NCBI GenBank assembly: GCA_014859965.1
Contig: JACZKQ010000038.1
Coordinates: 1-64,000 of the forward strand
DNA from: Phycisphaerae bacterium
Lineage (GTDB): Bacteria > Planctomycetota > Phycisphaerae > Sedimentisphaerales > Anaerohalosphaeraceae
DNA length: 64,000 bases
Reading direction: 5' to 3'
Below are positions 1 through 64,000 of this stretch, piece after piece (the first letter of the stretch is position 1; each line of letters opens with the position of its first letter). The notes below the pieces were generated by a model. That model did not search any database. It was not told where the DNA came from and was given only the letters and a program-made list of their open reading frames with translations. Both the position numbers and the translations under genes were made by a program.

Positions 1-124
1 ATTGCTAAAATGGTCTTCATAGCCAGATGCTCCTCGATAAAGTTGTCATTACAGCAACTGCCGTCCCAGCGGCGAGTTTGTCACGGCGAGTATAACCAAT
101 CACTCGCCACCGGGCATCTGGCTT

Positions 125-1168
125 TCATAGTTTCTTAATTCCCTTGCCGTCAAAGAAATCGCGTGCGTCCTGTACCATTTGCGCAACCACGTCCGGGTTG
201 GTGAAGCATAATTGGCGTACGAAGCCTCCCCCCGTGGTTCCTTGTGCAAAGAAGTCGGGGCGCTCCTTCTCAAACAATTCGGGACAAGCCGGGTTCTTGT
301 GCAGGAATCGGTCCTGGAAGCTTCTAATCGAGTGATTCCCTCCCCATTTCTCACCCCCCATACGCAGGCGGCGCCAATAGAGCTTGAGTTGGTCGGGCGT
401 GGGCTTGTTCCACTGCGCTTTCACAATAGGGTAGCCGTCCCCAATGCCTTCGCGATACGCAAAGGCGGGCGCGCGTTTCACGTCGTCACCCTGCACTGCG
501 AGTGTCGGCTTGCTGGGGATAATGATGTTCAAGTCGGTGGGGCCATACCATCGCACACCGCAAAAACGTTCCAGGAAATCGTAGGTGGCATAGCAGGTGC
601 CCTGCTCGTCAAAGATGCCGGGTAATTCGATGCGATCCTTGACATTGCTATCGCCGGTTGCCGCCGAGTAGTCAATCACTTCGCGCCACTCGGCCAGCGT
701 TGTTCCATAGCGTGTTCCCCGCCCCATTTCGGCGCGGTTCTTGGGCGTGTCCTGCCAGTCGCGCCCCAGGAGCACGATCCCTTGGGGAACAAATCGAATC
801 AGGTATTCCTGCGGTTTGAGTCCGGTGGCGTCCAATCCCAGAGCCCGCGTTGCGTCGCTTTCTCCTACGTACAGACAAGGCCCGGCGACCTTTTCGCCGT
901 CCGGCACGATCGGCAGAACAGCCCCGCTGATTTTGCCAATGTGATGCCGAAGTTCCAGCGATGCCAGGCGCACTGCCGGAGTCGGATTCTTGGCGATCAC
1001 GATGGTAGCGCGCGGTTGACCATCCACCGTCAGCGTATGCTCTACACCCATCGCGGCTGCTGCCGCGCCAAGAACTTGTAGCAACACCAGCATCCCAAGC
1101 CGCAACGCGTTCTTGGTCGTCTTTGGTGTGACAGATGCGGAATGTGTCTTTTGTTTCGCAATTTCCAT
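125..1168 (-). CDS. DUF4838-type glycoside-hydrolase-like protein, probably truncated at its C-terminus
   Basis: A 347-residue secreted protein. The start was set at the ATG at 1168, which has an AGGAAAAAG ribosome site upstream and opens a signal peptide (basic stretch, then LGMLVLLQVLGAAAAA). Residues of roughly 35-150 resemble the GH67-N-like beta/alpha domain that precedes DUF4838, with the phrase LYVGESDATRALGL. From about residue 235 (FLERFCGVRWYGP, then KRAPAFAYRE) it reads as DUF4838, a family linked to carbohydrate-degrading loci. DUF4838 proteins are normally about twice this length, and this one stops right after the start of the catalytic-like barrel (end FDGKGIKKL). The last 124 bases of the window show no continuation in any frame. 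It lies next to insertion-sequence debris, so I infer a deletion or insertion removed the C-terminal half. The substrate is unknown. Confidence 0.7.
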   Translation of the reverse strand: MEIAKQKTHSASVTPKTTKNALRLGMLVLLQVLGAAAAAMGVEHTLTVDGQPRATIVIAKNPTPAVRLASLELRHHIGKISGAVLPIVPDGEKVAGPCLYVGESDATRALGLDATGLKPQEYLIRFVPQGIVLLGRDWQDTPKNRAEMGRGTRYGTTLAEWREVIDYSAATGDSNVKDRIELPGIFDEQGTCYATYDFLERFCGVRWYGPTDLNIIIPSKPTLAVQGDDVKRAPAFAYREGIGDGYPIVKAQWNKPTPDQLKLYWRRLRMGGEKWGGNHSIRSFQDRFLHKNPACPELFEKERPDFFAQGTTGGGFVRQLCFTNPDVVAQMVQDARDFFDGKGIKKL

Positions 1169-1405
1169 AGCATCTTTTTCCTGTTGATTAGAATATAAGG
1201 ACGACATACTTATATCATTTTTTATTCCATCATGCAAGAGACAAAGTAAGTTTCCGGCCAAGTGGTGCTATTATGCTCGTTGCATGCGGATTCGCCCCGT
1301 CCTTGCGAAATGTCCCCCACATGACGCAACTTCGCTGTCGACCGTTTCCAGGGACGCACAAGCTTTACTATCGAAGGCTTTATACCAACAGTTGGGGCAA
1401 ACTCA

Positions 1406-1722
1406 TGTGGTCTGACACCCCTAAACTGTACCATTGCGAATTTGGAGGTTATCTGATAGTATGAATCAGTTGATTCTAAACGAAAGGATGCCCTATGAAA
1501 CGGAAGAATTGCGGGCCAGAGCAGATTGTCGTGCTGCTTCGGGAAGCTTAGGCCAAATTGTCCGAAGGCCTTACGGTGGAAGAAGTGGGCAAACAGATCG
1601 GGATCAGCGACGCCACGTACTACAACTGGCGGAAGCAGTACGGCCAAATGGACGTGAATCACGCCAGGCAGCTTAAGGCGGTTCAAAAGGAAAACGCCCG
1701 GCTGAAGAAGTTGGAAAGCTTG
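1406..1722 (+). mobile_element. IS3-family insertion sequence fragment (left end plus part of orfA)
   Basis: The stretch beginning TGTGGTCTGACACCCC and then CTAAACTGTACC has the look of an IS3-family left terminal repeat (IS407-like 'TG...CCCC...AAACTG.ACC'). It lies about 90 bases ahead of an orfA reading frame, which is the normal spacing. The similarity stops abruptly near 1722, inside orfA. No orfB, right-hand repeat or target duplication is visible, so only the left quarter of an element remains. Confidence 0.7.
1495..1722 (+). pseudogene. IS3-family transposase OrfA remnant, in-frame stop and truncated
   Basis: It starts at ATG 1495 behind GAAAGGATG. Translation gives MKRKNCGPEQIVVLLREA, a TAG stop, then KLSEGLTVEEVGKQIG and ISDATYYNWRKQYGQM, ending in ENARLKKL. 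This is the HTH_Tnp_1 (OrfA) domain of IS3 elements: the helix-turn-helix around VEEVGKQIGISDATYYNW is intact, followed by the start of the leucine-zipper segment. The TAG replaces a codon between the conserved REA and KLSEG motifs. The frame is lost about 15 residues before the usual OrfA end, where the programmed frameshift to OrfB would lie. It cannot make transposase. Confidence 0.8.
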
Positions 1723-1875
1723 AGTTGTGGAGACACATGTGATGTTCTATTAGAAAAGCAGCTCAGCAGCGTAGCCGAGCTAAGGATATACTGTTATGTG
1801 GGATTTCCCAGCTTATATTAAGGTTTGTGAACAGGCTAACCTTGAAGATACTGTTCATCTGCACACGGAGTAATT
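1723..1875. other. Intergenic segment between IS3 fragment and DNRLRE gene
   Basis: No gene or clear promoter was recognised. The stretch is AT-rich like the gene that follows and probably carries that gene's own leader. ACGGAG at 1864-1869 is the ribosome site for the ATG at 1876. Confidence 0.4.
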
Positions 1876-3483
1876 ATGAAATTACATAACTCTTGCCTGA
1901 TTGTATTTGTAGGCATGTTACATTTGCTCAGTCTGACCGCCAATTCAATGGCAAACGATGTTAATTGTAGCAGTGACGTTAAACAGGCAGACCCTGTTAA
2001 GGGAAATATTCACATTATTCCCGAAGCCGACACTTATGTTCGCAGTGGACCTTTTGCCGACACAAACTATGGAAGTGCGATGGTTTTGAACACAGTCAAT
2101 TCCGATAACTCTCAGATGGAAGTTCTGATACGTTTCGATTTGCCGAAAACAAGAATCGCTCCAGATAATGCCTTTATATGGATCAACACAACATCAGACC
2201 AAACAGCCCCGGTAGAAAATGCCGCATATCTAGTGACCGATGACACTTGGCTAGAAAACACTGTAACTTGGAACAACAAGCCGGCCTGCAACCAGGAACT
2301 GGATGCCTGGGTGACAGATAATGACCATTCGATTAAGATTGACGTAACCAATCAGGTCAGAGAAGCACTGCGGGGCGACGGCAGATTATCGATAATGATT
2401 AAGTCGCCCCACAACATAGGAAGCGACGGCCAAAGTGTATATTACAGCAAAGAAAGCAGTAGCGGGTTATCCCCAAAACTACTTATGAGCTTCAATCGCC
2501 CTAAAACCTATGTAAAGCCAGGCCAGTCAATACAGCAAGCCATCAACGCCATTCATTCACAAGGGGGCGGCCAAGTAATACTCCAGAGTGGCCAGCACTT
2601 CATCAACGACTCACTGACTCTTTATAGTAATATCACACTTCAAGGGCAAAGCAAAGAAAGCACCTCAATATGCATGGACACTTCCGTTAATAAACCGATG
2701 CTAATTGGTACCAGTGAGGGGACAGTAAATAGCGATATAACAATATTAGAGTTAACACTCAATGGGCTACTGGATCAAACTGAGCAGCATTATCCATCAA
2801 GTACAGACCGAAAAACAATCAGGGGCAATGTCTTTGGGATATTATTCACCGATACGGATAGTGGCAATACCTTTAAAAGAATACAATTTAAAAATGTTGG
2901 TGTAACACGATGTTCCATGGGAATCCATATCAAGGGCGTTAATGATTTGAGAATATCCAACAGCGAGATTGCTCATAATGGCAGCATTATTGCTTATGAC
3001 CATAATATCTATTTTAGAAGGGCTAACAATGCGTTACTGAAAAACCTTAACATCAGTAACTGCACCGCAGGTAACGGCTTTAATCTCTCAACGAACTGTA
3101 AAAACGTGATTCTTGATAACTGTGATGCCTCGGATAACAATTTCCGTGGGATAAGGTTCGATGCAAATGATGGTGGCAGTCGAATGATGGTGATAAACTG
3201 CATCACAAATCGTAATGGCCAGACTGAAGGCCAGCCTGGTGTAAGAATAGCGGGTGTCCCGGATTTCACTCTACTCGGTTGCACCGCAAACAACAATGGC
3301 AGCTTCGGTTTCTATTTTTTGGGCTCCAGACGCGGTGTGATAAAAGAAAACTCCGCTGTAGAGAACGCTGATACGGATTTGTATCTAAAAAGCTGCAGTA
3401 CCGTTGAAGTGGTAAACAACACTGCTGAGACTTTTCTGGCAGAATCCTGTTCGGACATCACAAAAACAGGGAATATTTTTTGA
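1876..3483 (+). CDS. Secreted DNRLRE-domain plus right-handed beta-helix protein (pectate-lyase-like fold)
   Basis: 535 residues with a signal peptide (MKLHNSCLIVFVGMLHLLSL, cleavage near residue 26). Residues about 48-210 form a DNRLRE module, recognisable by IPEADTYVRSG, TNYGS, LIRFDLP, DTWLENTVTWNN and the closing KLLMSF. Such modules are found in secreted surface proteins of archaea and bacteria, often joined to carbohydrate-active or beta-helix domains. From about residue 215 (TYVKPGQSIQQAINAI) it is a right-handed parallel beta-helix with repeated N-rich rungs such as NCTAGNGFNLSTN and NCDASDNNFRGIRFD. I infer polysaccharide binding or lysis. No catalytic residues can be assigned. The base composition is clearly more AT-rich than the neighbouring planctomycete genes, which with the flanking IS debris suggests recent transfer. 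Confidence 0.75.
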   Translation: MKLHNSCLIVFVGMLHLLSLTANSMANDVNCSSDVKQADPVKGNIHIIPEADTYVRSGPFADTNYGSAMVLNTVNSDNSQMEVLIRFDLPKTRIAPDNAFIWINTTSDQTAPVENAAYLVTDDTWLENTVTWNNKPACNQELDAWVTDNDHSIKIDVTNQVREALRGDGRLSIMIKSPHNIGSDGQSVYYSKESSSGLSPKLLMSFNRPKTYVKPGQSIQQAINAIHSQGGGQVILQSGQHFINDSLTLYSNITLQGQSKESTSICMDTSVNKPMLIGTSEGTVNSDITILELTLNGLLDQTEQHYPSSTDRKTIRGNVFGILFTDTDSGNTFKRIQFKNVGVTRCSMGIHIKGVNDLRISNSEIAHNGSIIAYDHNIYFRRANNALLKNLNISNCTAGNGFNLSTNCKNVILDNCDASDNNFRGIRFDANDGGSRMMVINCITNRNGQTEGQPGVRIAGVPDFTLLGCTANNNGSFGFYFLGSRRGVIKENSAVENADTDLYLKSCSTVEVVNNTAETFLAESCSDITKTGNIF

Positions 3484-3815
3484 AGAAGAATGGACTCTTT
3501 TTCTTTTCGGTTTTGGAACTTGACTTCAAGGGACTTACCATGCCCGCAACGTCCGCGCAACCCTGAAATATCTGCCCCCTCGTTTTCTATGGCTTTCGCC
3601 CGCTAAAATCCCGTTTCGCCGGACAAAAACACTCGGATTTGCGGAGCAAAGCAGATGAGCGGATCTCTTGTCGCCTTGATAACAATGACCCGCGCCGAAG
3701 CGACTGAGAGCGACTTCGCAGAATCTCTCCGGAGATTTCGACAGCCTCCAGCAGTCCTCTCAGATAGAAGCCTTTGCTGCCCGCATCGATCCGATTGAGA
3801 AGCAGATCGACCCGT
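3484..3815. other. Intergenic segment left of the IS630 element
   Basis: No supported gene. A minus-strand frame runs out of the IS630 remnant through this stretch to 3587, but its composition gives no recognisable protein. Before the IS landed, this sequence was continuous with the stretch right of 4634. Confidence 0.35.
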
Positions 3816-3836
3816 CTAGTGCCGTTTCCAGTAATA
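3816..3836. repeat. IS630 left terminal inverted repeat
   Basis: 21 bases, the exact reverse complement of 4614-4634, starting CTAGTGCCGTTTCC. Identity does not extend past the 21st base on the inside. Confidence 0.9.
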
Positions 3837-4431
3837 GACTTTTGTGATTGAACATGAGGTTTACGCTGCCTATGAGTACGATACATGTGCCAATCCTGGA
3901 TGCTGATTTGACGTTTGCGGTTCCGCCGTACCAAGTGCTGTTCAATGGCAGCTTCTTGTTCCGCATGACTGCGGTAGTCCGTATTATCCAATGCAAATTT
4001 CTTCAGCGCTGTAAAGTGACACTCGATGCGATTGAGCCACGAGGCATTCGTCGGCGTCCAGTAGAACTTAATATTGTGCGTGGCCGCGTACGCCTGCACC
4101 TCCGCTTTGTGATGGTAGGAAATACTCCCGCAGTTCGGAAGCGACCAGACGCTCATGCGAATGAGTTGTTCTGGTGGCGACAAGGCGACCTCGCAAATCT
4201 GCTCGACGATTTCGGCCGCAAACTTCCGCGGCCCGGTCGGCCCGCAAAAGCACGGCTACCACGCAATAGCTTGAATGCCGCCGCCATTGAAGCGGTGAAT
4301 AATGGTTCGGACCCAGGCCGCCGAGCAGCCGCACTGTTCGGCAATCCCGGCGTTGGTGCAGCCGCCGCGAGACAGCAGAATAATTCGCGCATGAAGCCTG
4401 TTGACAGCATTGGTTAATTGATGTTTCATAT
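3817..4431 (-). pseudogene. IS630-family transposase, broken by a stop, a frameshift and an internal deletion
   Basis: Reading leftward from ATG 4431 the frame gives MKHQLTNAVNRLHARIILLS, then AGIAEQCGCSAAWVRTII (the N-terminal helix-turn-helix) and GGGIQAIAW followed by TAG. The same frame resumes as GPRKFAAEIVEQICEVAL and MSVWSL. After a one-base shift (LREYF) it jumps straight to KAEVQAYAATHNIKFYW and TPTNASWLNRIECHFTALKK, the C-terminal part with the last acidic residue of the DDE triad. About 100 residues, including the first two catalytic Asp residues, are missing. It is non-functional. The frame also runs through the left inverted repeat without a clean stop. Confidence 0.85.
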
Positions 4432-4613
4432 ATCTGAGCTCCGGCCCTCATAGGGTCTCAGCGTCCGTGCTTTTACCGTGTCCATTTTCGGTTCTCCACA
4501 TGAGCGAGGCTGCCCCATGCAGCCTGTGGAGAACCTATTTATAGCATTTCAGAAGATGGCGCAAGACCATGTGTAATAACAACTTATGAATTCTTTAAAA
4601 AAACGCGAAACGG

Positions 4614-4634
4614 TATTACTGGAAACGGCACTAG
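4614..4634. repeat. IS630 right terminal inverted repeat
   Basis: 21 bases, the exact reverse complement of 3816-3836, ending GGAAACGGCACTAG with the TA target at its outer edge. Confidence 0.9.
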
Positions 4635-4995
4635 CCACCATGCGGCATTCATAGAAATACATCGCACAAAAGCTGCGTTTTCCGCCCAAAAACAAGTGTC
4701 CATTCGCCGCAAAACCGCATAGCCAGCGCTACCTCATGATGAAAATCGCAGCCAGAAAGACGGATGCGAACGAAAAGGAGGGACAAGAAGACAGCAAGCG
4801 GTAGTAACAACGCTCATCTACACAGCCAATCGAATGCCTGAGCAGTTCCTTGCCCAGACCACCTTGGATAGCCCCGGATTTACTACAACCAGACTACAAC
4901 CCCAAGAAGTGATATCTGCATTCCACGCGATATTTGCCTGTTGGTAAGTCCTTGGGAACGCCGCAGTTGCAAAATAACGCATTTTTCGAAAAAAA
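4635..4995. other. Probable island end sequence between the IS630 element and the broken tRNA
   Basis: No intact gene. The plus strand just after the IS reads LATMRHS in one frame, a phrase common near the end of tyrosine recombinases, but a stop follows at once and no active-site Arg or Tyr can be placed, so I do not call an integrase. Next to the tRNA fragment lies an AT-rich palindrome (TTTTTCGAAAAA, about 4982-4993) that could mark the recombination junction. Confidence 0.3.
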
Positions 4996-5034
4996 TTGGA
5001 AATCCGTTGCTCTATCCGGCTGAGCTACGGGCGC
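4996..5034 (-). pseudogene. 5' half of a tRNA-Arg gene, interrupted in the anticodon loop
   Basis: Read leftward from 5034, the sequence has an acceptor strand GCGCCCG, TA, a D-stem GCTC, a D-loop AGCCGGATA, GAGC, and an anticodon stem and loop start ACGGATTTCC. This matches the first 38 or so bases of a bacterial tRNA-Arg with a TCT-type loop. After that the sequence becomes an AT-rich tract. No TTCGA loop or matching 3' acceptor (CGGGCGC) is found downstream. The gene is cut inside the anticodon loop, a known crossover site for tRNA-targeting tyrosine integrases. I infer that an element joined here and that the restored 3' half was later lost. Confidence 0.7.
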
Positions 5035-5709
5035 TGTTGCTGATCGAAGTGTGAAATATAACGGGCCGGGCGGTGTCCTGTCAAGCTGCATTCTGAAGCA
5101 AAGCGGCTTCATGCCCCGGGGGGGCGGGACGTGCAGCCCCAACGATACCGCCGGCGGTGGACGACAGGCCGAACATGCCTGTCGCAATTCATTTCTTTGG
5201 GAAAAGTTTGTCGGCGACAAGATTTTTGTTGCCGCAGATACTCAGGATATATATAATATTAATCGTTGAAACAGGCCGAGCCGTGGGAGGTGAATGCACC
5301 TTCTGAATGGGTCGCAGGTTTTCGAGAGAGGCGGATGAGGTAAGGGGGAAAGGGCATGGAGCGTGAATCGGCATGTAACCCAGCGGGCGCTGGCAGGTCG
5401 ATCCGGCATTCGTGCTTTATTACACACCACGCCTGAACGGGCAAGCCATGTTTTTCATTGATAATCGTCTTGTCAGGCACGGTGTGCCTGCTATGCGGGT
5501 GAATTATTGCGCGGCAGCGATGTGCATCCTTGCCGGCGACTGTGCGAGGCGAAAAAGCAAGGGCAGATAAGGAGGATCGATCAACTCAACCCTTCACGAA
5601 GGCGAGAAAAAAGGTGGCCGCAACGCGGTGAACTGATTCACAGGTAATTTCCTTAGTGTATTTGCGCTAATGTTACATGGTTCCATTCTGTTTTAAGGAG
5701 GACTCCAAA
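5035..5709. other. Long intergenic region ahead of the PA14/LamG gene pair
   Basis: About 670 bases without a supported gene. It holds a promoter-like pair at 5229-5257. Open frames here lack family similarity, start sites or planctomycete-like composition. The last bases carry the strong AAGGAGG ribosome site for the gene at 5710. Confidence 0.4.
5229..5257 (+). promoter_or_regulatory. Possible sigma-70-type promoter
   Basis: TTGCCG (5229-5234), a 17-base spacer and TATAAT (5252-5257). The -10 box is perfect and the -35 matches four of six. It lies about 450 bases before the next start codon, so either the leader is long or the match is chance in an AT-rich tract. Confidence 0.3.
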
Positions 5710-8241
5710 ATGAAAAAAGTGTTGATCATGTTGATGTGCCTGACTTTGGCTGGCGCGGTGTCGGCGGGACGCGGTCAGGTCTTGTATGAGGTCTGGGATA
5801 ATATCGGCAGCGCAACCAACGTCGCCGCTCTGACAAGCCATGCGGATTACCCGAACAATCCCACGTTCAGGCTGGTGCTGCCCAGCATAGACGGGCCTGT
5901 AAACAGGCTGGATTCGGCGTACGCCGCAATCAACAACTTCGGCTCTCGGATCAGAGGGTACATCGTACCGCCGCAGACCGCCAACTACACCTTCAAGATA
6001 TGTACTGACGACAACGGCGAACTGTGGCTGAGCACCGACGCCGACCCAAACAATCTGCGGAGGATCGCACGCGTCACGGCCTACACGGCCCGCAACGACT
6101 TCGCGGATCCCGATATCGTTGTCGACGAGTCGGCAATCCCCCTGCAGGCCGGTCAGAAGTACTACTTTGAGGCCTTGCATAAAGAAGGCGCTGGCGGCGA
6201 CAATATCTCCGTCGGATGGATAAGCGACGGGACCGTAATCGGAACTGTCTATACCCCTATTCAGAGGGAGTATCTTTGGATTCCGGGCACGCTTGAGGCG
6301 CTCGCCAAGGACAACCGGGGTGTAGTCTTGTATGAGACGTACGACGATATAACCGGTGGTAATGTCTCTGACCTGACGAACAATGCGCGGTACCCCAACC
6401 AGCCCACGACTTCGTGGATGCTGTTCAACGGAGTCGACGGCCCTGCATCAAGGGCGGACAATTATGGCAGCCGCATTACGGGTTGTATCATACCGCCTCA
6501 GACCGCTAACTACAGATTCAAGGTATGCGTGGATGACAGGGCCGAACTGTGGCTCAGCACGGATGCCAACCCGGCCAACCTTGTGCTGATTTCAACGTGC
6601 ACAGCCCATGCCGGCAGTCGCAACAATTTTCTTGCAGAGACCTGCATTGAATCGGACACCATACGTCTTTTTGCAGGCAAGAAGTACTACTTTATGTCCC
6701 TGCACAAGGAGGGCACCGGCGGCGACTACCATTCGGTCGGATGGGTGAGCGACGGGACGGCCATTGGCTCTGCGTGGCAGGCGGGAACTGCTAATGTTAT
6801 TGGCCGTGATTACATTACGGCTTTCGGATACTGGGCCAGTACGGAAGTGAGCCCCGACGACGGCGCCCTCGGCGTTAATCCTTCGCAGCCCCTCACGCTG
6901 CAATGGCTGCCGGGATTCATGCCGAACCCGATAGTCGAGTACAGAATCTTCTTCAGCAATGATCCGGCGATCGGCGTCCCCGATCCAAACGGTATTCCTC
7001 ATGCGGTCGTGGCCGCGGGTGACCCGAAAGAGGTGGTTATTGCCGCCAACACGCTGGGAGAAGGCGTTGATTATTACTGGCGTGTGGATGCCTATACCAA
7101 ACCTGCCACAGACTTGACCGATCCGAACAACATGGCCGGCGAGTTGTGGACCTTCAAGACGATTCGGACCGCGCCGATTGTCGACGCCGCTCCGGTCAAC
7201 GTCAACGCGTGGCGGGACGAGGTGGTTACCTTCAGCGTGCAAGCGCGAAGCGGCGAGAACAACAACCAGGGCCCGCTGACATACGACTGGCATGACGCTG
7301 CGGGTTCTCTGGGAGCCCCCAGCCTGCCCGTACTGGAGGTTACCGTCGGCAACGAAAACCGCAGTTTCTACTGCGTCGTCAGCAACATGAACGGGTCGCA
7401 GACCTCCGCGGCGGCCAAACTCCATGTTAAGAAGTGGGTTGCGCACTGGACCTTCGACGAAGGAGAAGGTTATGTCGCATACGACAGCAGCCCGGCGGAA
7501 TGGCGGACCACGCCCGTACCGCACCATGCAACTTTGATTGCTCCGAGTCCGGCGGGGATATGGCGGGCCGACGGCAAGATCGGCGGCTGTATCGACCTGG
7601 ACGGCGTTGACAAATATTTCGACACGTTCGCACGGGCGTCGCAGTTCGGACTGGGTGGAAATAAACCCGTCACCTTCAGCGCATGGGTCTATCCTCGTGC
7701 CTATAATGATGGCGGTATTTACGAGATGGGCAACCGTGCCGCCCTGCAGAACTTCAGCCTGAGAACGCGGGCCGGCATCAACGAAGTGGAACGCTGGCGT
7801 ATTCAGTACTACAGCGGCGACCGCGATATCTGGACGTGGCGCCAGGACTCCAACAAGAACGCCAACCCGAACTATCATTTCCCGTCGATAAACGCATGGG
7901 TGCATTTCGTGCATTCTTATGACGGCCAGAAGACGCAGGTATACGCCAATGGCGTGTTAATTGTCGATTGGCAGCACAATCCGCTGAACGTCGCCGACAA
8001 TTTGACACTGCGGATCGGACAGTACAGTGCTGCAGAGTTCGACGGCCTCATCGACGACGTGCAGGTGTTCAACTACCCATTGAGCCGCGAAGAAGTGATC
8101 GATATCTATCGCCAGGGTGTGCCCGACGCGAAGTTCTGCGATGGCGCCAATCCCATGGACATTAACGGCGACTGCAAGATCGATCTGAGTGATCTGGAAG
8201 CAGTGCTCAGCCTGTGGCTGAATTCCGGTCTGGTTGACTAA
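5710..8241 (+). CDS. Secreted multidomain protein: tandem PA14-like, Fn3-like, Ig-like, LamG, dockerin tail
   Basis: 843 residues. The ATG at 5710 was chosen because it follows AAGGAGG at 7-8 bases and opens a signal peptide (MKKVLIMLMCLTLAGAVSAG). Residues about 22-200 and 201-375 are two copies of one PA14-like unit, sharing VLYE..D, GSRI.G.I.PPQTANY.FK, DD..ELWLSTDA.P.NL and KYYF..LHKEG.GGD..SVGW. Next come a fibronectin-like domain (about 377-485, ending YYWRVDAYT and ELWTFKT), an Ig-like domain (487-573), a LamG/concanavalin-like domain (575-805, with the usual GGCIDLDG and LIDDVQVFN) and one EF-hand dockerin repeat (DINGDCKIDLSDLEAVLSLW). All are adhesion or carbohydrate-binding modules, and no catalytic domain is seen. 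It is 64 bases upstream of a paralogous gene and probably cotranscribed with it. I infer an extracellular glycan-binding role. Confidence 0.85.
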   Translation: MKKVLIMLMCLTLAGAVSAGRGQVLYEVWDNIGSATNVAALTSHADYPNNPTFRLVLPSIDGPVNRLDSAYAAINNFGSRIRGYIVPPQTANYTFKICTDDNGELWLSTDADPNNLRRIARVTAYTARNDFADPDIVVDESAIPLQAGQKYYFEALHKEGAGGDNISVGWISDGTVIGTVYTPIQREYLWIPGTLEALAKDNRGVVLYETYDDITGGNVSDLTNNARYPNQPTTSWMLFNGVDGPASRADNYGSRITGCIIPPQTANYRFKVCVDDRAELWLSTDANPANLVLISTCTAHAGSRNNFLAETCIESDTIRLFAGKKYYFMSLHKEGTGGDYHSVGWVSDGTAIGSAWQAGTANVIGRDYITAFGYWASTEVSPDDGALGVNPSQPLTLQWLPGFMPNPIVEYRIFFSNDPAIGVPDPNGIPHAVVAAGDPKEVVIAANTLGEGVDYYWRVDAYTKPATDLTDPNNMAGELWTFKTIRTAPIVDAAPVNVNAWRDEVVTFSVQARSGENNNQGPLTYDWHDAAGSLGAPSLPVLEVTVGNENRSFYCVVSNMNGSQTSAAAKLHVKKWVAHWTFDEGEGYVAYDSSPAEWRTTPVPHHATLIAPSPAGIWRADGKIGGCIDLDGVDKYFDTFARASQFGLGGNKPVTFSAWVYPRAYNDGGIYEMGNRAALQNFSLRTRAGINEVERWRIQYYSGDRDIWTWRQDSNKNANPNYHFPSINAWVHFVHSYDGQKTQVYANGVLIVDWQHNPLNVADNLTLRIGQYSAAEFDGLIDDVQVFNYPLSREEVIDIYRQGVPDAKFCDGANPMDINGDCKIDLSDLEAVLSLWLNSGLVD

Positions 8242-8305
8242 CCCTGAACTGTTACCAAATGAGCAACTGATATGCGAATGAACGCGAAAGATGGAGGACT
8301 TTAAC

Positions 8306-11300
8306 ATGAAAAAATTATTGATGTTAGTAATGGTTCTGGGTTTGGGCCTCATCGGCGCCTATGCTGAAGGTGAGGTGTTTTACGAGGTGTGGGACACCCC
8401 TGCCCCGGGCAACGACTTGACGCAGGTGGACTGGAATGCGCCGCCGACCGAGGTTGGCCTGCTGCCCAATTTTGTCATGTGGCCGCGGACGACCAAGATT
8501 GATTACACGTTCCGCTACAAAGCTTACCTGAATATCGAACAGGCCGGCGCCTACGCCTTTTGGGTCGATTCGGACGACGCAAGCTGGGCGCTGATTAATG
8601 GGGTGACTGTCGCCCGCTGGAACGGCGGCCACGGCATGGACGCAGGCGACGGACGCAGCGGCGGCAGCGCGATCGCCGACGGCGGCACGGCGCCGGTTTA
8701 TTATACGCTGGATGCCGGACTGCATGAGATGGAGGTGCGGTATTGCCAGGGCACCGGCGGCGCCGGTCTGGAAGTGCGCTGGGAAGCGCCCACCCTCGGC
8801 ATCGCAAGGGATTTCATTCCGGATGACGTGCTCAGCGTCTCTTCCACGGCGATCAATCCGCCGATGGGCGCTAAGGATGTAGCTGAAACGGGAACGGTCC
8901 TGCAATGGACCAATCCGTTTGGCGTCAGCCATTTTATTCTGTACTTCGGAAAAACGGCCGAGCCGAATGAGCTGACCGACAATTTCGGGAAGGTCACAGG
9001 CACATCTGCAAGCCTGGATGCGATCTACGGCGCCCTGAGCACCATGACGACCTACTACTGGCGGGTGGACGCCATCCTGGACACGGATGCAAACACAGTA
9101 AAGGGCACGACCAACTGGTTCGAAACGTTCAGCGACGTGCCGGTGATTACGCGCCAGCCGCAGAACGTCAATGTGCGAACCGGCTGCGCCAGTGTGTTCA
9201 CCATCGAGGCGACGGGGGATTCGCCCCTGACTTATCAGTGGTACGATGCGGGGACCAACCAGCCAATCGCCAACGCCGTGGATGACATGTTTGCCACGTC
9301 CGTTCTGGGCAGCTACTACTGTGTGGTGAAGAGCACTGCGACCGGGCAATCGGTGACCTCGCAGGCCGCCAGCAACGCCGTTTATACGGCCGACATTCTT
9401 GGCAGCCTCACGGGTATCGAACTGGGCAACCCCTATACCGGCCCGGCCAGCAGCCATACTGTGCAAGGCAACACGGTTACGATTACCGCCAGCGGCAACG
9501 ATATCTGGAGCGGCAGCGACCAGTGTCGCTTTGTTTACGCCCCTATGATCGGCGACGGTGAAATCATTGCCCGCGTGGCCAGTATTGTCGCCGACGACTG
9601 GCCCGTCGCCAGTCCGTTGGACACCGCCAATACGGCCGTACAAAACTGGATTAAGGGCGGTGTGATGATTCGCAGCGGCCTGGACCACAACAGCGCACAT
9701 GTTTCGGTGTTTGGCACCAGCGGCAACGGCGTTCAGTTGACAAATCGTCGCATCAGCGGTGTCACCGCAAACCACTGGGGCTCGAATGCCACCGGCGGGC
9801 AGTTTACGCAGCCTGTCTGGCTGCGGCTGACGCGACAAGGCAATGTCTTCACGGGCTACTATTCTGCCGACGGCGTCAATTGGACGAAGGTCCCCGGCGG
9901 CGGCACCACCACGCCCATCACGAATCCGGTTATTCAGCCTTTTCCTTTCCCGGACCTCGTTTATGTGGGCCTGGCGCTTACCGCTCATGATGATACCTCC
10001 GACGCCTGCAAGGCAACCGTCGTGTTCGACAATATCCAGGTGCGGACCTGGGGCGCCGCAAACCCGACGCCGGCCGACGGTGCGACGAATGTCGCTGTGC
10101 CTGTCACGCTGGCCTGGGAGCCCGCGGCGTATGCCCCGTGTGATATGACGTATCAGGTGCTCGTTGACAATGACGCGAACCTTCTGGATGTCACACCGGT
10201 TTCGGTTGGCACAAGCCTTTCGTATACGCCTGCCGGCATCACCACCGACATGACGATTTACTGGCGCGTCGACAGCCTCTACGGCGGCATGGTCGAGGTT
10301 GGCGGCGTCCAGAAGTTCGAAACAGTCAAGATGCGTCCGGTAATCCTCAATCAGCCCGTCGGCGGCACCGTGCCGGCCGGCGACAACGCCGTGCTGACGG
10401 TCACTGCGGCCAATGCCAATTCGGTGGCGTGGTACAAGGTCGGCGACGCCGTCATCAAGGGAACCGGCAACACGCTCACGATTGCCGCTGTCGGGCCTGC
10501 GGACACTGGTGATTACTACTGCGTCGCAACGAACAGCCATGGCGACACACAGTCCGAGATCGTGCATTTGAAGGTGGGCATGCTCGTTGGCCGTTGGACG
10601 CTTGACGCCATCGCGTTCGGCGACAGCAACACGGTTGCCGATTCCGTCGGCGGCCGCAATGGCACGGTCCTGGGCACTCCGAGCCTGACCACGGGCGTCA
10701 CAGGCCTGCCGGGCGACAATGCGATGGTTTTCAACGGCGTGGACGATTGCGTCATCGTCGGTCCGGTCGGTATCAGCGGGAAGATGCCCCGCACGATCAC
10801 CGCCTGGGTCAAGGCGTCGCTGCCCATCGCCGGCTGGTCCAATATCTTCGGCTTCACCAGCACCGCGTCGGGTAACGACCTGAGCTTCGACTTCCAGCGG
10901 CGCGGCACGGCCGGTTCCGAGCAGTATTGTCTCCACGTCTACGGCTGGGAGACCGATCTGCACCAGATCGACGGCGAGTGGCACTTCCTGGCAAGCACGT
11001 TCGACGGCACGACAATCAAGTCGTATTGCGATGGCGTGTACCTTGGCGCCAACTCGACCCGGGCGCTCAACACCGCCGACAATGTGCAGATGGGACGCCG
11101 CGGCCACTACAACGATGCGGCCCTAATGACGTACAACTTCTTTAAGGGCGTTGTGGACGATTGCCGTGTGTACGATTACCCGCTCACGGGCGCGCAAATC
11201 GCCGGTCTGTACAAAGAAGTGGTCACCGATGCGACCGGCCTCTGCACCGGACCAGTGGCTGGCGACCTTAACAACGACTGTACGGTGAACCTGCTGGACT

Positions 11301-11362
11301 TTGCAATCTGGGCGCAGGAATGGGGATGGTGCGAGATACTTCCCATTTCAGAATGTGACTAA
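8306..11362 (+). CDS. Secreted multidomain protein: PA14, Fn3, Ig, DUF1349-like, Fn3, Ig, LamG, dockerin tail
   Basis: 1018 residues, starting at ATG 8306 with GGAGGA seven bases upstream and a signal peptide (MKKLLMLVMVLGLGLIGAYA). Domains in order: PA14-like (20-180, FYEVWDT..., GLEVRWEAP), fibronectin-like (190-285, YYWRVDAI), Ig-like (288-370, PLTYQWYDAGTNQP), a DUF1349-like beta-sandwich (about 375-590, GNDIWSGSDQCRFVYAP, GVMIRSGLD, VFTGYYSADGVNWT), fibronectin-like (592-675), Ig-like (676-758), LamG (760-975, MVFNGVDDCV, VDDCRVYDYPL) and a dockerin-like EF-hand (GDLNNDCTVNLLDFAIW, near 986). It shares layout and motifs with the gene just upstream but differs in module choice, a sign of module shuffling. 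No enzyme domain is seen. A terminator follows. Confidence 0.85.
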   Translation: MKKLLMLVMVLGLGLIGAYAEGEVFYEVWDTPAPGNDLTQVDWNAPPTEVGLLPNFVMWPRTTKIDYTFRYKAYLNIEQAGAYAFWVDSDDASWALINGVTVARWNGGHGMDAGDGRSGGSAIADGGTAPVYYTLDAGLHEMEVRYCQGTGGAGLEVRWEAPTLGIARDFIPDDVLSVSSTAINPPMGAKDVAETGTVLQWTNPFGVSHFILYFGKTAEPNELTDNFGKVTGTSASLDAIYGALSTMTTYYWRVDAILDTDANTVKGTTNWFETFSDVPVITRQPQNVNVRTGCASVFTIEATGDSPLTYQWYDAGTNQPIANAVDDMFATSVLGSYYCVVKSTATGQSVTSQAASNAVYTADILGSLTGIELGNPYTGPASSHTVQGNTVTITASGNDIWSGSDQCRFVYAPMIGDGEIIARVASIVADDWPVASPLDTANTAVQNWIKGGVMIRSGLDHNSAHVSVFGTSGNGVQLTNRRISGVTANHWGSNATGGQFTQPVWLRLTRQGNVFTGYYSADGVNWTKVPGGGTTTPITNPVIQPFPFPDLVYVGLALTAHDDTSDACKATVVFDNIQVRTWGAANPTPADGATNVAVPVTLAWEPAAYAPCDMTYQVLVDNDANLLDVTPVSVGTSLSYTPAGITTDMTIYWRVDSLYGGMVEVGGVQKFETVKMRPVILNQPVGGTVPAGDNAVLTVTAANANSVAWYKVGDAVIKGTGNTLTIAAVGPADTGDYYCVATNSHGDTQSEIVHLKVGMLVGRWTLDAIAFGDSNTVADSVGGRNGTVLGTPSLTTGVTGLPGDNAMVFNGVDDCVIVGPVGISGKMPRTITAWVKASLPIAGWSNIFGFTSTASGNDLSFDFQRRGTAGSEQYCLHVYGWETDLHQIDGEWHFLASTFDGTTIKSYCDGVYLGANSTRALNTADNVQMGRRGHYNDAALMTYNFFKGVVDDCRVYDYPLTGAQIAGLYKEVVTDATGLCTGPVAGDLNNDCTVNLLDFAIWAQEWGWCEILPISECD

Positions 11363-11413
11363 TGCATAGTCGCTGAATTGACTCGCCTTCGGGCGAAGAT
11401 TAAGGTCAACTCA

Positions 11414-11445
11414 AGGGCCCGCGCCGCAAGGCACGGGCCCTCTTT
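11414..11445 (+). terminator. Rho-independent terminator after the PA14/LamG gene pair
   Basis: A GC-rich hairpin AGGGCCCG..GCC, loop GCAA, GGC..CGGGCCCT, followed by TCTTT. A smaller UUCG-loop hairpin (TCGCC TTCG GGCGA) lies just upstream at 11383-11396. Confidence 0.85.
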
Positions 11446-11547
11446 AATCAATTGTCCCATTTCTGCCGATTCTTACCTGTCCGGACCGCACGGATTCGAC
11501 AAAGATGCTCGCGATTTCATACTGTTTTTATTGACATAAAAATTGTT

Positions 11548-11575
11548 TTGCAAATCTTTTGCCGGGGTCTATAAT
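11548..11575 (+). promoter_or_regulatory. Sigma-70-type promoter for the TPR/alpha-CTD to LysM gene run
   Basis: TTGCAA (11548-11553), a 16-base spacer and TATAAT (11570-11575). A TTGACA lies at 11531 but is 33 bases from the -10, too far for the same promoter. The leader to the start at 11747 would be about 165 bases. The same TTGCAA -35 occurs at the tRNA-Pro promoter. Confidence 0.6.
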
Positions 11576-11746
11576 GCACCGTTTATTATTGTTTTTGCGG
11601 TATAGATGCCTGTGAATCGGCTGCCGGGAGACGGTCGATCCGAACGCAGGCCGGCTAATAACGTAAGTTGTCAGATGGGAACAGGCCGAATGCTGGCTAC
11701 CGGGTACAGGCCTGATGACGTGACAGAGAAAGGGAGCAGATAGAAA

Positions 11747-13042
11747 ATGGCTACAATTACAGGCTCGGAAGTAGACCTCTTTGGGTCCAATTTACCGGAC
11801 ACAGATACGATCCAAAAGCTGGGGGCTTGGGTCAATAGTGGCGAAAGTAACCGGGTCGCGTTCGAAAAGAAGGTGAAAGAGAACCTCTCCAACAGCCTTG
11901 CGGCGGGCATTGGCTTGTATCTGCTCGGCAAATACCGCGATGCGATTCCGCTGCTGGAAAAAGGCCGGGACTGCAAGGAGAAGCTCCTGTACCTGGCCTT
12001 GGCCTATCGGCGTCTTAAGCGGTTTGACGAGGCGATCGGGTGCCTGGATGGCGCGGCCAAACAGGGGGCCGATTCGAGAAAAGTAACTCTGGAAAAGGCA
12101 GGCACCTATGTGCAGGCCGGGCGGCTCGATGACGCACGAAAAGAGCTGAAGAGCTGCGCCAATTTTGAAAAGGTCAGCGCGGAGTACCACTATCAACTCG
12201 GACGGCTGGCGGATGCGGAAGGCGAGTACGCCAATGCTCTGAAGAATTATCGGACGGCCGTCGAATTGGATTCGCAGCACACCGAGGCGGTGTTTCAGTT
12301 GGCCTACGCCTGCGATCTCCGCGGCGACGAAGAGGCGGCCATCGATTACTACAGGCAGGTCCTCAAACGCGTCCCGGCGCACGTCAACGCGCTATTGAAC
12401 CTTGCGGTGATTTACGAAGATAACGGGCAGTACGAAAAAGCGGCGACCTGTGTGGACACGGTCCTCAAGGTGCACCCGAATCACGCCAAGGCGCTGCTCT
12501 TCAGCAAGGACATCGAAAGCTCCATGGTGATGATCTACGACGAGGAGAAGGAACGCCGAAAAGACAAGCGGGCGAAAATTCTCGAGATACCGATCACCGA
12601 TTTCGAGTTATCGGTTCGCAGCCGCAATTGTCTTAAAAAGATGAACCTGCTGACGTTGGGCGACCTCCTGAAGGTGACCGAGGCGGAACTGCTTTCGTAC
12701 AAGAACTTCGGTGAGACATCGCTCGTGGAGATCAAACAGATACTGGACTCGAAAGGCCTGTCGCTCGGAATGGCCCTGGAGGATGCAGGCGCCGCAGTGG
12801 GCAGCGAGAGCGCCACAGTGCAGGGAGCCAGCGAAGACCTGCTGCGAAAGACCGTCGAGGAGATGGAACTTTCAGTGCGGTCTCGCAGGGCACTGACAAG
12901 GCTGGGAGTCAAAACCATTCTGGACCTGATTCAGAAAACGGAAGCGGAACTGCTGGGCTGTAAGAATTTCGGCGTGACGAGTCTTAATGAGATCAAAGAC
13001 AGGCTGACAAGTTACGGACTGAGTCTTCGGAAGTTGGAATAG
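11747..13042 (+). CDS. TPR protein with two C-terminal RNA-polymerase alpha-CTD-like domains
   Basis: 431 residues, cytoplasmic, no signal peptide. An AAAGGGAGC ribosome site precedes the ATG. Residues about 45-255 are tetratricopeptide repeats (LYLLGKYRDAIPLLEKG, YHYQLGRLADAEGEYANAL, AVIYEDNGQYEKAA). Residues 283-345 (ITDFELSVRSRNCLKK, SYKNFGETSLVEIKQIL, GLSLG) and about 371-431 (MELSVRSRRALTRLG, GCKNFGVTSLNEIKDRL, GLSLRKLE) each copy the RNA polymerase alpha C-terminal domain, with the ELSVRS, NFG..SL.EIK and GLSL signatures. In alpha, this domain contacts UP-element DNA and activators. The function of this fusion is not known to me. I infer a transcription-linked scaffold whose TPR part docks partners. 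It heads a run that ends in tgt/yajC/secDF. Confidence 0.85.
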   Translation: MATITGSEVDLFGSNLPDTDTIQKLGAWVNSGESNRVAFEKKVKENLSNSLAAGIGLYLLGKYRDAIPLLEKGRDCKEKLLYLALAYRRLKRFDEAIGCLDGAAKQGADSRKVTLEKAGTYVQAGRLDDARKELKSCANFEKVSAEYHYQLGRLADAEGEYANALKNYRTAVELDSQHTEAVFQLAYACDLRGDEEAAIDYYRQVLKRVPAHVNALLNLAVIYEDNGQYEKAATCVDTVLKVHPNHAKALLFSKDIESSMVMIYDEEKERRKDKRAKILEIPITDFELSVRSRNCLKKMNLLTLGDLLKVTEAELLSYKNFGETSLVEIKQILDSKGLSLGMALEDAGAAVGSESATVQGASEDLLRKTVEEMELSVRSRRALTRLGVKTILDLIQKTEAELLGCKNFGVTSLNEIKDRLTSYGLSLRKLE

Positions 13043-13091
13043 GCCCGGGTGACGACGGCATGGATGGGCCCGCCGGTGGAAAGTAAGCGTT

Positions 13092-14345
13092 TTGCCTTTT
13101 GCACGAAAGACCACTCTTGCAGCATTGGCGCTGCTTGCAGGGCTGATGGCGGCCTGCGTTATCTGGTACGTCGCTGCGCCCCTGCCCCCGCCTGTGCCCC
13201 CGACCCCGGGAATGGACACAGAATCGAAATTCTGGATTCGGGTTTTGCTCTTTGACAACATTGCGGAATTCTCCCTGTGGGCGGAGAACGGGTTTGCGGT
13301 CTATGACGCGCAAGCCAGTACGACGGCGCACTTCGGCAGGAACACACAGGCGGTGCTGGCGGCGGTGCTTGACGGCAGAATCCTCATCGGCGAGCACGTC
13401 TTCGGTTCGGACGTGGAGATTCGGCCGGTGGAGCCGTTTGTCTTCGGTCTCAATGAGACCGCCTGGCGGGGCAACCTGCGTTTGATCGCCAATGCGGAGT
13501 CTGAGACCATGCGGGCAATCAATGCCGCCCCGCTGGAGAGTTATCTCGCGGGTGTCGTGGGCGAAGAGATGCCCAGCTATTGGGAGGGCGAAGCACTCAA
13601 GGCGCAGACTGTGGCGGCGAGGACTTACTGCCTGTTCATCAAGTACAGATTTGGCGTCAATCGGCTGTGGGACGTGCGGCGCACTCAAGCCAATCAGGTG
13701 TACGGCGGCCTGGCGGCGGAGTCGCCGATGGTCTGGGATGCGATTCGTGCAACAGAAAGCCTGGTTCTGGTCACCCGCGGGGCAGAGGGCGATAGCATCT
13801 TCCCCACGTATTATAGTTCGACCTGCGGCGGTCACACAGAAAACAGCGCCAATGTGTTCGGCGATGTCTACGCCCCGCTGGAGGGGGTGCCCTGCCCTTA
13901 CTGCCGGGAGGTAACACGACCCAGTTTTTTTGAATGGTCGTCGCCGGCAGTTGACGCCGAAGAATTGAGCCGGCGAATCATTGAACGCTATCCACGATTT
14001 CGGACTCTGGGAAAAATCATAGAGATCGCACCGGACAAGCAGAGCCAATACGACGATTTTTCCCGCATGGCGTCACTGTGGCTCAAAGGTACTGACGGCC
14101 GCAGCAAGAGCCTGCGTGCAGAGGATCTTCGCCTGACGGTGGACCCGACGGGAACGAAGATCCGCAGCAACAGTTACCAAATTGAGATGCGCAAGGGTGC
14201 CTATGCGTTTGTTAACGGGCGAGGCTTCGGCCATGCCGTCGGTCTGTGCCAGTACGGCGCAGAAGGCATGGCGCGCAAAGGCGCCGATTTTCGCAAAATT
14301 CTGGATTTTTACTTTCCGCACTCGAAATTGCGGAGTATTCATTAG
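13092..14345 (+). CDS. SpoIID/LytB-domain protein, probable peptidoglycan lytic transglycosylase
   Basis: 417 residues if started at TTG 13092, which opens a signal anchor (ARKTTLAALALLAGLMAACV). No strong ribosome site is seen, and an ATG at 13146 would remove most of the hydrophobic segment, so TTG is preferred. The SpoIID domain is clear: LESYLAGVVGEEMPSYWEGE, ALKAQTVAARTYCLFIK, YYSSTCGGHTENSANVFG and, near the C-terminus, GRGFGHAVGLCQYGAEGMA. In SpoIID the glutamate after VVGEEMP is the catalytic acid that cuts glycan strands. That residue is present. The lead Cys (GLMAAC) could be a lipobox. It lies 50 bases after the TPR/alpha-CTD gene and 63 before tgt, so an operon is likely. The family supports wall remodelling in the periplasm. 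Confidence 0.8.
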   Translation: MPFARKTTLAALALLAGLMAACVIWYVAAPLPPPVPPTPGMDTESKFWIRVLLFDNIAEFSLWAENGFAVYDAQASTTAHFGRNTQAVLAAVLDGRILIGEHVFGSDVEIRPVEPFVFGLNETAWRGNLRLIANAESETMRAINAAPLESYLAGVVGEEMPSYWEGEALKAQTVAARTYCLFIKYRFGVNRLWDVRRTQANQVYGGLAAESPMVWDAIRATESLVLVTRGAEGDSIFPTYYSSTCGGHTENSANVFGDVYAPLEGVPCPYCREVTRPSFFEWSSPAVDAEELSRRIIERYPRFRTLGKIIEIAPDKQSQYDDFSRMASLWLKGTDGRSKSLRAEDLRLTVDPTGTKIRSNSYQIEMRKGAYAFVNGRGFGHAVGLCQYGAEGMARKGADFRKILDFYFPHSKLRSIH

Positions 14346-14408
14346 GGTAGAAAAAGGCCCTTTGGCCTTCAACGAACAGGACGGCCTCGCACGGCCGTAA
14401 ATGCGGTT

Positions 14409-15530
14409 ATGGCTTGTTTCCAAATCACGGCAAAAGATCTCCACTCTCGCGGGCGGCGCGGGACACTCTCGACGGCGCACGGGACCGTGCAGACGCCGGC
14501 TTTCATGCCGGTCGGCACGCGAGGCTCCGTCAAGGGACTTACGCCCGACCAACTGCGGCAGACGGGATCGGAGATGATTCTGGCCAACGCCTACCATCTC
14601 ATGATTCGCCCCGGCTCGGATGTCGTCAGAAACCTGGGCGGACTGCACGGTTTGATGGGCTGGGACGGCCCGATTCTCACGGACAGCGGCGGCTATCAGG
14701 TCTTCTCACTGAGTACGCTGAACCGTATCACCGATGACGGCGTAGAATTCGCCAGTCACGTCGATGGGGCGCGGATTTACCTTGATCCGGAAACGGCGAC
14801 CCGAACGCAGAATGCGCTCGGTGCCGACGTCATTATGTGCTTCGATGAGTGTGCGCCGTATCCATGTGAGCGCGGACGCCTGGCGACGGCTGTGGAGAGA
14901 ACCGTCCGCTGGGCCGGCCAGTGCAGAGAGGCTCACACCAACGAGCGGCAGCTGCTTTTCGGGATTGTTCAGGGTGGCGTGGATAAGGAGCTTAGGACGC
15001 AGTGCGCCCGACAGCTCGTCTCGCTGGATTTTGACGGTTACGCCATCGGCGGCCTGAGCGTCGGCGAGGGCCATGACCATATGGCGACGACCGCCCAGCA
15101 TACGGCGCAGCTCCTGCCCGAGGACCGGCCCCGATACCTGATGGGCGTTGGAATGCCCGCCGATATTATCGCCGCCGTAAGAGCGGGCGTTGATCTGTTC
15201 GATTGCGTGCTGCCCACGAGAAACGGGCGAAACGCGTTTGCTTTTACCGCCGACGGGGCGATTCGGCTGAGGAACACCGCGCACATGGATGACACGTCCC
15301 CGGTCGAGGCCGATTGCGGGTGTTATTGCTGTGCTAATTTCAGTCGCGGGACGATGCGGCACCTGTTCAATGTGGGCGAGATGCTGGGCCCTACATTGTT
15401 GTCGATTCATAACATAGCTTTTTTCCAGCGTTTGATGGCGACCATTCGGGAACGGATCGAAGCCGGTGACTTCGATTCCTGGGCGGGTGAGATGATTTTG
15501 AGATTGCAGGCCCAAAGTGGGAATTGTTAA
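14409..15530 (+). CDS. tgt: Queuine/preQ1 tRNA-guanine transglycosylase
   Basis: 373 residues, full family length. It exchanges guanine 34 for the queuosine precursor preQ1 in GUN-anticodon tRNAs. Visible signatures: TPAFMPVGTRGSVKGL near the start, LTDSGGYQVFSL with the catalytic Asp, FDECAPYP, FGIVQGGVDKELR, GYAIGGLSVGE, YLMGVGMPADI, FDCVLPTRNGRN, and the zinc site C.C..C...H (DCGCYCCANFSRGTMRHLF ... LLSIHN). The gene is followed by yajC and secDF, the tgt-yajC-secD-secF order found across many bacteria. Confidence 0.97.
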   Translation: MACFQITAKDLHSRGRRGTLSTAHGTVQTPAFMPVGTRGSVKGLTPDQLRQTGSEMILANAYHLMIRPGSDVVRNLGGLHGLMGWDGPILTDSGGYQVFSLSTLNRITDDGVEFASHVDGARIYLDPETATRTQNALGADVIMCFDECAPYPCERGRLATAVERTVRWAGQCREAHTNERQLLFGIVQGGVDKELRTQCARQLVSLDFDGYAIGGLSVGEGHDHMATTAQHTAQLLPEDRPRYLMGVGMPADIIAAVRAGVDLFDCVLPTRNGRNAFAFTADGAIRLRNTAHMDDTSPVEADCGCYCCANFSRGTMRHLFNVGEMLGPTLLSIHNIAFFQRLMATIRERIEAGDFDSWAGEMILRLQAQSGNC

Positions 15531-15655
15531 TTGTAACGGAAGCGCTTTGAGGGTAAACTATTTAGTTTTCCGCAGCATCGTTGCATTTATTTGTGGGTCG
15601 CGGAAATACGACAGGAATGAACCTGAAAAAGTCTAACAGTTAAGGGAAACGTAAG

Positions 15656-16087
15656 ATGAATAATATTTGGATAGCGGCGGCTTTTGCAGCGCCGGAAAAC
15701 GCCGACACGGAAGGAACGGAACTGACCAGCGAACCCGGGCAGGTTACCGGCCAAGAGAGCACGGCAGTCGATTCACAGGTGCCTCCGGGGCAGGAGCAGG
15801 TCGCACCTAAAGGCAATCCGTGGATGCAGATGGCGCCTTTTTTCGTAATCCTGATCGTCATCTATTTCTTCATGCTCCGCGGCCCCAAAAAGAAGCAGCA
15901 GCAGCATCAGAAGATGGTGCAGTCCTTGAAGAAAAACGACCGCGTTCGGACGATCGGCGGAATCATGGGCACGGTGATCGACGTTCGGGGAGATGACATA
16001 ACGCTGAAGGTCGATGAGTCGAACAACACCAAGATCCATGTGATTCCCGGCGCTATCGCCACGGTGATGTCGGACGACGCCAGGTAG
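15656..16087 (+). CDS. yajC: Preprotein translocase accessory subunit YajC
   Basis: 143 residues with one membrane segment (MAPFFVILIVIYFFMLRGPKKK) followed by the YajC soluble domain (LKKNDRVRTIGGIMGTVIDV, ITLKVDESNNTKI). YajC joins SecDF to aid Sec-dependent export. The N-terminal 55 residues before the membrane segment are unusually long and rich in Glu, Gly and Pro, while E. coli YajC has only about 20. It sits 40 bases before secDF. Confidence 0.93.
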   Translation: MNNIWIAAAFAAPENADTEGTELTSEPGQVTGQESTAVDSQVPPGQEQVAPKGNPWMQMAPFFVILIVIYFFMLRGPKKKQQQHQKMVQSLKKNDRVRTIGGIMGTVIDVRGDDITLKVDESNNTKIHVIPGAIATVMSDDAR

Positions 16088-16127
16088 CTCCGTGTCAGTT
16101 GAACTCAACGCATTTTAGGAAACAATT

Positions 16128-19100
16128 ATGAACAGAAATCTCATCTGGAAGCCTCTGCTGATTGTGCTGCTCGTCGTGGTTGCGGCCTGGAACGTCTATC
16201 CTCCTCACGAAAAGCTAAAGCCTGGTCTGGATATCGGCGGCGGCACGCGCCTCATCTATGATATCGACACCAGCGACTTGAGCCGGACGGAACAGAGCGG
16301 GCTGGCCCAGCGGATGATCCCTATCCTGCTGAAGCGCGTGGACCCGACCAACGTCGCGAATATTATGATGCGCCCCCAGGGGGACACCCGGATCGAGATT
16401 CAGCTTCCCATGGCCAGTGCGGACACGCTGAAGAAGCGTCAAGCGTACGAAGAGGCGCTGAACGCACTGGAAGCGATGAACATCAACCTGCTGCGCGTCA
16501 AGCGCGCTCTGTCGCTGGAAAGTGAAGCGCGACAGGCGGCATTCGCAGAATTCGCCGCCGGCGACGAAGACCGCAAGGCGATCCTTGATAGTGTGGCGGA
16601 GATCCAGGACAAGCTCAAGGCCAAGCAAGCCGAGCGCAATGCCCTCAGCGATGAACGCGCTGCGTTGAAGGCCAGGCTGAATGCCGAAGGCCTTCGCGGA
16701 GAGTTCGTGGAAACGATGGCGCCGCAATGGTCCAAAATGGACGATGCGGCCCTCACTGAGGCGGTCAAGCAGCACGTCCAGAGCAGCAAGCCCGAACTCA
16801 AAGAGACCGATCCGAATGCGCCGGCTGACGGGGACAAAACCCAGCCTTATGTCACCCTGGTGCGCGATTACGTCACCACTTACCAGAAGTGGGCCCAGGC
16901 CGCCAATGCCCTTGCCGAACCGGAAACCGGACTCAATGATCAGTGGAGCGCCGCGGCCGACAATTTGACGGACCTGAACCTGGATACCGCACTTGTAACC
17001 CAGGTGCTCCAAATGGATCCGAAACTGCCCAGGCGGGCCGAATACATTGCCCAGTTCAAAGCGGATTTTCCTGAACGGGAGGCGCAACTGGACGCGGTTG
17101 TCAGTGCATTTGACACGTACCGTGTAGTCGGCGGCCGGTTGGACGACCCCGAAGATCTCAAACGCATGCTCAAGGGCGCCGGCGTTCTCGAATTTCGGAT
17201 TCTCCCGACCATCGGCGACGGAAAGAGCAGCGAAAGTGAGTTGGCCGCCCGTCTGGAGGAGTTGAAGACAAAAGGTCCGAAACTCGGATCGGATTCGAAA
17301 TACGTGTGGTGCGAGGTTGAGGCAATAGACGATTTCCGCGTGGGCGGCGCCGTGATCGGCCAGTTCGGCGAAAAATATTACGTCCTGGCGAGCAATCAGA
17401 AAAATGAGACCATGCTGCGGAGCGCCGAGAAACCGTGGAAGCTCAAACGCTCCCGCCCGAGTGTCGACGACATGGGGCGCCGGGCCATCTCCTTCGAACT
17501 GGATGAGACAGGCGGCACGATGTTCTGGAATGTGACGCGAAGCAATGTCAACCGTCCGCTCTGTATCCTGCTCGACGGTGTCGCTTTTTCGGCGCCGAAC
17601 ATCAACACGGGTATTCGCGGCAGCGGCATTATCGAGGGGGATTTCTCCCCTGCCGAACAGGCTGACATGGTCAACAAGCTCAATGCCGGTTCGTTTCCGG
17701 CACGGCTGTCGGATGTGCCGATCTCGGAACAATATATTGGCGCCACACTCGGCAAAGACAACCTTCACAAGGGGATGAACGCCGCTCTCATTGGACTGGC
17801 CGCCGTGGCCGTGTTCATGATTGTGTACTATCTCATCGCCGGCGCCGTCGCCGATGTCGCCCTGCTGATGAACCTGCTGTTCATCCTGGGTATGATGGCG
17901 ATGTTCCGGGCCACCTTTACACTGCCTGGCATTGCGGGTTTAATCCTCACCATCGGCATGAGTGTGGATGCCAACGTGCTCATTTTCGAGCGTATTCGCG
18001 AGGAGCAAGAGCGGGGTTCGTCACTTCGCACCGCCATCGCCAACGGCTATCAGAGGGCGTTTCGAACCATTTTTGACGCGAACATCACCACGTTTTTCGT
18101 GGCGTTGATTCTGTACATGGTGGCTTCCGAAGAGATCAAGGGTTTCGCCATCGTGCTGATGCTGGGTATCGTCTCGAGCATGTTCACTGCGTTGTTCGCA
18201 ACTCGAGTGATCTTCGACTTCCTCACGCGTACGGGCGTCCTTCACGACCGGCTCATGATGCTGCGGTTGCTGCGCAAGCCAAGTATCAACTGGATGGGAC
18301 TTCGGCCCGTGTTCATGGCGGTGTCGTTGTCGCTCATCGCCGGAGGTCTGCTTGTTTTCTTCACGCGCGACGAGAGCAAGAACAGCAAGTACGACATTGA
18401 ATTCACCGGCGGCACGAGCGTTCAGATTACGCTTAAGGACGAGTTCAAGAATATGACGCGGGACGAGGTCGAGGCGTTGTTCCGCAAAGAGGCCGAGAAT
18501 CAGGGCAACAGTGACCTTGCGGCGGCCAAGGTCTACAGCACCGGCGAGTCCGGCCTGGAGTACGAGATCACAACGACGGAAACAAACAAGACGATGGCGA
18601 CGGTAACCTTCAATGAAGGCGGCCGCACCGTTCCCGCCGTGCAGGCGGAGATCGCCGCCGCCGCCGAAGAGGCCAACGGAACACTGTACAATCTCCGGGT
18701 TTCGACCGCCGATAACAAGGTGTTCACCGTCTCGACGAGTCAGGTAAACAAGGCACTGGTGTCCTCTGTTCTCAACCGAGCGTTTGCGGAGCAGGCCGCG
18801 ATTTCGGAGCCCGAGGTCGATGAAGTCGTCAGCCATGCAGTCCGCGAGGCCTTCGCGGGTCGGCTGCAGGCGCGCCAGAACCTGGGCTTGAGGGTCGTCG
18901 GCGAAGAAAAGATCACCGACGATGCCGTGGAACTGGCGGATTATATCGGCGGAATCAAAGTGACCGTGGAACTTGACGAACAGGCCACGGCAGGCGAAAT
19001 GCGCAGCCGCATAAAGGAAATGCGATTCAAACCGGATGCCGAGGATTTGGCGTGGTACCGCTGGGAACTCTTCAGCGAAGATCTGGCGGCACTAAATGAC

Positions 19101-19832
19101 GAGGACACAGCGAAGCGTTTCGTTTACGTGACGGTTTACCCGGAGGCCGGCTACCGCGAACTGGGTGAAGAGGAATGGGGTCGCTTCGTCGACAATGAGA
19201 AGACCAAGCTTATGCGCGCAGGCTCCATGGAGACGACACTGGCGCGGGTAACGCAGGTCGACCCATCAATCGGCGCCCAAGCGAAGACCCAGGCTTTGAT
19301 TGCGATCATACTTTCGCTGGCTGCAATCGTCGCCTACATCTGGATTCGGTTTGGCACGGTCAGCTATGGTGTGGCAGCGATTGTCGCACTGGTGCACGAC
19401 GTCTGCATTACCCTCGGCGCGGTGACGGTCTGTACGTATCTTGTCGGCAAGCCCCTGGGCAACGCATTGCTATTAGGCGATTTCAAGATTGATCTGCAGA
19501 TGATCGCTGCATTCCTGACCATTATCGGGTACTCGCTTAATGATACCATCGTGGTGTTTGACCGCATTCGCGAAAACCGCGGAAAACTGGCGATGTTGAC
19601 GCCGCAGATGATCTCTGAAAGCATTAACCAGACGCTTTCACGAACATTGCTGACATCCTTCACGACTTTTATGGTCGTCTTCATTATGTACGTGTGGGGC
19701 GGCCAGGGATTGAGGGGCTTTACATTCGCCATGCTGGTGGGTATTATTGTGGGTACGTATTCGTCGATAGCCATTGCGGCTCCGATACTGCTGTTAAGGA
19801 ATAAGGCGGATACGTCGAAACTGAAGAAATGA
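16128..19832 (+). CDS. secDF: SecD-SecF fusion protein of the Sec translocase
   Basis: 1234 residues. It uses the proton gradient to pull exported proteins out of the Sec channel. The SecD half starts with one membrane helix (7-22) and LKPGLDIGGGTRLIYD, has its periplasmic region to about 540, and then a six-helix bundle with DANVLIFERIREEQERG near 615. The SecF half begins near 720 (LRPVFMAVSLSLIAGGLLVF, YDIEFTGGTSVQI). It ends with five helices carrying SLNDTIVVFDRIRENRGKL near 1140. Residues about 95-260 of the SecD periplasmic part are an inserted charged, helical and coiled-coil-like segment (LESEARQAAFAEFAAGDEDR, KLKAKQAERNALSDERAALK) that ordinary SecD lacks, and the SecF periplasmic part is also enlarged. 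The fusion replaces separate secD and secF genes. Confidence 0.95.
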   Translation: MNRNLIWKPLLIVLLVVVAAWNVYPPHEKLKPGLDIGGGTRLIYDIDTSDLSRTEQSGLAQRMIPILLKRVDPTNVANIMMRPQGDTRIEIQLPMASADTLKKRQAYEEALNALEAMNINLLRVKRALSLESEARQAAFAEFAAGDEDRKAILDSVAEIQDKLKAKQAERNALSDERAALKARLNAEGLRGEFVETMAPQWSKMDDAALTEAVKQHVQSSKPELKETDPNAPADGDKTQPYVTLVRDYVTTYQKWAQAANALAEPETGLNDQWSAAADNLTDLNLDTALVTQVLQMDPKLPRRAEYIAQFKADFPEREAQLDAVVSAFDTYRVVGGRLDDPEDLKRMLKGAGVLEFRILPTIGDGKSSESELAARLEELKTKGPKLGSDSKYVWCEVEAIDDFRVGGAVIGQFGEKYYVLASNQKNETMLRSAEKPWKLKRSRPSVDDMGRRAISFELDETGGTMFWNVTRSNVNRPLCILLDGVAFSAPNINTGIRGSGIIEGDFSPAEQADMVNKLNAGSFPARLSDVPISEQYIGATLGKDNLHKGMNAALIGLAAVAVFMIVYYLIAGAVADVALLMNLLFILGMMAMFRATFTLPGIAGLILTIGMSVDANVLIFERIREEQERGSSLRTAIANGYQRAFRTIFDANITTFFVALILYMVASEEIKGFAIVLMLGIVSSMFTALFATRVIFDFLTRTGVLHDRLMMLRLLRKPSINWMGLRPVFMAVSLSLIAGGLLVFFTRDESKNSKYDIEFTGGTSVQITLKDEFKNMTRDEVEALFRKEAENQGNSDLAAAKVYSTGESGLEYEITTTETNKTMATVTFNEGGRTVPAVQAEIAAAAEEANGTLYNLRVSTADNKVFTVSTSQVNKALVSSVLNRAFAEQAAISEPEVDEVVSHAVREAFAGRLQARQNLGLRVVGEEKITDDAVELADYIGGIKVTVELDEQATAGEMRSRIKEMRFKPDAEDLAWYRWELFSEDLAALNDEDTAKRFVYVTVYPEAGYRELGEEEWGRFVDNEKTKLMRAGSMETTLARVTQVDPSIGAQAKTQALIAIILSLAAIVAYIWIRFGTVSYGVAAIVALVHDVCITLGAVTVCTYLVGKPLGNALLLGDFKIDLQMIAAFLTIIGYSLNDTIVVFDRIRENRGKLAMLTPQMISESINQTLSRTLLTSFTTFMVVFIMYVWGGQGLRGFTFAMLVGIIVGTYSSIAIAAPILLLRNKADTSKLKK

Positions 19833-19860
19833 TTCAGACGCGGTTTTCTTCGGACGCAAG

Positions 19861-20322
19861 ATGAGTAGGGATCTCAAAACGGGGATGCTCATCGGTCTGG
19901 TGGTTGTGACGATCGCCGCGATCGCCATATCCATGTGGCCGGGCGCTGCCGTTGAAGACCGAATGCGCAAGAATTATGACCGGACGGCGCAAAAAACAAT
20001 CATTGTGACGCCGGCCGCGCCAGCAGCCGGTGAACACGTCAACATCGCTTCGCGAAACGAGACGCCGGCGCCGCAACGGCAGGAGGTCGCCCGGGCCGCC
20101 CAACAGGTGGTCCAGGAACGGCCGCAACCGCCTGTAACGGCGCCGGCGCCCCGGATTCATACCGTTACCGCGGATGAGAATCTCAGCACGATTGCTCAGG
20201 TGCATTATGGCGATGCAAGCAAGTGGCCTCTGATCGCCGAGGCCAACAAGGATGTGCTCCCCGATGTGCACCGTGTCAGGCCCGGTATGCGGCTGGTCAT
20301 TCCATTGCCCAAGAGTGACTGA
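19861..20322 (+). CDS. Membrane-anchored LysM-domain protein
   Basis: 153 residues: an N-terminal membrane helix (GMLIGLVVVTIAAIAISMW), a Pro/Ala/Gln-rich linker, and a C-terminal LysM-like module from about residue 103 (HTVTADENLSTIAQVHYGDA, SKWPLIAEANKDVL, RPGMRLVIP). LysM binds N-acetylglucosamine glycans such as peptidoglycan. The gene begins 28 bases after secDF and is likely the last of that run. No strong ribosome site is seen (CGGACGCAAG). It probably tethers the inner membrane to the wall. Confidence 0.82.
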   Translation: MSRDLKTGMLIGLVVVTIAAIAISMWPGAAVEDRMRKNYDRTAQKTIIVTPAAPAAGEHVNIASRNETPAPQRQEVARAAQQVVQERPQPPVTAPAPRIHTVTADENLSTIAQVHYGDASKWPLIAEANKDVLPDVHRVRPGMRLVIPLPKSD

Positions 20323-20341
20323 ACTGCGGTCGTCACATCAT

Positions 20342-21106
20342 TCAAGGGGCGTCAAGCAGTCGGCCGGCTTCATCGTCGATGAACCAGGTGACTTTGCTCA
20401 GAATGGGCCATAAGGTATGCACAGGATACTTGACCGGATCCGGTTCGCTCGTGAGCACTTCCTTAAGAATGTGTGCTTTTTCAGGTCCCGAAACAAGGAT
20501 CACCAGATGTTGTGCCGCGCATAGTACGGGGTGCGTAAGGGTAATCCGGCTATAGTCACCCTGTGTCATATACACAATGGCTACGAGGTCTTCCGTGTCG
20601 AAAAGGGCATAACTATTCGGAAACAGCGAGCCAATGTGTCCGTCTTCGCCCATGCCCAGCATGATGAGATCGAATACGGGCATTTCGCCCCGCTTCACGC
20701 CGAACACCTCGCGAATGGTATCCTGGTACTCGCTGACGGCCATGCCGTAATCGATGCTTTCGCCGCTGACCCGATGCACGTTTTGCGGCGGAATGGACAC
20801 CTTGTCGAGGAATGTATTTGCAGCCAGTCCATAATTGCTGGCCTCGGCTTCGGGCGGCACACAGCGCTCGTCGACCCAGAAAACCTGAATTTTCTCCCAA
20901 GGCATCGCCAGTGATGCCTCTTCCTGCCCAAGCAGTTCAAAGAAACGCTCCGGGGTGTGTCCCCCGGATATAGCGACATAGAACACATCCCTTTCGCCGA
21001 TTGCCTCCCGCGCGTTCTGGATAAACATATCGAGGGCGGCGCGGGCCAGTTTCTCTGCATCAGGCGCCCGGGCCACACGCATTGCGGCATCGTTCATCGA
21101 TTTCAC
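20342..21106 (-). CDS. pgl: 6-phosphogluconolactonase (DevB type)
   Basis: 254 residues. It hydrolyses 6-phosphogluconolactone in the oxidative pentose-phosphate pathway. The GTG at 21106 is preferred because GGAGG lies six bases upstream, and the first ATG is three codons later. Signatures: FYVAISGGHTPERFFELL, VFWVDERCVPP..ASNYGLA, FDLIMLGMGEDGHIGSLFP and RITLTHPVL. It converges with the LysM gene, with only 19 bases between them and no visible terminator. Confidence 0.93.
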   Translation of the reverse strand: MKSMNDAAMRVARAPDAEKLARAALDMFIQNAREAIGERDVFYVAISGGHTPERFFELLGQEEASLAMPWEKIQVFWVDERCVPPEAEASNYGLAANTFLDKVSIPPQNVHRVSGESIDYGMAVSEYQDTIREVFGVKRGEMPVFDLIMLGMGEDGHIGSLFPNSYALFDTEDLVAIVYMTQGDYSRITLTHPVLCAAQHLVILVSGPEKAHILKEVLTSEPDPVKYPVHTLWPILSKVTWFIDDEAGRLLDAP

Positions 21107-21328
21107 ACTGCACCTCCATTCATTTTGCTATGCCCCCCGCGATGCACCCACTGTTATTATTACGCCATTTCGGCGGTGGGGCCAGCGTATTTTCGGTAAT
21201 CCAGCCTGGAGAAACATGACCTTATTGCCTGCTCTGCATCTCCATCGCCTGCCACGAGAAATCTGTCTGCAGCCCCCACGATTCATTAAACCCTTGCTGT
21301 GCAAGTGTTTATATCGACGCTCTCACCG

Positions 21329-21739
21329 TTACCGGCCGTTTCTTTCGTCAATAAAGGTTTGGAGTATGTCCGCCGCGGCGATTGCATCAAGATGTTTTTT
21401 CTTCTTTTTGCGAGTAATGCCGAGTCCTGATATCTTTTCCTTGGCGCCGAAACTGCTGAGCCGCTCATCACAGAAACTAATGGGCAGATTGGTGCGACGC
21501 CCCACTTCTGCGGCAAAGGCCCGGACGCGCGCCGACTGTTTGCCTTCCGTGCCGTCCATGTTGAGCGGAAGCCCGATGACGATCCCGTCGGCGCCTTGCT
21601 GTCGCACCGCCTCGGCAATCTGATCAACAAGCCGCTCCTGCCCGGTGAGCACATTCAGCGGTGACGCCAGCGTCTCGTCGGCATCACAAACCGCCAATCC
21701 AGTCCGCTTCAGCCCGTAATCGACGCCAAGATAGCGCAT
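21329..21739 (-). CDS. ruvX: Putative Holliday-junction resolvase / pre-16S rRNA nuclease RuvX (YqgF)
   Basis: 136 residues, full length for the RNase-H-fold YqgF family. Motifs: RYLGVDYGLKRTGLAVCD with the first catalytic Asp, IVIGLPLNMDGTEG, LPISFCDERLSS, and the terminal DAIAAADILQTFID carrying the last acidic residue. GAGGAC lies nine bases before the ATG. It starts 18 bases after the guanylyltransferase stop, so the two are probably cotranscribed. Confidence 0.92.
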   Translation of the reverse strand: MRYLGVDYGLKRTGLAVCDADETLASPLNVLTGQERLVDQIAEAVRQQGADGIVIGLPLNMDGTEGKQSARVRAFAAEVGRRTNLPISFCDERLSSFGAKEKISGLGITRKKKKKHLDAIAAADILQTFIDERNGR

Positions 21740-21757
21740 AGCTGGTGTCCTCGGCGG

Positions 21758-22846
21758 CTACAGAAACTGTTCGCCTTTGTTGGCATTGATCTGCTCAAGG
21801 AGGTCCTTGAGTCGCTCCGTTTCGCCGATGGGACAGACAAGGGTCGCATCGCGGCTGTGCGCTACAACCATATTCTTCAGCCCAACAACGGCAATGAGGT
21901 GCCCGGTGTCTTCAGTGACGATAATGTTGCCGCTGCTTTCCATGAGTGCACTATGGCCGGCAACGACGATATTGCCGTCAGCGTCGGACGCGATGATGTC
22001 GGCAAGTGCGGCGAAGGAACCCATGTCCAGCCACCGGCAGTCGAGGCGGATGGCGAACACGTTTTGAGCCGTCTCCATGACCGCGTAATCGATACTGATC
22101 TTCGGCAACTTGGGAAACCATTCCTTGAGCGCCTCATCCTGTTTTGGGCCGTCCCAACTCGCCTGGATACGGCGCAGCGGCTCCAGCGCAGCCGGCAGCC
22201 GCTCGGTCAGTGCAGCCAGGACCGTCTTGGCTTTCCAGACAAACATGCCGGAATTCCAGAAATAATCCCCCGACGCGACGTAATCGGCGGCGGTTTTCTC
22301 GTCCGGCTTTTCGCGGAAGGACCGCACCGGATAGATTTCGTTTGCCGACTCGCCGGCATGTTGCGGGGGGCCAAGCTGAATGTAGCCCAATTGCGTACTG
22401 CCGCACGTCGGCTTGATGCCGAATATGATCATCGCCTCCGGGCGGGCATTGACAAACGCCAGCGCCGACCGCATGGCCGTCTGAAAGACGTCGTCCGGTT
22501 CAATGATCTGGTCTGCTGTTACAACGGCCATGGTGGCGTTCGGGTCGTATTTGCTCAGCACAGTCGCGGCCAGACCGATGGCCCCGGCCGTATCACGGAC
22601 GGCAGGCTCGGCAATGACGTTTCCGTATGGAACTTCAGGCAGGTTTTCCCGCACCAGATCGGCGTAACCGGCGTTGGTCAGCACCAAGATGTTTCGTTCG
22701 TCGCAGATGGGCCTCAGCCGTTCGAAGCACCGCCGCAGCAGCGTCTGACCGTCGAGCAGTTTGAGCACCTGTTTGGGGCGACACTGCCGGCTTAACGGCC
22801 AAAGCCGTTTGCCCGACCCCCCTGCCATTATAATTGCATAGTCCAT
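21758..22846 (-). CDS. manC: Mannose-1-phosphate guanylyltransferase
   Basis: 362 residues, making GDP-mannose from mannose-1-P and GTP. The start was moved to ATG 22846 (GAGGAT upstream), because the protein then opens with the nucleotidyltransferase loop MDYAIIMAGGSGKRLWPLSR. Other signatures: RPKQVLKLLDGQTLL, NVIAEPAVRDTAGAIGLAA, VVTADQIIEPDD in place of the usual PADH, GYIQLG, FREKPDEKTAADYV, FWNSGMFVWKAKT and SIDYAVME. It lacks the isomerase domain of bifunctional ManC enzymes. It lies next to pgi and likely feeds GDP-mannose to the polysaccharide locus. Confidence 0.9.
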   Translation of the reverse strand: MDYAIIMAGGSGKRLWPLSRQCRPKQVLKLLDGQTLLRRCFERLRPICDERNILVLTNAGYADLVRENLPEVPYGNVIAEPAVRDTAGAIGLAATVLSKYDPNATMAVVTADQIIEPDDVFQTAMRSALAFVNARPEAMIIFGIKPTCGSTQLGYIQLGPPQHAGESANEIYPVRSFREKPDEKTAADYVASGDYFWNSGMFVWKAKTVLAALTERLPAALEPLRRIQASWDGPKQDEALKEWFPKLPKISIDYAVMETAQNVFAIRLDCRWLDMGSFAALADIIASDADGNIVVAGHSALMESSGNIIVTEDTGHLIAVVGLKNMVVAHSRDATLVCPIGETERLKDLLEQINANKGEQFL

Positions 22847-22984
22847 TTTACAATCCTCATCAAACGGTGAGGCACATCCGGCCCCCGCCGGATTGTATAC
22901 CATGTCTGCATATATCGGGCGGTGAGGCCCGTTGCATTCATTTTTCCAAAGGGGCTCCACCCTGACGCCGGGCGTGCGATCCTG

Positions 22985-24397
22985 TCAGACGAGAAAATCT
23001 TCGTCCAATGCCCGGTAGGGCCCTATCTCGCCGGCAACGTCCTCGAAACCTTGCCGGCCCATCAACGCAAACGTCGCTTTCTTGCCCAGTTCCACCGCCG
23101 GCTGATCATACGCATCGATGTTGAACAGGGCGCCCGCAATGGAGGTCGTTACCTCGTAGAGATATAAAAACTGGCCGATCGTAGCGGCGCTGATATCGTC
23201 AAACAGAACAGTCAGGCACGGGCGATGATCCATCTTGAAAAGAGCGTACTCCGTCGCGAGTTTCTCCGCATTAAGCAGGGTCGACATGGGCTTGCCTGCA
23301 AGATACTTCAGTTCCGGAGCACTTTCCGGGCTGGCTGCGATTTCAACGTCCCTTTGGAATGTCTTGGTCTCAAGGAACGTGAAGACCTTATCGTTAGGGC
23401 CTTCCCGGTACAACTGCACCTGGCTGTGCTGGTCGGTCGCCCCGAGGGCTTTGACCGGCGTGGGACCGACGAACACCTCAGCGCCGCTGCAATCGCGGGC
23501 CTTGCCGAGACTTTCGGCCCAGAGCTGACGATACCAATCGGCCAGATCCTTGAGTGCGTACGCATAGGGCATCATCACGGAAATGTTCTTGCCGCGCTGG
23601 TAATAGTGCCACTGAATCGCCGCGTTCATGGCCGCGGGGTTCTCTCGCAAATCGGAGCCGCTGACTCGCGCGTCCATCGCGCGGGCCCCGGCCAGAAGCG
23701 CGTCAATATCGATTCCGCACACCGCGGCGCTCAGCAATCCCACCGGACTGAGCACACTGAATCGCCCCCCTACCCCATCGGGCACCACAAGCGACCGATA
23801 GCCTTCGGCGTCGGTGATCTTGCGCATAGTCCCGCTTGATGTGTCCGTGGTGGCGATAATGTGCTCTTTGGCCCCCGCCGGACCGTATTTCTCCAGCAGC
23901 ATCCGCCGAATAATCAGAAACTGAGCCGCGGTCTCTGCCGTCTGACCGGACTTGCTGATCACGTTGAAATAAGTCGTGTCGAGCCGGTCGCCAATCCAGT
24001 CGAGAAAACTGCCGAACTGGACGGGGTCGACGTTGTCAAAAACGAAGAACTGAGGCCCCTTCCGCTGTGCCGGGTCGACGTTATACATGTACGGATTCAA
24101 AGCCGTCTGCAGGGCAATATTGCCCAGGGCCGAGCCGCCGATTCCCAGAACGACGAAAACCTCGCACTTGCCCTTCAGTTCGGCCGCGACCTCTTTTGCC
24201 GAGCGCGGGTAGGCTTCGTTTGTCGGCAGATCCCTGTACGGGGTCTTGCCGTCGCGGCGGTCCCGGTTGACTTTCTCGACGGCGGCCACGGTCTTTTGTG
24301 CCAACGTCTCGAATTGTGCGTCACTGATCCCATGTTCGGCGCCGATCCGTTCGGCGGTTACGTTCTTGTAGTAAAGACTCACCTTCGGCTGCGACAT
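22985..24397 (-). CDS. pgi: Glucose-6-phosphate isomerase
   Basis: 470 residues, the shorter bacterial PGI type. It interconverts glucose-6-P and fructose-6-P. Signatures: FVVLGIGGSALGNIALQTAL, FNVISKSGQTAETAAQFLI (phosphate-binding SIS loop), VVPDGVGGRFSVLSPVGLL, VFVGPTPVKALGATDQHSQV with the catalytic region, and QPAVELGKK near the end with the catalytic Lys. AAAGGAG lies six bases before the ATG. A TATAAT on the minus strand at 24461-24456 may be its -10 box, without a good -35. Confidence 0.95.
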   Translation of the reverse strand: MSQPKVSLYYKNVTAERIGAEHGISDAQFETLAQKTVAAVEKVNRDRRDGKTPYRDLPTNEAYPRSAKEVAAELKGKCEVFVVLGIGGSALGNIALQTALNPYMYNVDPAQRKGPQFFVFDNVDPVQFGSFLDWIGDRLDTTYFNVISKSGQTAETAAQFLIIRRMLLEKYGPAGAKEHIIATTDTSSGTMRKITDAEGYRSLVVPDGVGGRFSVLSPVGLLSAAVCGIDIDALLAGARAMDARVSGSDLRENPAAMNAAIQWHYYQRGKNISVMMPYAYALKDLADWYRQLWAESLGKARDCSGAEVFVGPTPVKALGATDQHSQVQLYREGPNDKVFTFLETKTFQRDVEIAASPESAPELKYLAGKPMSTLLNAEKLATEYALFKMDHRPCLTVLFDDISAATIGQFLYLYEVTTSIAGALFNIDAYDQPAVELGKKATFALMGRQGFEDVAGEIGPYRALDEDFLV

Positions 24398-24517
24398 TCA
24401 TTCTCCTTTCGCGGCTCACATTACAGGACTCTACAGAGCTGGAAATCGAGGCGGCATTATAGCAGATATCGGCGCAGACGCTACCGTCATACAGCGGGCA
24501 ATGGGGTTTTTTGCATT

Positions 24518-26641
24518 TTACTCTGTGCCAATACCTGGGGCCGCGACGCAGCATACCTCAAGATGCTCAGCCCAGCCGCACTTCTGGGCAACCTGTTGGG
24601 GCCAGGCCCACCTCTCCGGGTGCTTATCCCAGATCGTGAGGCGGCATTTCTCGGCGGCCATAGCCATCGCGGCGGGCATGTCCAAAAAACGCAGGGCGTT
24701 GAGGAATATCGGCCCCTCGCCATGTGTTGCTGGCGGATTCCAGAGTCGACATCCGGTGATAGCCGGCTCGAAAAGCACCGCATAGACGGCCAGTCCGGCC
24801 ATGACGCCTTGACCTTCGACTTCAATTGCCGCATCGCGGTTGTCCGCAAGATCGCCAATCACCCGCACCGCCTGCCGAACGTCCCATAGACGCATGCCGT
24901 CGAGTGTCTGGCCCAAAAGCATGAATCGGCGGCGGATGTGCGTCTGCTTACGCTCGTCGCCGGACGCCCACGCCGTCAGGCCGATGCCGCGCGGAGCAAA
25001 AAATGCGACAGCCTCGTCGCTTTTCGCCAGTCGCTCCCGGGTTGCCTTCCAGGAGACCACATCCGTGCCGATAGTATCAAAGCCGCTGAACTGCTCGGGG
25101 AAACCCACCCGAAACGCCCCCACGAATTCATCCCAGTCCGCTTGATCGGCAATCCGCAGGACGACCCGCTTGGGCTTCCTAAGACCCGTGCGGTGTGCCA
25201 GGTAAACGCGCAGCCCGACGTTCTCCTGGCTGTTGAAATCGTAGGCCGCCAGGGAGATACCCTCATGCTCGGCGACACAGACCCTCTCGGCCGCCGGGGC
25301 CTGACCGGAATCCGGCGCGGGCCAGCCTCGAAAACACTTCTCACGCAGCGCCTTCATCCATGACCGCGAAAGACCCCGCCAGACCTCAAGCGATTCCGGA
25401 ACAGCAGGCAGCAACCACTGCGGGGTGAATGACTCCTGGATCCGGGTGTTGATTTGTTCTTTGGGCAGCGTCTCGAAGACTTTGAGCTGCCGAACGTCAA
25501 AAAGCTTCTCGGCGGTCTTTTCGATCTGGGCCATATCGTTCTTAAGCCATCGGTTGAACCACCCGAACGCGCCGACCTGCAACTGCTGTGTGTCTGTGTG
25601 AGGCCCTTCCGTGATGTAAAGGCCCAACTTGTCGCCGGCGCCGTACAGCCGGTAGACATGCCGCACCTTTTCGTGCAGCCGCACCACGCCTTCCAGTGGA
25701 AAAATGCTGTCCTTGTCGCTGTTGGCTATCAGCAGCGGCCGCGGCGCCATTAAGGCGGCGACCAGCGGATAGTCCCAGCCGTAGGTATTCACCATGTACA
25801 TGCAATCGCAGTGCCCCTCCACACAGCCGTCGACCACATGGTTCTGCAGGTCCGTAATTCCCGCGACCGGCACTGCTGCTTTTATTCGCTCGTCCAGCGC
25901 CCCAATCCACCAACTGTACGCCCCGCCCCCGCTGCGACCGGTAACGCCGATGCGGTCCTTGTCGACTTCCTTGCGGGTCTCGAGATAATCGAGCGCGCGA
26001 ATGCAGTTCCACGCCTCCGCACCCGCCGACGTATACCCCCTGCTGTTCCACCACCACATCCCGTACCGGTACGTGCCGTGATGAATGCCTTCGATCTCGC
26101 CCATCTGCACCGTGTCGATAACCAGGCAAACGTAGCCGTTGCGCGCAAACCACGCACCGTGATGCTGATAGGATGCCTTGTTTCCGTAACTGACACCGCC
26201 GATTTTCTGAGGGCCATGCCCGCAGACGTAGAGAATTGTCGGCGCTGCTGCAGTCAGCCCTTTGGGAACGTAGAGATTTGCGGTAACATACAGGTGCGGC
26301 ATGGATTGGAAATACAGATTTTCCACGGTGAACTCATCGTGGTCCAGCGTGCCCGTAACGACCGGCCAAAGAGGCGTCTTTTCGGGCATGGGATCAAGAC
26401 CCAGCATCTCAAACATTTGTTCGCGCAAAACGCCTCGGCGAGCCTTCCAGTCGTCCAGCGTTTCAATTTCCGCCATGCACGCTTCTTCAAGCCGTGCCGT
26501 CTCCGCCCGGAAATACGCCTCGATCATTCGGTCGCCCGCCGTGGGTGCCGCCGCGGACGCCCACACATTCGCCAGGCACAAGCTGACGGCCGCAACCCAG
26601 AAAATGCCTGCCTTCTTTTGCTCAATCATGTTCACGTTCAT
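24518..26641 (-). CDS. Secreted alpha/beta-hydrolase, acetyl-xylan-esterase-like, two-domain
   Basis: 707 residues. The start at ATG 26641 follows a strong AAAGGAGG, and a signal peptide lies at residues 7-30 (GIFWVAAVSLCLANVWASAA). The first 430 residues are an alpha/beta hydrolase of the AXE1/dienelactone group: ILYVCGHGP, GVTGRSGGGAYSWWIGALDE with the nucleophile Ser, LLIANSDKDSIFPLEGV with the acid, and TEGPHTDTQQL with the His. The remaining about 270 residues (AERVCVAEHEGISLAAYDFN onward) form a second domain with a degenerate hydrolase look (FAPRGIGLTAWASGDER) and no full triad. Likely role: removing ester groups from plant or algal polysaccharide outside the cytoplasm. The substrate cannot be read from the sequence. 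Its own promoter lies upstream. Confidence 0.8.
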   Translation of the reverse strand: MNVNMIEQKKAGIFWVAAVSLCLANVWASAAAPTAGDRMIEAYFRAETARLEEACMAEIETLDDWKARRGVLREQMFEMLGLDPMPEKTPLWPVVTGTLDHDEFTVENLYFQSMPHLYVTANLYVPKGLTAAAPTILYVCGHGPQKIGGVSYGNKASYQHHGAWFARNGYVCLVIDTVQMGEIEGIHHGTYRYGMWWWNSRGYTSAGAEAWNCIRALDYLETRKEVDKDRIGVTGRSGGGAYSWWIGALDERIKAAVPVAGITDLQNHVVDGCVEGHCDCMYMVNTYGWDYPLVAALMAPRPLLIANSDKDSIFPLEGVVRLHEKVRHVYRLYGAGDKLGLYITEGPHTDTQQLQVGAFGWFNRWLKNDMAQIEKTAEKLFDVRQLKVFETLPKEQINTRIQESFTPQWLLPAVPESLEVWRGLSRSWMKALREKCFRGWPAPDSGQAPAAERVCVAEHEGISLAAYDFNSQENVGLRVYLAHRTGLRKPKRVVLRIADQADWDEFVGAFRVGFPEQFSGFDTIGTDVVSWKATRERLAKSDEAVAFFAPRGIGLTAWASGDERKQTHIRRRFMLLGQTLDGMRLWDVRQAVRVIGDLADNRDAAIEVEGQGVMAGLAVYAVLFEPAITGCRLWNPPATHGEGPIFLNALRFLDMPAAMAMAAEKCRLTIWDKHPERWAWPQQVAQKCGWAEHLEVCCVAAPGIGTE

Positions 26642-26675
26642 CGTAATTCCTCCTTTAATTTTCCATGATCCTGCT

Positions 26676-26703
26676 ATTATACCGCTTCGCACACGGATTT
26701 CAA
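26676..26703 (-). promoter_or_regulatory. Promoter of the esterase gene
   Basis: On the minus strand TTGAAA (26703-26698), a 16-base spacer and TATAAT (26681-26676), about 35 bases before the start codon at 26641. The divergent dtd gene starts about 85 bases to the right, so the region may serve both. Confidence 0.6.
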
Positions 26704-26787
26704 TGCGCCGTTGGATATGGATTTGGCTTGCCACTTCGCCGCTTTCGCGTATGCTGGTTCTATATTCTAAAAGGAGACGGCGGGACA

Positions 26788-27246
26788 ATGCGGGCGGTTT
26801 TACAAAGGGTTTCGCAGGCGTACGTGGAGGCTGATGGCCGGATAACAGGTCGGATCGGCCGGGGCCTGCTGGTTTTGCTCGGCGTCGGCAAACAGGACAC
26901 TTCCAATGATGTCGATTGGATGGCCGACAAAATTGTAGGCCTGCGTATCTTCGCTGACGAAAATGACCGCATGAATCTCAGCGTCGCCGACATCCGCGGC
27001 GGTATTCTGCTCATCAGCCAGTTTACCCTTTACGGCAACTGCCGCAAGGGCAAGCGTCCCAGCTTTGACGCCGCCGCCGACCCGGAGACAGCAAACCGCC
27101 TTTACGAATATGCGATTCAGCGAATCGGCGCCACGGGCGTCGACGTCCAGACCGGCATCTTCGCCGCCTCCATGCAAATCACCTGCACCAACGAGGGTCC
27201 CGTGACCCTTATCATCGACAGCAAGACACCTGGGTCAGTCGGCTAA
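26788..27246 (+). CDS. dtd: D-aminoacyl-tRNA deacylase
   Basis: 152 residues. It removes D-amino acids and glycine wrongly attached to tRNA. Start at ATG 26788 behind AAGGAGACG. Full-length DTD fold with MRAVLQRVSQAYVEADG, GLLVLLGVGKQD, GLRIFADENDRMNLSV, the LLISQFTLYGNCRKGKRPSF active-site segment, and the second motif TNEGPVTLIID. It is divergent from the esterase gene. Confidence 0.96.
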   Translation: MRAVLQRVSQAYVEADGRITGRIGRGLLVLLGVGKQDTSNDVDWMADKIVGLRIFADENDRMNLSVADIRGGILLISQFTLYGNCRKGKRPSFDAAADPETANRLYEYAIQRIGATGVDVQTGIFAASMQITCTNEGPVTLIIDSKTPGSVG

Positions 27247-27267
27247 GTCTCTGAGACGGGCCGAGCC

Positions 27268-27471
27268 GTCATTGATGATGTTGCGAAGAGCCGGCTGTCG
27301 ACAGCAGGCTTCGCCGCGTCGTTTTACTTGAACTTGCCCACCGGCGCCTGCATCGTGATCGCGGGCACCCTCCTTTTCCTGTGCTCCCTGCTTATCCGCC
27401 GCATCCTCGGCCCCGCGGCTGAGAACCGTTATCCGGCACAGGTTCTTGCCTCGTCGATCATGGCGAGGTAG
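27268..27471 (+). pseudogene. C-terminal fossil of an ABC-3 family (Zn/Mn) transporter permease
   Basis: One frame reads STAGFAASFYLNLPTGACIV then IAGTLLFLCSLLIRR, the final conserved segment of ZnuB/TroC-type permeases (G...S..L.LP.GA.IV...LLF). About 65 residues remain, with no upstream membrane helices, no start and no partner ATPase. It overlaps the 3' end of the opposite-strand UroD-like gene. A leftover of a deleted metal-transport operon is the simplest reading. Confidence 0.5.
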
Positions 27472-28520
27472 TTGTCAACGGGAATATAGTTGGCAACGGT
27501 GTTTCCCGTGCCGAGACAGAACCGGCCGCCCGGCAGGCACTTCTCGACGACGTCGCGGGTGCGTTTGCGGATTTCGTCATGGCTGCTGCGGCAGAGGAAA
27601 TCCACATCCATACCGCCGATGAGTGCAATGTGCCGGCCGTAGGTGTGTTTGACCTCGCGGACATCTTCAATGGTGTCCTCAAAGCTGTGCTTGGCGTCGA
27701 TTTTTACGTCGTGCACGAGGTCGTCCATGATCTCCGTCAGTTTGCCGCAGGAGTGCAGCAAATAGAGGCGGCCCGCATCATGGGCCAGTTGAGCGAGTGT
27801 CTTGTGGCTGTCGAGCACAAGACGCCGCATGTTCGCTTTGTCGAAGAGCAGGCCCGTTTTGAAGCCCATGTCATCGCTCGCCCAGATCAGTTTAATGCGG
27901 TCGTATTCGAGATATCGCCTGGTCATGGCGACGTAGAACTCGCGCAGCTTGTCGGCAATGGCCTTAACCAGATCGGGCTGCTCGAACAGGGCGTAGCAGA
28001 AGGTTTCATAACCCATCAGCCAGGTGACCTCCTCGCAGAAATGGCCCGTGAGCCCGCCCACGATGCACATGTCATCGGGCAGATTTTCCTGGAACCATTC
28101 CAGATCGGCGGCGATATGCGGGGCCGACATGTCCGGCCACGAGTATCTCTCGAAATCCTCCCATGACATGATCGGTCCGGTGTGCGAATTCTGAAATTCC
28201 CGGCCGCCGGCGCGTTTAAGTCCGGCGGTATCCTCGACTGCACTTCGGTGGAACGTCAGTTCAATATCCAGCCCCGCCTTGACGTAGTCCTGCCCGCAAA
28301 AACGGTTGACGGCAATCAAAAGCTTGCGGTCACGGTTCGGATCGTCACGGCTGATGCCGGCGTCGAGGTCGAACCTGCTTACCAGCGTGTCCATGATCTC
28401 GGCATCGTGAAAAAGCTCCGCCTGAAAAACCCGGCCAGGTGTATCTTTGCCCCTGATATTCTCAACCAGCCCCTCCCAGTCCGGCCGGAACGCCTTCTGT
28501 AATCCGGGATAGTCAATCAT
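27429..28520 (-). CDS. UroD-like protein (uroporphyrinogen decarboxylase / corrinoid methyltransferase fold)
   Basis: 363 residues, starting at ATG 28520 with GAGGTG upstream. It belongs to the URO-D superfamily: FERYSWPDMSAPHIAADLEW, GYETFCYALFEQPDLVKAIA, LIWASDDMGFKTGLLFDKAN, YLLHSCGKLTEIMDDLV, DAKHSFEDTIEDVREVK and ALIGGMDVDFLC. It lacks the N-terminal R-P-W-M-R-QAGR motif of true HemE, so haem synthesis is unlikely. The planctomycete paralogues of this type are mostly uncharacterised, and MtaA/CmuA methyltransferases share the fold. Its start overlaps the upstream SGNH/beta-helix gene by eight bases, implying coupled translation and a related catabolic role. Confidence 0.75.
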   Translation of the reverse strand: MIDYPGLQKAFRPDWEGLVENIRGKDTPGRVFQAELFHDAEIMDTLVSRFDLDAGISRDDPNRDRKLLIAVNRFCGQDYVKAGLDIELTFHRSAVEDTAGLKRAGGREFQNSHTGPIMSWEDFERYSWPDMSAPHIAADLEWFQENLPDDMCIVGGLTGHFCEEVTWLMGYETFCYALFEQPDLVKAIADKLREFYVAMTRRYLEYDRIKLIWASDDMGFKTGLLFDKANMRRLVLDSHKTLAQLAHDAGRLYLLHSCGKLTEIMDDLVHDVKIDAKHSFEDTIEDVREVKHTYGRHIALIGGMDVDFLCRSSHDEIRKRTRDVVEKCLPGGRFCLGTGNTVANYIPVDNYLAMIDEARTCAG

Positions 28521-30600
28521 TTGCACCTCGCCTTCTGAACTCGTGTGCCCCCAGATCAGGTTTGCCGTCGCGAACCTGCCTGTCGATGTCTGTGCCGCCG
28601 TCCTGCAACTCGACTCCACGGTCAATCACCCTTGCATCGACCCGGGCCAGGTGCAGATCGCCGCGTGCCGGATCGACGAACAGCGACGCCAGATCGCCGG
28701 CGACATTGGCCGCCTGCCTGACTGGGCTGTCCGACTCCATCCGCACGTCCGGCCCGCACAGGAGGTTGTTGGCAATGAACAGCCCCTCATTATCAAAGAC
28801 CACACGGATCAGCCGGCCGAACCGACTCTCGGGCTCATAGATACTGTTATTAAGCAGTCGGCAATCGCGTGTATACACCGTCACGATGCCCGCCTGCGGA
28901 CCCCGCGTGATGAAGTTGTTGCGGACAACGCAGCGGGTGCAGTGGTCCCGGACGTCCTGGGGCCGATGGGGGTTGCCCAGGCAAACGCCCGCGTCACAGT
29001 CGATAATCACGTTGCGCTCAATAACGCAATCTTGCGAATCGTGCCACACGAATATCGCTCCGCGTCCCTGCCGCGTCCGGCCCTGGATGCCGACAAACAC
29101 GTTGTCGCTGATCGTCCAGCCGGCGGCATACATCACATCGATGCCGCCGATGTAATCGCCGTTGAAATTGGCCGGGGTGTCGGCGGGGTCGTCGCTGAAC
29201 TGCTTGGGCCGGTCATTATAGAACAGGCAGTACGAAATGCGGCAGTTCCGCGGCCGGATCGTCTCGCGGTTTTCCAGCGGCACTTTCACACCCTTGACGC
29301 CCCGCTGCCAGATGTTACGGACCACGCAATTGTAGAGAGTCAAGTCCTGCACGCCCGTCTCGCTGTTGATTTTGAAGCCGTTCCATCGGATGTTCTGAAT
29401 CGTCAGATCGGCAATCGTCACACCGGAGCAGGCCGTGATCCCGATCAGTTCACCGTCGCGGCTCTCCATGCCGTCGATCACCACGCCCTGGCGATTGCCC
29501 GACGCCGAGCGCAGCGTCACGCCGTCGGTCCGAATCGCGACATAATGCGGCATCATATAATGACCGTCCTCCAGCAGGATCGTTGTGCCCGGTTTGGCCT
29601 CATCCAGCGCTGCAATAAAGTCGCGGACATTGCCCGCTCGGCGCACCGCGCCTGCGGGCGGCGGCAGCGCCGGCGCCTTCGGCAGCCATTCCTGATGCGT
29701 CAATTCGGTCAAGGATATAACCGTTGCCGCAGGTTCAGCTGCAGAATCATCTTTCTTGCGTTCTTGCGCAAGGCCAAGCCGTTCGATGACCTCGCCATGC
29801 TTCATCAGGGACAGATAATTGCGAAGCATGTAGCCGCTGTGGGCCAGGGCCTCGGCCGAGTAATCATCCTGGTACTTCTGCGGATTGCTCGGATGCACAC
29901 CGTCTCGCGCCAGGAGCGTCGGCACGTTGTACCCCTCATAAGCGGCGAACTTCTCGGCGGTCCCATCCCAATCGTCCGGCCGGCGCTGCATTATCTCCGC
30001 ATGAAAATCAATCAGGGGCACCTTCATCTCGCGAGCAATCCGCCGCACCGCATCCGCGTAAACGGCTGCCTTCTCGACAAAACCACGCCGCGGCGGGATC
30101 GTGCTCAGGATCACCACCGTCCCGTTGTCGAGACACTTCTGCACAACCCGGCGAGTCTTCTCGCGGTACTCCTCCAGCGGAACGGAATTGAGGTCATTTG
30201 TGCCGAACATAATCACCGCCGTCTCCGGATTCATCGCATCCAGCCATTCCTCCACATGCTCCGACGCCCAGCGAATCGTCATACCGCTCTGGCTGCCGTA
30301 CTTCGCCCCCTTCCAGAGCCGCCAGCAGTCGTGCTTCATGTAGCGATACACCATTTGCCAGGCGCGCTCCATCTCGGGCGAGGCGTTGTTCCGCGCATAC
30401 AAGAGCGGCGTCCAGTACGCCAGCGTCACGGTGATGGAGTCTCCGAAGTGGGCCAGCGTGCCCGGTTCACCGGCAAACCCCGCGTGCACCTGCCGCATCG
30501 GCTCGACCCAATCCGGCTCTTCTCTGCCTGCGTTTGCCATGCCTCCGCAGCATACAAGTCCTGCCCATGCGATGATTGCACATACGTTTTTTCTTTTCAC
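28513..30600 (-). CDS. Secreted SGNH/GDSL hydrolase fused to a right-handed beta-helix domain
   Basis: 695 residues from GTG 30600 (AAGGAG about eight bases upstream), with a signal peptide (MKRKNVCAIIAWAGLVCCGG). The SGNH esterase domain covers about 45-275: HFGDSITVT with the nucleophile Ser55, AVIMFGTNDLNSV with the Asn block, and a final DGVHPSNP with the Asp-His pair. After a linker, residues about 320-690 form a beta-helix with NosD-like rungs (SGVTIADLTIQNIRWNGFKI, NCRISYCLFYN, DCVIERNVIIDCDAGVCLGN). Family knowledge points to deacetylation plus polysaccharide binding or lysis. It overlaps the UroD-like gene downstream. Confidence 0.82.
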   Translation of the reverse strand: MKRKNVCAIIAWAGLVCCGGMANAGREEPDWVEPMRQVHAGFAGEPGTLAHFGDSITVTLAYWTPLLYARNNASPEMERAWQMVYRYMKHDCWRLWKGAKYGSQSGMTIRWASEHVEEWLDAMNPETAVIMFGTNDLNSVPLEEYREKTRRVVQKCLDNGTVVILSTIPPRRGFVEKAAVYADAVRRIAREMKVPLIDFHAEIMQRRPDDWDGTAEKFAAYEGYNVPTLLARDGVHPSNPQKYQDDYSAEALAHSGYMLRNYLSLMKHGEVIERLGLAQERKKDDSAAEPAATVISLTELTHQEWLPKAPALPPPAGAVRRAGNVRDFIAALDEAKPGTTILLEDGHYMMPHYVAIRTDGVTLRSASGNRQGVVIDGMESRDGELIGITACSGVTIADLTIQNIRWNGFKINSETGVQDLTLYNCVVRNIWQRGVKGVKVPLENRETIRPRNCRISYCLFYNDRPKQFSDDPADTPANFNGDYIGGIDVMYAAGWTISDNVFVGIQGRTRQGRGAIFVWHDSQDCVIERNVIIDCDAGVCLGNPHRPQDVRDHCTRCVVRNNFITRGPQAGIVTVYTRDCRLLNNSIYEPESRFGRLIRVVFDNEGLFIANNLLCGPDVRMESDSPVRQAANVAGDLASLFVDPARGDLHLARVDARVIDRGVELQDGGTDIDRQVRDGKPDLGAHEFRRRGAND

Positions 30601-30618
30601 GCAGTAAGCTCCTTTTCC

Positions 30619-30743
30619 TCACTCGCGAATTGCGTCACGGTTACCCCTTTTGTCAACTACCGGCTTTTCCGCCTCGATCGTGTTTCCGGAAAGCGTCACT
30701 TCGCCGACATGCTCCTCGATCAGCATCCCAGGCGAGGTGTTCA
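30619..30743 (-). pseudogene. C-terminal fossil of a secreted beta-helix protein
   Basis: The minus strand between the terminator and the SGNH gene reads LLNTSPGMLIEEHVGEVTLS then GNTIEAEKPVV to a TGA. The G.VTLSGNTI rung is typical of the last coil of right-handed beta-helix proteins in this class. Only about 40 residues survive, with no start. It is short, so confidence is limited. Confidence 0.4.
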
Positions 30744-30746
30744 AAA

Positions 30747-30787
30747 GAAAAAGTGACTGTCCCGAAACCGGAAGCAGTCACTTTTTC
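30747..30787 (-). terminator. Rho-independent terminator of the LamG/dockerin gene, probably bidirectional
   Basis: A perfect 13-bp stem GAAAAAGTGACTG / CAGTCACTTTTTC around a 15-base loop, with T-rich tracts on both sides. It lies 27 bases beyond the stop at 30814. Confidence 0.8.
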
Positions 30788-30813
30788 ACATTTATGCGCT
30801 TATTTGCCGCCGA

Positions 30814-32916
30814 TCAATAACAGAACTCCACCGGCAGCCTGTTGCAAGCCAGCCACTGCCCGGCAAGAGCGGCCAGATCATGCAGGTCGACCTTGCAGTC
30901 CGGCGTGCCGTCCGGGCCGGACACATCGTACATCGGATTCATAACGCAGATCGGCGCATCCGTCACGATAGCGGTGTACATGCCCGCAACATCAAAAGGA
31001 TCCAACGCGTAGTTGTAATACTGCACGTCGTCAATCTGACCCACGAGGAAGAAGTTATGCGTAACCGTCTCGTTTTCACCGGCCCCGATAAGCAGACTCC
31101 TTCGCGGATTCAGCAGCATGGTCGTCTCACCTGAGGCGGCGACGACGCCGTTGAGGTACAGCGTCCTGACGCCTGTAACGGCGCCGCTGTCAGCAATTTC
31201 CGCGGCGTCGAACGTGATCGCCAGATGGCTCCATGCGTCAAATGTTACTGCGGGAGAACCCACATTGCTCCATCCGGTATTGCCCGTCCAAAACGCCCAC
31301 TGGCCGTTAGGATTGACGTACAGGATGTATCCTTTCGCCGGGGCGTCGTCTCGCGAACTCACAACCGCCTGGTAGGCGCCGGTCGGCGTCGGCTTAACCC
31401 AGGCCGTCACGGTAAAGCTGTCGGTGTTGAGCTTATCCGTATAAGGAATCTCCACGGCACTGAGACCGTCCAACAGGATCGCCTGGCCGCCGGCAATGCT
31501 TCCGTCGATGTAGTTGGGCTCGCCGAACTTAACGCCGTCGAAGCCGCCGACGGGCTCGCTGAGGTCGCCCTCGAACTGCCAGCGGGCTACGAGCTTTTCA
31601 ATCGCCAGAACGGCCGTTCTCGACACATCCGATCCGGCTGGATTGGACAGGACACAGTAATAATAGCCCTCGTGATTCGGCCCGACCGTACCGATGGTCA
31701 GCGTATCGGCGTTCCCACCGACGGCCACGTCGTCATCAGGCGTATCGACGGCTGCGTCCAGTGATCGGTACCATGTATATACTGTCTGATTCTCACCCGC
31801 TACGGCAAAGACCGCGGCCGCGCCGGCCGGAACGGTTTGGTTCCGGGGATGGGCCGTCACGTAGGGCGTATCGGGAGCGCTTCGGAACGACCACACCTCG
31901 CCGCGGTGTATGATGTCGGCGCCAGGTGCGTTCGGCTCTCGCGAATCAACCCGCCAGTAATAAAGGGTATCCGGCAGAAGCGGCGCACCAAGCGTGTAGG
32001 CGGCTTCAGCCCAGTCTTCTACTGCAAGCACCGATGCGTCGCCCGCCGCCACCTTGGACTCATTAGGATCAAAATAAACATCGAAGCCCGAGACTTCATA
32101 CAGGTCGCGAACCTGCCAGCTCAGCGTACTGTCCTTGACGACGGTCTGGTTATCCATCGGGCGCGGGTTCATCGCCGCCGAATCTGTGACGCCGAGGTAC
32201 AGGGCCGGGTTAAATATCCGTCCCTGGTTCCAGTCGCCGCCGCCGCCCGCCCAGCGGTTGATCCCGATGGGACGATTGAATCCGTCGCCATAGCTGCTCT
32301 TGGTGATTTCACGCGACGCCACCAACTGCAGTCCCTCTCCGGACAGATCATCGATCCAAAGCCGCGCAGTACCCGTGAGGGCGCCGTCCACAACCGTGTT
32401 ATCGCCTGTGTCAAACTCAGCGATACAGTGGTACCATTTCTGCCCCTGGATCGGATAAGCCAAAGAATGGTCCGCAATACTCGCGTTGAAAACAAACAGA
32501 AGCCGTCCTCCGTTTGTCTGCAAATTCTCGGTGCCGGCGTAGTCGATCAGCTTTCTTGTGTTCGTGTAAGTCCCCTCCCAAAGAAACCACACATCCATGG
32601 TAAATCCGCCGGCAGCAGCGATCGCCGAATTGCTGAGTAGAAATGTCGCGTTGGTCTGGCCGTGGCCGCCCGACGCCCCTGTCAGCGATCCGCCGGAAAA
32701 GCCCGGAGGAACCTGACCAGGCAGGTAACCACCCAATACAGCCCTTGTGTCAATAAGCCCGTCATTCCCTGCGGGACTCAAATCAATGAGTAAGGTCGAT
32801 GTATTATCATAAGAGGCTGGGAACGAATACTTAAATACCGGCGTTAAGCCGCCGAGAGCAACCCCCCCCAGCACCATAAGAACAACCACACTGAAGCACC
32901 CTTCTCCTCTTTTCAT
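30814..32916 (-). CDS. Secreted protein with two LamG domains, Fn3-like and Ig-like modules and dockerin tail
   Basis: 700 residues. ATG 32916 was chosen because GAAAGG precedes it and it opens a signal peptide (CFSVVVLMVLGGVALGG). LamG-like domain one is at about 25-225 (FTMDVWFLWEG, LLFVFNASIADHSLAYPIQG), a fibronectin-like module at about 230-330 (LYYWRVDSREP, GEVWSFRSAP), an Ig-like module at about 335-415 (AVFAVAGENQTVYTWYRSL, YYYCVLSNPAG), LamG two at about 418-650 (SFTVTAWVKPTPTGA, GQIDDVQYYNYAL), then one EF-hand dockerin repeat (TPDCKVDLHDLAALAGQW). No catalytic domain. It repeats the architecture of the proteins at 5.7-11.4 kb and has its own promoter and terminator, so it is a single-gene unit. 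Confidence 0.83.
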   Translation of the reverse strand: MKRGEGCFSVVVLMVLGGVALGGLTPVFKYSFPASYDNTSTLLIDLSPAGNDGLIDTRAVLGGYLPGQVPPGFSGGSLTGASGGHGQTNATFLLSNSAIAAAGGFTMDVWFLWEGTYTNTRKLIDYAGTENLQTNGGRLLFVFNASIADHSLAYPIQGQKWYHCIAEFDTGDNTVVDGALTGTARLWIDDLSGEGLQLVASREITKSSYGDGFNRPIGINRWAGGGGDWNQGRIFNPALYLGVTDSAAMNPRPMDNQTVVKDSTLSWQVRDLYEVSGFDVYFDPNESKVAAGDASVLAVEDWAEAAYTLGAPLLPDTLYYWRVDSREPNAPGADIIHRGEVWSFRSAPDTPYVTAHPRNQTVPAGAAAVFAVAGENQTVYTWYRSLDAAVDTPDDDVAVGGNADTLTIGTVGPNHEGYYYCVLSNPAGSDVSRTAVLAIEKLVARWQFEGDLSEPVGGFDGVKFGEPNYIDGSIAGGQAILLDGLSAVEIPYTDKLNTDSFTVTAWVKPTPTGAYQAVVSSRDDAPAKGYILYVNPNGQWAFWTGNTGWSNVGSPAVTFDAWSHLAITFDAAEIADSGAVTGVRTLYLNGVVAASGETTMLLNPRRSLLIGAGENETVTHNFFLVGQIDDVQYYNYALDPFDVAGMYTAIVTDAPICVMNPMYDVSGPDGTPDCKVDLHDLAALAGQWLACNRLPVEFCY

Positions 32917-32977
32917 TTTGTACCTTTCTAAAATTGGAATTGGACATATCACATCGATCATCGCAGATCGTCCCAGT

Positions 32978-33006
32978 AATATAGCAAAGTCCGGTAAATA
33001 AGTCAA
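32978..33006 (-). promoter_or_regulatory. Promoter of the LamG/dockerin gene
   Basis: On the minus strand TTGACT (33006-33001), a 17-base spacer and TATATT (32983-32978). The leader to ATG 32916 is about 55 bases. Confidence 0.65.
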
Positions 33007-33163
33007 TCCGGGAATTCTTATCGGCATGCAGCAGCCGCCAGGCATTACGGAGATGTTTTGACCGCTTGACAAGATGGTGACAGTATGACCCGCCCGGTCC
33101 ACCAGGAGCCGCCCGGTTTTCGCATGCGCTCTCGGCGTGCAAACCCGTCCAGTAGCTAAAATC

Positions 33164-33493
33164 TCAGAACCGTGCTCGCCCGCCGGCAAGGCCGCCCTTG
33201 CCCTTCTGCGCTTCGTACCTGCCGCACCAGTCCTGCTCGTAGGTAATCGGCCAGAGCCCTTCGTAGACCTGCCGTCCCTGCTCGGGAACGACCGCCAGCC
33301 GCGGCTCCGAACAGCGGCATTCGCCGATCGCCTCGCCGTCGCGCCCGCACGCCCGAGGCTGGTCGCCCCGCGGCGGCGACTCAAGCTGCGCCCACCACCG
33401 GCATATGGTGCACTTACCGTGCTCCTCAATGGGTTTGTCGTCCTGCAGATGTGACAGCTTGTAGGCTTCCGTATGTTGTATTTTGTCCGCCAT
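33164..33493 (-). CDS. Small Cys-rich protein, unknown function
   Basis: 109 residues from ATG 33493, which follows AAAGGAGG. I do not recognise the family. It is soluble and rich in Cys, Arg and Gly. There are seven cysteines, in KCTICRWWAQ, RACGRDG, ECRCSEP and DWCGRYEAQ, spaced like one or two zinc knuckles. It lies 99 bases after the FRG-domain gene and reads as the last member of a four-gene run (macro, GHMP kinase, FRG, this gene). The nearby FRG protein also carries a CPECG motif. Metal binding is inferred. Confidence 0.6.
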   Translation of the reverse strand: MADKIQHTEAYKLSHLQDDKPIEEHGKCTICRWWAQLESPPRGDQPRACGRDGEAIGECRCSEPRLAVVPEQGRQVYEGLWPITYEQDWCGRYEAQKGKGGLAGGRARF

Positions 33494-33592
33494 GAATCCT
33501 CCTTTCGCCAAAACTATTCACGCGGCCCCCACACCTGCGCCATTATAACACTGCCCCCCAACGGCTGTAAACGGCTCGTTTTAAAAAAACTT

Positions 33593-34537
33593 CTAACGGC
33601 CGGGATAGGCCAGCGACTGTATCAACGATTCTGCAAATCCGTCCAGGTCCGGAAACAGTGACTCACTCGTAATATTCATGTCCTTAAGGCGCTTCAGAAT
33701 CTCGTTCCGCTCGTGCCTGCACGGCCGCAGTTCGATCCTGTAGAGACTGTCTTTCAATTCCTGCACGCCCCCATAAGCCGCCTTAAGATTATCGATGAAC
33801 GGCCTTGTGATATCACCGACCAGAAGAAACAGCCCTTGCTGCACCGTCAGCCGTCTGTTCAGCCGAAAAGGGTTCACCGCATATACGATCGGCAGCGGAT
33901 GCTGCATCAGATAGGCCACGATTGCAACATCCGTGATTTTGTCCCCCAACTCACGAAGACCCAATACATCCGTCTGCCCGGTCAGCTTTGCCCTTAAGCT
34001 TTCCAAGGCACGCGGCTGTCCGTCCTTTTCAATTCGATCGACCACCCTGCGTGAATTGTTCACACCTTCACGCCGCAAGGCCCAGACGATCCCGCTTTCA
34101 TTTTTGGCGAGGGCAAGATACACGGCCACATAGAACGAGTAGGTCCAATCCATCAGACGCGTCGGCGCGCCGTGATGACGCATCAACGCCATCCACTCCA
34201 GAACGTCGTCCTTGTCCGGCTCGTTGGAGATGTAGAGTAATGCCTTGCGCTGAAACTCGCGAATCATTTCATTTTCGCGTCGGCATTTGTCTCCAGCCTG
34301 CACCTCGTACATCTCGAACGCTTTTTCGAGGTGTGTCGCAAGTCCACAATCCCGGGCGCCCTGGTACCCGCATTCAGGGCATTTTGATTCGTCCAGCCGG
34401 TCCGCCCGATATATCCAATCCTCAGGATGTTCCGTCAGCTCCCGGCACTTGCCTCCTTCGGCAATGTCCTGCCATGTGCCGGCCTCAATTGCCTGATACC
34501 AACGTCCGCCTGCAACTGTGTCACTGTGTTGGCTCAC
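33593..34537 (-). CDS. FRG-domain protein with an inserted zinc-finger-like motif
   Basis: 314 residues from GTG 34537 with GGGAG about six bases upstream. The FRG domain is recognised by WIYRADR, FQRKALLYISNEPDKDDVLE and above all ALMRHHGAPTRLMDWTYS with FYVAVYLALAK. The name-giving Phe-Arg-Gly reads Tyr-Arg-Ala here. Between the first strand and the core lies an insert SKCPECGYQGARDCGLATH that could bind zinc. FRG domains are of unknown activity and occur in toxin, phage-defence and mobile-element contexts. It begins 22 bases after the GHMP kinase stop. It has no membrane segment, so I expect a cytoplasmic protein. Confidence 0.8.
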   Translation of the reverse strand: MSQHSDTVAGGRWYQAIEAGTWQDIAEGGKCRELTEHPEDWIYRADRLDESKCPECGYQGARDCGLATHLEKAFEMYEVQAGDKCRRENEMIREFQRKALLYISNEPDKDDVLEWMALMRHHGAPTRLMDWTYSFYVAVYLALAKNESGIVWALRREGVNNSRRVVDRIEKDGQPRALESLRAKLTGQTDVLGLRELGDKITDVAIVAYLMQHPLPIVYAVNPFRLNRRLTVQQGLFLLVGDITRPFIDNLKAAYGGVQELKDSLYRIELRPCRHERNEILKRLKDMNITSESLFPDLDGFAESLIQSLAYPGR

Positions 34538-34559
34538 AGGACTCCCCCCTTACAGCCCC

Positions 34560-35804
34560 TTACAGCACCCCTTCCAAAACCGCTACGCCGTCGACGACCT
34601 TGCAGGTATGTACCGCGAACTTTGCGGCGAAGTCCGGCCGGCTGCGGGGATAGGCTGTGCGCACCGCTTCGTCCAATGCGGCTGCACTTTCGGCTAAGAC
34701 CAGCGCCCCGGCCGCCCCCTTGTCGCCGCCGCCTAACATCCGCTCGCCCTGCACACCATCCACTGTCCGGGCGATATCGCACATCGTCTCGAGCTCCGGC
34801 CCGCTGATCTTGTAATCATCCCGTAACCCGATGCCGTCGGCCCGGAATATGGCCCCCACGCGGTCCACCTGACCGGCCTTCCATGCGTCCATCATCTCAT
34901 AAAACCGTTTCTGCGCTCCATAGATGTACTTTAACCTGTCGCACAACTCGGGGCGCAAATCCCCAAACGCGTCCGTCACCTTGCTGTAAAGCTTTTCATC
35001 TCGCACATCCGCCAGGCAAGACATCTCAAGCCCCGCCTTTTGTGCAAGCGCCACCAGTTCCTCACACTCGGCCCGCCGCACGCTATACGTCGACTTCTCA
35101 AGCCCCGGCCGCACCGTACCGGTATCCATCACCATGATCCGGAAATCCCGCGCTCCTTTGCCCAGCGGCACGTACTCAATCATCCGGGACGCCGGTCTGT
35201 AATGCGTCCCCATCCCCGCCCGCGCGAATTGTATCATGATCTGATCCAGCTTGCCGCACGGTGACCCGATGTAATCGTTCTCCACCATCTGCGCCAGATC
35301 GACGATCCGCATCCCGTCGTCCATCGCGATCCCATTGACGTCCAGAAGCGACCCGATCAGGTTCAACGTCAGCGACGCCGACCGCGACATCCCTCCGCCC
35401 GGAATGTTGCCGTACAACACAGCATCCATCCCTTTGGCCAGCGGTAGGCCCTCGCGCCGCAGAACATAGTCCACGCCATAGGCAAACCGTCCCCACGTAT
35501 CGGCGATCTCCGCCGACCGCGGCGCCGGGCCCTTGCCCAGTTCAAAATCGATGACGCCGTCATCCGCAAAATTTCCGCTGAACAGGCGCAGCCGGTTGGT
35601 CCCGTTGGGTTTGTACGCCATCCAGATGAACCGGTCCGTCCCCACGCCAAACAACTCCGTTCCGTTATAATCGCCGTGCTCCACACCCAGGCAGAACCGG
35701 GACGACGTCCGCCGCACCTTGCCGCCGGTGATATCCAGCCGGTGCATCCCGGCCCACTGCACGATCTTCTTTACCGCTGCCCGTCCTTCCGGCGTCAATT
35801 CCAT
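34560..35804 (-). CDS. Galactokinase-like GHMP sugar kinase
   Basis: 414 residues from ATG 35804 (AAAGG upstream). It has three GHMP motifs: an N-terminal RFCLGVEHGDYNGTELF, similar to the galactokinase signature GEHTDYN; the ATP-binding GNIPGGGMSRSASLTLN; and the C-terminal GERMLGGGDKGAAGALV. The galactokinase-type catalytic region CGKLDQIMIQFA is also present. It phosphorylates a sugar at C1, but whether that is galactose, another hexose or a uronic acid cannot be told. It sits between a macro-domain gene and an FRG gene, an unusual setting. Confidence 0.82.
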   Translation of the reverse strand: MELTPEGRAAVKKIVQWAGMHRLDITGGKVRRTSSRFCLGVEHGDYNGTELFGVGTDRFIWMAYKPNGTNRLRLFSGNFADDGVIDFELGKGPAPRSAEIADTWGRFAYGVDYVLRREGLPLAKGMDAVLYGNIPGGGMSRSASLTLNLIGSLLDVNGIAMDDGMRIVDLAQMVENDYIGSPCGKLDQIMIQFARAGMGTHYRPASRMIEYVPLGKGARDFRIMVMDTGTVRPGLEKSTYSVRRAECEELVALAQKAGLEMSCLADVRDEKLYSKVTDAFGDLRPELCDRLKYIYGAQKRFYEMMDAWKAGQVDRVGAIFRADGIGLRDDYKISGPELETMCDIARTVDGVQGERMLGGGDKGAAGALVLAESAAALDEAVRTAYPRSRPDFAAKFAVHTCKVVDGVAVLEGVL

Positions 35805-35888
35805 GCCACAGCCTTTCTCTTCGTCATTCCATCACATTAGCGGCCGCACGGTTTACCTGTACAGCCTTTGATACCCTGCCCGCGGCAC

Positions 35889-36419
35889 TCACTGCCCGCA
35901 CGTCGGCTCCAGCGCGCCGAGGAAGGTCTCATAACTCTTCTCATCGAACAGACAGAAAATCACCTTGCCGATCCCCGTCTCGCCGCTTAGATATTCAATC
36001 GTCGTCCGGATCATAATCGCCGCGCAGCGATCCATCGGGAAGCCGAAAACGCCCGTACTGATCGCCGGAAACGCGATGCTCTTAAGCCCGTTCTCATCTG
36101 CGGTTTTCAGCGCATTCCACGTCGCATTCTTCAGTTTGACATCTTCGTCGCCCTCGCCCATCCGCGGCCCAACCGCGTGAATCACGTGCCGGGCCTTCAG
36201 ATCACCTGCCGTCGTAATGACCGCCTCCCCGACGAGAATCGGCGCCTTTTCATTGCATTCGGCCTGAATCGCCGGCCCGCCTTTTTTCCTTATGGCCCCC
36301 GCCACGCCGCCCCCCAGCACCAACTGACCGTTGGCCGCATTCACAATCGCATCCGCGGCCTGCTCCGTAATGTCCCCCTGCACCAGTTCGAGAATCGCCC
36401 GGTTAATTCTGCACTCCAT
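35889..36419 (-). CDS. Macro-domain protein (ADP-ribose binding or hydrolysing)
   Basis: 176 residues from ATG 36419 behind AAAGGGG; an upstream in-frame ATG lacks a ribosome site. The whole protein is one macro domain: LELVQGDITEQAADAIVNAA, NGQLVLGGGVAGAIRKKGG, GEAVITTAGDLKARHVIHAV, and SIAFPAISTGVFGFPMDRCA for the diphosphate loop. The GGGVAGAI form, with Ala where MacroD enzymes have Asp, is that of AF1521-like proteins, which bind ADP-ribose and can remove it from acidic residues. It is the first gene of the macro/GHMP/FRG/Cys-rich run. Confidence 0.9.
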   Translation of the reverse strand: MECRINRAILELVQGDITEQAADAIVNAANGQLVLGGGVAGAIRKKGGPAIQAECNEKAPILVGEAVITTAGDLKARHVIHAVGPRMGEGDEDVKLKNATWNALKTADENGLKSIAFPAISTGVFGFPMDRCAAIMIRTTIEYLSGETGIGKVIFCLFDEKSYETFLGALEPTCGQ

Positions 36420-36588
36420 TGTTTCCCCTTTCCGCCAAATCCCAAAGCCGCATATTACCCCCACCGCCCCGGCGACTCAAGCCAAAATCCTCAGCAGCAG
36501 GAGCCCAAATCAGCAGCGGCAGGCGAACCCAAAGATTCGATCTTTTGAACCGTGCCCGTGGTCCAACCCCAAGAATTTCATGTTTTCC

Positions 36589-36617
36589 TTGCAAACCCCA
36601 AATCGGATGGGTAAAAT
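36589..36617 (+). promoter_or_regulatory. Promoter of tRNA-Pro
   Basis: TTGCAA (36589-36594), a 17-base spacer and TAAAAT (36612-36617), placing the start of RNA a few bases before the tRNA at 36634. Confidence 0.65.
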
Positions 36618-36633
36618 CCTCCCCCATGCACGC

Positions 36634-36707
36634 CGGGGTGTAGCTCAGTTTGGCAGAGCGCCTGGTTTGGGACCAGGAGGCCGTAGGTTCGAATCCTATC
36701 ACCCCGA
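36634..36707 (+). tRNA. tRNA-Pro (anticodon TGG)
   Basis: 74 bases fold cleanly: acceptor CGGGGTG/CACCCCG, D-arm GCTC/GAGC, anticodon arm CCTGG-TTTGGGA-CCAGG with anticodon TGG, five-base variable loop, T-arm GTAGG-TTCGAAT-CCTAT, discriminator A. CCA is not encoded. It is on the strand opposite to the macro-domain operon. Confidence 0.97.
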
Positions 36708-36786
36708 CTTTCACAGCCCGTCGTCAGACAGTGACAATGGGCTTTCTTTCCTGCCGCAGGGTCCGCTTTTCTGTATACAAAAAGTT

Positions 36787-36809
36787 GAGGGGCCGAATTT
36801 CGGCCCCTC
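36787..36809. terminator. GC-rich hairpin, possible terminator
   Basis: A 10-bp stem GAGGGGCCGA/TCGGCCCCTC with a three-base loop. It has no T-run on the plus strand, and only a weak CAACTTTTTG follows on the minus strand. It may end the minus-strand transcript from 37 kb. Confidence 0.35.
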
Positions 36810-37002
36810 CGGAACGCACCGATTGGGATAGGGCTGGCTGCGGCGGAACTTCGAAGGCCACAGAAGCCTATCGGTGCATATTCAAATCTGCTGCGTTGGG
36901 TTGAAGATTACATCGGGATGGCTTTCATAGCAGCTTTGACCTCAAGACATATGCTGCAATTTTCCCGGCTCGTACTGTGCATGCGGACAACCGGGGCCTG
37001 GA

Positions 37003-37455
37003 TCAATGTCGCTTGCGGGCGGCCACAATGATCATGACCACTCCGAGCGCAGAAAGCAGCACGACGGAATAGATGATGTATTTCAGTACGGTATCGAATG
37101 AACCTGCGCCTTCCGCTGCGGGTGTAAAGGCAAGGCCCGCATTGGCGGCCGTCGGGTCCACAGCGGCCACCGCTGTTTCATCCAGAAGCCCTGCGCTCAG
37201 CGCTTTGGCGTCGGCGGTCGGAGCCAACAGGGCCGCTTTGCCGTCGAGCAGTGCCCCGGGTTTCTGCGGGTCCGACAGCAGGCTCATGACCTCACTTTCA
37301 CCCTGCGCGCCCGGACTGTATTCACTGATGTACAGAAGGGTCGGCGAATCGGTGTCTCCAAACGTAACACCTGCAAAAACTCTCACAAACGCAGAACCTG
37401 CGACGATTACCGCAATCCACACTACCAGAGGAATCCCCGTTCTTTGGATAACCAT
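37003..37455 (-). CDS. Small secreted protein with C-terminal membrane anchor, unknown
   Basis: 150 residues, starting at ATG 37455 with GGGAGAG upstream. I do not recognise a family. It has an N-terminal signal segment (GIPLVVWIAVIVAGSAFV), a middle part of about 75 residues rich in Ala, Gly, Asp and Pro, and a C-terminal helix (LKYIIYSVVLLSALGVVMIIV) followed by AARKRH. This signal-spacer-helix-basic tail layout is that of a membrane-anchored or sorted surface protein. There is no PEP or LPXTG box. It follows the epimerase gene on the same strand by about 75 bases. Confidence 0.5.
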   Translation of the reverse strand: MVIQRTGIPLVVWIAVIVAGSAFVRVFAGVTFGDTDSPTLLYISEYSPGAQGESEVMSLLSDPQKPGALLDGKAALLAPTADAKALSAGLLDETAVAAVDPTAANAGLAFTPAAEGAGSFDTVLKYIIYSVVLLSALGVVMIIVAARKRH

Positions 37456-37531
37456 GCTTTTCTCTCCCTTCCAGATTTATTTTTTAAACTACGCATTAAG
37501 GCATCATTGGTATTCCTTGACTTTTCGCGGT

Positions 37532-38590
37532 TCACATCTGTACGTCGTAAAAACCTTTGTACCAGCTTATAAAGTTGTCGACGCCCTGCTGAATGGGCGT
37601 ATTGGGGCGGTAACCAAGTTCGGCTTCCAGATCGGCGACATCGGCCCAGGTGGCCGGGACGTCGCCGGGCTGCATGGGCAGCATGTTCTTTCGGGCGGTT
37701 TTGCCGAGGGCCCCTTCGATGGCTTCGATGAAATCCATCAGCCGCACGGGCGCGCTGTTACCGATGTTGTACACCTTGTACGGAGCGGGCGAGCAGGAGG
37801 GGTTCGGCGCTGCGCCGGTCCAGTCGGCGGCGCCGGTCGGGGGGTTATCGATGACCCGGACGACGCCTTCGACGATGTCATCGACGTAGGTGAAGTCCCG
37901 CTTCATGTCGCCGTGGTTGAAGACGTCGATGGGCCGATCCTCCAGAATGGCCTTGGTGAACAGAAAGAGCGCCATGTCCGGGCGGCCCCACGGGCCGTAG
38001 ACGGTGAAGAACCGCAGGCCGGTGGTGGGTACGCCGTAGAGATGGCTGTAGCAGTGGGCCATGAGTTCGTTGGCCTTCTTGCTGGCGGCGTAGAGACTGA
38101 CCGGGTGGTCGACGTTGTCGGCGGTTGAAAACGGCATCGACGTGTTGAGGCCGTAGACGCTGGAACTGCTGGCGTATACAAGGTGCTGTATCTCGTTGTG
38201 GCGGCAGGCCTCAAGGATGTTGACGAAGCCGACGATGTTGGCGTCAATGTAGGCGCGGGGATTGACCAGGCTGTATCGCACGCCCGCCTGGGCGGCGAGA
38301 TTTACGACGCGGTCAAACTTTTCGGCCTTAAAGAGCGTGTCCATGCCGGCATTGTCTTCCAGGTTGAGCTTGACGAATCGGTAATTCGGCTGCGTGCGGC
38401 TCCGGACGGGGCGGCCGTATTCAATAGTATCCCGATCGATGCCCGCCTGCGAAAGGCGGCCGTACTTGAGGTTCGGGTCGTAATAGTCGTTGATGCTGTC
38501 AAGACCCACGACTTCATCGCCGCGGGCGAGGAGCCTCTGGGCCAGATGATAGCCGATGAAGCCGGCGGTTCCTGTAATGAGTATTTTCAT
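37532..38590 (-). CDS. NAD-dependent epimerase, probable UDP-glucuronate 4-epimerase
   Basis: 352 residues, an extended short-chain dehydrogenase. It has [19 protein letters not shown] (NAD loop), [33 protein letters not shown], the catalytic YASSSSVYG and [11 protein letters not shown] (Tyr-x-x-x-Lys), and [18 protein letters not shown]. The [10 protein letters not shown] phrase is typical of UDP-glucuronate 4-epimerases (CapI/LpsL-like), which make UDP-galacturonate. About 20 residues around [18 protein letters not shown] look inserted. The ATG is preceded directly by a copy of the TTAGC-type dispersed repeat, whose reverse strand supplies AAGAG as a possible ribosome site. Confidence 0.85.
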
Positions 38591-38592
38591 AG

Positions 38593-38880
38593 CGATTAGC
38601 TCTTAGCGGTTAGGGGTTAGCCGTTAGCTCAAAGTAATTCACAGGGATGCACAAAACGCTCGAAACCACGGAGAGCACGGAGACAAGCAACCACAGATTC
38701 TCATGGATTACACTGATGGAGCAACAAAGAGCCTCAGGGACGAGTAGTCGAGTAGGCATTCGGCTGTTAGCTCTTAGCTATTAGGTATTAGGTATTAGCT
38801 GTTATGTTTTAGAATACTCAGTTTTAATAGATCCTTCGGCAAGCTCAGGATGACAAGCACAGCGGTTAACGATTAGCCAT
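38593..38880. repeat. Cluster of several short dispersed repeat families
   Basis: In order: TTAGCTCTTAGC/TTAGGGGTTAG units (38596-38632), a CACGGAGAGCACGGAG unit (about 38670), GAGTAGTCGAGTAGGC (38741-38757), TTAGCTCTTAGC, GTATTAGGTATTAG and TTAGCTGTTA (38766-38806), and CTTCGGCAAGCTCAGGATG (38837-38855). Related TTAGC and GAGTAG units recur at 47.7, 49.1 and 52.6 kb. No gene is present. Confidence 0.7.
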
Positions 38881-38886
38881 CAGCGG

Positions 38887-39055
38887 TCAGGCGGACTGTT
38901 TGTCTTCGTGTTCGGCTAAGAGGCGTTCCTGGCGGGCGATGCGCCAGTCGGCTTCGGTCATCATGCGGGCGATCTGCTTAAAGGTCACTTTCGGTTCATC
39001 GCCGGGGCTGACCATCCGGTTGCGAAGCATCCCAGACGATCTTCCCCTTTGAAGC
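38887..39055 (-). pseudogene. Fused fossils of GDP-fucose synthase-like and GDP-mannose 4,6-dehydratase genes
   Basis: On the minus strand one frame reads GKIVWDASQPDGQPRR then stop, the C-terminal motif of GDP-L-fucose synthase (GKIVWDTS.PDG.PRR). Directly after, in another frame, come EPKVTFKQIARMMTEADWRI and ARQERLAEHEDKQSA then stop, similar to the end of GDP-mannose 4,6-dehydratase (P.VTF.E...MM..AD). Neither has its catalytic core. It lies at the downstream edge of the polysaccharide locus, so a former GDP-fucose branch appears to have been deleted. Confidence 0.5.
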
Positions 39056-39072
39056 CGGTCAGTTCACTCCTT

Positions 39073-41325
39073 TTATGGGCAGTCGCCATCCACACGATTA
39101 CAGATAAGCCAGTTGCTGGCCATAATCGCCAAGTCCTCGATATTGACGATACAATCTTTGTTTATGTCGCCTGCAATCACATATTCGCAATCTGTGTCCT
39201 GCCCCGCGCCCCCGTCCGTTTCGTAATACAGGTAAGGTCCAATCTCCCAGCCCGAGCCATGAGCGTTCTGATTCCTGCCGTCGAAGTCCAACTGGTATGC
39301 CGTACCAAGATTCGTACCCGCGTTAACCAAAGGGCTTGCACCGTAGGTGTCGTAGACCGGCCGGTAGTCCGTGTACTCCGTATAGGTGCGGCTGAATGTG
39401 CCGTCCTCGTCATCCGTCCACAGGCCGGAGTCTCGAACCGTGTCGGCGAATATCTGATGCGACGTGACGACAAGCGAATCGCCGAATTTGGACCACTCAT
39501 CGCAGGCCCATCCCCATTCCTCAATGCTCAACTGGTCGACCGTATGCGACAGTATCGGGATCGCAAAGCCATTCTCCACGGCGATTACAGCCAGCCGTCG
39601 GGCTTTCTGGCGAACTCCATCTTCCGTTTCGGCGTCCAGATAATCCGCCACCGCCAGCGTGCCCGCGCGGTACAGGTCCACGTCGTTTCCATAGGGCAGT
39701 TTTATGGCTGTGGCGACACCCTCCGGATTCCCACGTCCCATGACATACCCGCTCAGCCGGATGGCCGCACTGACATCATCATCCATGCCGTTGTACGGGC
39801 AGGCCAGTGTCCGCACGGCATACACGGCACTGGTCTGCGGGTCTGTAATACCCCCAAGCGCATTCATCGTCGCGGCCCATGCTGTACGGGGGTCGAGCAA
39901 TTCGTCTTTGAACAACCCTGCATTATACGATGTCCGATCAAAGTCCAGATCGCACGGCACCGCCGTCGGCCCCGCGACAAGCAAGCTCGTAACAAGTGCC
40001 GAGTCGGACGTAGAGGTTGCTGTCTGCCCGTTTGTAGTGCTCTTTGCAAGCGTCCAGTTTGCCGGAGCCGCCGCGACGATTTCACCTATCGTGTCATAGC
40101 TGGCGTTCGTGGTGTCGATGTCGGCGTCGTCGTTGCCTTCGGTCGTCCGAAATTGCAACGCCCCACCCGCCGTCAGCTCCACTGTGGGATTTGTATCAGC
40201 CCCGGCATAGGTCACGGCGACAGCGTGATCGTGCGTCAGGTTCGTATGACTGCGCGTGTGCCATCCGATCTCCATTACGCCTCGCCGCAGCATCGCCCGC
40301 GGAATCACCGGATCAATCGTCCATGTAAAAAACGTCCCCTTCATCCCATAGTCGGCCAGCACTGCCTCCAGTAGCATGGCGTACGCCACATTCGAGCCGT
40401 CATCCACGCACGGCAGAATCCAGCCCCGCCGGGCGGGTTTGCGGTACACCGGCCATGCGTCCGTAACGATGTTTCCCGTATCCACGGCCTCTGTTCCACT
40501 GGTCGCCGAGTTCGTTTTCCAGGGGCCGGTGATGATATGGTTATTTTGCAGATTGAGAGTGCCGCCCGTCTGCGTCACCGTCACGGCGGCGACGTTCCTC
40601 GCCCCACCTTGCAGGACACAATTCGATGCCGTCACCGTGCCGGAATCGATACGCAAGGCCGCGTCGTGCGCCCCGACAATAGCGCAGTTGGCGTACACCG
40701 CCGTCCCCGTGCCCCCATAAAACACGATGCCGCTGCTGTGCGAAGTCTTTGCCGGGGCAAAGACGCAGTGGTCCCAGACCGTCGCCGCATCGCCCGCCTG
40801 CTGCACGGCGTATGTCGTGTTGCGATGCGAGAACACCCGGCAATGACGAAAAGTAATGCTGCCACCGAGGACGCGGATGACGTTGGAGGAATGGTCGGAC
40901 AGGCCAACGAAATCCACATCCTCCATCACCCACCCTGTAATGCTCGTCTCTCCGTGGAAGACACGCGTTGCCCCACCTTTCGTTAGCGTCATGCCCGCAA
41001 TCGTCACATCGTTCGCAACGCTTCCAGTAATGACTGCGCCGCTGGCGGGCGACAAAATGGTTTTGTCCCTGCCCGCTCCGGTTACAGTCAGTCCATCATG
41101 ATTGGCATGATTAATACTTATTCCACCGATATACATCCCCGCCCCAATATGCACCGTGTGCGGTCCCGTCGCCCCCGCCGCCGCCGTAACCGCCGTACTC
41201 GGCAGATTCGCCGCCTTCGCCCAGGTATCATAGGGCGAGATGTTTAACCCGCTCGGCGACACATAATAGGTCGCCGCATTCACACACGCGGCAAGGAGTA
41301 CAAATATCGGTGCAAAGCGTTTCAT
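39073..41325 (-). CDS. Secreted beta-helix / NodB polysaccharide deacetylase / dockerin fusion
   Basis: 750 residues from ATG 41325 (GGAGG upstream), with a signal peptide (MKRFAPIFVLLAACVNAATY). Residues about 18-290 are a right-handed beta-helix (TYYVSPSGLNISPYDTWAKA opening, then rungs such as NVIRVLGGSITFRHCRVFSH). From about 295 a NodB-like deacetylase follows: GWILPCVDDGSNVAY with the first Asp pair, GMKGTFFTWTIDP, and EIGWHTRSHTNLTHD with the metal-binding H-x3-H. A dockerin-like EF-hand ends it (GDINKDCIVNIEDLAIMASN). NodB enzymes remove N- or O-acetyl groups from glycans. It is the last gene of the polysaccharide run and may modify that polymer or a foreign one outside the cell. Confidence 0.8.
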   Translation of the reverse strand: MKRFAPIFVLLAACVNAATYYVSPSGLNISPYDTWAKAANLPSTAVTAAAGATGPHTVHIGAGMYIGGISINHANHDGLTVTGAGRDKTILSPASGAVITGSVANDVTIAGMTLTKGGATRVFHGETSITGWVMEDVDFVGLSDHSSNVIRVLGGSITFRHCRVFSHRNTTYAVQQAGDAATVWDHCVFAPAKTSHSSGIVFYGGTGTAVYANCAIVGAHDAALRIDSGTVTASNCVLQGGARNVAAVTVTQTGGTLNLQNNHIITGPWKTNSATSGTEAVDTGNIVTDAWPVYRKPARRGWILPCVDDGSNVAYAMLLEAVLADYGMKGTFFTWTIDPVIPRAMLRRGVMEIGWHTRSHTNLTHDHAVAVTYAGADTNPTVELTAGGALQFRTTEGNDDADIDTTNASYDTIGEIVAAAPANWTLAKSTTNGQTATSTSDSALVTSLLVAGPTAVPCDLDFDRTSYNAGLFKDELLDPRTAWAATMNALGGITDPQTSAVYAVRTLACPYNGMDDDVSAAIRLSGYVMGRGNPEGVATAIKLPYGNDVDLYRAGTLAVADYLDAETEDGVRQKARRLAVIAVENGFAIPILSHTVDQLSIEEWGWACDEWSKFGDSLVVTSHQIFADTVRDSGLWTDDEDGTFSRTYTEYTDYRPVYDTYGASPLVNAGTNLGTAYQLDFDGRNQNAHGSGWEIGPYLYYETDGGAGQDTDCEYVIAGDINKDCIVNIEDLAIMASNWLICNRVDGDCP

Positions 41326-41537
41326 GTCATGTCCTCCTTATGCATTGTTTCGCCCGCTCCCGCCAGCAAAACCACACACACAGCCTTTAGCCATGGTGTT
41401 TACCTTTTGATTGCTACGCCATTCTGTACTGACAGGATCCCGGCGACAGAATCAGTGGACACGCAGAGAATAAGGCGATTAAGACACATAACTCAAAGAT
41501 AGTATGCAACAACTTTCATTAATCACGGCGACCATAC

Positions 41538-42350
41538 TTACGCTGGTTCTGTTTCCGCCCGTTCGGATACGGTATCGATTCTGCGGCTGAGGATGAAGGC
41601 TCTGATGCCGCGTTCTCTGACCGCCTCAATGGCAACCCGCGCGGCGAAGCCGGGAAGCTTGCACTGCCTTCGCCACCGCTTGGGCTCGCAGATGAGGCGG
41701 TAGAGAAACTCGGTTCCCGTGCGCTGAAAGAAGGCCGGGGCCCGCTTGACACGGCCCGTCAGCACATCGAAGCTGCCGCCGACGCCCATGCGGAACGGCA
41801 CCTCCAGGGCGTCGCTATGCTCTGTGAGCCATTGCTCCTGCCGGGGCGAGCCCATTGCCGCGAACAGCAGATCCGCCCCGGAGGCGTTGATCTGCCGAAC
41901 GACTTCGTCGGCGTCCTTGAAATAGCCGTCTTGCATGCCTGCGATGCGCAGGGCGGGATGCTTCTCGCGCAGGACCTCCGCCGCCCGTTCATTCACTTGG
42001 GGTTTGGCTCCCAGCAGAAAGACGCTCAGGCCCTCGCGCTCGGCGGTTTTGACCAGTTCATAAAACAGGCGAACGCCAGTGACCCGCGGGATTCGCCAGC
42101 CGGTGATCCATTGCACGGCGATCGCCGCCCCGATGCCGTCGCAGATATGCACGTGGGCATCGCGCACAATGGCCCCAAAGGCGGCATCGCCGCGCGCGAA
42201 ACGCACCTTCTCGGGATTAATCGCAATACAAAGTGTCTTGTTCTTCCGGCGTATCCTGTCCACGATATATTCCGTCGCGTGATCGTAGGAACAGAAACAC
42301 GTCACCGGTACGCCCAGAACACTGGTATGTCGAACGGTCGTGTTACTCAT
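41538..42350 (-). CDS. WecG/TagA/CpsF-family glycosyltransferase
   Basis: 270 residues, full length. It transfers N-acetylmannosamine or its uronic acid to a lipid-linked sugar in the known members. Signatures: INPEKVRFARGDAAFGAIV, ADAHVHICDGIGAAIAV-like segment (DAHVHICDGIGAAIAVQW), RVTGVRLFYELVKTAE, FLLGAKPQVNERAAEVLREK, LFAAMGSPRQEQWL and FRMGVGGSFDVLTGRVKRAP. It is membrane-associated at the cytoplasmic face by C-terminal amphipathic segments. GAGGAT lies about 11 bases before the ATG. Confidence 0.9.
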   Translation of the reverse strand: MSNTTVRHTSVLGVPVTCFCSYDHATEYIVDRIRRKNKTLCIAINPEKVRFARGDAAFGAIVRDAHVHICDGIGAAIAVQWITGWRIPRVTGVRLFYELVKTAEREGLSVFLLGAKPQVNERAAEVLREKHPALRIAGMQDGYFKDADEVVRQINASGADLLFAAMGSPRQEQWLTEHSDALEVPFRMGVGGSFDVLTGRVKRAPAFFQRTGTEFLYRLICEPKRWRRQCKLPGFAARVAIEAVRERGIRAFILSRRIDTVSERAETEPA

Positions 42351-42485
42351 GGCTAATCGGTATCCTCACGAGTCAGCAGGTATTCCGTCAATGCATGGAA
42401 CGTCCACAACTGCGACCACCGCAACAAAAGAACAAGATTATTCAGACCAACTCGCACAATGAGGTACTGCTCTGAATGGAGGCTA

Positions 42486-43613
42486 CTAGAGATTTGAAAA
42501 CCACTCCTGCGGACACTCCTCCCCAAATAGAACGTTGCGGTGGATTGCTCTTAGCCTGTCTGCCACTCGTAAAGGGGCGAAATACTTCAAGGCCAATGCC
42601 CTGTTCTCTCTAGCAAGCTTAGATCTCAAGTCAGCGTTCTCAATCACTTTGGCCATAAGGTCAGCAAAATCAGCAGGATTGCGGCTTTCTGTCATAAATC
42701 CAACTTGGCCTATGGCGAATAAGTCGGGAATCGCGCCAACTGAGCGGGTGACCAAGGGGAGACCATATGCCATGGCATCAAGAACAGCGTTCGGCATGCC
42801 TTCTCCCCAGGAAGAGGGAAATAGAAATATATCAGATTGCTCATATACGCATCGCTTTGCCTGGCCCACAAGCCAGCCTGTAAAACTTATATTGGTTATC
42901 TGCTGCTTGGCGACATATTGCTTAACGTTCTCCACTTCGGCACCGGTGCCCGCAATTGTCAGCATCACGGATGGGTGTTTTTGCTTGAGCTTTCTGAAGG
43001 CATTGATAGCCTCGTAAACACCTTTTTCTTTCTCGATACGGGACAGAAACAAGATGCGGCAACATGCTGATACAGCATCGGCGCTCGTTGCAGCAAATTT
43101 GGGTGCATAGCTAAATGCTTCCTCCGAAAGAACTGTAGTCTCTACGTATATTGGTTTCTTGCAACCGATTCGTTCCAAAGCTCGTTTGAATTCTACACCT
43201 TGCACGATGATTGCATCAGCACGGAAATATATCTGCCGAAGTAACCAGCGGACACATCGCCTCTTGATTGCATCCCATCTCCAACCTCGGATGTAAACAA
43301 GAGTCTTTTTTTTGTGGCCCTTTGCCATTAGAATAAAGGCGGCTTCGCGTATAATGGCATAGCGGCCGAATGTGGGATTTACCAGAACAGCGTCGTACTG
43401 CCCACCCCTAAGTCTCTTGAAAAACGTCCAGCAATCGTGCAGAAATCCGAATGGCTTCTGGACCAGTCGTTCATCAACAGCTCTCGCCCCAACTGCGAGA
43501 TAGTCCATATCACTCTTGAGATAGCTGTAAAGTGTAGAGTAGTAGCTCGCTACGCCACCAGGCTGCGACAAGTGGGGTACCGTCGCCAATATCCTCATAT
43601 CTCTGCCAGTCAT
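42486..43613 (-). CDS. Glycosyltransferase family 4
   Basis: 375 residues. Three in-frame starts exist (43634, 43613, 43598); 43613 has GGATGG eight bases upstream, while 43598 opens directly with the fold (MRILATVPHLSQPGGVASYY). GT-B fold: LFLSRIEKEKGVYEAINAFR and LTIAGTGAEVENVKQYV for the C-terminal nucleotide site, and IFLFPSSWGEGMPNAVLDAM with the E-x7-E motif. The donor and linkage are unknown. The composition is more AT-rich than the flanking genes of the locus. Confidence 0.85.
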   Translation of the reverse strand: MTGRDMRILATVPHLSQPGGVASYYSTLYSYLKSDMDYLAVGARAVDERLVQKPFGFLHDCWTFFKRLRGGQYDAVLVNPTFGRYAIIREAAFILMAKGHKKKTLVYIRGWRWDAIKRRCVRWLLRQIYFRADAIIVQGVEFKRALERIGCKKPIYVETTVLSEEAFSYAPKFAATSADAVSACCRILFLSRIEKEKGVYEAINAFRKLKQKHPSVMLTIAGTGAEVENVKQYVAKQQITNISFTGWLVGQAKRCVYEQSDIFLFPSSWGEGMPNAVLDAMAYGLPLVTRSVGAIPDLFAIGQVGFMTESRNPADFADLMAKVIENADLRSKLARENRALALKYFAPLRVADRLRAIHRNVLFGEECPQEWFSNL

Positions 43614-43759
43614 AGAGGCACCATCCACTCGCATGTTTCACAAAGGCAACAGCAGCAGTTCATACCCGTGCCTTAAGTAAGTAACTTCGCACTTGGAGCA
43701 CGATATCCCCGGTTCCGAGGGCGATCCTCACAGTTGGGCTGCGCATACGGCACGACGGA

Positions 43760-45040
43760 CTAAGGAGCCTTCGCCTTCAACGCTCTGAGCTGCGCATTGG
43801 AAGCCCCCATGAGCAACATCCAAGTTCCCAGCGACGACATTATGTAATACTGTCCAGAGAGTGAGATTATTAAACCCGCGCCAAGAAGTGACATCAGGAG
43901 TACCCGCAAATTACGTAAACGCCTTACGTCGCCGCAAACGGGCTTTTTCGTAATAACGCGCATATGGTACAGAGGCATCACATAGGCGATGACCAACCCC
44001 AATAGCCCAAACAGACCCGCACCATGCAAAAGAGTCCCCCAATCAGTATGCAGGTTAGTTTGTCGTGCTAGCCAATCCGCTGGCGCTCTGTCTGCAGCTC
44101 CAGCAAAGTAGTTTTCTGAATTGAACAATTCTGTTCCGAGTAATAACTGCCGCCAGCCTTTTGCTTCAATTTCTTTGGCTATCGTTGCGAACTCTAATAC
44201 ACGCCCCTGTTCTCCCATAGAATAACGTGATCGCTTTTCTCGTACCAAGCCTATTTGTTCCTCGAACACAGAAAATATAATTGCGGACAGGCCGACAGTG
44301 ACTAGCAACAGCACACACAGATGGCTAAGTTTATCCCGACGGTGAATAATAGCGAGTAGAACTCCAAAGGCGAAAGCAACTATTGCTCCCCTCCGGTAGA
44401 CAAGTAGAACCATAATCCCGCCAAGGACAATCACAGTCCAATACGCTATTGTATTCAGGCGAGATTCACGTTCCGACGCAAACATGAGGAAAATAGCGCA
44501 ATACGAAACCAGATATGTGATTTGAACATTTGAGCCACCCAAGAATATTGTACTCTCTACATATGGACAGCGGCCCACTCTGAGTATTTGTGCTGCAGCG
44601 AACTGCGCAAGTATCATAAATAGTGAAAAAAATGCACACGTCTGCAACTTACGGAATAATTTCGCATCTTGGAAGAGAGAATACCCAACTGGATACATAG
44701 CGAGAGACACGATGAATCGAAGGTACACGCTCAACGACTCATGAGGGTGAGATGAACTAATGACACCAATTAGAAGGTACAAGGCATAAGTAACGAAAAA
44801 AAGGGACATACCCCTTCCAAGTCTCAGCCCATCGCCCAGGAAACAAACGGCAACGAGTGAGGCAAGCAAGAACCTCAAATGTCCAAAGTGAATGCCACCC
44901 TCGGGAAAATAGCCGATGGTAATATCCGATACTGTACTAACCAGCGGAAGCAGGAGTATGACCCAGCGAAAGGAGTTAGCCTTGTGGCCAACAACGACGC
45001 TCCGGAAAGCCGACCTAGATGTAATGAACATTTGCGGCAT
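43760..45040 (-). CDS. Polytopic membrane protein, probable O-antigen/exopolysaccharide polymerase (Wzy-like)
   Basis: 426 residues from ATG 45040 (GGAAG upstream); a longer frame to 45106 would overlap the upstream gene by 62 bases and add a poor N-terminus. It has about ten to twelve membrane helices, a large loop with RYSMGEQGRVLEFATIAKEI and WRQLLLGTELFNSENYF, and TNLHTDWGTLLHGAGLFGLL near the end. The arrangement matches Wzy polymerases or ligases, which are too diverse for a firm call. It starts four bases after the pyruvyltransferase stop. AT-rich. Confidence 0.7.
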   Translation of the reverse strand: MPQMFITSRSAFRSVVVGHKANSFRWVILLLPLVSTVSDITIGYFPEGGIHFGHLRFLLASLVAVCFLGDGLRLGRGMSLFFVTYALYLLIGVISSSHPHESLSVYLRFIVSLAMYPVGYSLFQDAKLFRKLQTCAFFSLFMILAQFAAAQILRVGRCPYVESTIFLGGSNVQITYLVSYCAIFLMFASERESRLNTIAYWTVIVLGGIMVLLVYRRGAIVAFAFGVLLAIIHRRDKLSHLCVLLLVTVGLSAIIFSVFEEQIGLVREKRSRYSMGEQGRVLEFATIAKEIEAKGWRQLLLGTELFNSENYFAGAADRAPADWLARQTNLHTDWGTLLHGAGLFGLLGLVIAYVMPLYHMRVITKKPVCGDVRRLRNLRVLLMSLLGAGLIISLSGQYYIMSSLGTWMLLMGASNAQLRALKAKAP

Positions 45041-45044
45041 TACT

Positions 45045-46085
45045 TTAAGCTTCCAAGAGAAACTTATGTAAAAGAGTCTTGTTAAGTAACGAGAGGTCTT
45101 TGACATCTCTGGGAATTGTGAAGCACTTCGAGTTCAGAATATCTTCAAGCAGGGAAGGCAGCATGTCTACGGACAGACGATCTAACGGGACACAGAATGG
45201 CGATCGTGTTTGAGAATAGAACCGTTGGGTCTTGCTGTGAAACGGCAGCCCCATGACTCTCTTTCCGAGACTCATCGCTACGATTCCAACGTGCAGCTTT
45301 GTCGTCACAATCACGTCCAAATCGAATATTGACTGAATAAGTTGCTCAACACTGGTATACTTTACCACTGTGCCTCTGGAAGACACCGGGTGACTGTATG
45401 TCTGATGACGCTCATCCAATAGAAAGAAAACTTCTATGTCTCTCGTGTCACAAAACCCAAGTATTGCATCTATCACGTGACAACTTTTTTCTTTAAAGGA
45501 TTGCGGCACATGCACATGAAGGCCTAATCTAGTTTTGCGGGGAGAATCAGTGCTGCCACAGCGCACTGTTGGTAACAATTCGCTTACCGTTGCAAGGCTA
45601 AGCGCTGCATCTGCTACAAGATTGACTCCGCAGTCTCCTGCAATGGCATGCACATGCTCAAGGGATTCCACATCCCTTACGCAGAACACCTTGGATTTCC
45701 TCGCCAGTTCTTTAACGAACCATCTATATGGTGAACTCGACACAGGCCCTACCCCAACGCCAAATACACCTATCGGCTTTGACATAATCTGAGAGACTAG
45801 GAAGCCAGGGACATGTCTGCAGAAATTCCTCAGCGACCAACTGAATTGTGAAGTGGGTGGCTCTCCCAAGTATCCCCCTCCAACAAAAACTACCTTGTCC
45901 ACTAAAGGCAAGTACCGCATACCATATTGATCGGCTTCAAGCGATTTGCGAAATGCGCCTGCAGCAAAGGGAATAATTGCTGTAGCAGTGGGAACGACTT
46001 CCTTGATCCATGACAAAAACAACTTAAAGAGCAGGACGTCACCAAAATTGTCGCTGTAGCTCGAACCAAGGAACGCCACCTTCAT
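45045..46085 (-). CDS. Polysaccharide pyruvyl transferase family protein
   Basis: 346 residues. Signatures: AFLGSSYSDNFGDVLLFKLF, DKVVFVGGGYLGEPPTSQ, PIGVFGVGVGPVSSSPYRWF, KVFCVRDVESLEHV, LVADAALSL and DVIVTTKLHVGIVAMSLGKR. The family adds pyruvate ketals to surface sugars such as terminal hexoses. Its start overlaps the flippase stop by four bases (ATGA), a sign of coupled translation. Confidence 0.85.
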   Translation of the reverse strand: MKVAFLGSSYSDNFGDVLLFKLFLSWIKEVVPTATAIIPFAAGAFRKSLEADQYGMRYLPLVDKVVFVGGGYLGEPPTSQFSWSLRNFCRHVPGFLVSQIMSKPIGVFGVGVGPVSSSPYRWFVKELARKSKVFCVRDVESLEHVHAIAGDCGVNLVADAALSLATVSELLPTVRCGSTDSPRKTRLGLHVHVPQSFKEKSCHVIDAILGFCDTRDIEVFFLLDERHQTYSHPVSSRGTVVKYTSVEQLIQSIFDLDVIVTTKLHVGIVAMSLGKRVMGLPFHSKTQRFYSQTRSPFCVPLDRLSVDMLPSLLEDILNSKCFTIPRDVKDLSLLNKTLLHKFLLEA

Positions 46086-47476
46086 GTTTTGTTTCCCTTT
46101 CCTAACGTGACCAGCTCAATTTCAGGCATGCTGCTCGTCTTTAGGTGAGCTACCCTGCTGATAGCCGCTATCCAATAAAGCACCATCGCTAATATGTGGG
46201 ACCCAACCAATGCAAGTGCAGCACCCATCGCGTGATAAGATGGAATCAATTTGACATAAAGGCCGATGCCGACGACACTGCCTGCCAAAACACAGGCCAA
46301 GTAGACCTTCTCCATTCTCACAACGATAACATACTGTGACGCCACCACGCCGACCGCGAAAAGCAATAGATAAACTCCAAAAACACGCAACAAATTGGCT
46401 GAGCCAGCATATTCCGAGGTGAAACAGATCCTTAGTATGACATCGGGGACCAGCCAGAGCATTAGACAGATCGGCAGAACGGTGCCCACCATCACTGCGC
46501 AGTACTTGAATAGAAACCATTTCTGTTGAGCGTGATATATGGATTCTCTTGTTACTCTGGCCATGGCAGGCTTGCCAATCCGGGCGATCTGCATCAGTAG
46601 CAGCATAACTGCTCCCACTATCTGCCACCCGGCAGCATATCCACCCAATTCACGTGGACCACAGTATTTCTTAAGAAAGATCTGGCTTAGGGTACCGAAA
46701 GATAACAGCCCTACTGCAGCCAACCAGACCCAGAAATTGCTACCTAATAGATCTTTAGTAAGGCTCTCCCAAACGAGACTGTTCCAAGATAATGTGATCC
46801 GCCTCTGCGCCCATCGCTGCTGCAGGACGAGGTAGAGCACCTCAGTTGCCAGTAATGCGAAAGCGATCCATGCGAGGCTAAGGTATTTCGCCCCGGCAAG
46901 AACAACTGTCCAGATCAGCATAAAGTACAATCCTCTCTGGATCGCGTTATAGATCGCGTGGCGGGCCATGCAGTGCCAGGCGTCGTAAACCGGCTGCAGG
47001 TCGAGCGATTTGAGGGAATATGCTACGATAACGGCGATGACTGGCCACGGCAGATCGGCGGGCTGCCAGATGAGTTTCCAGGCAAACAGTACGGCCACGA
47101 CCAGGGTCAGCAGGATACCACGCAGGACCAGGCTCGCCACGACGAGTTCGGAGAACCGCTCGGGGTAATGGATCAGGTCGCGGACGAGGGTGCGGTCCAT
47201 TCCGTAACGGACAATGGTCTGGCCGTACATGCCAAAGGCGATACCATAGGCGAGCAGGCCGAATTGTTCTCTGCCAATCACATTGGCAATCTTCACCTGG
47301 GTGACAAAGAACAATCCTGCCGCGAGAAAGTTGAAAACGACCAGTGCAGAGAGATTCTGCAGGTTGCGTTTCTGCGAAAGCAGCAGGCTTTTGAATCGCG
47401 GCAGAAGCCCTCGAACCGGTTCAGCAGCAAGGTCTCTGGCATTCAGCGGAATCATTTGATCGGTGTCGGCAGGCAT
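46082..47476 (-). CDS. Oligosaccharide flippase (Wzx-like, MATE/PST superfamily)
   Basis: 464 residues with twelve or more membrane helices. It moves the lipid-linked repeat unit across the inner membrane. Typical opening: LSALVVFNFLAAGLFFVTQV, KIANVIGREQFGLLAYGIAF, YGMDRTLVRDLIHYPE; then VYLLLFAVGVVASQYVIVVR. No good ribosome site was found. The first third of the gene (down to about 46.9 kb) is GC-rich like the flanking backbone genes, and the rest is visibly more AT-rich, suggesting a recombination point inside it. Confidence 0.85.
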   Translation of the reverse strand: MPADTDQMIPLNARDLAAEPVRGLLPRFKSLLLSQKRNLQNLSALVVFNFLAAGLFFVTQVKIANVIGREQFGLLAYGIAFGMYGQTIVRYGMDRTLVRDLIHYPERFSELVVASLVLRGILLTLVVAVLFAWKLIWQPADLPWPVIAVIVAYSLKSLDLQPVYDAWHCMARHAIYNAIQRGLYFMLIWTVVLAGAKYLSLAWIAFALLATEVLYLVLQQRWAQRRITLSWNSLVWESLTKDLLGSNFWVWLAAVGLLSFGTLSQIFLKKYCGPRELGGYAAGWQIVGAVMLLLMQIARIGKPAMARVTRESIYHAQQKWFLFKYCAVMVGTVLPICLMLWLVPDVILRICFTSEYAGSANLLRVFGVYLLLFAVGVVASQYVIVVRMEKVYLACVLAGSVVGIGLYVKLIPSYHAMGAALALVGSHILAMVLYWIAAISRVAHLKTSSMPEIELVTLGKGNKT

Positions 47477-47547
47477 AGTCTGTGGTTACGACTCCGGATT
47501 GCAGGGCAGCTCCGGCAATTCGCCCCTGGTATGGTCATTGCTAAAAA

Positions 47548-49056
47548 TTAGCGATTGCACATGTCAGTCGGCAGCTCGTTTACATTATATTCCTCCGCCA
47601 GCCGCGCCAGCAGCGCCACTTTGCGCCCGGCCGACTCGACGGAGCCATTGCTCGGGATGTCTACTATCAGGCGGAGAGAAGTGCCGTTACGCCTGTCCTT
47701 GACAGGCACGGCAGCTCTTAGCGATTGGCTATTAGCTTTTAGCTTCAATGAGCCCGGATTAGTCCCGGAGTGCCGGGACTCGGGGTGACCATTTTTGCGG
47801 TGCCAGAAAAGCGTCTTTGTTTCGTTGGCGCGGGTTGTTATGTCCAGCGAGAGTTTTTCGGCGCCCAGTTTTTCGCCTGCCAGGCAGGCGGCCTGCCACC
47901 AGTCGTCGAAGGTGCGGGCGTTGCGGAAGTGGAGCTGGACTTCTTCGAAGTCGCGGAGTTCGGCTTTTACCTGGCACTGGAGGTCGTACTTGGCGCGGAG
48001 GCCGCTTACCGTCTCGCGGAGGCGGACGGAGCCGACCAGGCGAAAGACCAGCAGCACGATGACCAGCAGGCACACGAAGACCGCAACGGTGGCGACGCTG
48101 CGGGTGTAGATCATGAAGAGGCCGAGGCCGGCGACGGTGGCGGTGACGCTGTAGGCGACGATTGCGACCTGATGCTGGCTTAGGCCGAGGTCGAGCAGGC
48201 GGTGGTGAAAGTGGGCGCGATCGGGCGAGAACATCGAACGGCGCTCCAGGAAGCGTCGGAGCATGGAAAAGAGCGTATCGAAGATGGGGATGCCCAAGGC
48301 CAGGACCGGCAGGGCCAATCCGACCAGTGCGTGCGATTTGGTGGTGCAGAGGACGGACGCGGAGGCGAGGGTGAAGCCGAGGAACATGGAGCCGCAGTCG
48401 CCCATGAAGATTTTGGCCGGATTGAAGTTGAAAAACAGAAAGCCGACGAGGGCGCCGAGCAGGGCCAGCATGATGACGGCCATCATCGTCTGGCCTGAAT
48501 GGACGGCCAGGATGGCGATGACGCCGCAGGCGATGGCGGATATGCCGGCGGCCAGGCCGTCGAGCCCGTCGATGATGTTGACGGCGTTGGTGAGGCCGAC
48601 GATCCAGAAGACGGTGAGCGGCCACGACCAGAGGCCGAATTCGACGGTGAAGAGGTCCTCGACGGCCAGCGAGCGAATGCGTGCGCCCGCGGCGCAGACG
48701 ACGAGGGCGGCGGCGATCTGGGCGATGAGCTTGCAGCGGGCCCGGACGCCCTTGAGGTCATCGACAAGCCCGACTATGAAGACCACCGAGCCGCCTGCGA
48801 GCAGGCCGACAATTTTCGCGGCGTTGATTCGGAAAGAGTCGCCGATGGTGTTTCGCAGCAGGAGGACAGGCACAATCATGGCGATGACGGCAAAGAAGAT
48901 CGCCACGCCGCCGAGACGGGCGACGGGCGCGGCGTGGACCTTGCGGGCGCCGGGGGCGTCGACCAGGTTGAATCGGCGCGTGAGCATGATAACGATGGGG
49001 GTCGCCGCCATCGCGAGCAGCATTGCGCCGGAGAATGTGAAGAGGTAGGTTTTCAA
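47548..49056 (-). CDS. WecA/MraY-type undecaprenyl-phosphate sugar-1-phosphate transferase
   Basis: 502 residues with about eleven membrane helices in the first 330. It starts the polysaccharide by moving a sugar-phosphate to undecaprenyl phosphate. Signatures: RKVHAAPVARLGGVAIFFAV, GLVDDLKGVRARCKLIAQI (DD motif), NAVNIIDGLDGLAAGISAIA, FFNFNPAKIFMGDCGSMFLG and the cytoplasmic HFHHRLLDLG. A C-terminal soluble extension of about 160 residues (DFEEVQLHFRNARTFDDWWQ and onward) is unusual for the family. It contains LKLKANSQSLR, encoded by a copy of the dispersed TTAGC repeat. Confidence 0.92.
   Translation of the reverse strand: MKTYLFTFSGAMLLAMAATPIVIMLTRRFNLVDAPGARKVHAAPVARLGGVAIFFAVIAMIVPVLLLRNTIGDSFRINAAKIVGLLAGGSVVFIVGLVDDLKGVRARCKLIAQIAAALVVCAAGARIRSLAVEDLFTVEFGLWSWPLTVFWIVGLTNAVNIIDGLDGLAAGISAIACGVIAILAVHSGQTMMAVIMLALLGALVGFLFFNFNPAKIFMGDCGSMFLGFTLASASVLCTTKSHALVGLALPVLALGIPIFDTLFSMLRRFLERRSMFSPDRAHFHHRLLDLGLSQHQVAIVAYSVTATVAGLGLFMIYTRSVATVAVFVCLLVIVLLVFRLVGSVRLRETVSGLRAKYDLQCQVKAELRDFEEVQLHFRNARTFDDWWQAACLAGEKLGAEKLSLDITTRANETKTLFWHRKNGHPESRHSGTNPGSLKLKANSQSLRAAVPVKDRRNGTSLRLIVDIPSNGSVESAGRKVALLARLAEEYNVNELPTDMCNR
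47711..47746. repeat. TTAGC-type dispersed repeat inside the wecA-like coding frame
   Basis: Plus strand: GCAGCTCTTAGCGATTGGCT, then ATTAGCTTTTAGC. It matches units at 38.6-38.8 kb. It stays in frame in the opposite-strand gene and encodes about eleven residues of its C-terminal extension. Confidence 0.65.
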
Positions 49057-49147
49057 GAGAGTAGTGGAGAAGCGGAGGAGTGGAGTAGTGGAGTAGGTTT
49101 CAAAATAGTAGTCAGGTAGTCAGGTAGTCGAGTAGACGAGTAGGGTT
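49057..49147. repeat. GAGTAG-type dispersed repeat array
   Basis: About 90 bases built of GAGTAGTGGAG, GTAGTCAGGTAGTCAGGTAG and GTCGAGTAGACGAGTAGG, ending GTTTCAA. It fills the gap between the wecA-like and O-antigen ligase/TPR genes. A very similar array is at 52.56-52.66 kb. Confidence 0.8.
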
Positions 49148-49159
49148 TCAATGCAACCA

Positions 49160-51742
49160 TTAGTTTTCGGCTGGTTTTACGGAGAGGTCCTGGATGAGTT
49201 TGGTGGCTGGGGCGTAGCCAGGTTTCAGGCGGAGGCAAATTCTGGCTTCGTGGATGGCCTGGTCGTACTGTTTTTCGGATGCGAGCAGCCTCGCAAGCTG
49301 CATGCGCCAGGCGACCTGGCCGTAGTCCAGGACAAGGGCCTTGCGGTAGTGTTCGATTGCATCGGGTGTGCGGTCCTGACGCGTGTAGATCCCTGCCAGA
49401 GACGCCAGGGCCGACGGGGAAACCGTCTGGGGGTCTGCACAGATGTTTTCGAGGAGCGTGGTGATCTGAATTCTCACGTTCTGCGCCAGTTCGCTTTCTT
49501 TATCCTGCTCCGCCAGGACGTTTGCAACGTAGCTGAGTCGCCAGACTTCGGCGGCGGCAAGCTTGATCGCAAGGTCGGGCCGGCCGATCTGCCGGACGTA
49601 GACGTCGACGACGTCGCGGAAGAGCCGTGAGTCCAGTTCTACGGCACGGCTGAGCCTGCTTTCGGCGGCCTGTAATTGCGGGCTGTCGCGCAGGAACGGT
49701 GTGGCGTTGGGATCGGCCGGATCGGGACCGGCCGAGGCGAGCGCCTCTTCGATATCCAGGAGGCCGGCTACGAGACAGACGGTGGGGTCGCAGGGGGCAA
49801 GGCTGAGGCCTTTGCGGATCAGGGCGGCGCCGAGGTGGTCAGGACCTTGATCGGCCGCCTGTGTCCGGGCGACCAGATCATGGCGGAGCCGGGTCAACTG
49901 GCCCACGACGCACCAGGTCGGTCCGAACGTTGGCGCCAGCGGGATGGCGCCGTAGAACTCGTCGATGATGCGATCAAGGGTTTTGAGGCTCTCCGGGGGC
50001 AGCGTGGGGAGTCCGGACTCGGGGTTCGGGACCGTCGTCATGGAGCGCCAGCGGTAGACGTTAAGCCAATGGCGGTAATGCACGCTGCCGGGCTGGCTGT
50101 CTGCGGCGCTCAGGGCGTTACGGATAAGGCTTACAAACTCACGATAATCGGCCTGCGCCTGCCACTGGCGGGCGGCGAGGTCGGATTCAACGGCACGGGC
50201 CTTGTTCCAGTGCGATTCGGCGATCCTGGCCTCGTTGCTTTGGAGCACGTTGAAACAGCCGACGGCCGCCAGGACGCCCGTCGTCCAGAGAATGACCCTG
50301 CGCGACAGAGGTTTGGCGGCTCGGGCGGGTCCGGCCGATGCAGCGTCCATGCGGGAGAGGGCAATCAGGAGCGCACAGAAGACGGCCGACAGCGCCGCGT
50401 TGGCGGGCAGGTGCTGGCCGAAGTCGCTGAAGCTGTGGATGAGGATGGCCAGCAGGCCGAAGCCGAGGCCGTAGGCCGCCGAACGGATCGGGACCTGGGC
50501 GGTGCGGATGCATTTTGCAAAATCGAACCAGACAAAGGCCCCGAAGACCAGCAGGGGAAGGATACCGGCCAGACCGAGCTCTTCGGCCGTCTGGGCATAC
50601 TCGTTCTCGGCGTGGGCGGCAAGCGCGGCAATGGTCGAGCGGTTGAACATGGGATAGACCACCTCGTGGGTGCCGAGACCCGTGCCGAACACCGGGAACT
50701 TTGTCCAGGCCAAGGCGATATCCTTGAGTATCTGGAGGCGGCCGCCTTGGGCGTCTTCAAGATCGCCGAGAGTGGCCAGGCGGTCGTAAACGGCGTCAAA
50801 ACCGATGTAGAGGACGCACATGAAGGCGGCCAGGGCCATGAGCACCATGATCCATCCGCGGCCGCGGATCGACTGGCGAGAAGTAACCAAGAGGGTTGTG
50901 AATCCGGCGGCGATGAGCATGCTGACGATTCCGCCGCGGGTGAGCGCGACGAAGACCGAAGCGGCGCCGATGATGATCATGGCGAGCAGGAACCAGATGC
51001 GCTTGCCCGTTCGCGATTCAAAAAAGTCGGCGGCAACGGCAATGGAGAACTGGCGGCGGGTAAAGGCCTCGTGCAGCTTGACGAACAGCAGACCCAGCGC
51101 GGCGCCGATGGAAAGATTCATGAACTGGCCGTAGTGGCTGTGATTGACGAACGGGCCGGAGTTTGCAAGCTTATGCGGGATGGGCACGATCCAGTAGATC
51201 TTATCGGTTTGGGTCATGACCTGGAGCAGCGCCAGTATGGTGACAGTGCCGCCGATGACTGAGATGGCGGTGAGGAGGCGTTTTATCTGCTCGGGGGTCC
51301 TGAAGACGTTGAGGACAACGACAAAGATCGTGGCGACGGCGACGACGAGCCTGAACTGCGAGGCCGTGATCCACGGATAGAAGCTGAGGGTCATCGTGCC
51401 GAGACGGCGCTGGCCGCCCGGCAGCATGCCGAGCAGGTCCTTCTTTATGGCGGCGGTATTGGGCGAGAGGGTCTCGACGAGGGAGACGGGCAGTTCGGCA
51501 AGCTGCAACACCGGGATCAGGCAGAAGAGGATCAGGGGCACCAGCGCCCAGGAAAACGTGACCGCCGCAGCGCGTACGATCAGGAGTTTAGCCAGAAAGC
51601 AGGCGGCCATGAGCGCAGAAAGCAGGATGACCACCTGCTGGCTCCACGCATGCACCGCTCCGAATGCAAGCGGCATAAAGGCCAGCAGTGCATAGAGCAG
51701 GTACTCGATCGCCGTGTCGAATCGTTTCGGCCGGATGTCCAT
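49160..51742 (-). CDS. O-antigen-ligase-like membrane protein fused to a TPR domain
   Basis: 860 residues from ATG 51742; longer in-frame starts overlap the upstream gene and carry a non-membrane, low-quality extension. Residues about 10-480 have ten to twelve helices and the Wzy_C/O-antigen-ligase features: SGPFVNHSHYGQFMNLSIGA in the first large loop, VALTRGGIVSML, then FPVFGTGLGTHEVVYPMFNR and AHAENEYAQTAEELGLAGIL. The C-terminal third is periplasmic or cytoplasmic TPR repeats (DRTPDAIEHYRKALVLDYGQ, ASEKQYDQAIHEARICLRLK). The family polymerises or ligates surface glycan. Two such candidates (this and 43760-45040) suggest one polymerase and one ligase. Confidence 0.82.
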   Translation of the reverse strand: MDIRPKRFDTAIEYLLYALLAFMPLAFGAVHAWSQQVVILLSALMAACFLAKLLIVRAAAVTFSWALVPLILFCLIPVLQLAELPVSLVETLSPNTAAIKKDLLGMLPGGQRRLGTMTLSFYPWITASQFRLVVAVATIFVVVLNVFRTPEQIKRLLTAISVIGGTVTILALLQVMTQTDKIYWIVPIPHKLANSGPFVNHSHYGQFMNLSIGAALGLLFVKLHEAFTRRQFSIAVAADFFESRTGKRIWFLLAMIIIGAASVFVALTRGGIVSMLIAAGFTTLLVTSRQSIRGRGWIMVLMALAAFMCVLYIGFDAVYDRLATLGDLEDAQGGRLQILKDIALAWTKFPVFGTGLGTHEVVYPMFNRSTIAALAAHAENEYAQTAEELGLAGILPLLVFGAFVWFDFAKCIRTAQVPIRSAAYGLGFGLLAILIHSFSDFGQHLPANAALSAVFCALLIALSRMDAASAGPARAAKPLSRRVILWTTGVLAAVGCFNVLQSNEARIAESHWNKARAVESDLAARQWQAQADYREFVSLIRNALSAADSQPGSVHYRHWLNVYRWRSMTTVPNPESGLPTLPPESLKTLDRIIDEFYGAIPLAPTFGPTWCVVGQLTRLRHDLVARTQAADQGPDHLGAALIRKGLSLAPCDPTVCLVAGLLDIEEALASAGPDPADPNATPFLRDSPQLQAAESRLSRAVELDSRLFRDVVDVYVRQIGRPDLAIKLAAAEVWRLSYVANVLAEQDKESELAQNVRIQITTLLENICADPQTVSPSALASLAGIYTRQDRTPDAIEHYRKALVLDYGQVAWRMQLARLLASEKQYDQAIHEARICLRLKPGYAPATKLIQDLSVKPAEN

Positions 51743-51759
51743 TATCTGGGAATCGATTT

Positions 51760-52554
51760 TCAGTCTCCTTGCCTTGATGCATCGGCAGATGTGGCGCCGC
51801 TGTCGGGGGGACATCCATCCAGGATGTCCCTGCCCTCTGCGATGCATCTGGGAATATCGATAAATAACTCGCGAGCGCGGTCGCGGCCAAGTGTTTGCTG
51901 AACGGCATCGAAGGCGTGCGTCATCATGGGTCTTCGATTCACGAGGTCGTGCGCGTCGGAAGCGACGACACAGGGCAGAGGCGATTGGAGCAGATGCCAG
52001 GCGAAGGTCCGAAGGGCGCCCCCCATACCGCCTTTGGGCGGCAGGGCTGCGGCGGTGATCTGGAAACACGCGCCTAAACGCGCCCATTGATGAAGGACGG
52101 GCAGGCGCTGCTTGAAGAAGGCACATCGTTCCACATGGGCGATTATAACCCGGATTTGCGATGAGGCAAGCTGCTCGATGAGCGGGGTGATATCGATGAA
52201 ACATTGTGAAGGAAGTTCCAGGAGCAGCCAGCGGCCGCGGTCGGCAAGCGTACTGATCTTATTGGCCCGGAGCAGTCCGCCGATGCGCTCGTCGAGGCGA
52301 ACCTCGCCGCCGGCGAGGACGCGAAGGTGGATGCCGGCGTCGACGAGCAGGACGTTGAGATGGTCGACCGCGGCGCGCACGGCATCGACACGGCAGGCGT
52401 CTTCATAACGGCCCAACTGGTGCGGTGTCGCGATTACCGTGGAAACGCCATCGGCGACAAGGGCCCGGCACAGGTCGAGCGAACCGGCCTCGTCGGCGGG
52501 GCCGTCGTCCAGACCGGGGAGGCAGTGGCAATGAATGTCAATGTATTCAGCCAT
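51760..52554 (-). CDS. CpsB/CapC-type PHP tyrosine phosphatase
   Basis: 264 residues. A metal-dependent PHP-fold phosphatase that acts on the tyrosine kinase of capsule export. Signatures: YIDIHCHCLPGLDDGPADEA, STVIATPHQLGRYED, LAGGEVRLDERI, VIIAHVERCAFFKQR and CVVASDAHDLVNRRP. This type is usual in Gram-positives (CpsB, YwqE), whereas classical Wza-Wzc loci use Wzb. It has no recognisable ribosome site, since the GAGTAG repeat array abuts the ATG. It lies 17 bases before the ligase/TPR gene. Confidence 0.9.
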   Translation of the reverse strand: MAEYIDIHCHCLPGLDDGPADEAGSLDLCRALVADGVSTVIATPHQLGRYEDACRVDAVRAAVDHLNVLLVDAGIHLRVLAGGEVRLDERIGGLLRANKISTLADRGRWLLLELPSQCFIDITPLIEQLASSQIRVIIAHVERCAFFKQRLPVLHQWARLGACFQITAAALPPKGGMGGALRTFAWHLLQSPLPCVVASDAHDLVNRRPMMTHAFDAVQQTLGRDRARELFIDIPRCIAEGRDILDGCPPDSGATSADASRQGD

Positions 52555-52655
52555 GGGAAGAAGTAGCGGAGGAGCGGAGTAGTGTAGTAGTGGAGTAGTT
52601 TTTCAAAACAGTAGTCGAGTAGACGAGTTGGTTTCAAAAGAGTAGTCAAGTAGTC
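52555..52655. repeat. GAGTAG-type dispersed repeat array, second copy
   Basis: About 100 bases: GGAGCGGAGTAGTGTAGTAG, TGGAGTAGTTTTTCAAAACA, GTAGTCGAGTAGACGAGT, TTTCAAAAGAGTAGTCAAGT. It shares the block GTAGTCGAGTAGACGAGT with the copy at 49.1 kb and starts right at the start codon of the phosphatase gene. Confidence 0.8.
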
Positions 52656-52749
52656 ACGGGCCGGGCACACTCCGTCCCCGTCGGTTACAGGTCAACCGAT
52701 TGGGTTCCATCACATTTGCGGCGGCGAGAGCCGAAAGAGGCCGACGAGA

Positions 52750-54903
52750 TCAGCCTGCCGCTTTTTCTTTGTGGCCGTAGCTGTTGCCGTAGCCGTAGCC
52801 GTAATAGCCCTTGCCGGGCGATACGTCATTGACGATCGTTCCGAGCAGCCTTGCGCCTACGCTGTAGAGGCCTTCACATGCATGCCGGCTGACGTTCCGG
52901 GTGGACTTATTGGCACGCACCACGAGCAGCGTGACATCGCAGATCGCCGCCAGAATCCTCGAGTCGCTGACGGGCGCGACCGGGGGCGAGTCAATGATGA
53001 TGCGATCGTACCTCTGGGCAAGGGCCTTGAGCTTTTTGCCGAAGGCCCGGTTGTTGAGCAGTTCGGACGGGTTGGGCACATCGGGGCCCGCCGTCAGGAT
53101 GGACAGGCCTGGGACTTCGGTGGCCTGGATCGCCTCTTCTTCCGTGAGGCGACCTGCAACAAGCGCCGAGAGGCCCCTGTCCTTGTCGGCTCCAAAGATG
53201 AGATGCTGCTTCGGTTTGCGAAGGTCGGCGTCTATCAGGAGCGTTGTCTGGCCCGCCTGGGCCATGGCGATCGCCAGATTGCTGGCGAGCGTCGTCTTGC
53301 CGTCGCCTTTGTCGGGAGACGTCACCAGGAGGGTTTTGGCGCTGCCTTCCGGCACGCCGAAGAAAACGGCGGTGCGGACCGTGCGATAGGCCTCGGCCGT
53401 GATGGAGCCGGAGTCTTGGTGGACCTTGGTGCCGCGATCAGAGATGCTCTGCCGGCTGGACATGGCGGGGATGGTGCCGAGGATAGGCGTACCGAGGATG
53501 GCCTGGACCTCTTCGGCGGATCGGAGCCGGTGGTCCAGGAAATCGCGCAGGAGCGACAGGCCGCCGCCGGCCATCAGGCCGAGCATCAGGGCCATAGCGA
53601 GAACACGGGCTTTTTGCGGCTTTGAAGGGAGATCGGCGGGCCGGGCCACTTCGAGGATGCTGATGTTGAGGGCGCCGACGTCTTCCGTGACGTTGAGTTC
53701 CTTGATGCGGTCGTCGAGCATGTCGGAGAGTTTCTTGGTCTGCTGCCAGTCGGATTCCAGAAGGGTGTACTGAGCAACCTGCTCATTCAAAGTCAACGCC
53801 AGGCTGCGTTGATTTTCGAAATATTCGGTGATCTCTTTTTCACGCTGGCCGGCGGATTCGCACTGCTGCATCGCGATGGCAAGCTGGGCCTCGGCATAGC
53901 CCTTGTCCAGGGCGGACAACTGCGAACTAACCTGAGCGATTTTGGCTTTCTTGGCCAGGACCGAGGGATGGTCTCCGGTGACCTGAGCGGTCAGGTCGGT
54001 CAACTCCAACTGCAACTGGTCGAGCTGCCGCTGAAGCCGGAGGTTCTCCGTCTCGGAAGAGACGTAGAAGCCTCTGGCCCGCTGGGCCCGGACAAACTCC
54101 TGCAGCTTGAGAGGGTCCGAGACCATGGTGCGGATCGTCTCGTAGTTTGATTTTTCCTCGATGGTCTTGAGTTGGGCCTGGGTAACGGCTTCAGAGAGGC
54201 GGGAGAGACGATCGAGAATAATGTTGGAATTCTTATATTCAAAGGCCAGGGCCTCGTTTGCCTTCTTGAAATCGACCATGGCGGCCAGTTTGCCGTTCAG
54301 CTGCGTGTTGATCTTCTGTTTTTCTTTCTGGAGGATGCTGAGGACCTCGGCGGAAGTGTTTTTCTTTGTTGTGGACTGATAGGTAATGTAGGCGTCCACG
54401 AGCGCGTTGACCAGTTGGGCGGCTTCGGTGGGGTACGGCGACTCGAAGGCCACCGTGATGATATCGTCCTTTTTACCGACGGATACGTTGACGTTTTTTC
54501 TCAGGTAGGCGACTATATTGTCAACATCAGCAAATGTCTTGAGGCCGGTTGTACCGGGGGAATCCATTGCATTGCTGATAATGGGCGTTGAGATCAGCAG
54601 CGCCGCCTGGGTATACAGGTAATTCTTGGACTGGGTCATGACCCCTTCGGCCTCACCGATAATCCGGGGACCGCTCTGCTCGACAAAGATCTGCGAAGTG
54701 CTCTCATAGATCGGGGTGGCCTTTTGGACGTAGACGAAGCCCGCCGCGACGCTCAGCAGGACACAGCCCAGAATCAGCCATCGATTTCGCCAGGCAATCT
54801 GAAAAAGGCTCTCGCCAATCAGACCGTTTTCCGGTCCCTCGCGCATCGTATCCTGCGCGAATTGGCCTTTTGAGAAGATGTCAGCATTTCCGTTTTCAAC
54901 CAT
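52750..54903 (-). CDS. Wzc-like polysaccharide co-polymerase and BY-kinase
   Basis: 717 residues from ATG 54903 (GGTGAT upstream; the earlier TTG lacks a site). The N-terminal Wzz domain has two membrane helices (RWLILGCVLLSVAAGFVYVQ near 45; a second near 440) around a long coiled coil. The C-terminal bacterial tyrosine kinase has TSPDKGDGKTTLASNLAIAM (Walker A), TTLLIDADLRKPKQH (A') and IIIDSPPVAPVSD (B). The tail GKGYYGYGYGNSYGHKE is a cluster of six tyrosines, the normal autophosphorylation target. It controls chain length and export together with the Wza-like protein upstream and the PHP phosphatase downstream. Confidence 0.93.
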   Translation of the reverse strand: MVENGNADIFSKGQFAQDTMREGPENGLIGESLFQIAWRNRWLILGCVLLSVAAGFVYVQKATPIYESTSQIFVEQSGPRIIGEAEGVMTQSKNYLYTQAALLISTPIISNAMDSPGTTGLKTFADVDNIVAYLRKNVNVSVGKKDDIITVAFESPYPTEAAQLVNALVDAYITYQSTTKKNTSAEVLSILQKEKQKINTQLNGKLAAMVDFKKANEALAFEYKNSNIILDRLSRLSEAVTQAQLKTIEEKSNYETIRTMVSDPLKLQEFVRAQRARGFYVSSETENLRLQRQLDQLQLELTDLTAQVTGDHPSVLAKKAKIAQVSSQLSALDKGYAEAQLAIAMQQCESAGQREKEITEYFENQRSLALTLNEQVAQYTLLESDWQQTKKLSDMLDDRIKELNVTEDVGALNISILEVARPADLPSKPQKARVLAMALMLGLMAGGGLSLLRDFLDHRLRSAEEVQAILGTPILGTIPAMSSRQSISDRGTKVHQDSGSITAEAYRTVRTAVFFGVPEGSAKTLLVTSPDKGDGKTTLASNLAIAMAQAGQTTLLIDADLRKPKQHLIFGADKDRGLSALVAGRLTEEEAIQATEVPGLSILTAGPDVPNPSELLNNRAFGKKLKALAQRYDRIIIDSPPVAPVSDSRILAAICDVTLLVVRANKSTRNVSRHACEGLYSVGARLLGTIVNDVSPGKGYYGYGYGNSYGHKEKAAG

Positions 54904-54942
54904 GCTTATCACCGTTTCTAACAAAAAAAGGCTTAAATAACG

Positions 54943-56418
54943 TTACTCGTCGTAACTCCGGTAGAAACCCTTACCCTGAAGGTGCTGATACTGACCGGTC
55001 AGGTTGGCCCCGACACGTACGGCGAAGATCTCGGCCAGCAGGAGGTTTCTGTGGGTCCTGGGGGTCTGCTCGACAGCGACGACGTCTCCGGGTTTGATGG
55101 CAATGGCGGGCGCCCCGACGGGCGAGGTGCCGTTAATTGCAAACGTGGCGTCGACCAGGCTGCCGTCGGCGGCCTGGCGGTAGACGCGGATAAAGCGGGG
55201 ATCGGCGACTTCATCGACGCCGCCGGCGAACGCCAGGGCCTGGAGCAGATTGTACTGCACATCAGGCGGGTAGGGGAAGGCGCCGCTCTTCTTGACGAGG
55301 CCGACCACGGTGAACACTTCGGGGTTCAGCGCCGTCACCTCCACGACCGCACCTCCCTCAAGAGCAACATCGGCAAACGGGACATTGAGCCCTTTGACAG
55401 GCAGCAGGAGGGCGGCAGCGCGTTGATTTGCGTTACCTTGCGGACGGCTGGTCGCCTCCAGGGCCACGCAGAGCGAATCTTTCGTGTTCGCGCTGTCGGC
55501 GAGCATGTCGTTTGGGGCGCCTGGGGCGAGGACCCTGGCAAGCTCGTTTAACTGATTCGTGACGGCCGCCCTGGAGACGCCGGGACAGGCCTGGGCCAGG
55601 CTGCTGACGAAGTCTCGGCGCAGGCGGGGGTCGGCCATGTCGAGATACTGGGAATGGAGCAGACCGGAGCCGTCGCGCGCCGTCAGTGTGCCTTGCGTCT
55701 TGCCGGAAGCAAGGAACGACAGTTGGACCTGTACGTAGCGGTCCTCAGCCGGGTCCTTGCGGGCACCGGTTGTTCCGGTTTGCGGGGCGGCGGTCGGCGG
55801 TCTTTCAATCGATATGACGGCTGCGCCTTTTTCCAGGATGCCGCCGGCCGTCATGATCAAAGACACCAGCGACATCTGGTCATGCTGGAGGGAATAGACA
55901 CCGGGATTGGCGACGCCGCCGGTGATGGCGACTCGAAATGTTTTGTACTCCTCGACGCGGGCGACAATCGACGGCGGCGTCAGGCAGTATCGCGGATAGT
56001 AGGCATCGATAACCGTCTTTTCGAGCTGCGGAAGGGTCTTACCGGCCGCTTCTATCCGCCCGATCAGCGGAAGAGTGATCGTGCCGTCCTCGGAGAGGCG
56101 GCACAGGTGCGGGTGGTATTCTTCGGATTTGCCGGCGTTCTCCGCCGTGGTATCGCGCAATACCGACGGAATCTCCACTTTAAGGAGATCACCGGGGATG
56201 AGTTGGTAATCGCCGCTGTAGGAGGCGCGCGACTGGAGGAGCCGGTTTACATCGACTTCCGGGCGCACCGGACCTGCCTGGTGGAACGCATCCAGCTTAT
56301 CGCCCGTGGTCAGTTGTGGTTCGGGGCCGCAACCGGCCATACAGAGCAGCAATGCACAGACGATAGGGAAAACGCCACCAACACCGCGCAGGGCGGCAGA
56401 CTTTTTCTCGAAGTTCAC
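54943..56418 (-). CDS. Wza-like polysaccharide export lipoprotein with SLBB domains
   Basis: 491 residues from GTG 56418 with GGGAGC seven bases upstream; a GTG five codons earlier has a poorer site. Lipobox at LLCMAGCGPEP, giving an outer-membrane lipoprotein. The Poly_export domain follows: YQLIPGDLLKVEIPSV, HLCRLSEDGTITLPLIGRIE, AAGKTLPQLEKTVIDAYYPR, then SLBB-type units (FRVAITGGVANPGVYSL; VFTVVGLVKKSGAFPYPPD) and IAIKPGDVVAVEQTPRTH. Between the SLBB units is a linker of about 150 residues. It is the first gene of the export set and starts 104 bases beyond the small REWIRIP gene. Confidence 0.9.
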   Translation of the reverse strand: MNFEKKSAALRGVGGVFPIVCALLLCMAGCGPEPQLTTGDKLDAFHQAGPVRPEVDVNRLLQSRASYSGDYQLIPGDLLKVEIPSVLRDTTAENAGKSEEYHPHLCRLSEDGTITLPLIGRIEAAGKTLPQLEKTVIDAYYPRYCLTPPSIVARVEEYKTFRVAITGGVANPGVYSLQHDQMSLVSLIMTAGGILEKGAAVISIERPPTAAPQTGTTGARKDPAEDRYVQVQLSFLASGKTQGTLTARDGSGLLHSQYLDMADPRLRRDFVSSLAQACPGVSRAAVTNQLNELARVLAPGAPNDMLADSANTKDSLCVALEATSRPQGNANQRAAALLLPVKGLNVPFADVALEGGAVVEVTALNPEVFTVVGLVKKSGAFPYPPDVQYNLLQALAFAGGVDEVADPRFIRVYRQAADGSLVDATFAINGTSPVGAPAIAIKPGDVVAVEQTPRTHRNLLLAEIFAVRVGANLTGQYQHLQGKGFYRSYDE

Positions 56419-56541
56419 TTTGTAAGCTCCCACTTCCGGCGATCATTGCTATCCCCAGCAATGATCGCCAGTGCATAGACACAGGCTCCTGTCCATTAAA
56501 TGCCTGTACATATTGCGCGTACGCAGCTGCGTACGCGTTAC

Positions 56542-56838
56542 TTACCTGGGACGCCCGGGTTGGAACGGACTGCGAAAAGGCGGCGGCGGTGGAATTCGTA
56601 TCCACTCACGATTTTTCAACGCGGGTCCGACTCCGGGGAACGGTTTTTCTCCGGTCCCTACGCCGTTGTTCGACTTGACCTTAAGATCGAACGGGTCGAA
56701 CATGCCCATCTCGGGGTCATCCTTCTGGCCGGCTGCCGGCGCGTCGCTTGTAAACAAAACGACCACCACCGTGATAACCAGCGCGACAGAGCCCCATCGG
56801 GCCAGAACTTTTGGCAAACCACTCACTCTTTTCAACAT
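56542..56838 (-). CDS. Small single-pass protein with FDPFDL...REWIRIP motif (paralogue 1)
   Basis: 98 residues from ATG 56838 behind AAGGAG (seven bases). The family is not known to me. An N-terminal membrane helix (ARWGSVALVITVVVVLF) is followed by a short exported or periplasmic part with GMFDPFDL, a glycine-rich stretch, and the terminal block REWIRIPPPPPFRSPFQPG. The next gene upstream has the same two blocks. The pair stands directly ahead of the Wza-like gene on the same strand, so a role in polysaccharide export or attachment is possible but not shown. Confidence 0.6.
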   Translation of the reverse strand: MLKRVSGLPKVLARWGSVALVITVVVVLFTSDAPAAGQKDDPEMGMFDPFDLKVKSNNGVGTGEKPFPGVGPALKNREWIRIPPPPPFRSPFQPGRPR

Positions 56839-56877
56839 ACTCACTCTCCTTGGAAACTACTTACAAACCACTACTTA

Positions 56878-57159
56878 TTAAAATGCAGGCATAAACGGGC
56901 TGCGAACCGGCGGGCTGTACGGGATGCGTATCCACTCTCGCAGGGTGGGAATCGGGGTTGTCGGCCGAACGGGCGGAGCGACCTTTGCCGTCATCATACT
57001 CAGGTCGAACGGGTCAAAAAATTGCCCTTCCTCTTCCGTCGTGTTCAACTGAGCGGTAATTGTGGCGCTTGTACCCACGATAAACAGTCCCGCAATGATT
57101 GCAAACAACAGAATACCTCTGGTCAGATTTTTTCCAGAAACATTTGGCTTCAGACTCAT
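56878..57159 (-). CDS. Small single-pass protein with FDPFDL...REWIRIP motif (paralogue 2)
   Basis: 93 residues from ATG 57159 with AAAGGAG upstream. A membrane helix (GILLFAIIAGLFIVGTSATI) is followed by QFFDPFDLSMM, a Pro/Val-rich stretch and the terminal block REWIRIPYSPPVRSPFMPAF. About 40 bases separate it from paralogue 1. The shared blocks with different helices and linkers argue for an old duplication kept by selection on the C-terminal motif. Confidence 0.6.
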   Translation of the reverse strand: MSLKPNVSGKNLTRGILLFAIIAGLFIVGTSATITAQLNTTEEEGQFFDPFDLSMMTAKVAPPVRPTTPIPTLREWIRIPYSPPVRSPFMPAF

Positions 57160-57220
57160 ATTTTTCTCCTTTATTAGCGTCATACACAGATCACATTACG
57201 CATGCAGATTCAACGAACGT

Positions 57221-58468
57221 TTATGGAGCAGGTACACATGTAGCGCTGCAGCCGGCATTCGGGGGCCAGTGCTGAATCAGCACATTGACATCTGAAAATG
57301 TGATCTGTCCGTCCTGATTGAAGTCGGCGTTCCAGCGATACGGTTTGGGCGGCCAAGCGTCTATCACTGCCTGGACATCGGTAAATGTGATCTGGCAGTC
57401 CCGATTCGAATCACCCTTCGCAAAGCACATGCCCGGGCAATTGGCCGGGATCCGTCCGAGCCCACTCAAGGCAGCGAGCATCTCGGCGGCATAGACTTTC
57501 ATATCCGGGCTGTCCTGCCACAGATGACCGTATACTGTGCCGTCAGCATTGACGCCCTCCCACAACGCTTTCTTTGCAAGCCCGATCTCGTCTCTAAAAT
57601 TATGGTTCGTGTACTTGTCGGCAGAGATCAGCCCAAGCGTTCCGAATATGGCGTCTTCCGTGAACCCGCTTGTAACGCCAAGAGCGCTTCCCGCGCCGTC
57701 GGTGTGATCAAACCGCCAATAGAATGCGCCTTTGCTGCTTTGGTGAGCCAGCAGGAGCTCCGGAAGATCCGCAAGCGTAAGGCCCGTCCACATCGGCCGA
57801 CCCGTTCCGTCTGCATCAACGGGCGCGTCATTCATTTGTCCGGATTCGGCCAGCGCCCACGTCGCAATACCCAGCGCCATGACCGGGAAATCGGCCGTGC
57901 TGTCGTCGACTGTGGCGAGATAGCCAAGCAGCGCTTCACGGAAGAGACCTGCATCCTCTGCTTCGACATAATGCGCCGCGATTGTATGGAACGCAATATA
58001 GAAAACGGCTGTCGACGGCTCGGCGCCGTAGGTGTAATCGTCGATAAAGGCAGCCGTGCCGCCGCCTTCGGCTTTGATCGCGCTGTAAAAATACGCCAGG
58101 TCATCGCGATACGGATTATTGGACGGATCCGCCGCTGTGCCACTGAGCATCGCCATCGCCAAGGCTTCATCGCCGTACCCATAATACCCGCCGCTGACCG
58201 CGTTGATGTAATCACCGGCCAGTTCGGCGGCAGCAAGATACGAGGGCTCGCAGGTGCGTTTGTAGGCGTCGACCAGTCCGATCACCATCGACCCGGTGAA
58301 ATACTCCTCGCCCGCCCAACTTCCGTCGACCTGCTGGTCCGACACCAGACGTTCCGCAATCGCCGTGATTGCCTGATTGGCATTGTTTATGGGCTGCGCA
58401 CCGACGGGCGGCCGGATACCTGCAACACCCAGCAATGCTACTACTAAAACTATTCTCGCTCGCTGCAT
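57221..58468 (-). CDS. Secreted alpha/alpha-toroid protein with two dockerin-like EF-hands
   Basis: 415 residues from ATG 58468 (AGGAG upstream), with a signal peptide (RIVLVVALLGVAGIRPPVGA). The body is helical repeats resembling prenyltransferase/squalene-cyclase-like or uncharacterised toroid proteins (ITAIAERLVSDQQVDGSWAG, FTGSMVIGLVDAYKRT, FPVMALGIATWALAESGQM, AIFGTLGLISADKY). The DGSWAG phrase is the common QW-like edge. No cyclase DxDD or protease motif was seen. The C-terminus has a paired dockerin: GDSNRDCQITFTDVQAVIDA and ADFNQDGQITFSDVNVLIQH, the classical two-repeat form, unlike the single repeats elsewhere in the window. Confidence 0.7.
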   Translation of the reverse strand: MQRARIVLVVALLGVAGIRPPVGAQPINNANQAITAIAERLVSDQQVDGSWAGEEYFTGSMVIGLVDAYKRTCEPSYLAAAELAGDYINAVSGGYYGYGDEALAMAMLSGTAADPSNNPYRDDLAYFYSAIKAEGGGTAAFIDDYTYGAEPSTAVFYIAFHTIAAHYVEAEDAGLFREALLGYLATVDDSTADFPVMALGIATWALAESGQMNDAPVDADGTGRPMWTGLTLADLPELLLAHQSSKGAFYWRFDHTDGAGSALGVTSGFTEDAIFGTLGLISADKYTNHNFRDEIGLAKKALWEGVNADGTVYGHLWQDSPDMKVYAAEMLAALSGLGRIPANCPGMCFAKGDSNRDCQITFTDVQAVIDAWPPKPYRWNADFNQDGQITFSDVNVLIQHWPPNAGCSATCVPAP

Positions 58469-59071
58469 AACAATTCTCCTAACTAAATAAAGGCCTCCAG
58501 TGGCGCATTTACGCTGCGCCGCGTCTCGCTCTGTTCCATTGAGGATAAGGAAGAAATGATTCCAGGAAACTTCGGCCCCAGATCCTTTCCTTCACCATCA
58601 TCCAAGTGCGATAATATCAGAACTCAACAAGGGTGTCAAGCCCGATAATATTATTTCTGCAAAAAAAACCACAATATCGGGTGTCCAAGGGATCACATGA
58701 GCGGTTATCCGCGATTATGGGATGTGCCCTGAAGCACAGCAGATTGTTGTCTCCAGCATTCATTTTTCTCCCTTTCCCTCTGCCTGTTGTGCTCGAATTT
58801 TACGTCCCAAATAGCATCTCGAGCAACAGCCACAAAATCAAGCTCTCAAATTAACCAATTTCGGCAGGTGAAAACACCCATTTGCCTCCATCCACCGTAC
58901 CGATTTCATCCAATATGGCTTCTTAGTCACTCCAAAAACACGCGGCAATGTGCAAGATACCGCTTCAGATCACGCCAAATACACCTTCTTTTGGCATTAT
59001 AGCCATGCCAAAAGGAATGTCAACTCCGATAAATAACTAATTTTAAGTAGTAATAATACCCATTGCATTGA
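58469..59071. other. AT-rich intergenic region
   Basis: About 600 bases in which I see no gene, RNA or clear repeat. The left end carries the ribosome site and probably the promoter of the toroid gene. Many stops occur in all frames. Confidence 0.4.
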
Positions 59072-59450
59072 TCAAAAACAGGTGAGCCCGTTCCGCATCG
59101 CATATTTTACCAATCCAAGAATGTTTTCAACGCCGATTTTCAGCATTATGGCAGAGCGGTGACGCGCGAAAGCGGGGTTTTGCTGGTTCTTGCAGAAGAG
59201 ATTGTAAAAAAAGAGTGGAGACTCCACTGTGCCATCGGCGATCAGTTGGAGGACCTCCACCTTGGAAAATCAGGGCAACGCCCCTCTTCTTGCGTCGCGC
59301 CCTCAGATCAGGCAAGTCCAGGTGGAGGTCGCGCTGGCGACCCCCTATAGACGGGCTGAACCGTGTCTTTCCCCGCTGGACCTCTCGAATCGCCTTAGAG
59401 AGGACATGGGCGGAGGTTTGTTTGATCAGATATCCCACCGCTCCCGTTTA
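59072..59450 (-). pseudogene. NarL/FixJ-type response-regulator fossil, frameshifted and N-terminally deleted
   Basis: Reading leftward, GAVGYLIKQTSAHVLSKAIR and EVQRGKTRFSPSI match the end of a receiver domain (GYLLK..S...L..AIR.V..G...SP). After a scrambled stretch and a frame change come VEVLQLIADGT and then, beyond a gap, HRSAIMLKIGVENILGLVKY and AMRNGLTCF, the LuxR-type DNA-binding domain (EVL.LIA.G; HR...M.K......GLV.YA.R.GL). The phosphoacceptor Asp region is missing. The middle contains an imperfect inverted repeat around CTCCACCTTGG/CCAGGTGGAG. It cannot encode a working regulator. Confidence 0.75.
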
Positions 59451-59705
59451 CTGAAGCACCGACATTCTTTCTATCTGGTCCTTTCGGATTTCGTACTCTC
59501 TCTGGTCAATCCTGCCAGCATTATAATCCTCTTCGATCCTCTTCATTTCCCGGTTCGAGACATATTCATAGCCGCCGCCGGCAGCGACCGCGCCGCCTGC
59601 CGCACCCAGACCGGCCGTTCCCCACTTACTCTTACATCCGCCTGCAAAAAGCCCGACAAGCGCAACCATCGTAACCATAACCAGCAAAACCCTTAATCGC
59701 GACAT
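59448..59705 (-). CDS. Small glycine-zipper lipoprotein
   Basis: 85 residues from ATG 59705 (AAGGAG upstream); a long upstream extension of the frame has no ribosome site. A signal peptide ends in a lipobox-like LVGLFAGGCKSK. Next is a glycine-zipper segment (GTAGLGAAGGAVAAGGG), which can insert in membranes, then a charged helix (EDYNAGRIDQREYEIRKDQI). Small lipoproteins of this sort are common and mostly of unknown role. Confidence 0.7.
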   Translation of the reverse strand: MSRLRVLLVMVTMVALVGLFAGGCKSKWGTAGLGAAGGAVAAGGGYEYVSNREMKRIEEDYNAGRIDQREYEIRKDQIERMSVLQ

Positions 59706-59875
59706 ACGTCTCTCCTTCATCATTAAACTTCTGTTATACCCACACTCAATGTCCCGAACACGGGCACCGGAAAAGTCACGTCGAACTATTCGCTGTGACT
59801 TCATATTGATCGGCGGCTTTTTGGATGTTCTCTCCGGTTCTTTCGATGTCTTTCCTGCGCCTTCAAGCTCCGGCA
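59706..59875. other. Intergenic segment with no gene seen
   Basis: A leader for the small lipoprotein gene. I recognise nothing else in it. Confidence 0.35.
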
Positions 59876-60045
59876 TCACCCGTTGAGGAAATGAATGTTT
59901 TCGCCGAGCACGCTGAGATCGGCGACACACGCTGCGCAGCGGCAGGCGGCGTAAGGCAGCCACAGGTAATCATCGGATAAGTGCGTGCGTACGCCGCGCC
60001 GGATTGATAAAACCCGGTGCGACCCCGGAATCGGCAGCTCAAGGT
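59876..60045 (-). pseudogene. Fossil of a GH94 glycoside phosphorylase (cellobiose-phosphorylase-like)
   Basis: The minus strand reads RRGVRTHLSDDYLWLPYAAC, then VADLSVLGENIHFLNG and a stop. This matches the conserved GH94 segment GRGVRT..SDD.LWLPYA ... TGD.SVLDE...FLEG around the catalytic region. About 55 residues remain, with substitutions (CAACVA in place of the usual YV.ATG) and a terminal stop in the middle of the normal protein. No other part of the enzyme is in the window. It is a remnant of a lost beta-glucan phosphorylase gene. Confidence 0.6.
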
Positions 60046-60106
60046 CTGATACAGGAGGAGCCAGCCGTTGGCCATCACGTTCACGGCGGACCGGGCGTGT
60101 CGACAA

Positions 60107-61792
60107 TTACAGCGCCGAGGGCCGTCGGCACAGGATTACGACGCCGAACAGGGTTGCCATGGCCGCCGCGCCGGCCGCTGCGCTGTATGCCCAGCCCACC
60201 CCGAAGACGCTCGGAATGTATCCGCACGCCAGTGCGACGGCCGCCACGGAGAGGCTGTAGGGAAGCTGCGTTCGCACGTGCTGCATGAGATCGCAGTCGG
60301 CGCTGACGGAGCTGATGATCGTCGTGTCGGAAATCGGCGAGCAGTGGTCGCCGAAGATCGCTCCGTCCAGCACCGCCCCCAGACTGATCATCGTCGTCAG
60401 CCCGTACACCCCGCCGTCCATCGCAAAGGCGATCGGTATCCCCGTCGGAATCAGAATCGCCATCGTGCCCCAGCTTGTGCCCGTCGCAAACGAGGTCAGC
60501 GAGGCCACCGCGAACAGGATCGCCGGAAACGCAAGCGGCGAAATCCTCTCGGCCAGAATGCCCGTCAGAAATTCGCCTGTCTGCAGCGTATCGCAACTGC
60601 GCTTCAGCGACCACGCCAAGACCAGGACGCACGCCGGCATCATCGCCCGCTTGACTCCGTTGCAGAAACACCGCCCCACCGCCCTGGGCGGCAGCGCACG
60701 CGTCAGCAGGCCGCACGCCAGGGCCACCGTCAACCCGAACACCGCCGCCCCGGCGAGCATCACCGTGCTGTTTTCCGCGTGGCCGATCACGTCCTGCCAG
60801 TACACCCAGCTGCCCGGCGATCCGCCCGCGGCCAGTTTGGCCGGCCCGCCGCCGTCCAGCCAGAGGCCGCACACGTGAAAGCCGAGAAACGCCGCCAATG
60901 GAATTACCGCATTGAGCGCCCTGCCCTCGACCCGCAGCGCAGGCGCCCCGTCGTCGGCGGTCGGCAAGCCCCCTCCTTCAGCCTTTGCCTCCGCCCGGCG
61001 CATGGGTCCGAAGTCCCGCCCTGCAAGGATGTTTACGAAAACGAACAGGATCATGAACAGGCAATAGAAGCGATAGCTCAGGGCATCGAAGAACATCGCA
61101 TATCCGCCGCGCCCGAACCCCAACTCCGCGGATACCGTGCCGAAAAGCCCCACCTCGTAGGCAATCCACGTGCTGACGATCGCAAGCCCGGAAATCGGCG
61201 CACTGGTCGCATCGACGATAAAGGCCAGCTTTTCACGACTGATGCGAAAGCGGTCCGTCACCGGCTGCATCATGGAGCCGACGATGATCGCATTGGCGTA
61301 ATCGTCGATGAAACACAAGACGCCCAAGACGGCCGTCTGGGTCTGGGCGGACCGCTTGCCGCGGATCCACCGCATCAGCCACAGCACCACCCCGTTGAAC
61401 CCGCCCGAGGCAATAATCAGCTCGATCATCACAAACACCGGCGGAATGAACGCGAGAATCTTCAGGTTGCCGACGTCGGCCGCAGTCGCCCGCAGCATTG
61501 CGCCCGCCGCCAGGTACCCGTGCGACCACGACCCTGCAAACAGCGGCGCCTCCGGCACATGGCACAGCAATCCCCCAACAAGAAAAGCCAGACCCAGACT
61601 GAAAATCACGTGCCGCGTCAGGAAGGCCAGGAAAATCGCCAGCAGCGGCGGTGCGATACTGTACCACCGCCCATGTTCGGCTCCGCCCGCCAGCCGCGAT
61701 GCGGCGGCGCAGAGCCCGGCAAACAGCACTGCAGAGACCGCCATCTTCAGCGCGACCTTACCGGGTTTTTCGGCTCTTGCGTTCGTTACCAT
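60107..61792 (-). CDS. NhaC-type Na+/H+ antiporter family protein
   Basis: 561 residues from ATG 61792. The best AAGGAGG is 17 bases upstream, so a start at 61744 is also possible. About twelve membrane helices. Family motifs: SIAPPLLAIFLAFLTRHVIF, LGVLCFIDDYANAIIVGSMM, DATSAPISGLAIVSTWIAYE, SLTSFATGTSWGTMAILIPT and GDHCSPISDTTIISSVSADC. The FIDDYAN and SPISDTT segments carry the acidic residues of NhaC-like exchangers. It exports Na+ against H+, or moves a small metabolite in some relatives. It starts 31 bases after the dipeptidase gene, so they may form an operon. Confidence 0.88.
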   Translation of the reverse strand: MVTNARAEKPGKVALKMAVSAVLFAGLCAAASRLAGGAEHGRWYSIAPPLLAIFLAFLTRHVIFSLGLAFLVGGLLCHVPEAPLFAGSWSHGYLAAGAMLRATAADVGNLKILAFIPPVFVMIELIIASGGFNGVVLWLMRWIRGKRSAQTQTAVLGVLCFIDDYANAIIVGSMMQPVTDRFRISREKLAFIVDATSAPISGLAIVSTWIAYEVGLFGTVSAELGFGRGGYAMFFDALSYRFYCLFMILFVFVNILAGRDFGPMRRAEAKAEGGGLPTADDGAPALRVEGRALNAVIPLAAFLGFHVCGLWLDGGGPAKLAAGGSPGSWVYWQDVIGHAENSTVMLAGAAVFGLTVALACGLLTRALPPRAVGRCFCNGVKRAMMPACVLVLAWSLKRSCDTLQTGEFLTGILAERISPLAFPAILFAVASLTSFATGTSWGTMAILIPTGIPIAFAMDGGVYGLTTMISLGAVLDGAIFGDHCSPISDTTIISSVSADCDLMQHVRTQLPYSLSVAAVALACGYIPSVFGVGWAYSAAAGAAAMATLFGVVILCRRPSAL

Positions 61793-61823
61793 CCTTCGGC
61801 GGGTCCATCCTCCTTTACCGGCC

Positions 61824-63227
61824 CTATCGTCGCCGCACTGCTTCGGCCAGCACGGTTCGTGCAATGTCGCTGCAATACTCCATCAGGTACATGGCGGCGG
61901 CGGCCAAATCATTTTCATAAACGTCCATCGCCGTCTTTTCCACGAGGATCTGCTGCGCAAAGAAACCCGCTTCGAAGCTGTCCCAAAACAGGCGGTTTTT
62001 CACCGCGGCCGTTATATCGCCCGCATTGACGCGGTCCTGCAGGCCCTTGAATGCCGACCACGCCCACATCTCGTCGGGTGCGTGTTCAGGCCGCCTTTGG
62101 GCGAAATGGTAAGCCAGCGTTAACTGCGTCCGGACGTCGACTGCCTCATGGCATTGCGGCGGCACCTTGCTGGCGCCCGCGTACCACGGCGTCAACACAC
62201 TCGTGCACGGCTCACCCCACGTTCGCCAATACACGCAGCCGATTGCCGCGGGCATGTTTCCTCGGAGTTGAAACACGGCCCCCTCCTGCGTGTCGGCGCT
62301 GCACAGGGCGACATCCTCGTGATTACGGAGAATCCTGATCACATCCCGCACCGCCAGCTTCTTAGCGGGCGCCACTGCAAAGGACAGCCGCCTGTCCGGC
62401 AGCCGCGGAACATCCCTGCCTGTCACCCGGCTATGCCCTTTCCGCTGACGCGGGTCCATCAGCACCTCGCGCGGCCGGCCGTAAGCCTCCGAGAAAACAA
62501 ACGGCGTCCGGTTCGCCGGCCACCAGCCCTTCTCGATCGCATAATCCACCAAGCGATCCGAAGCGAGGAAATTTTCGCCGTCGCCGAGGTCGACTTCGTT
62601 GACAATGTAAACGTTCGGCAGAAGCACGACCTTGTCATCCGGCACGCGCTGAGCGACCCACTGCCTGCCCCGCGTCATCGACAGAAGCCACGCCTCCCGT
62701 GCATCGGCGATCACCAGCGTCCGGCTGCTGCTGTAGCCAACTTCGTCGATGATTGATCCGGCAATCTCCACCCCCTGCCGGGCTGTTCTGGCACGCTGGA
62801 CGACGATGCGCCGCAGCATGTAGCCGATGCCGCCGTCGCGAATCTGCCCCGCCGCTTCCAGTTGCGCAAGGTCCTCACCGCGATCCGGACAGCCGTTACT
62901 GACGACCGCGACACCCCATTCGTTCATGTACGCGTCGCTGAAAGAGAGCCCCACGTTCTGCGACCAGAGAAACGCATACGTCTGGGGGACCTGGGGCAGA
63001 CGCCCACCGGCCGCCAGGTCCACAACGTCGCCGGCCTTGTACTGCATGCGCGGTATTTTGCGAAAGTTGACACACCGCTCGCCGGCGTTCTGCTCGTTGT
63101 GGCCAACGAGCACCGCCCCATCGACCGACGCGTTGCGTCCCACAACCACGGTATAGCACGGCCACGCGCGCCCGCCGACAAGGCAGAACATCAGCAGCGC
63201 CAGTGCTTTAATGTGCGGACCCTTCAT
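61824..63227 (-). CDS. Secreted dipeptidase, peptidase family C69
   Basis: 467 residues from ATG 63227 (AAGGCG upstream). A signal peptide (KALALLMFCLVGGRAWP) ends just before the catalytic cysteine of the CYTVVVGRNASVDGAVLVGH motif, the C69 (PepD) N-terminal nucleophile exposed by cleavage. Other matches: LSFSDAYMNEWGVAVVSNGC, RDGGIGYMLRRIVVQRARTA, TLVIADAREAWLLSM, VPDDKVVLLPNVYIVNEVD. It cuts small peptides, probably outside the cytoplasm. The start codon overlaps the stop of the propeller gene by one base (TAATG). Confidence 0.88.
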   Translation of the reverse strand: MKGPHIKALALLMFCLVGGRAWPCYTVVVGRNASVDGAVLVGHNEQNAGERCVNFRKIPRMQYKAGDVVDLAAGGRLPQVPQTYAFLWSQNVGLSFSDAYMNEWGVAVVSNGCPDRGEDLAQLEAAGQIRDGGIGYMLRRIVVQRARTARQGVEIAGSIIDEVGYSSSRTLVIADAREAWLLSMTRGRQWVAQRVPDDKVVLLPNVYIVNEVDLGDGENFLASDRLVDYAIEKGWWPANRTPFVFSEAYGRPREVLMDPRQRKGHSRVTGRDVPRLPDRRLSFAVAPAKKLAVRDVIRILRNHEDVALCSADTQEGAVFQLRGNMPAAIGCVYWRTWGEPCTSVLTPWYAGASKVPPQCHEAVDVRTQLTLAYHFAQRRPEHAPDEMWAWSAFKGLQDRVNAGDITAAVKNRLFWDSFEAGFFAQQILVEKTAMDVYENDLAAAAMYLMEYCSDIARTVLAEAVRRR

Positions 63228-64000
63228 TATTTCGCCTTGCCCGAGACACACATCAGATGCGAAAACGTCCGAAGGAACATCCGCCCGCCCGCCACCGCCG
63301 GCGTCGCATGGCTCATCTCGCCGAGGTCATTGACCGCCAGCCGTTCATACTCGCGCCCGGCCCGGAGCACCACGACCTGCCCTTCGCGATTCATACAATA
63401 CAACCGCCCCTCCACCCACACTGGCGAGCCGTAGAACTTTCCCGCCGGTTTCTGGCACCACAGCACTTCACCTGTCGCCGCATCGAGACAGCTCACATCG
63501 CCGTTGTCGCCGAATGTAAACAGCAGGCCGTCAACCGCCAGCGACGTCGAAACATAAGGCGCTGAGCGGCCGGTGACGGTGTACGCAACCGCCGCTGCAG
63601 CCGACGCCTGCGCCGGCGGCCGGATGGCAATCAGATGCTGCGCCGAGCCGCCCTGCCCGCAACTGCCCAGGATCAGGTCGCCCGCAATCACCGGCGAACT
63701 CACCACCCGCTTGGGAAAGGCTGAAGCCATGGTCCACATGATCCGCCCCGTCGCCGCCTCAACCGCACTGACGCCGTTGGTGAAACTGTTGAAGATCAGC
63801 GCCCTGTTCGCCCCACTGCCGTACATGCACGGCGTTGAATAGGACACGTTGATGCTGTTTTCGCGGTCGACGGTCCAGCGCGTCCGCCCGGTCCGGCGGT
63901 CCACCGCGATCCACTGGCCCCCGGCCGCCTTGTCCGTACTCCGCTGTTCGTGGGCAAACACGACGATGTCGCCCTCCACAATGGTCGAATTGCCCGGCCC
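63227..64000 (-). CDS. PQQ-like beta-propeller protein, cut by the window edge
   Basis: The C-terminal 257 residues of a longer protein; the frame is open to base 64000 (STIVEGDIVVFAHE). Repeats such as DRRTGRTRWTVD, EAATGRIMWTM, DAATGEVLWCQKPAG and VEGRLYCMNREGQVVVLRAG are PQQ/pyrrolo-quinoline-like propeller blades. This subtype (outer-membrane-assembly or PQQ-binding-like) is abundant in planctomycetes, mostly without a bound cofactor, and no dehydrogenase motif is seen. It is coupled to the dipeptidase gene downstream. Confidence 0.85.
   Translation of the reverse strand, partial: GPGNSTIVEGDIVVFAHEQRSTDKAAGGQWIAVDRRTGRTRWTVDRENSINVSYSTPCMYGSGANRALIFNSFTNGVSAVEAATGRIMWTMASAFPKRVVSSPVIAGDLILGSCGQGGSAQHLIAIRPPAQASAAAAVAYTVTGRSAPYVSTSLAVDGLLFTFGDNGDVSCLDAATGEVLWCQKPAGKFYGSPVWVEGRLYCMNREGQVVVLRAGREYERLAVNDLGEMSHATPAVAGGRMFLRTFSHLMCVSGKAK

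Follow-up and report, generated by a model that had tools for sequence, protein, structure and literature searches.

Most of what is known of exopolysaccharide export through Wza and Wzc comes from a handful of bacterial model groups. The described systems closest to the small proteins reported here are of three kinds. Translation-arrest peptides such as SecM, MifM, ApdA and ApdP, together with the uA_LPPP peptides, are encoded by short ORFs before an export gene and carry an N-terminal signal and a Pro-rich, conserved C-terminus (PMC10987492, PMC12992588); the search criteria given in PMC10987492 are a short ORF before sec or yidC, an N-terminal signal or transmembrane segment, a conserved C-terminal end and a spacer of >30 residues, and LPPP-ended candidates (uA_LPPP) precede secA in Phycisphaerales, UBA1161 and WQYP01 of Planctomycetota (PMC10987492, PMC12992588). 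Proline-rich antimicrobial peptides are characterized in Box 1 of PMC7736402 by a Pro content of at least 25%, a net charge of at least +1 and DnaK or the 70S ribosome as target; among them, bactenecin 5, which appears as Bac5(1-23) in PMC7736402, has a PIRXP core described in PMC6973051 as required for ribosome inhibition. Finally, the exopolysaccharide-associated PEP-CTERM/EpsH (exosortase) proteins are, in the account of PMC1569441, secreted, of little homology and tied to exopolysaccharide genes.

In the window (the whole stretch of 64,000 nucleotides that was analysed), two small proteins, A and B, are encoded beside an exopolysaccharide export locus and resemble each of these systems in part. 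They share the general plan of the arrest peptides, but precede polysaccharide export genes, are tied to the gene for a toroid protein (dock), have no RAPP-like end and are followed by long gaps in which no common RNA fold was seen, unlike SecM, MifM, ApdA, ApdP and uA_LPPP as described in the above sources. With the proline-rich antimicrobial peptides, bactenecin 5 included, they have in common Arg-Pro-Pro-hydrophobic repeats and a cationic tail (PMC7736402, PMC6973051), whereas they are bacterial, carry a putative signal peptide and a long linker, and are conserved beside exopolysaccharide genes. Likeness to the PEP-CTERM proteins of PMC1569441 lies in probable secretion, scant homology and the link with exopolysaccharide genes, and some dock homologues share PEP-CTERM-like ends with them; A and B end instead in a soluble, polar Arg-Pro block with no C-terminal membrane segment, and have no Pfam or NCBIfam match.

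The small proteins A and B and their family

Both ORFs lie on the minus strand between dock (58468-57221) and wza (from about 56433), and the pair that an earlier note on this DNA had picked out for a common FDPFDL and a common C-terminal block is indeed encoded there. Protein A (56878-57159, 93 residues) starts at ATG 57159, with AAGGAG six bases 5' of it, and ends at 56878; it has a signal-peptide-like N-terminus, FDPFDL at 57018-57001 and the tail REWIRIPYSPPVRSPFMPAF at 56940-56881. Protein B (56542-56838) has 98 residues from the preferred start, ATG 56838 (AAGGAG seven bases 5'), or 100 from the alternative GTG 56844, with FDPFDL at 56700-56683 and the tail REWIRIPPPPPFRSPFQPGRPR at 56610-56545. 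In both, a hydrophobic N-terminus with an AxA-like end is followed by FDPFDL, by middles that are dissimilar and by a near-identical C-terminus, where 14 of 18 residues are identical in an ungapped window (maximum of 8 in 300 shuffles of B). Since the two-sequence BLASTP match of A with B is weak (E 0.019), the proof of kinship rests on the family, whose best profile matches beyond the genus, but within the order, reach an E value of 1e-12. Judged from sequence, A and B are two tandem copies of one unnamed family of small, putatively secreted peptides. Their earlier description as membrane proteins is not borne out; their N-terminal helix, with an AxA-type end recognized by eye, looks like a cleavable signal peptide and not a lasting membrane anchor, which makes secretion more likely. 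The AF2 model of A, of low confidence overall (mean pLDDT 74.6, pTM 0.28), shows this helix, two short strands flanking FDPFDL and an extended tail.

Among 39 genomes of the window genome's family, a search with A found two clear relatives (G022 and G019), and the profile of the resulting four sequences (A2: A, B and these two) matched, at E<=0.05, 33 of the 161 genomes searched within the order, the weakest of which are noise (L067-L072 and L074-L076, E 0.009-0.05, without dock and wza). At the level of the class, a 27-row profile (A3) with a limit of E<=0.02 matched 40/397 genomes, up to 12 candidates being scored in each; the weakest are noise likewise (L134, L135, L138 and L140-L143, again without dock and wza). 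When up to 12 candidates per genome were scored in a phylum sample of 392 genomes, a limit of 0.001 was passed only by the window genome, by G014, which belongs to its family, and by a partial match in G515 (E 6.6e-4), and no convincing member was seen outside the class, an absence limited by the sampling and by the number of candidates scored. An HMM applied to the fetched neighbourhoods kept 26 loci besides that of the window at E<1e-4, all of them in the order, with further members in other orders of the class; where a record with a member bears a name, it is that of a Planctomycetota MAG, in several cases assigned to Sedimentisphaerales or Phycisphaerales. The search of other Planctomycetota that the earlier note had proposed accordingly gave 26 further loci of the order with dock and wza as constant neighbours, rather than an empty result or dispersed matches whose surroundings have nothing in common.

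The members were compared in an alignment of 38 rows (A7), picked by hand and with manually trimmed start points; left out of it were L063, whose tail reads Leu-Thr and thus breaks the invariant Arg, as well as L089, L086 (same as L085), L115/L131, L136, L161 and L185. None of the 38 rows matched a Pfam or PADLOC profile at E<=0.01, and the two unrelated NCBIfam models that matched one row each (E 0.006-0.008) were taken as noise. A PDB sequence search with the L085 member and the A7 profile gave no match at E<=10, Rfam gave none over window positions 54500-59500, and searches of the open-access journal literature listed no description of the family. The small-protein family is real and conserved, and is undescribed as far as the literature and profile libraries searched go; its setting, that of exopolysaccharide export, is a known kind of locus. 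A lipobox-like string occurs within the first 50 residues in only 1/38 rows (L127), and assignment as a lipoprotein was rejected.

Soon after the signal region, the rows carry a [DNE]PF motif (PF in 37/38; NPL in L113), and their C-terminal block has the consensus RPPI-RIPY-RPPL-RSPF-RPPL, with Arg at every fourth residue. At offsets -12 to +7, 110 of 121 Arg residues are in phase, anchors excluded (148/159 minus 38), the tail table being anchored on Arg-Ser/Thr so that Arg stands at offset 0 by construction; in the unanchored A7 alignment, R86 is invariant and S87 is conserved at 90% or more. In the anchored tails, the core Arg is followed by Ser in 36 rows and by Thr in the other 2 of the 38. 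The REWIRIP form is a variant local to the window genome, whose nearest relatives have RLWVRIP and RQWVHVP, and the earlier idea of a processing tag finds no counterpart in a block that is a four-residue Arg repeat with no obvious tag of that type. Tail charge is +2 to +7 in 38/38 rows (hence at least +1 in all), whereas the middle region is negative on average; Pro makes up at least 25% of the tail in 27/38 rows and PRP occurs in 1/38, the tail alone being scored.

The strong selection that had been suspected on the C-terminal 20 residues gains support from most close pairs, 6 of 9 having a tail pN of 0-0.04 vs a pS of 0.16-0.62, although the pairs share members and are non-independent. The tail is changed in the other three (L087/L089, L087/L088 and L120/L161; pN 0.19, 0.22 and 0.51), and the changes in L087/L089 and L120/L161 look like frame changes near the end. 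Pooled synonymous change is 0.45 in the tail vs 0.34 in the middle; as it is not reduced in the tail, the constraint acts on the protein rather than on the RNA.

The dock protein and the gene neighbourhood

A conserved upstream partner had escaped the earlier note, namely the dockerin/PEP-CTERM toroid protein dock (57221-58468, minus strand), a secreted (alpha/alpha)6-toroid protein of 415 residues with a C-terminal dockerin (Dockerin_1, 24.7 bits vs a cut-off of 22.9), 42% identical to its homologue at L005. Dockerin_1 is found at E<=0.01 in 9/24 dock homologues, and some of the others end in PEP-CTERM-like segments. The AF2 model is an all-alpha toroid (pLDDT 86), for which the best Foldseek matches are one GH105 and one GH76 enzyme (E about 7e-4) and VIA-align gives Z values of about 19-21, across roughly 250-290 residues, for GH88, GH105, sugar 2-epimerases and one chain of a polysaccharide lyase. 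In these scores the carbohydrate enzymes are tied with terpene cyclases, which have the toroid shape too. The modelled fold is thus like that of toroid glycoside hydrolases and lyases (GH88/GH105, GH76), from which dock differs by its dockerin or PEP-CTERM-like ends and by matching no Pfam enzyme family at cut-off, in the window protein as in 24 homologues. On this fold-level evidence, dock is probably a carbohydrate-acting protein; its conserved acids include D100, E101, D189, D254 and E271. It is strongly acidic, with a net charge of -16 to -54 and a pI of 4.1-4.7 in 24/24 cases, against +4 to -20 for Wza, the comparison being confined to these two proteins.

The placement directly ahead of wza/wzc that the earlier note had seen in one genome recurs in the order, wza following the small gene directly in 24/26 loci (exceptions L079 and L083). 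On the other side, dock is directly 5' of the small gene in 22 of the 23 loci whose upstream side is covered by sequence, L078, L079 and L084 being cut by contig ends; the exception is L066 (G070), which has the small gene and wza, and in whose genome dock was not found. The order dock-small-wza-wzc-cpsB also occurs outside the order (L127), where further arrangements are dock-small-GT4 (L132 and L133, the latter having wza farther along), small-wzc preceded by a PEP-CTERM-like protein (L131) and wza-wzc-cpsB-small (L128). At L136, a distant homologue of dock (E 5.5e-10) takes the upstream place, at L139 dock stands at the cluster's far end, and at L079 and L129 neither dock nor wza is in view. 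The gene 3' of the small gene may accordingly be wza, wzc, GT4, dock or that of a LEPR-type protein. Most loci have one small gene; the window genome has two in tandem, and the two of L155 are each paired with a separate dock. On the 5973-base contig of L083 (G074), three dock-type genes surround one small gene with no wza, as a local expansion of dock.

A dock profile (A5), which was made from docks adjoining small genes but searched independently of the small gene, gave full-length matches (E<=1e-40) in 32/159 genomes. Such a dock is present in 21/22 small-positive genomes vs 11/137 others (Fisher p 3e-17, uncorrected for relatedness, with the near-identical G057/G058 and G373/G441 counted separately; small-positive means E<=1e-3, the 22 genomes coming from the 161-genome search and dock from the 159-genome search). 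Starting from dock, a small gene missed by the first profile adjoins it in 5 of 11 further loci; the other six have none in view, L159 (with masked bases nearby), L162, L163 and L164 having sequence there, and L160 and L165 being cut by a contig end. Two of the genomes with such a pair, G016, with two dock-small pairs, and G142, have no wza on the contig and are outside the 63 genomes with a Wza match at E<=1e-40. Conversely, among 20 wza loci without dock, hand-picked and not exhaustive (L168 and L170 with <1 kb of upstream sequence), 19 also lack the small gene, the exception being L185 (G043). Because dock-small occurs without wza, and wza without dock almost always lacks the small gene, the presence of the small gene goes with dock more closely than with wza. 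From gene order and homology, one class of Planctomycetota has the small family and dock as a conserved module that heads an exopolysaccharide locus of the Wzx/Wzy type, and the near-constant place between dock and the export genes makes the family probably a working part of the polysaccharide export machinery.

Possible roles of the small proteins

We tentatively favour a secreted, cationic accessory peptide that works with dock on the exported polysaccharide. Removal of the signal peptide would leave a mature peptide of roughly 55-65 residues for A and B, exposing a cationic, extended Arg-x-Pro-hydrophobic repeat; this repeat may bind a polyanion, for which the exported polysaccharide and the strongly acidic dock are the two candidates, with the near-invariant Arg-Ser/Thr as the core of the contact, and may thereby recruit or retain dock on the polymer near the Wza/Wzc exit. 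A polysaccharide pyruvyl transferase (45045-46085, minus strand, by profile match) is encoded in the locus, so that an anionic polymer is plausible. The family, its plan, the selection on its tail and its constant neighbours are the observed basis from which we infer the binding and its purpose. Counted against it are L066, which is without dock, four dock loci without the small gene, L079 and L129 with neither neighbour, the changed tails in 3/9 pairs and the pTM of 0.28 of the A model. Of the two roles offered in the earlier note, that of an undescribed export accessory gains support from the family, the constant neighbours and the tail constraint, whereas a modified-peptide precursor pair is at odds with the single copy at most loci and with the neighbourhood maps, in which no maturase or peptidase gene recurs; among the constant neighbours to be looked for, Wza was found (24/26 loci), and maturase and protease were not. 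In this class of Planctomycetota, which has been little studied, the export locus begins with an additional module: an enzyme-like toroid protein together with a peptide whose Arg-Pro tail is periodic. The dock-small module is a handle on matrix building in these bacteria. It also sets an extracellular polymer-binding peptide against a nascent-chain regulator, two readings that are cheaply separable.

The main rival is a ribosome-arrest leader peptide of the SecM/MifM/RAPP kind, whose signal would engage Sec while stalling of its Pro/Arg tail within the exit tunnel tunes a downstream envelope gene; we consider it unlikely. Three of the four features listed in PMC10987492 are found, namely the N-terminal signal (by eye, and as a helix in the AF2 model), the conserved C-terminal end and the spacer of >30 residues, and the fourth is present in spirit, the short unannotated ORF preceding the export gene wza instead of sec or yidC. 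The RSP core of the tail, Arg-small-Pro, is reminiscent of RAPP-like motifs, and the LPPP-ended sequences ahead of secA are candidate arrest peptides already described in Planctomycetota. None of the 38 tails, however, has a RAPP, RGPP, RAGP or RAPG end (they read R[ST]P[FY].P, a RAPP-like motif not being required of all arrest groups), the conserved block runs past RSP, the DPF motif would lie outside the tunnel, and the window genome has tandem copies. The downstream gene varies, while dock is the constant companion and, being usually upstream of the small gene, cannot be the gene regulated by arrest. In addition, the gaps from the small gene to wza range from 83 to 548 nt, and no shared RNA structure was seen in them (z below -2 in 3/22 after the stop and 2/22 before wza). 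A related proposal, in which a secreted peptide interacts with the ribosome through an exit-tunnel-binding Arg-Pro repeat, couples translation to envelope secretion and so sets the output of the exopolysaccharide operon, is in our view unlikely; if true, it would extend arrest-peptide control from Sec/YidC to polysaccharide export.

It appears distinctly unlikely that the tail binds Wza or periplasmic Wzc and there serves as clamp, plug or factor of assembly, with dock as a passenger. The direct succession of wza in 24/26 loci would fit such a partner, as would L066, L185 and L131, which keep the small gene with wza or wzc and no adjacent dock, but 19/20 dock-less wza loci are without the small gene, and G016 and G142 have the small gene and dock without a Wza match at E<=1e-40. 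Quite improbable is a glycan acceptor, whose Ser/Thr in the Arg-Ser/Thr core would take a sugar or polymer, for example via the Wzy_C-TPR protein, to yield a protein-anchored polysaccharide: Ser/Thr follows the core Arg in 38/38 anchored tails and the Wzy_C-TPR protein is conserved in the locus, yet the neighbouring Arg and Pro are equally conserved, and G016 and G142 keep the small gene with no polysaccharide locus in view. A proline-rich antimicrobial-type peptide of bacterial make, released against the ribosomes of neighbours, is highly improbable, for although the RPPI/RPPL repeats resemble bactenecin 5 as described in PMC6973051 and PMC7736402 and the tails are net positive in 38/38 rows with at least 25% Pro in 27/38, the PIRXP core is not the conserved part (the window genome has WIRIP), the placement with dock and wza is constant and no immunity or release gene recurs.

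The exopolysaccharide locus of the window

Downstream of B, all on the minus strand, the locus continues with a Wza-type polysaccharide export lipoprotein (Poly_export, SLBB; 54943-56433, profile match), 49% identical to the homologue at L005 and 64% to that at L004, whose start is perhaps GTG 56418 because the homologues begin near V-N-F. It is followed by a Wzc-type chain-length/tyrosine autokinase (52750-54924, from a profile match and the locus maps), a CpsB/CapC-type phosphatase (51760-52554), which is the next conserved gene, and the Wzy_C protein with TPR repeats (49160-52204). Between B and wza lies a perfect inverted repeat with a 13-bp stem and a 6-nt loop (56438-56469), the only perfect stem of at least 12 bp in the window and single-copy in the genome; a second hairpin, a 22-nt palindrome at about 56515-56537, is just 3' of the B stop. 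The local fold z is -6.9, and the hairpin is absent in relatives except L091 (20-bp stem) and, weakly, L064.

Upstream of the module, a strong match to a sigma-70-type promoter (58611-58639, minus strand; TTGACA-17-TATTAT with TG) is located about 140 bases 5' of the dock start and may plausibly begin a dock-A-B-wza transcript. Just beyond it, at 59072-59438 (minus strand), are remnants in two frames, apparently broken, which by eye we take to resemble a NarL-type response regulator (receiver end and LuxR helix-turn-helix). A response regulator is not a constant upstream neighbour, the LuxR-type signature being found in 2/30 loci by a regular expression that missed at least one regulator (L160). 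By eye and regular expression together, intact FixJ/LuxR-type regulators are encoded 5' of dock or the small gene at L064 (5645-6999), L066 (10624-12599) and L160 (3101-3748), and it is possible that these proteins regulate the module. Also upstream, at 59448-59963 (minus strand), lies the gene for a small, glycine-rich probable lipoprotein with an LFAGGC-type lipobox recognized by eye. Within the polysaccharide cluster, an ORF of 351 residues with no Pfam match at E<=0.01 runs on the opposite strand (37073-38128, plus), and the cluster's far end encodes an FRG-domain protein (33593-34537, minus).
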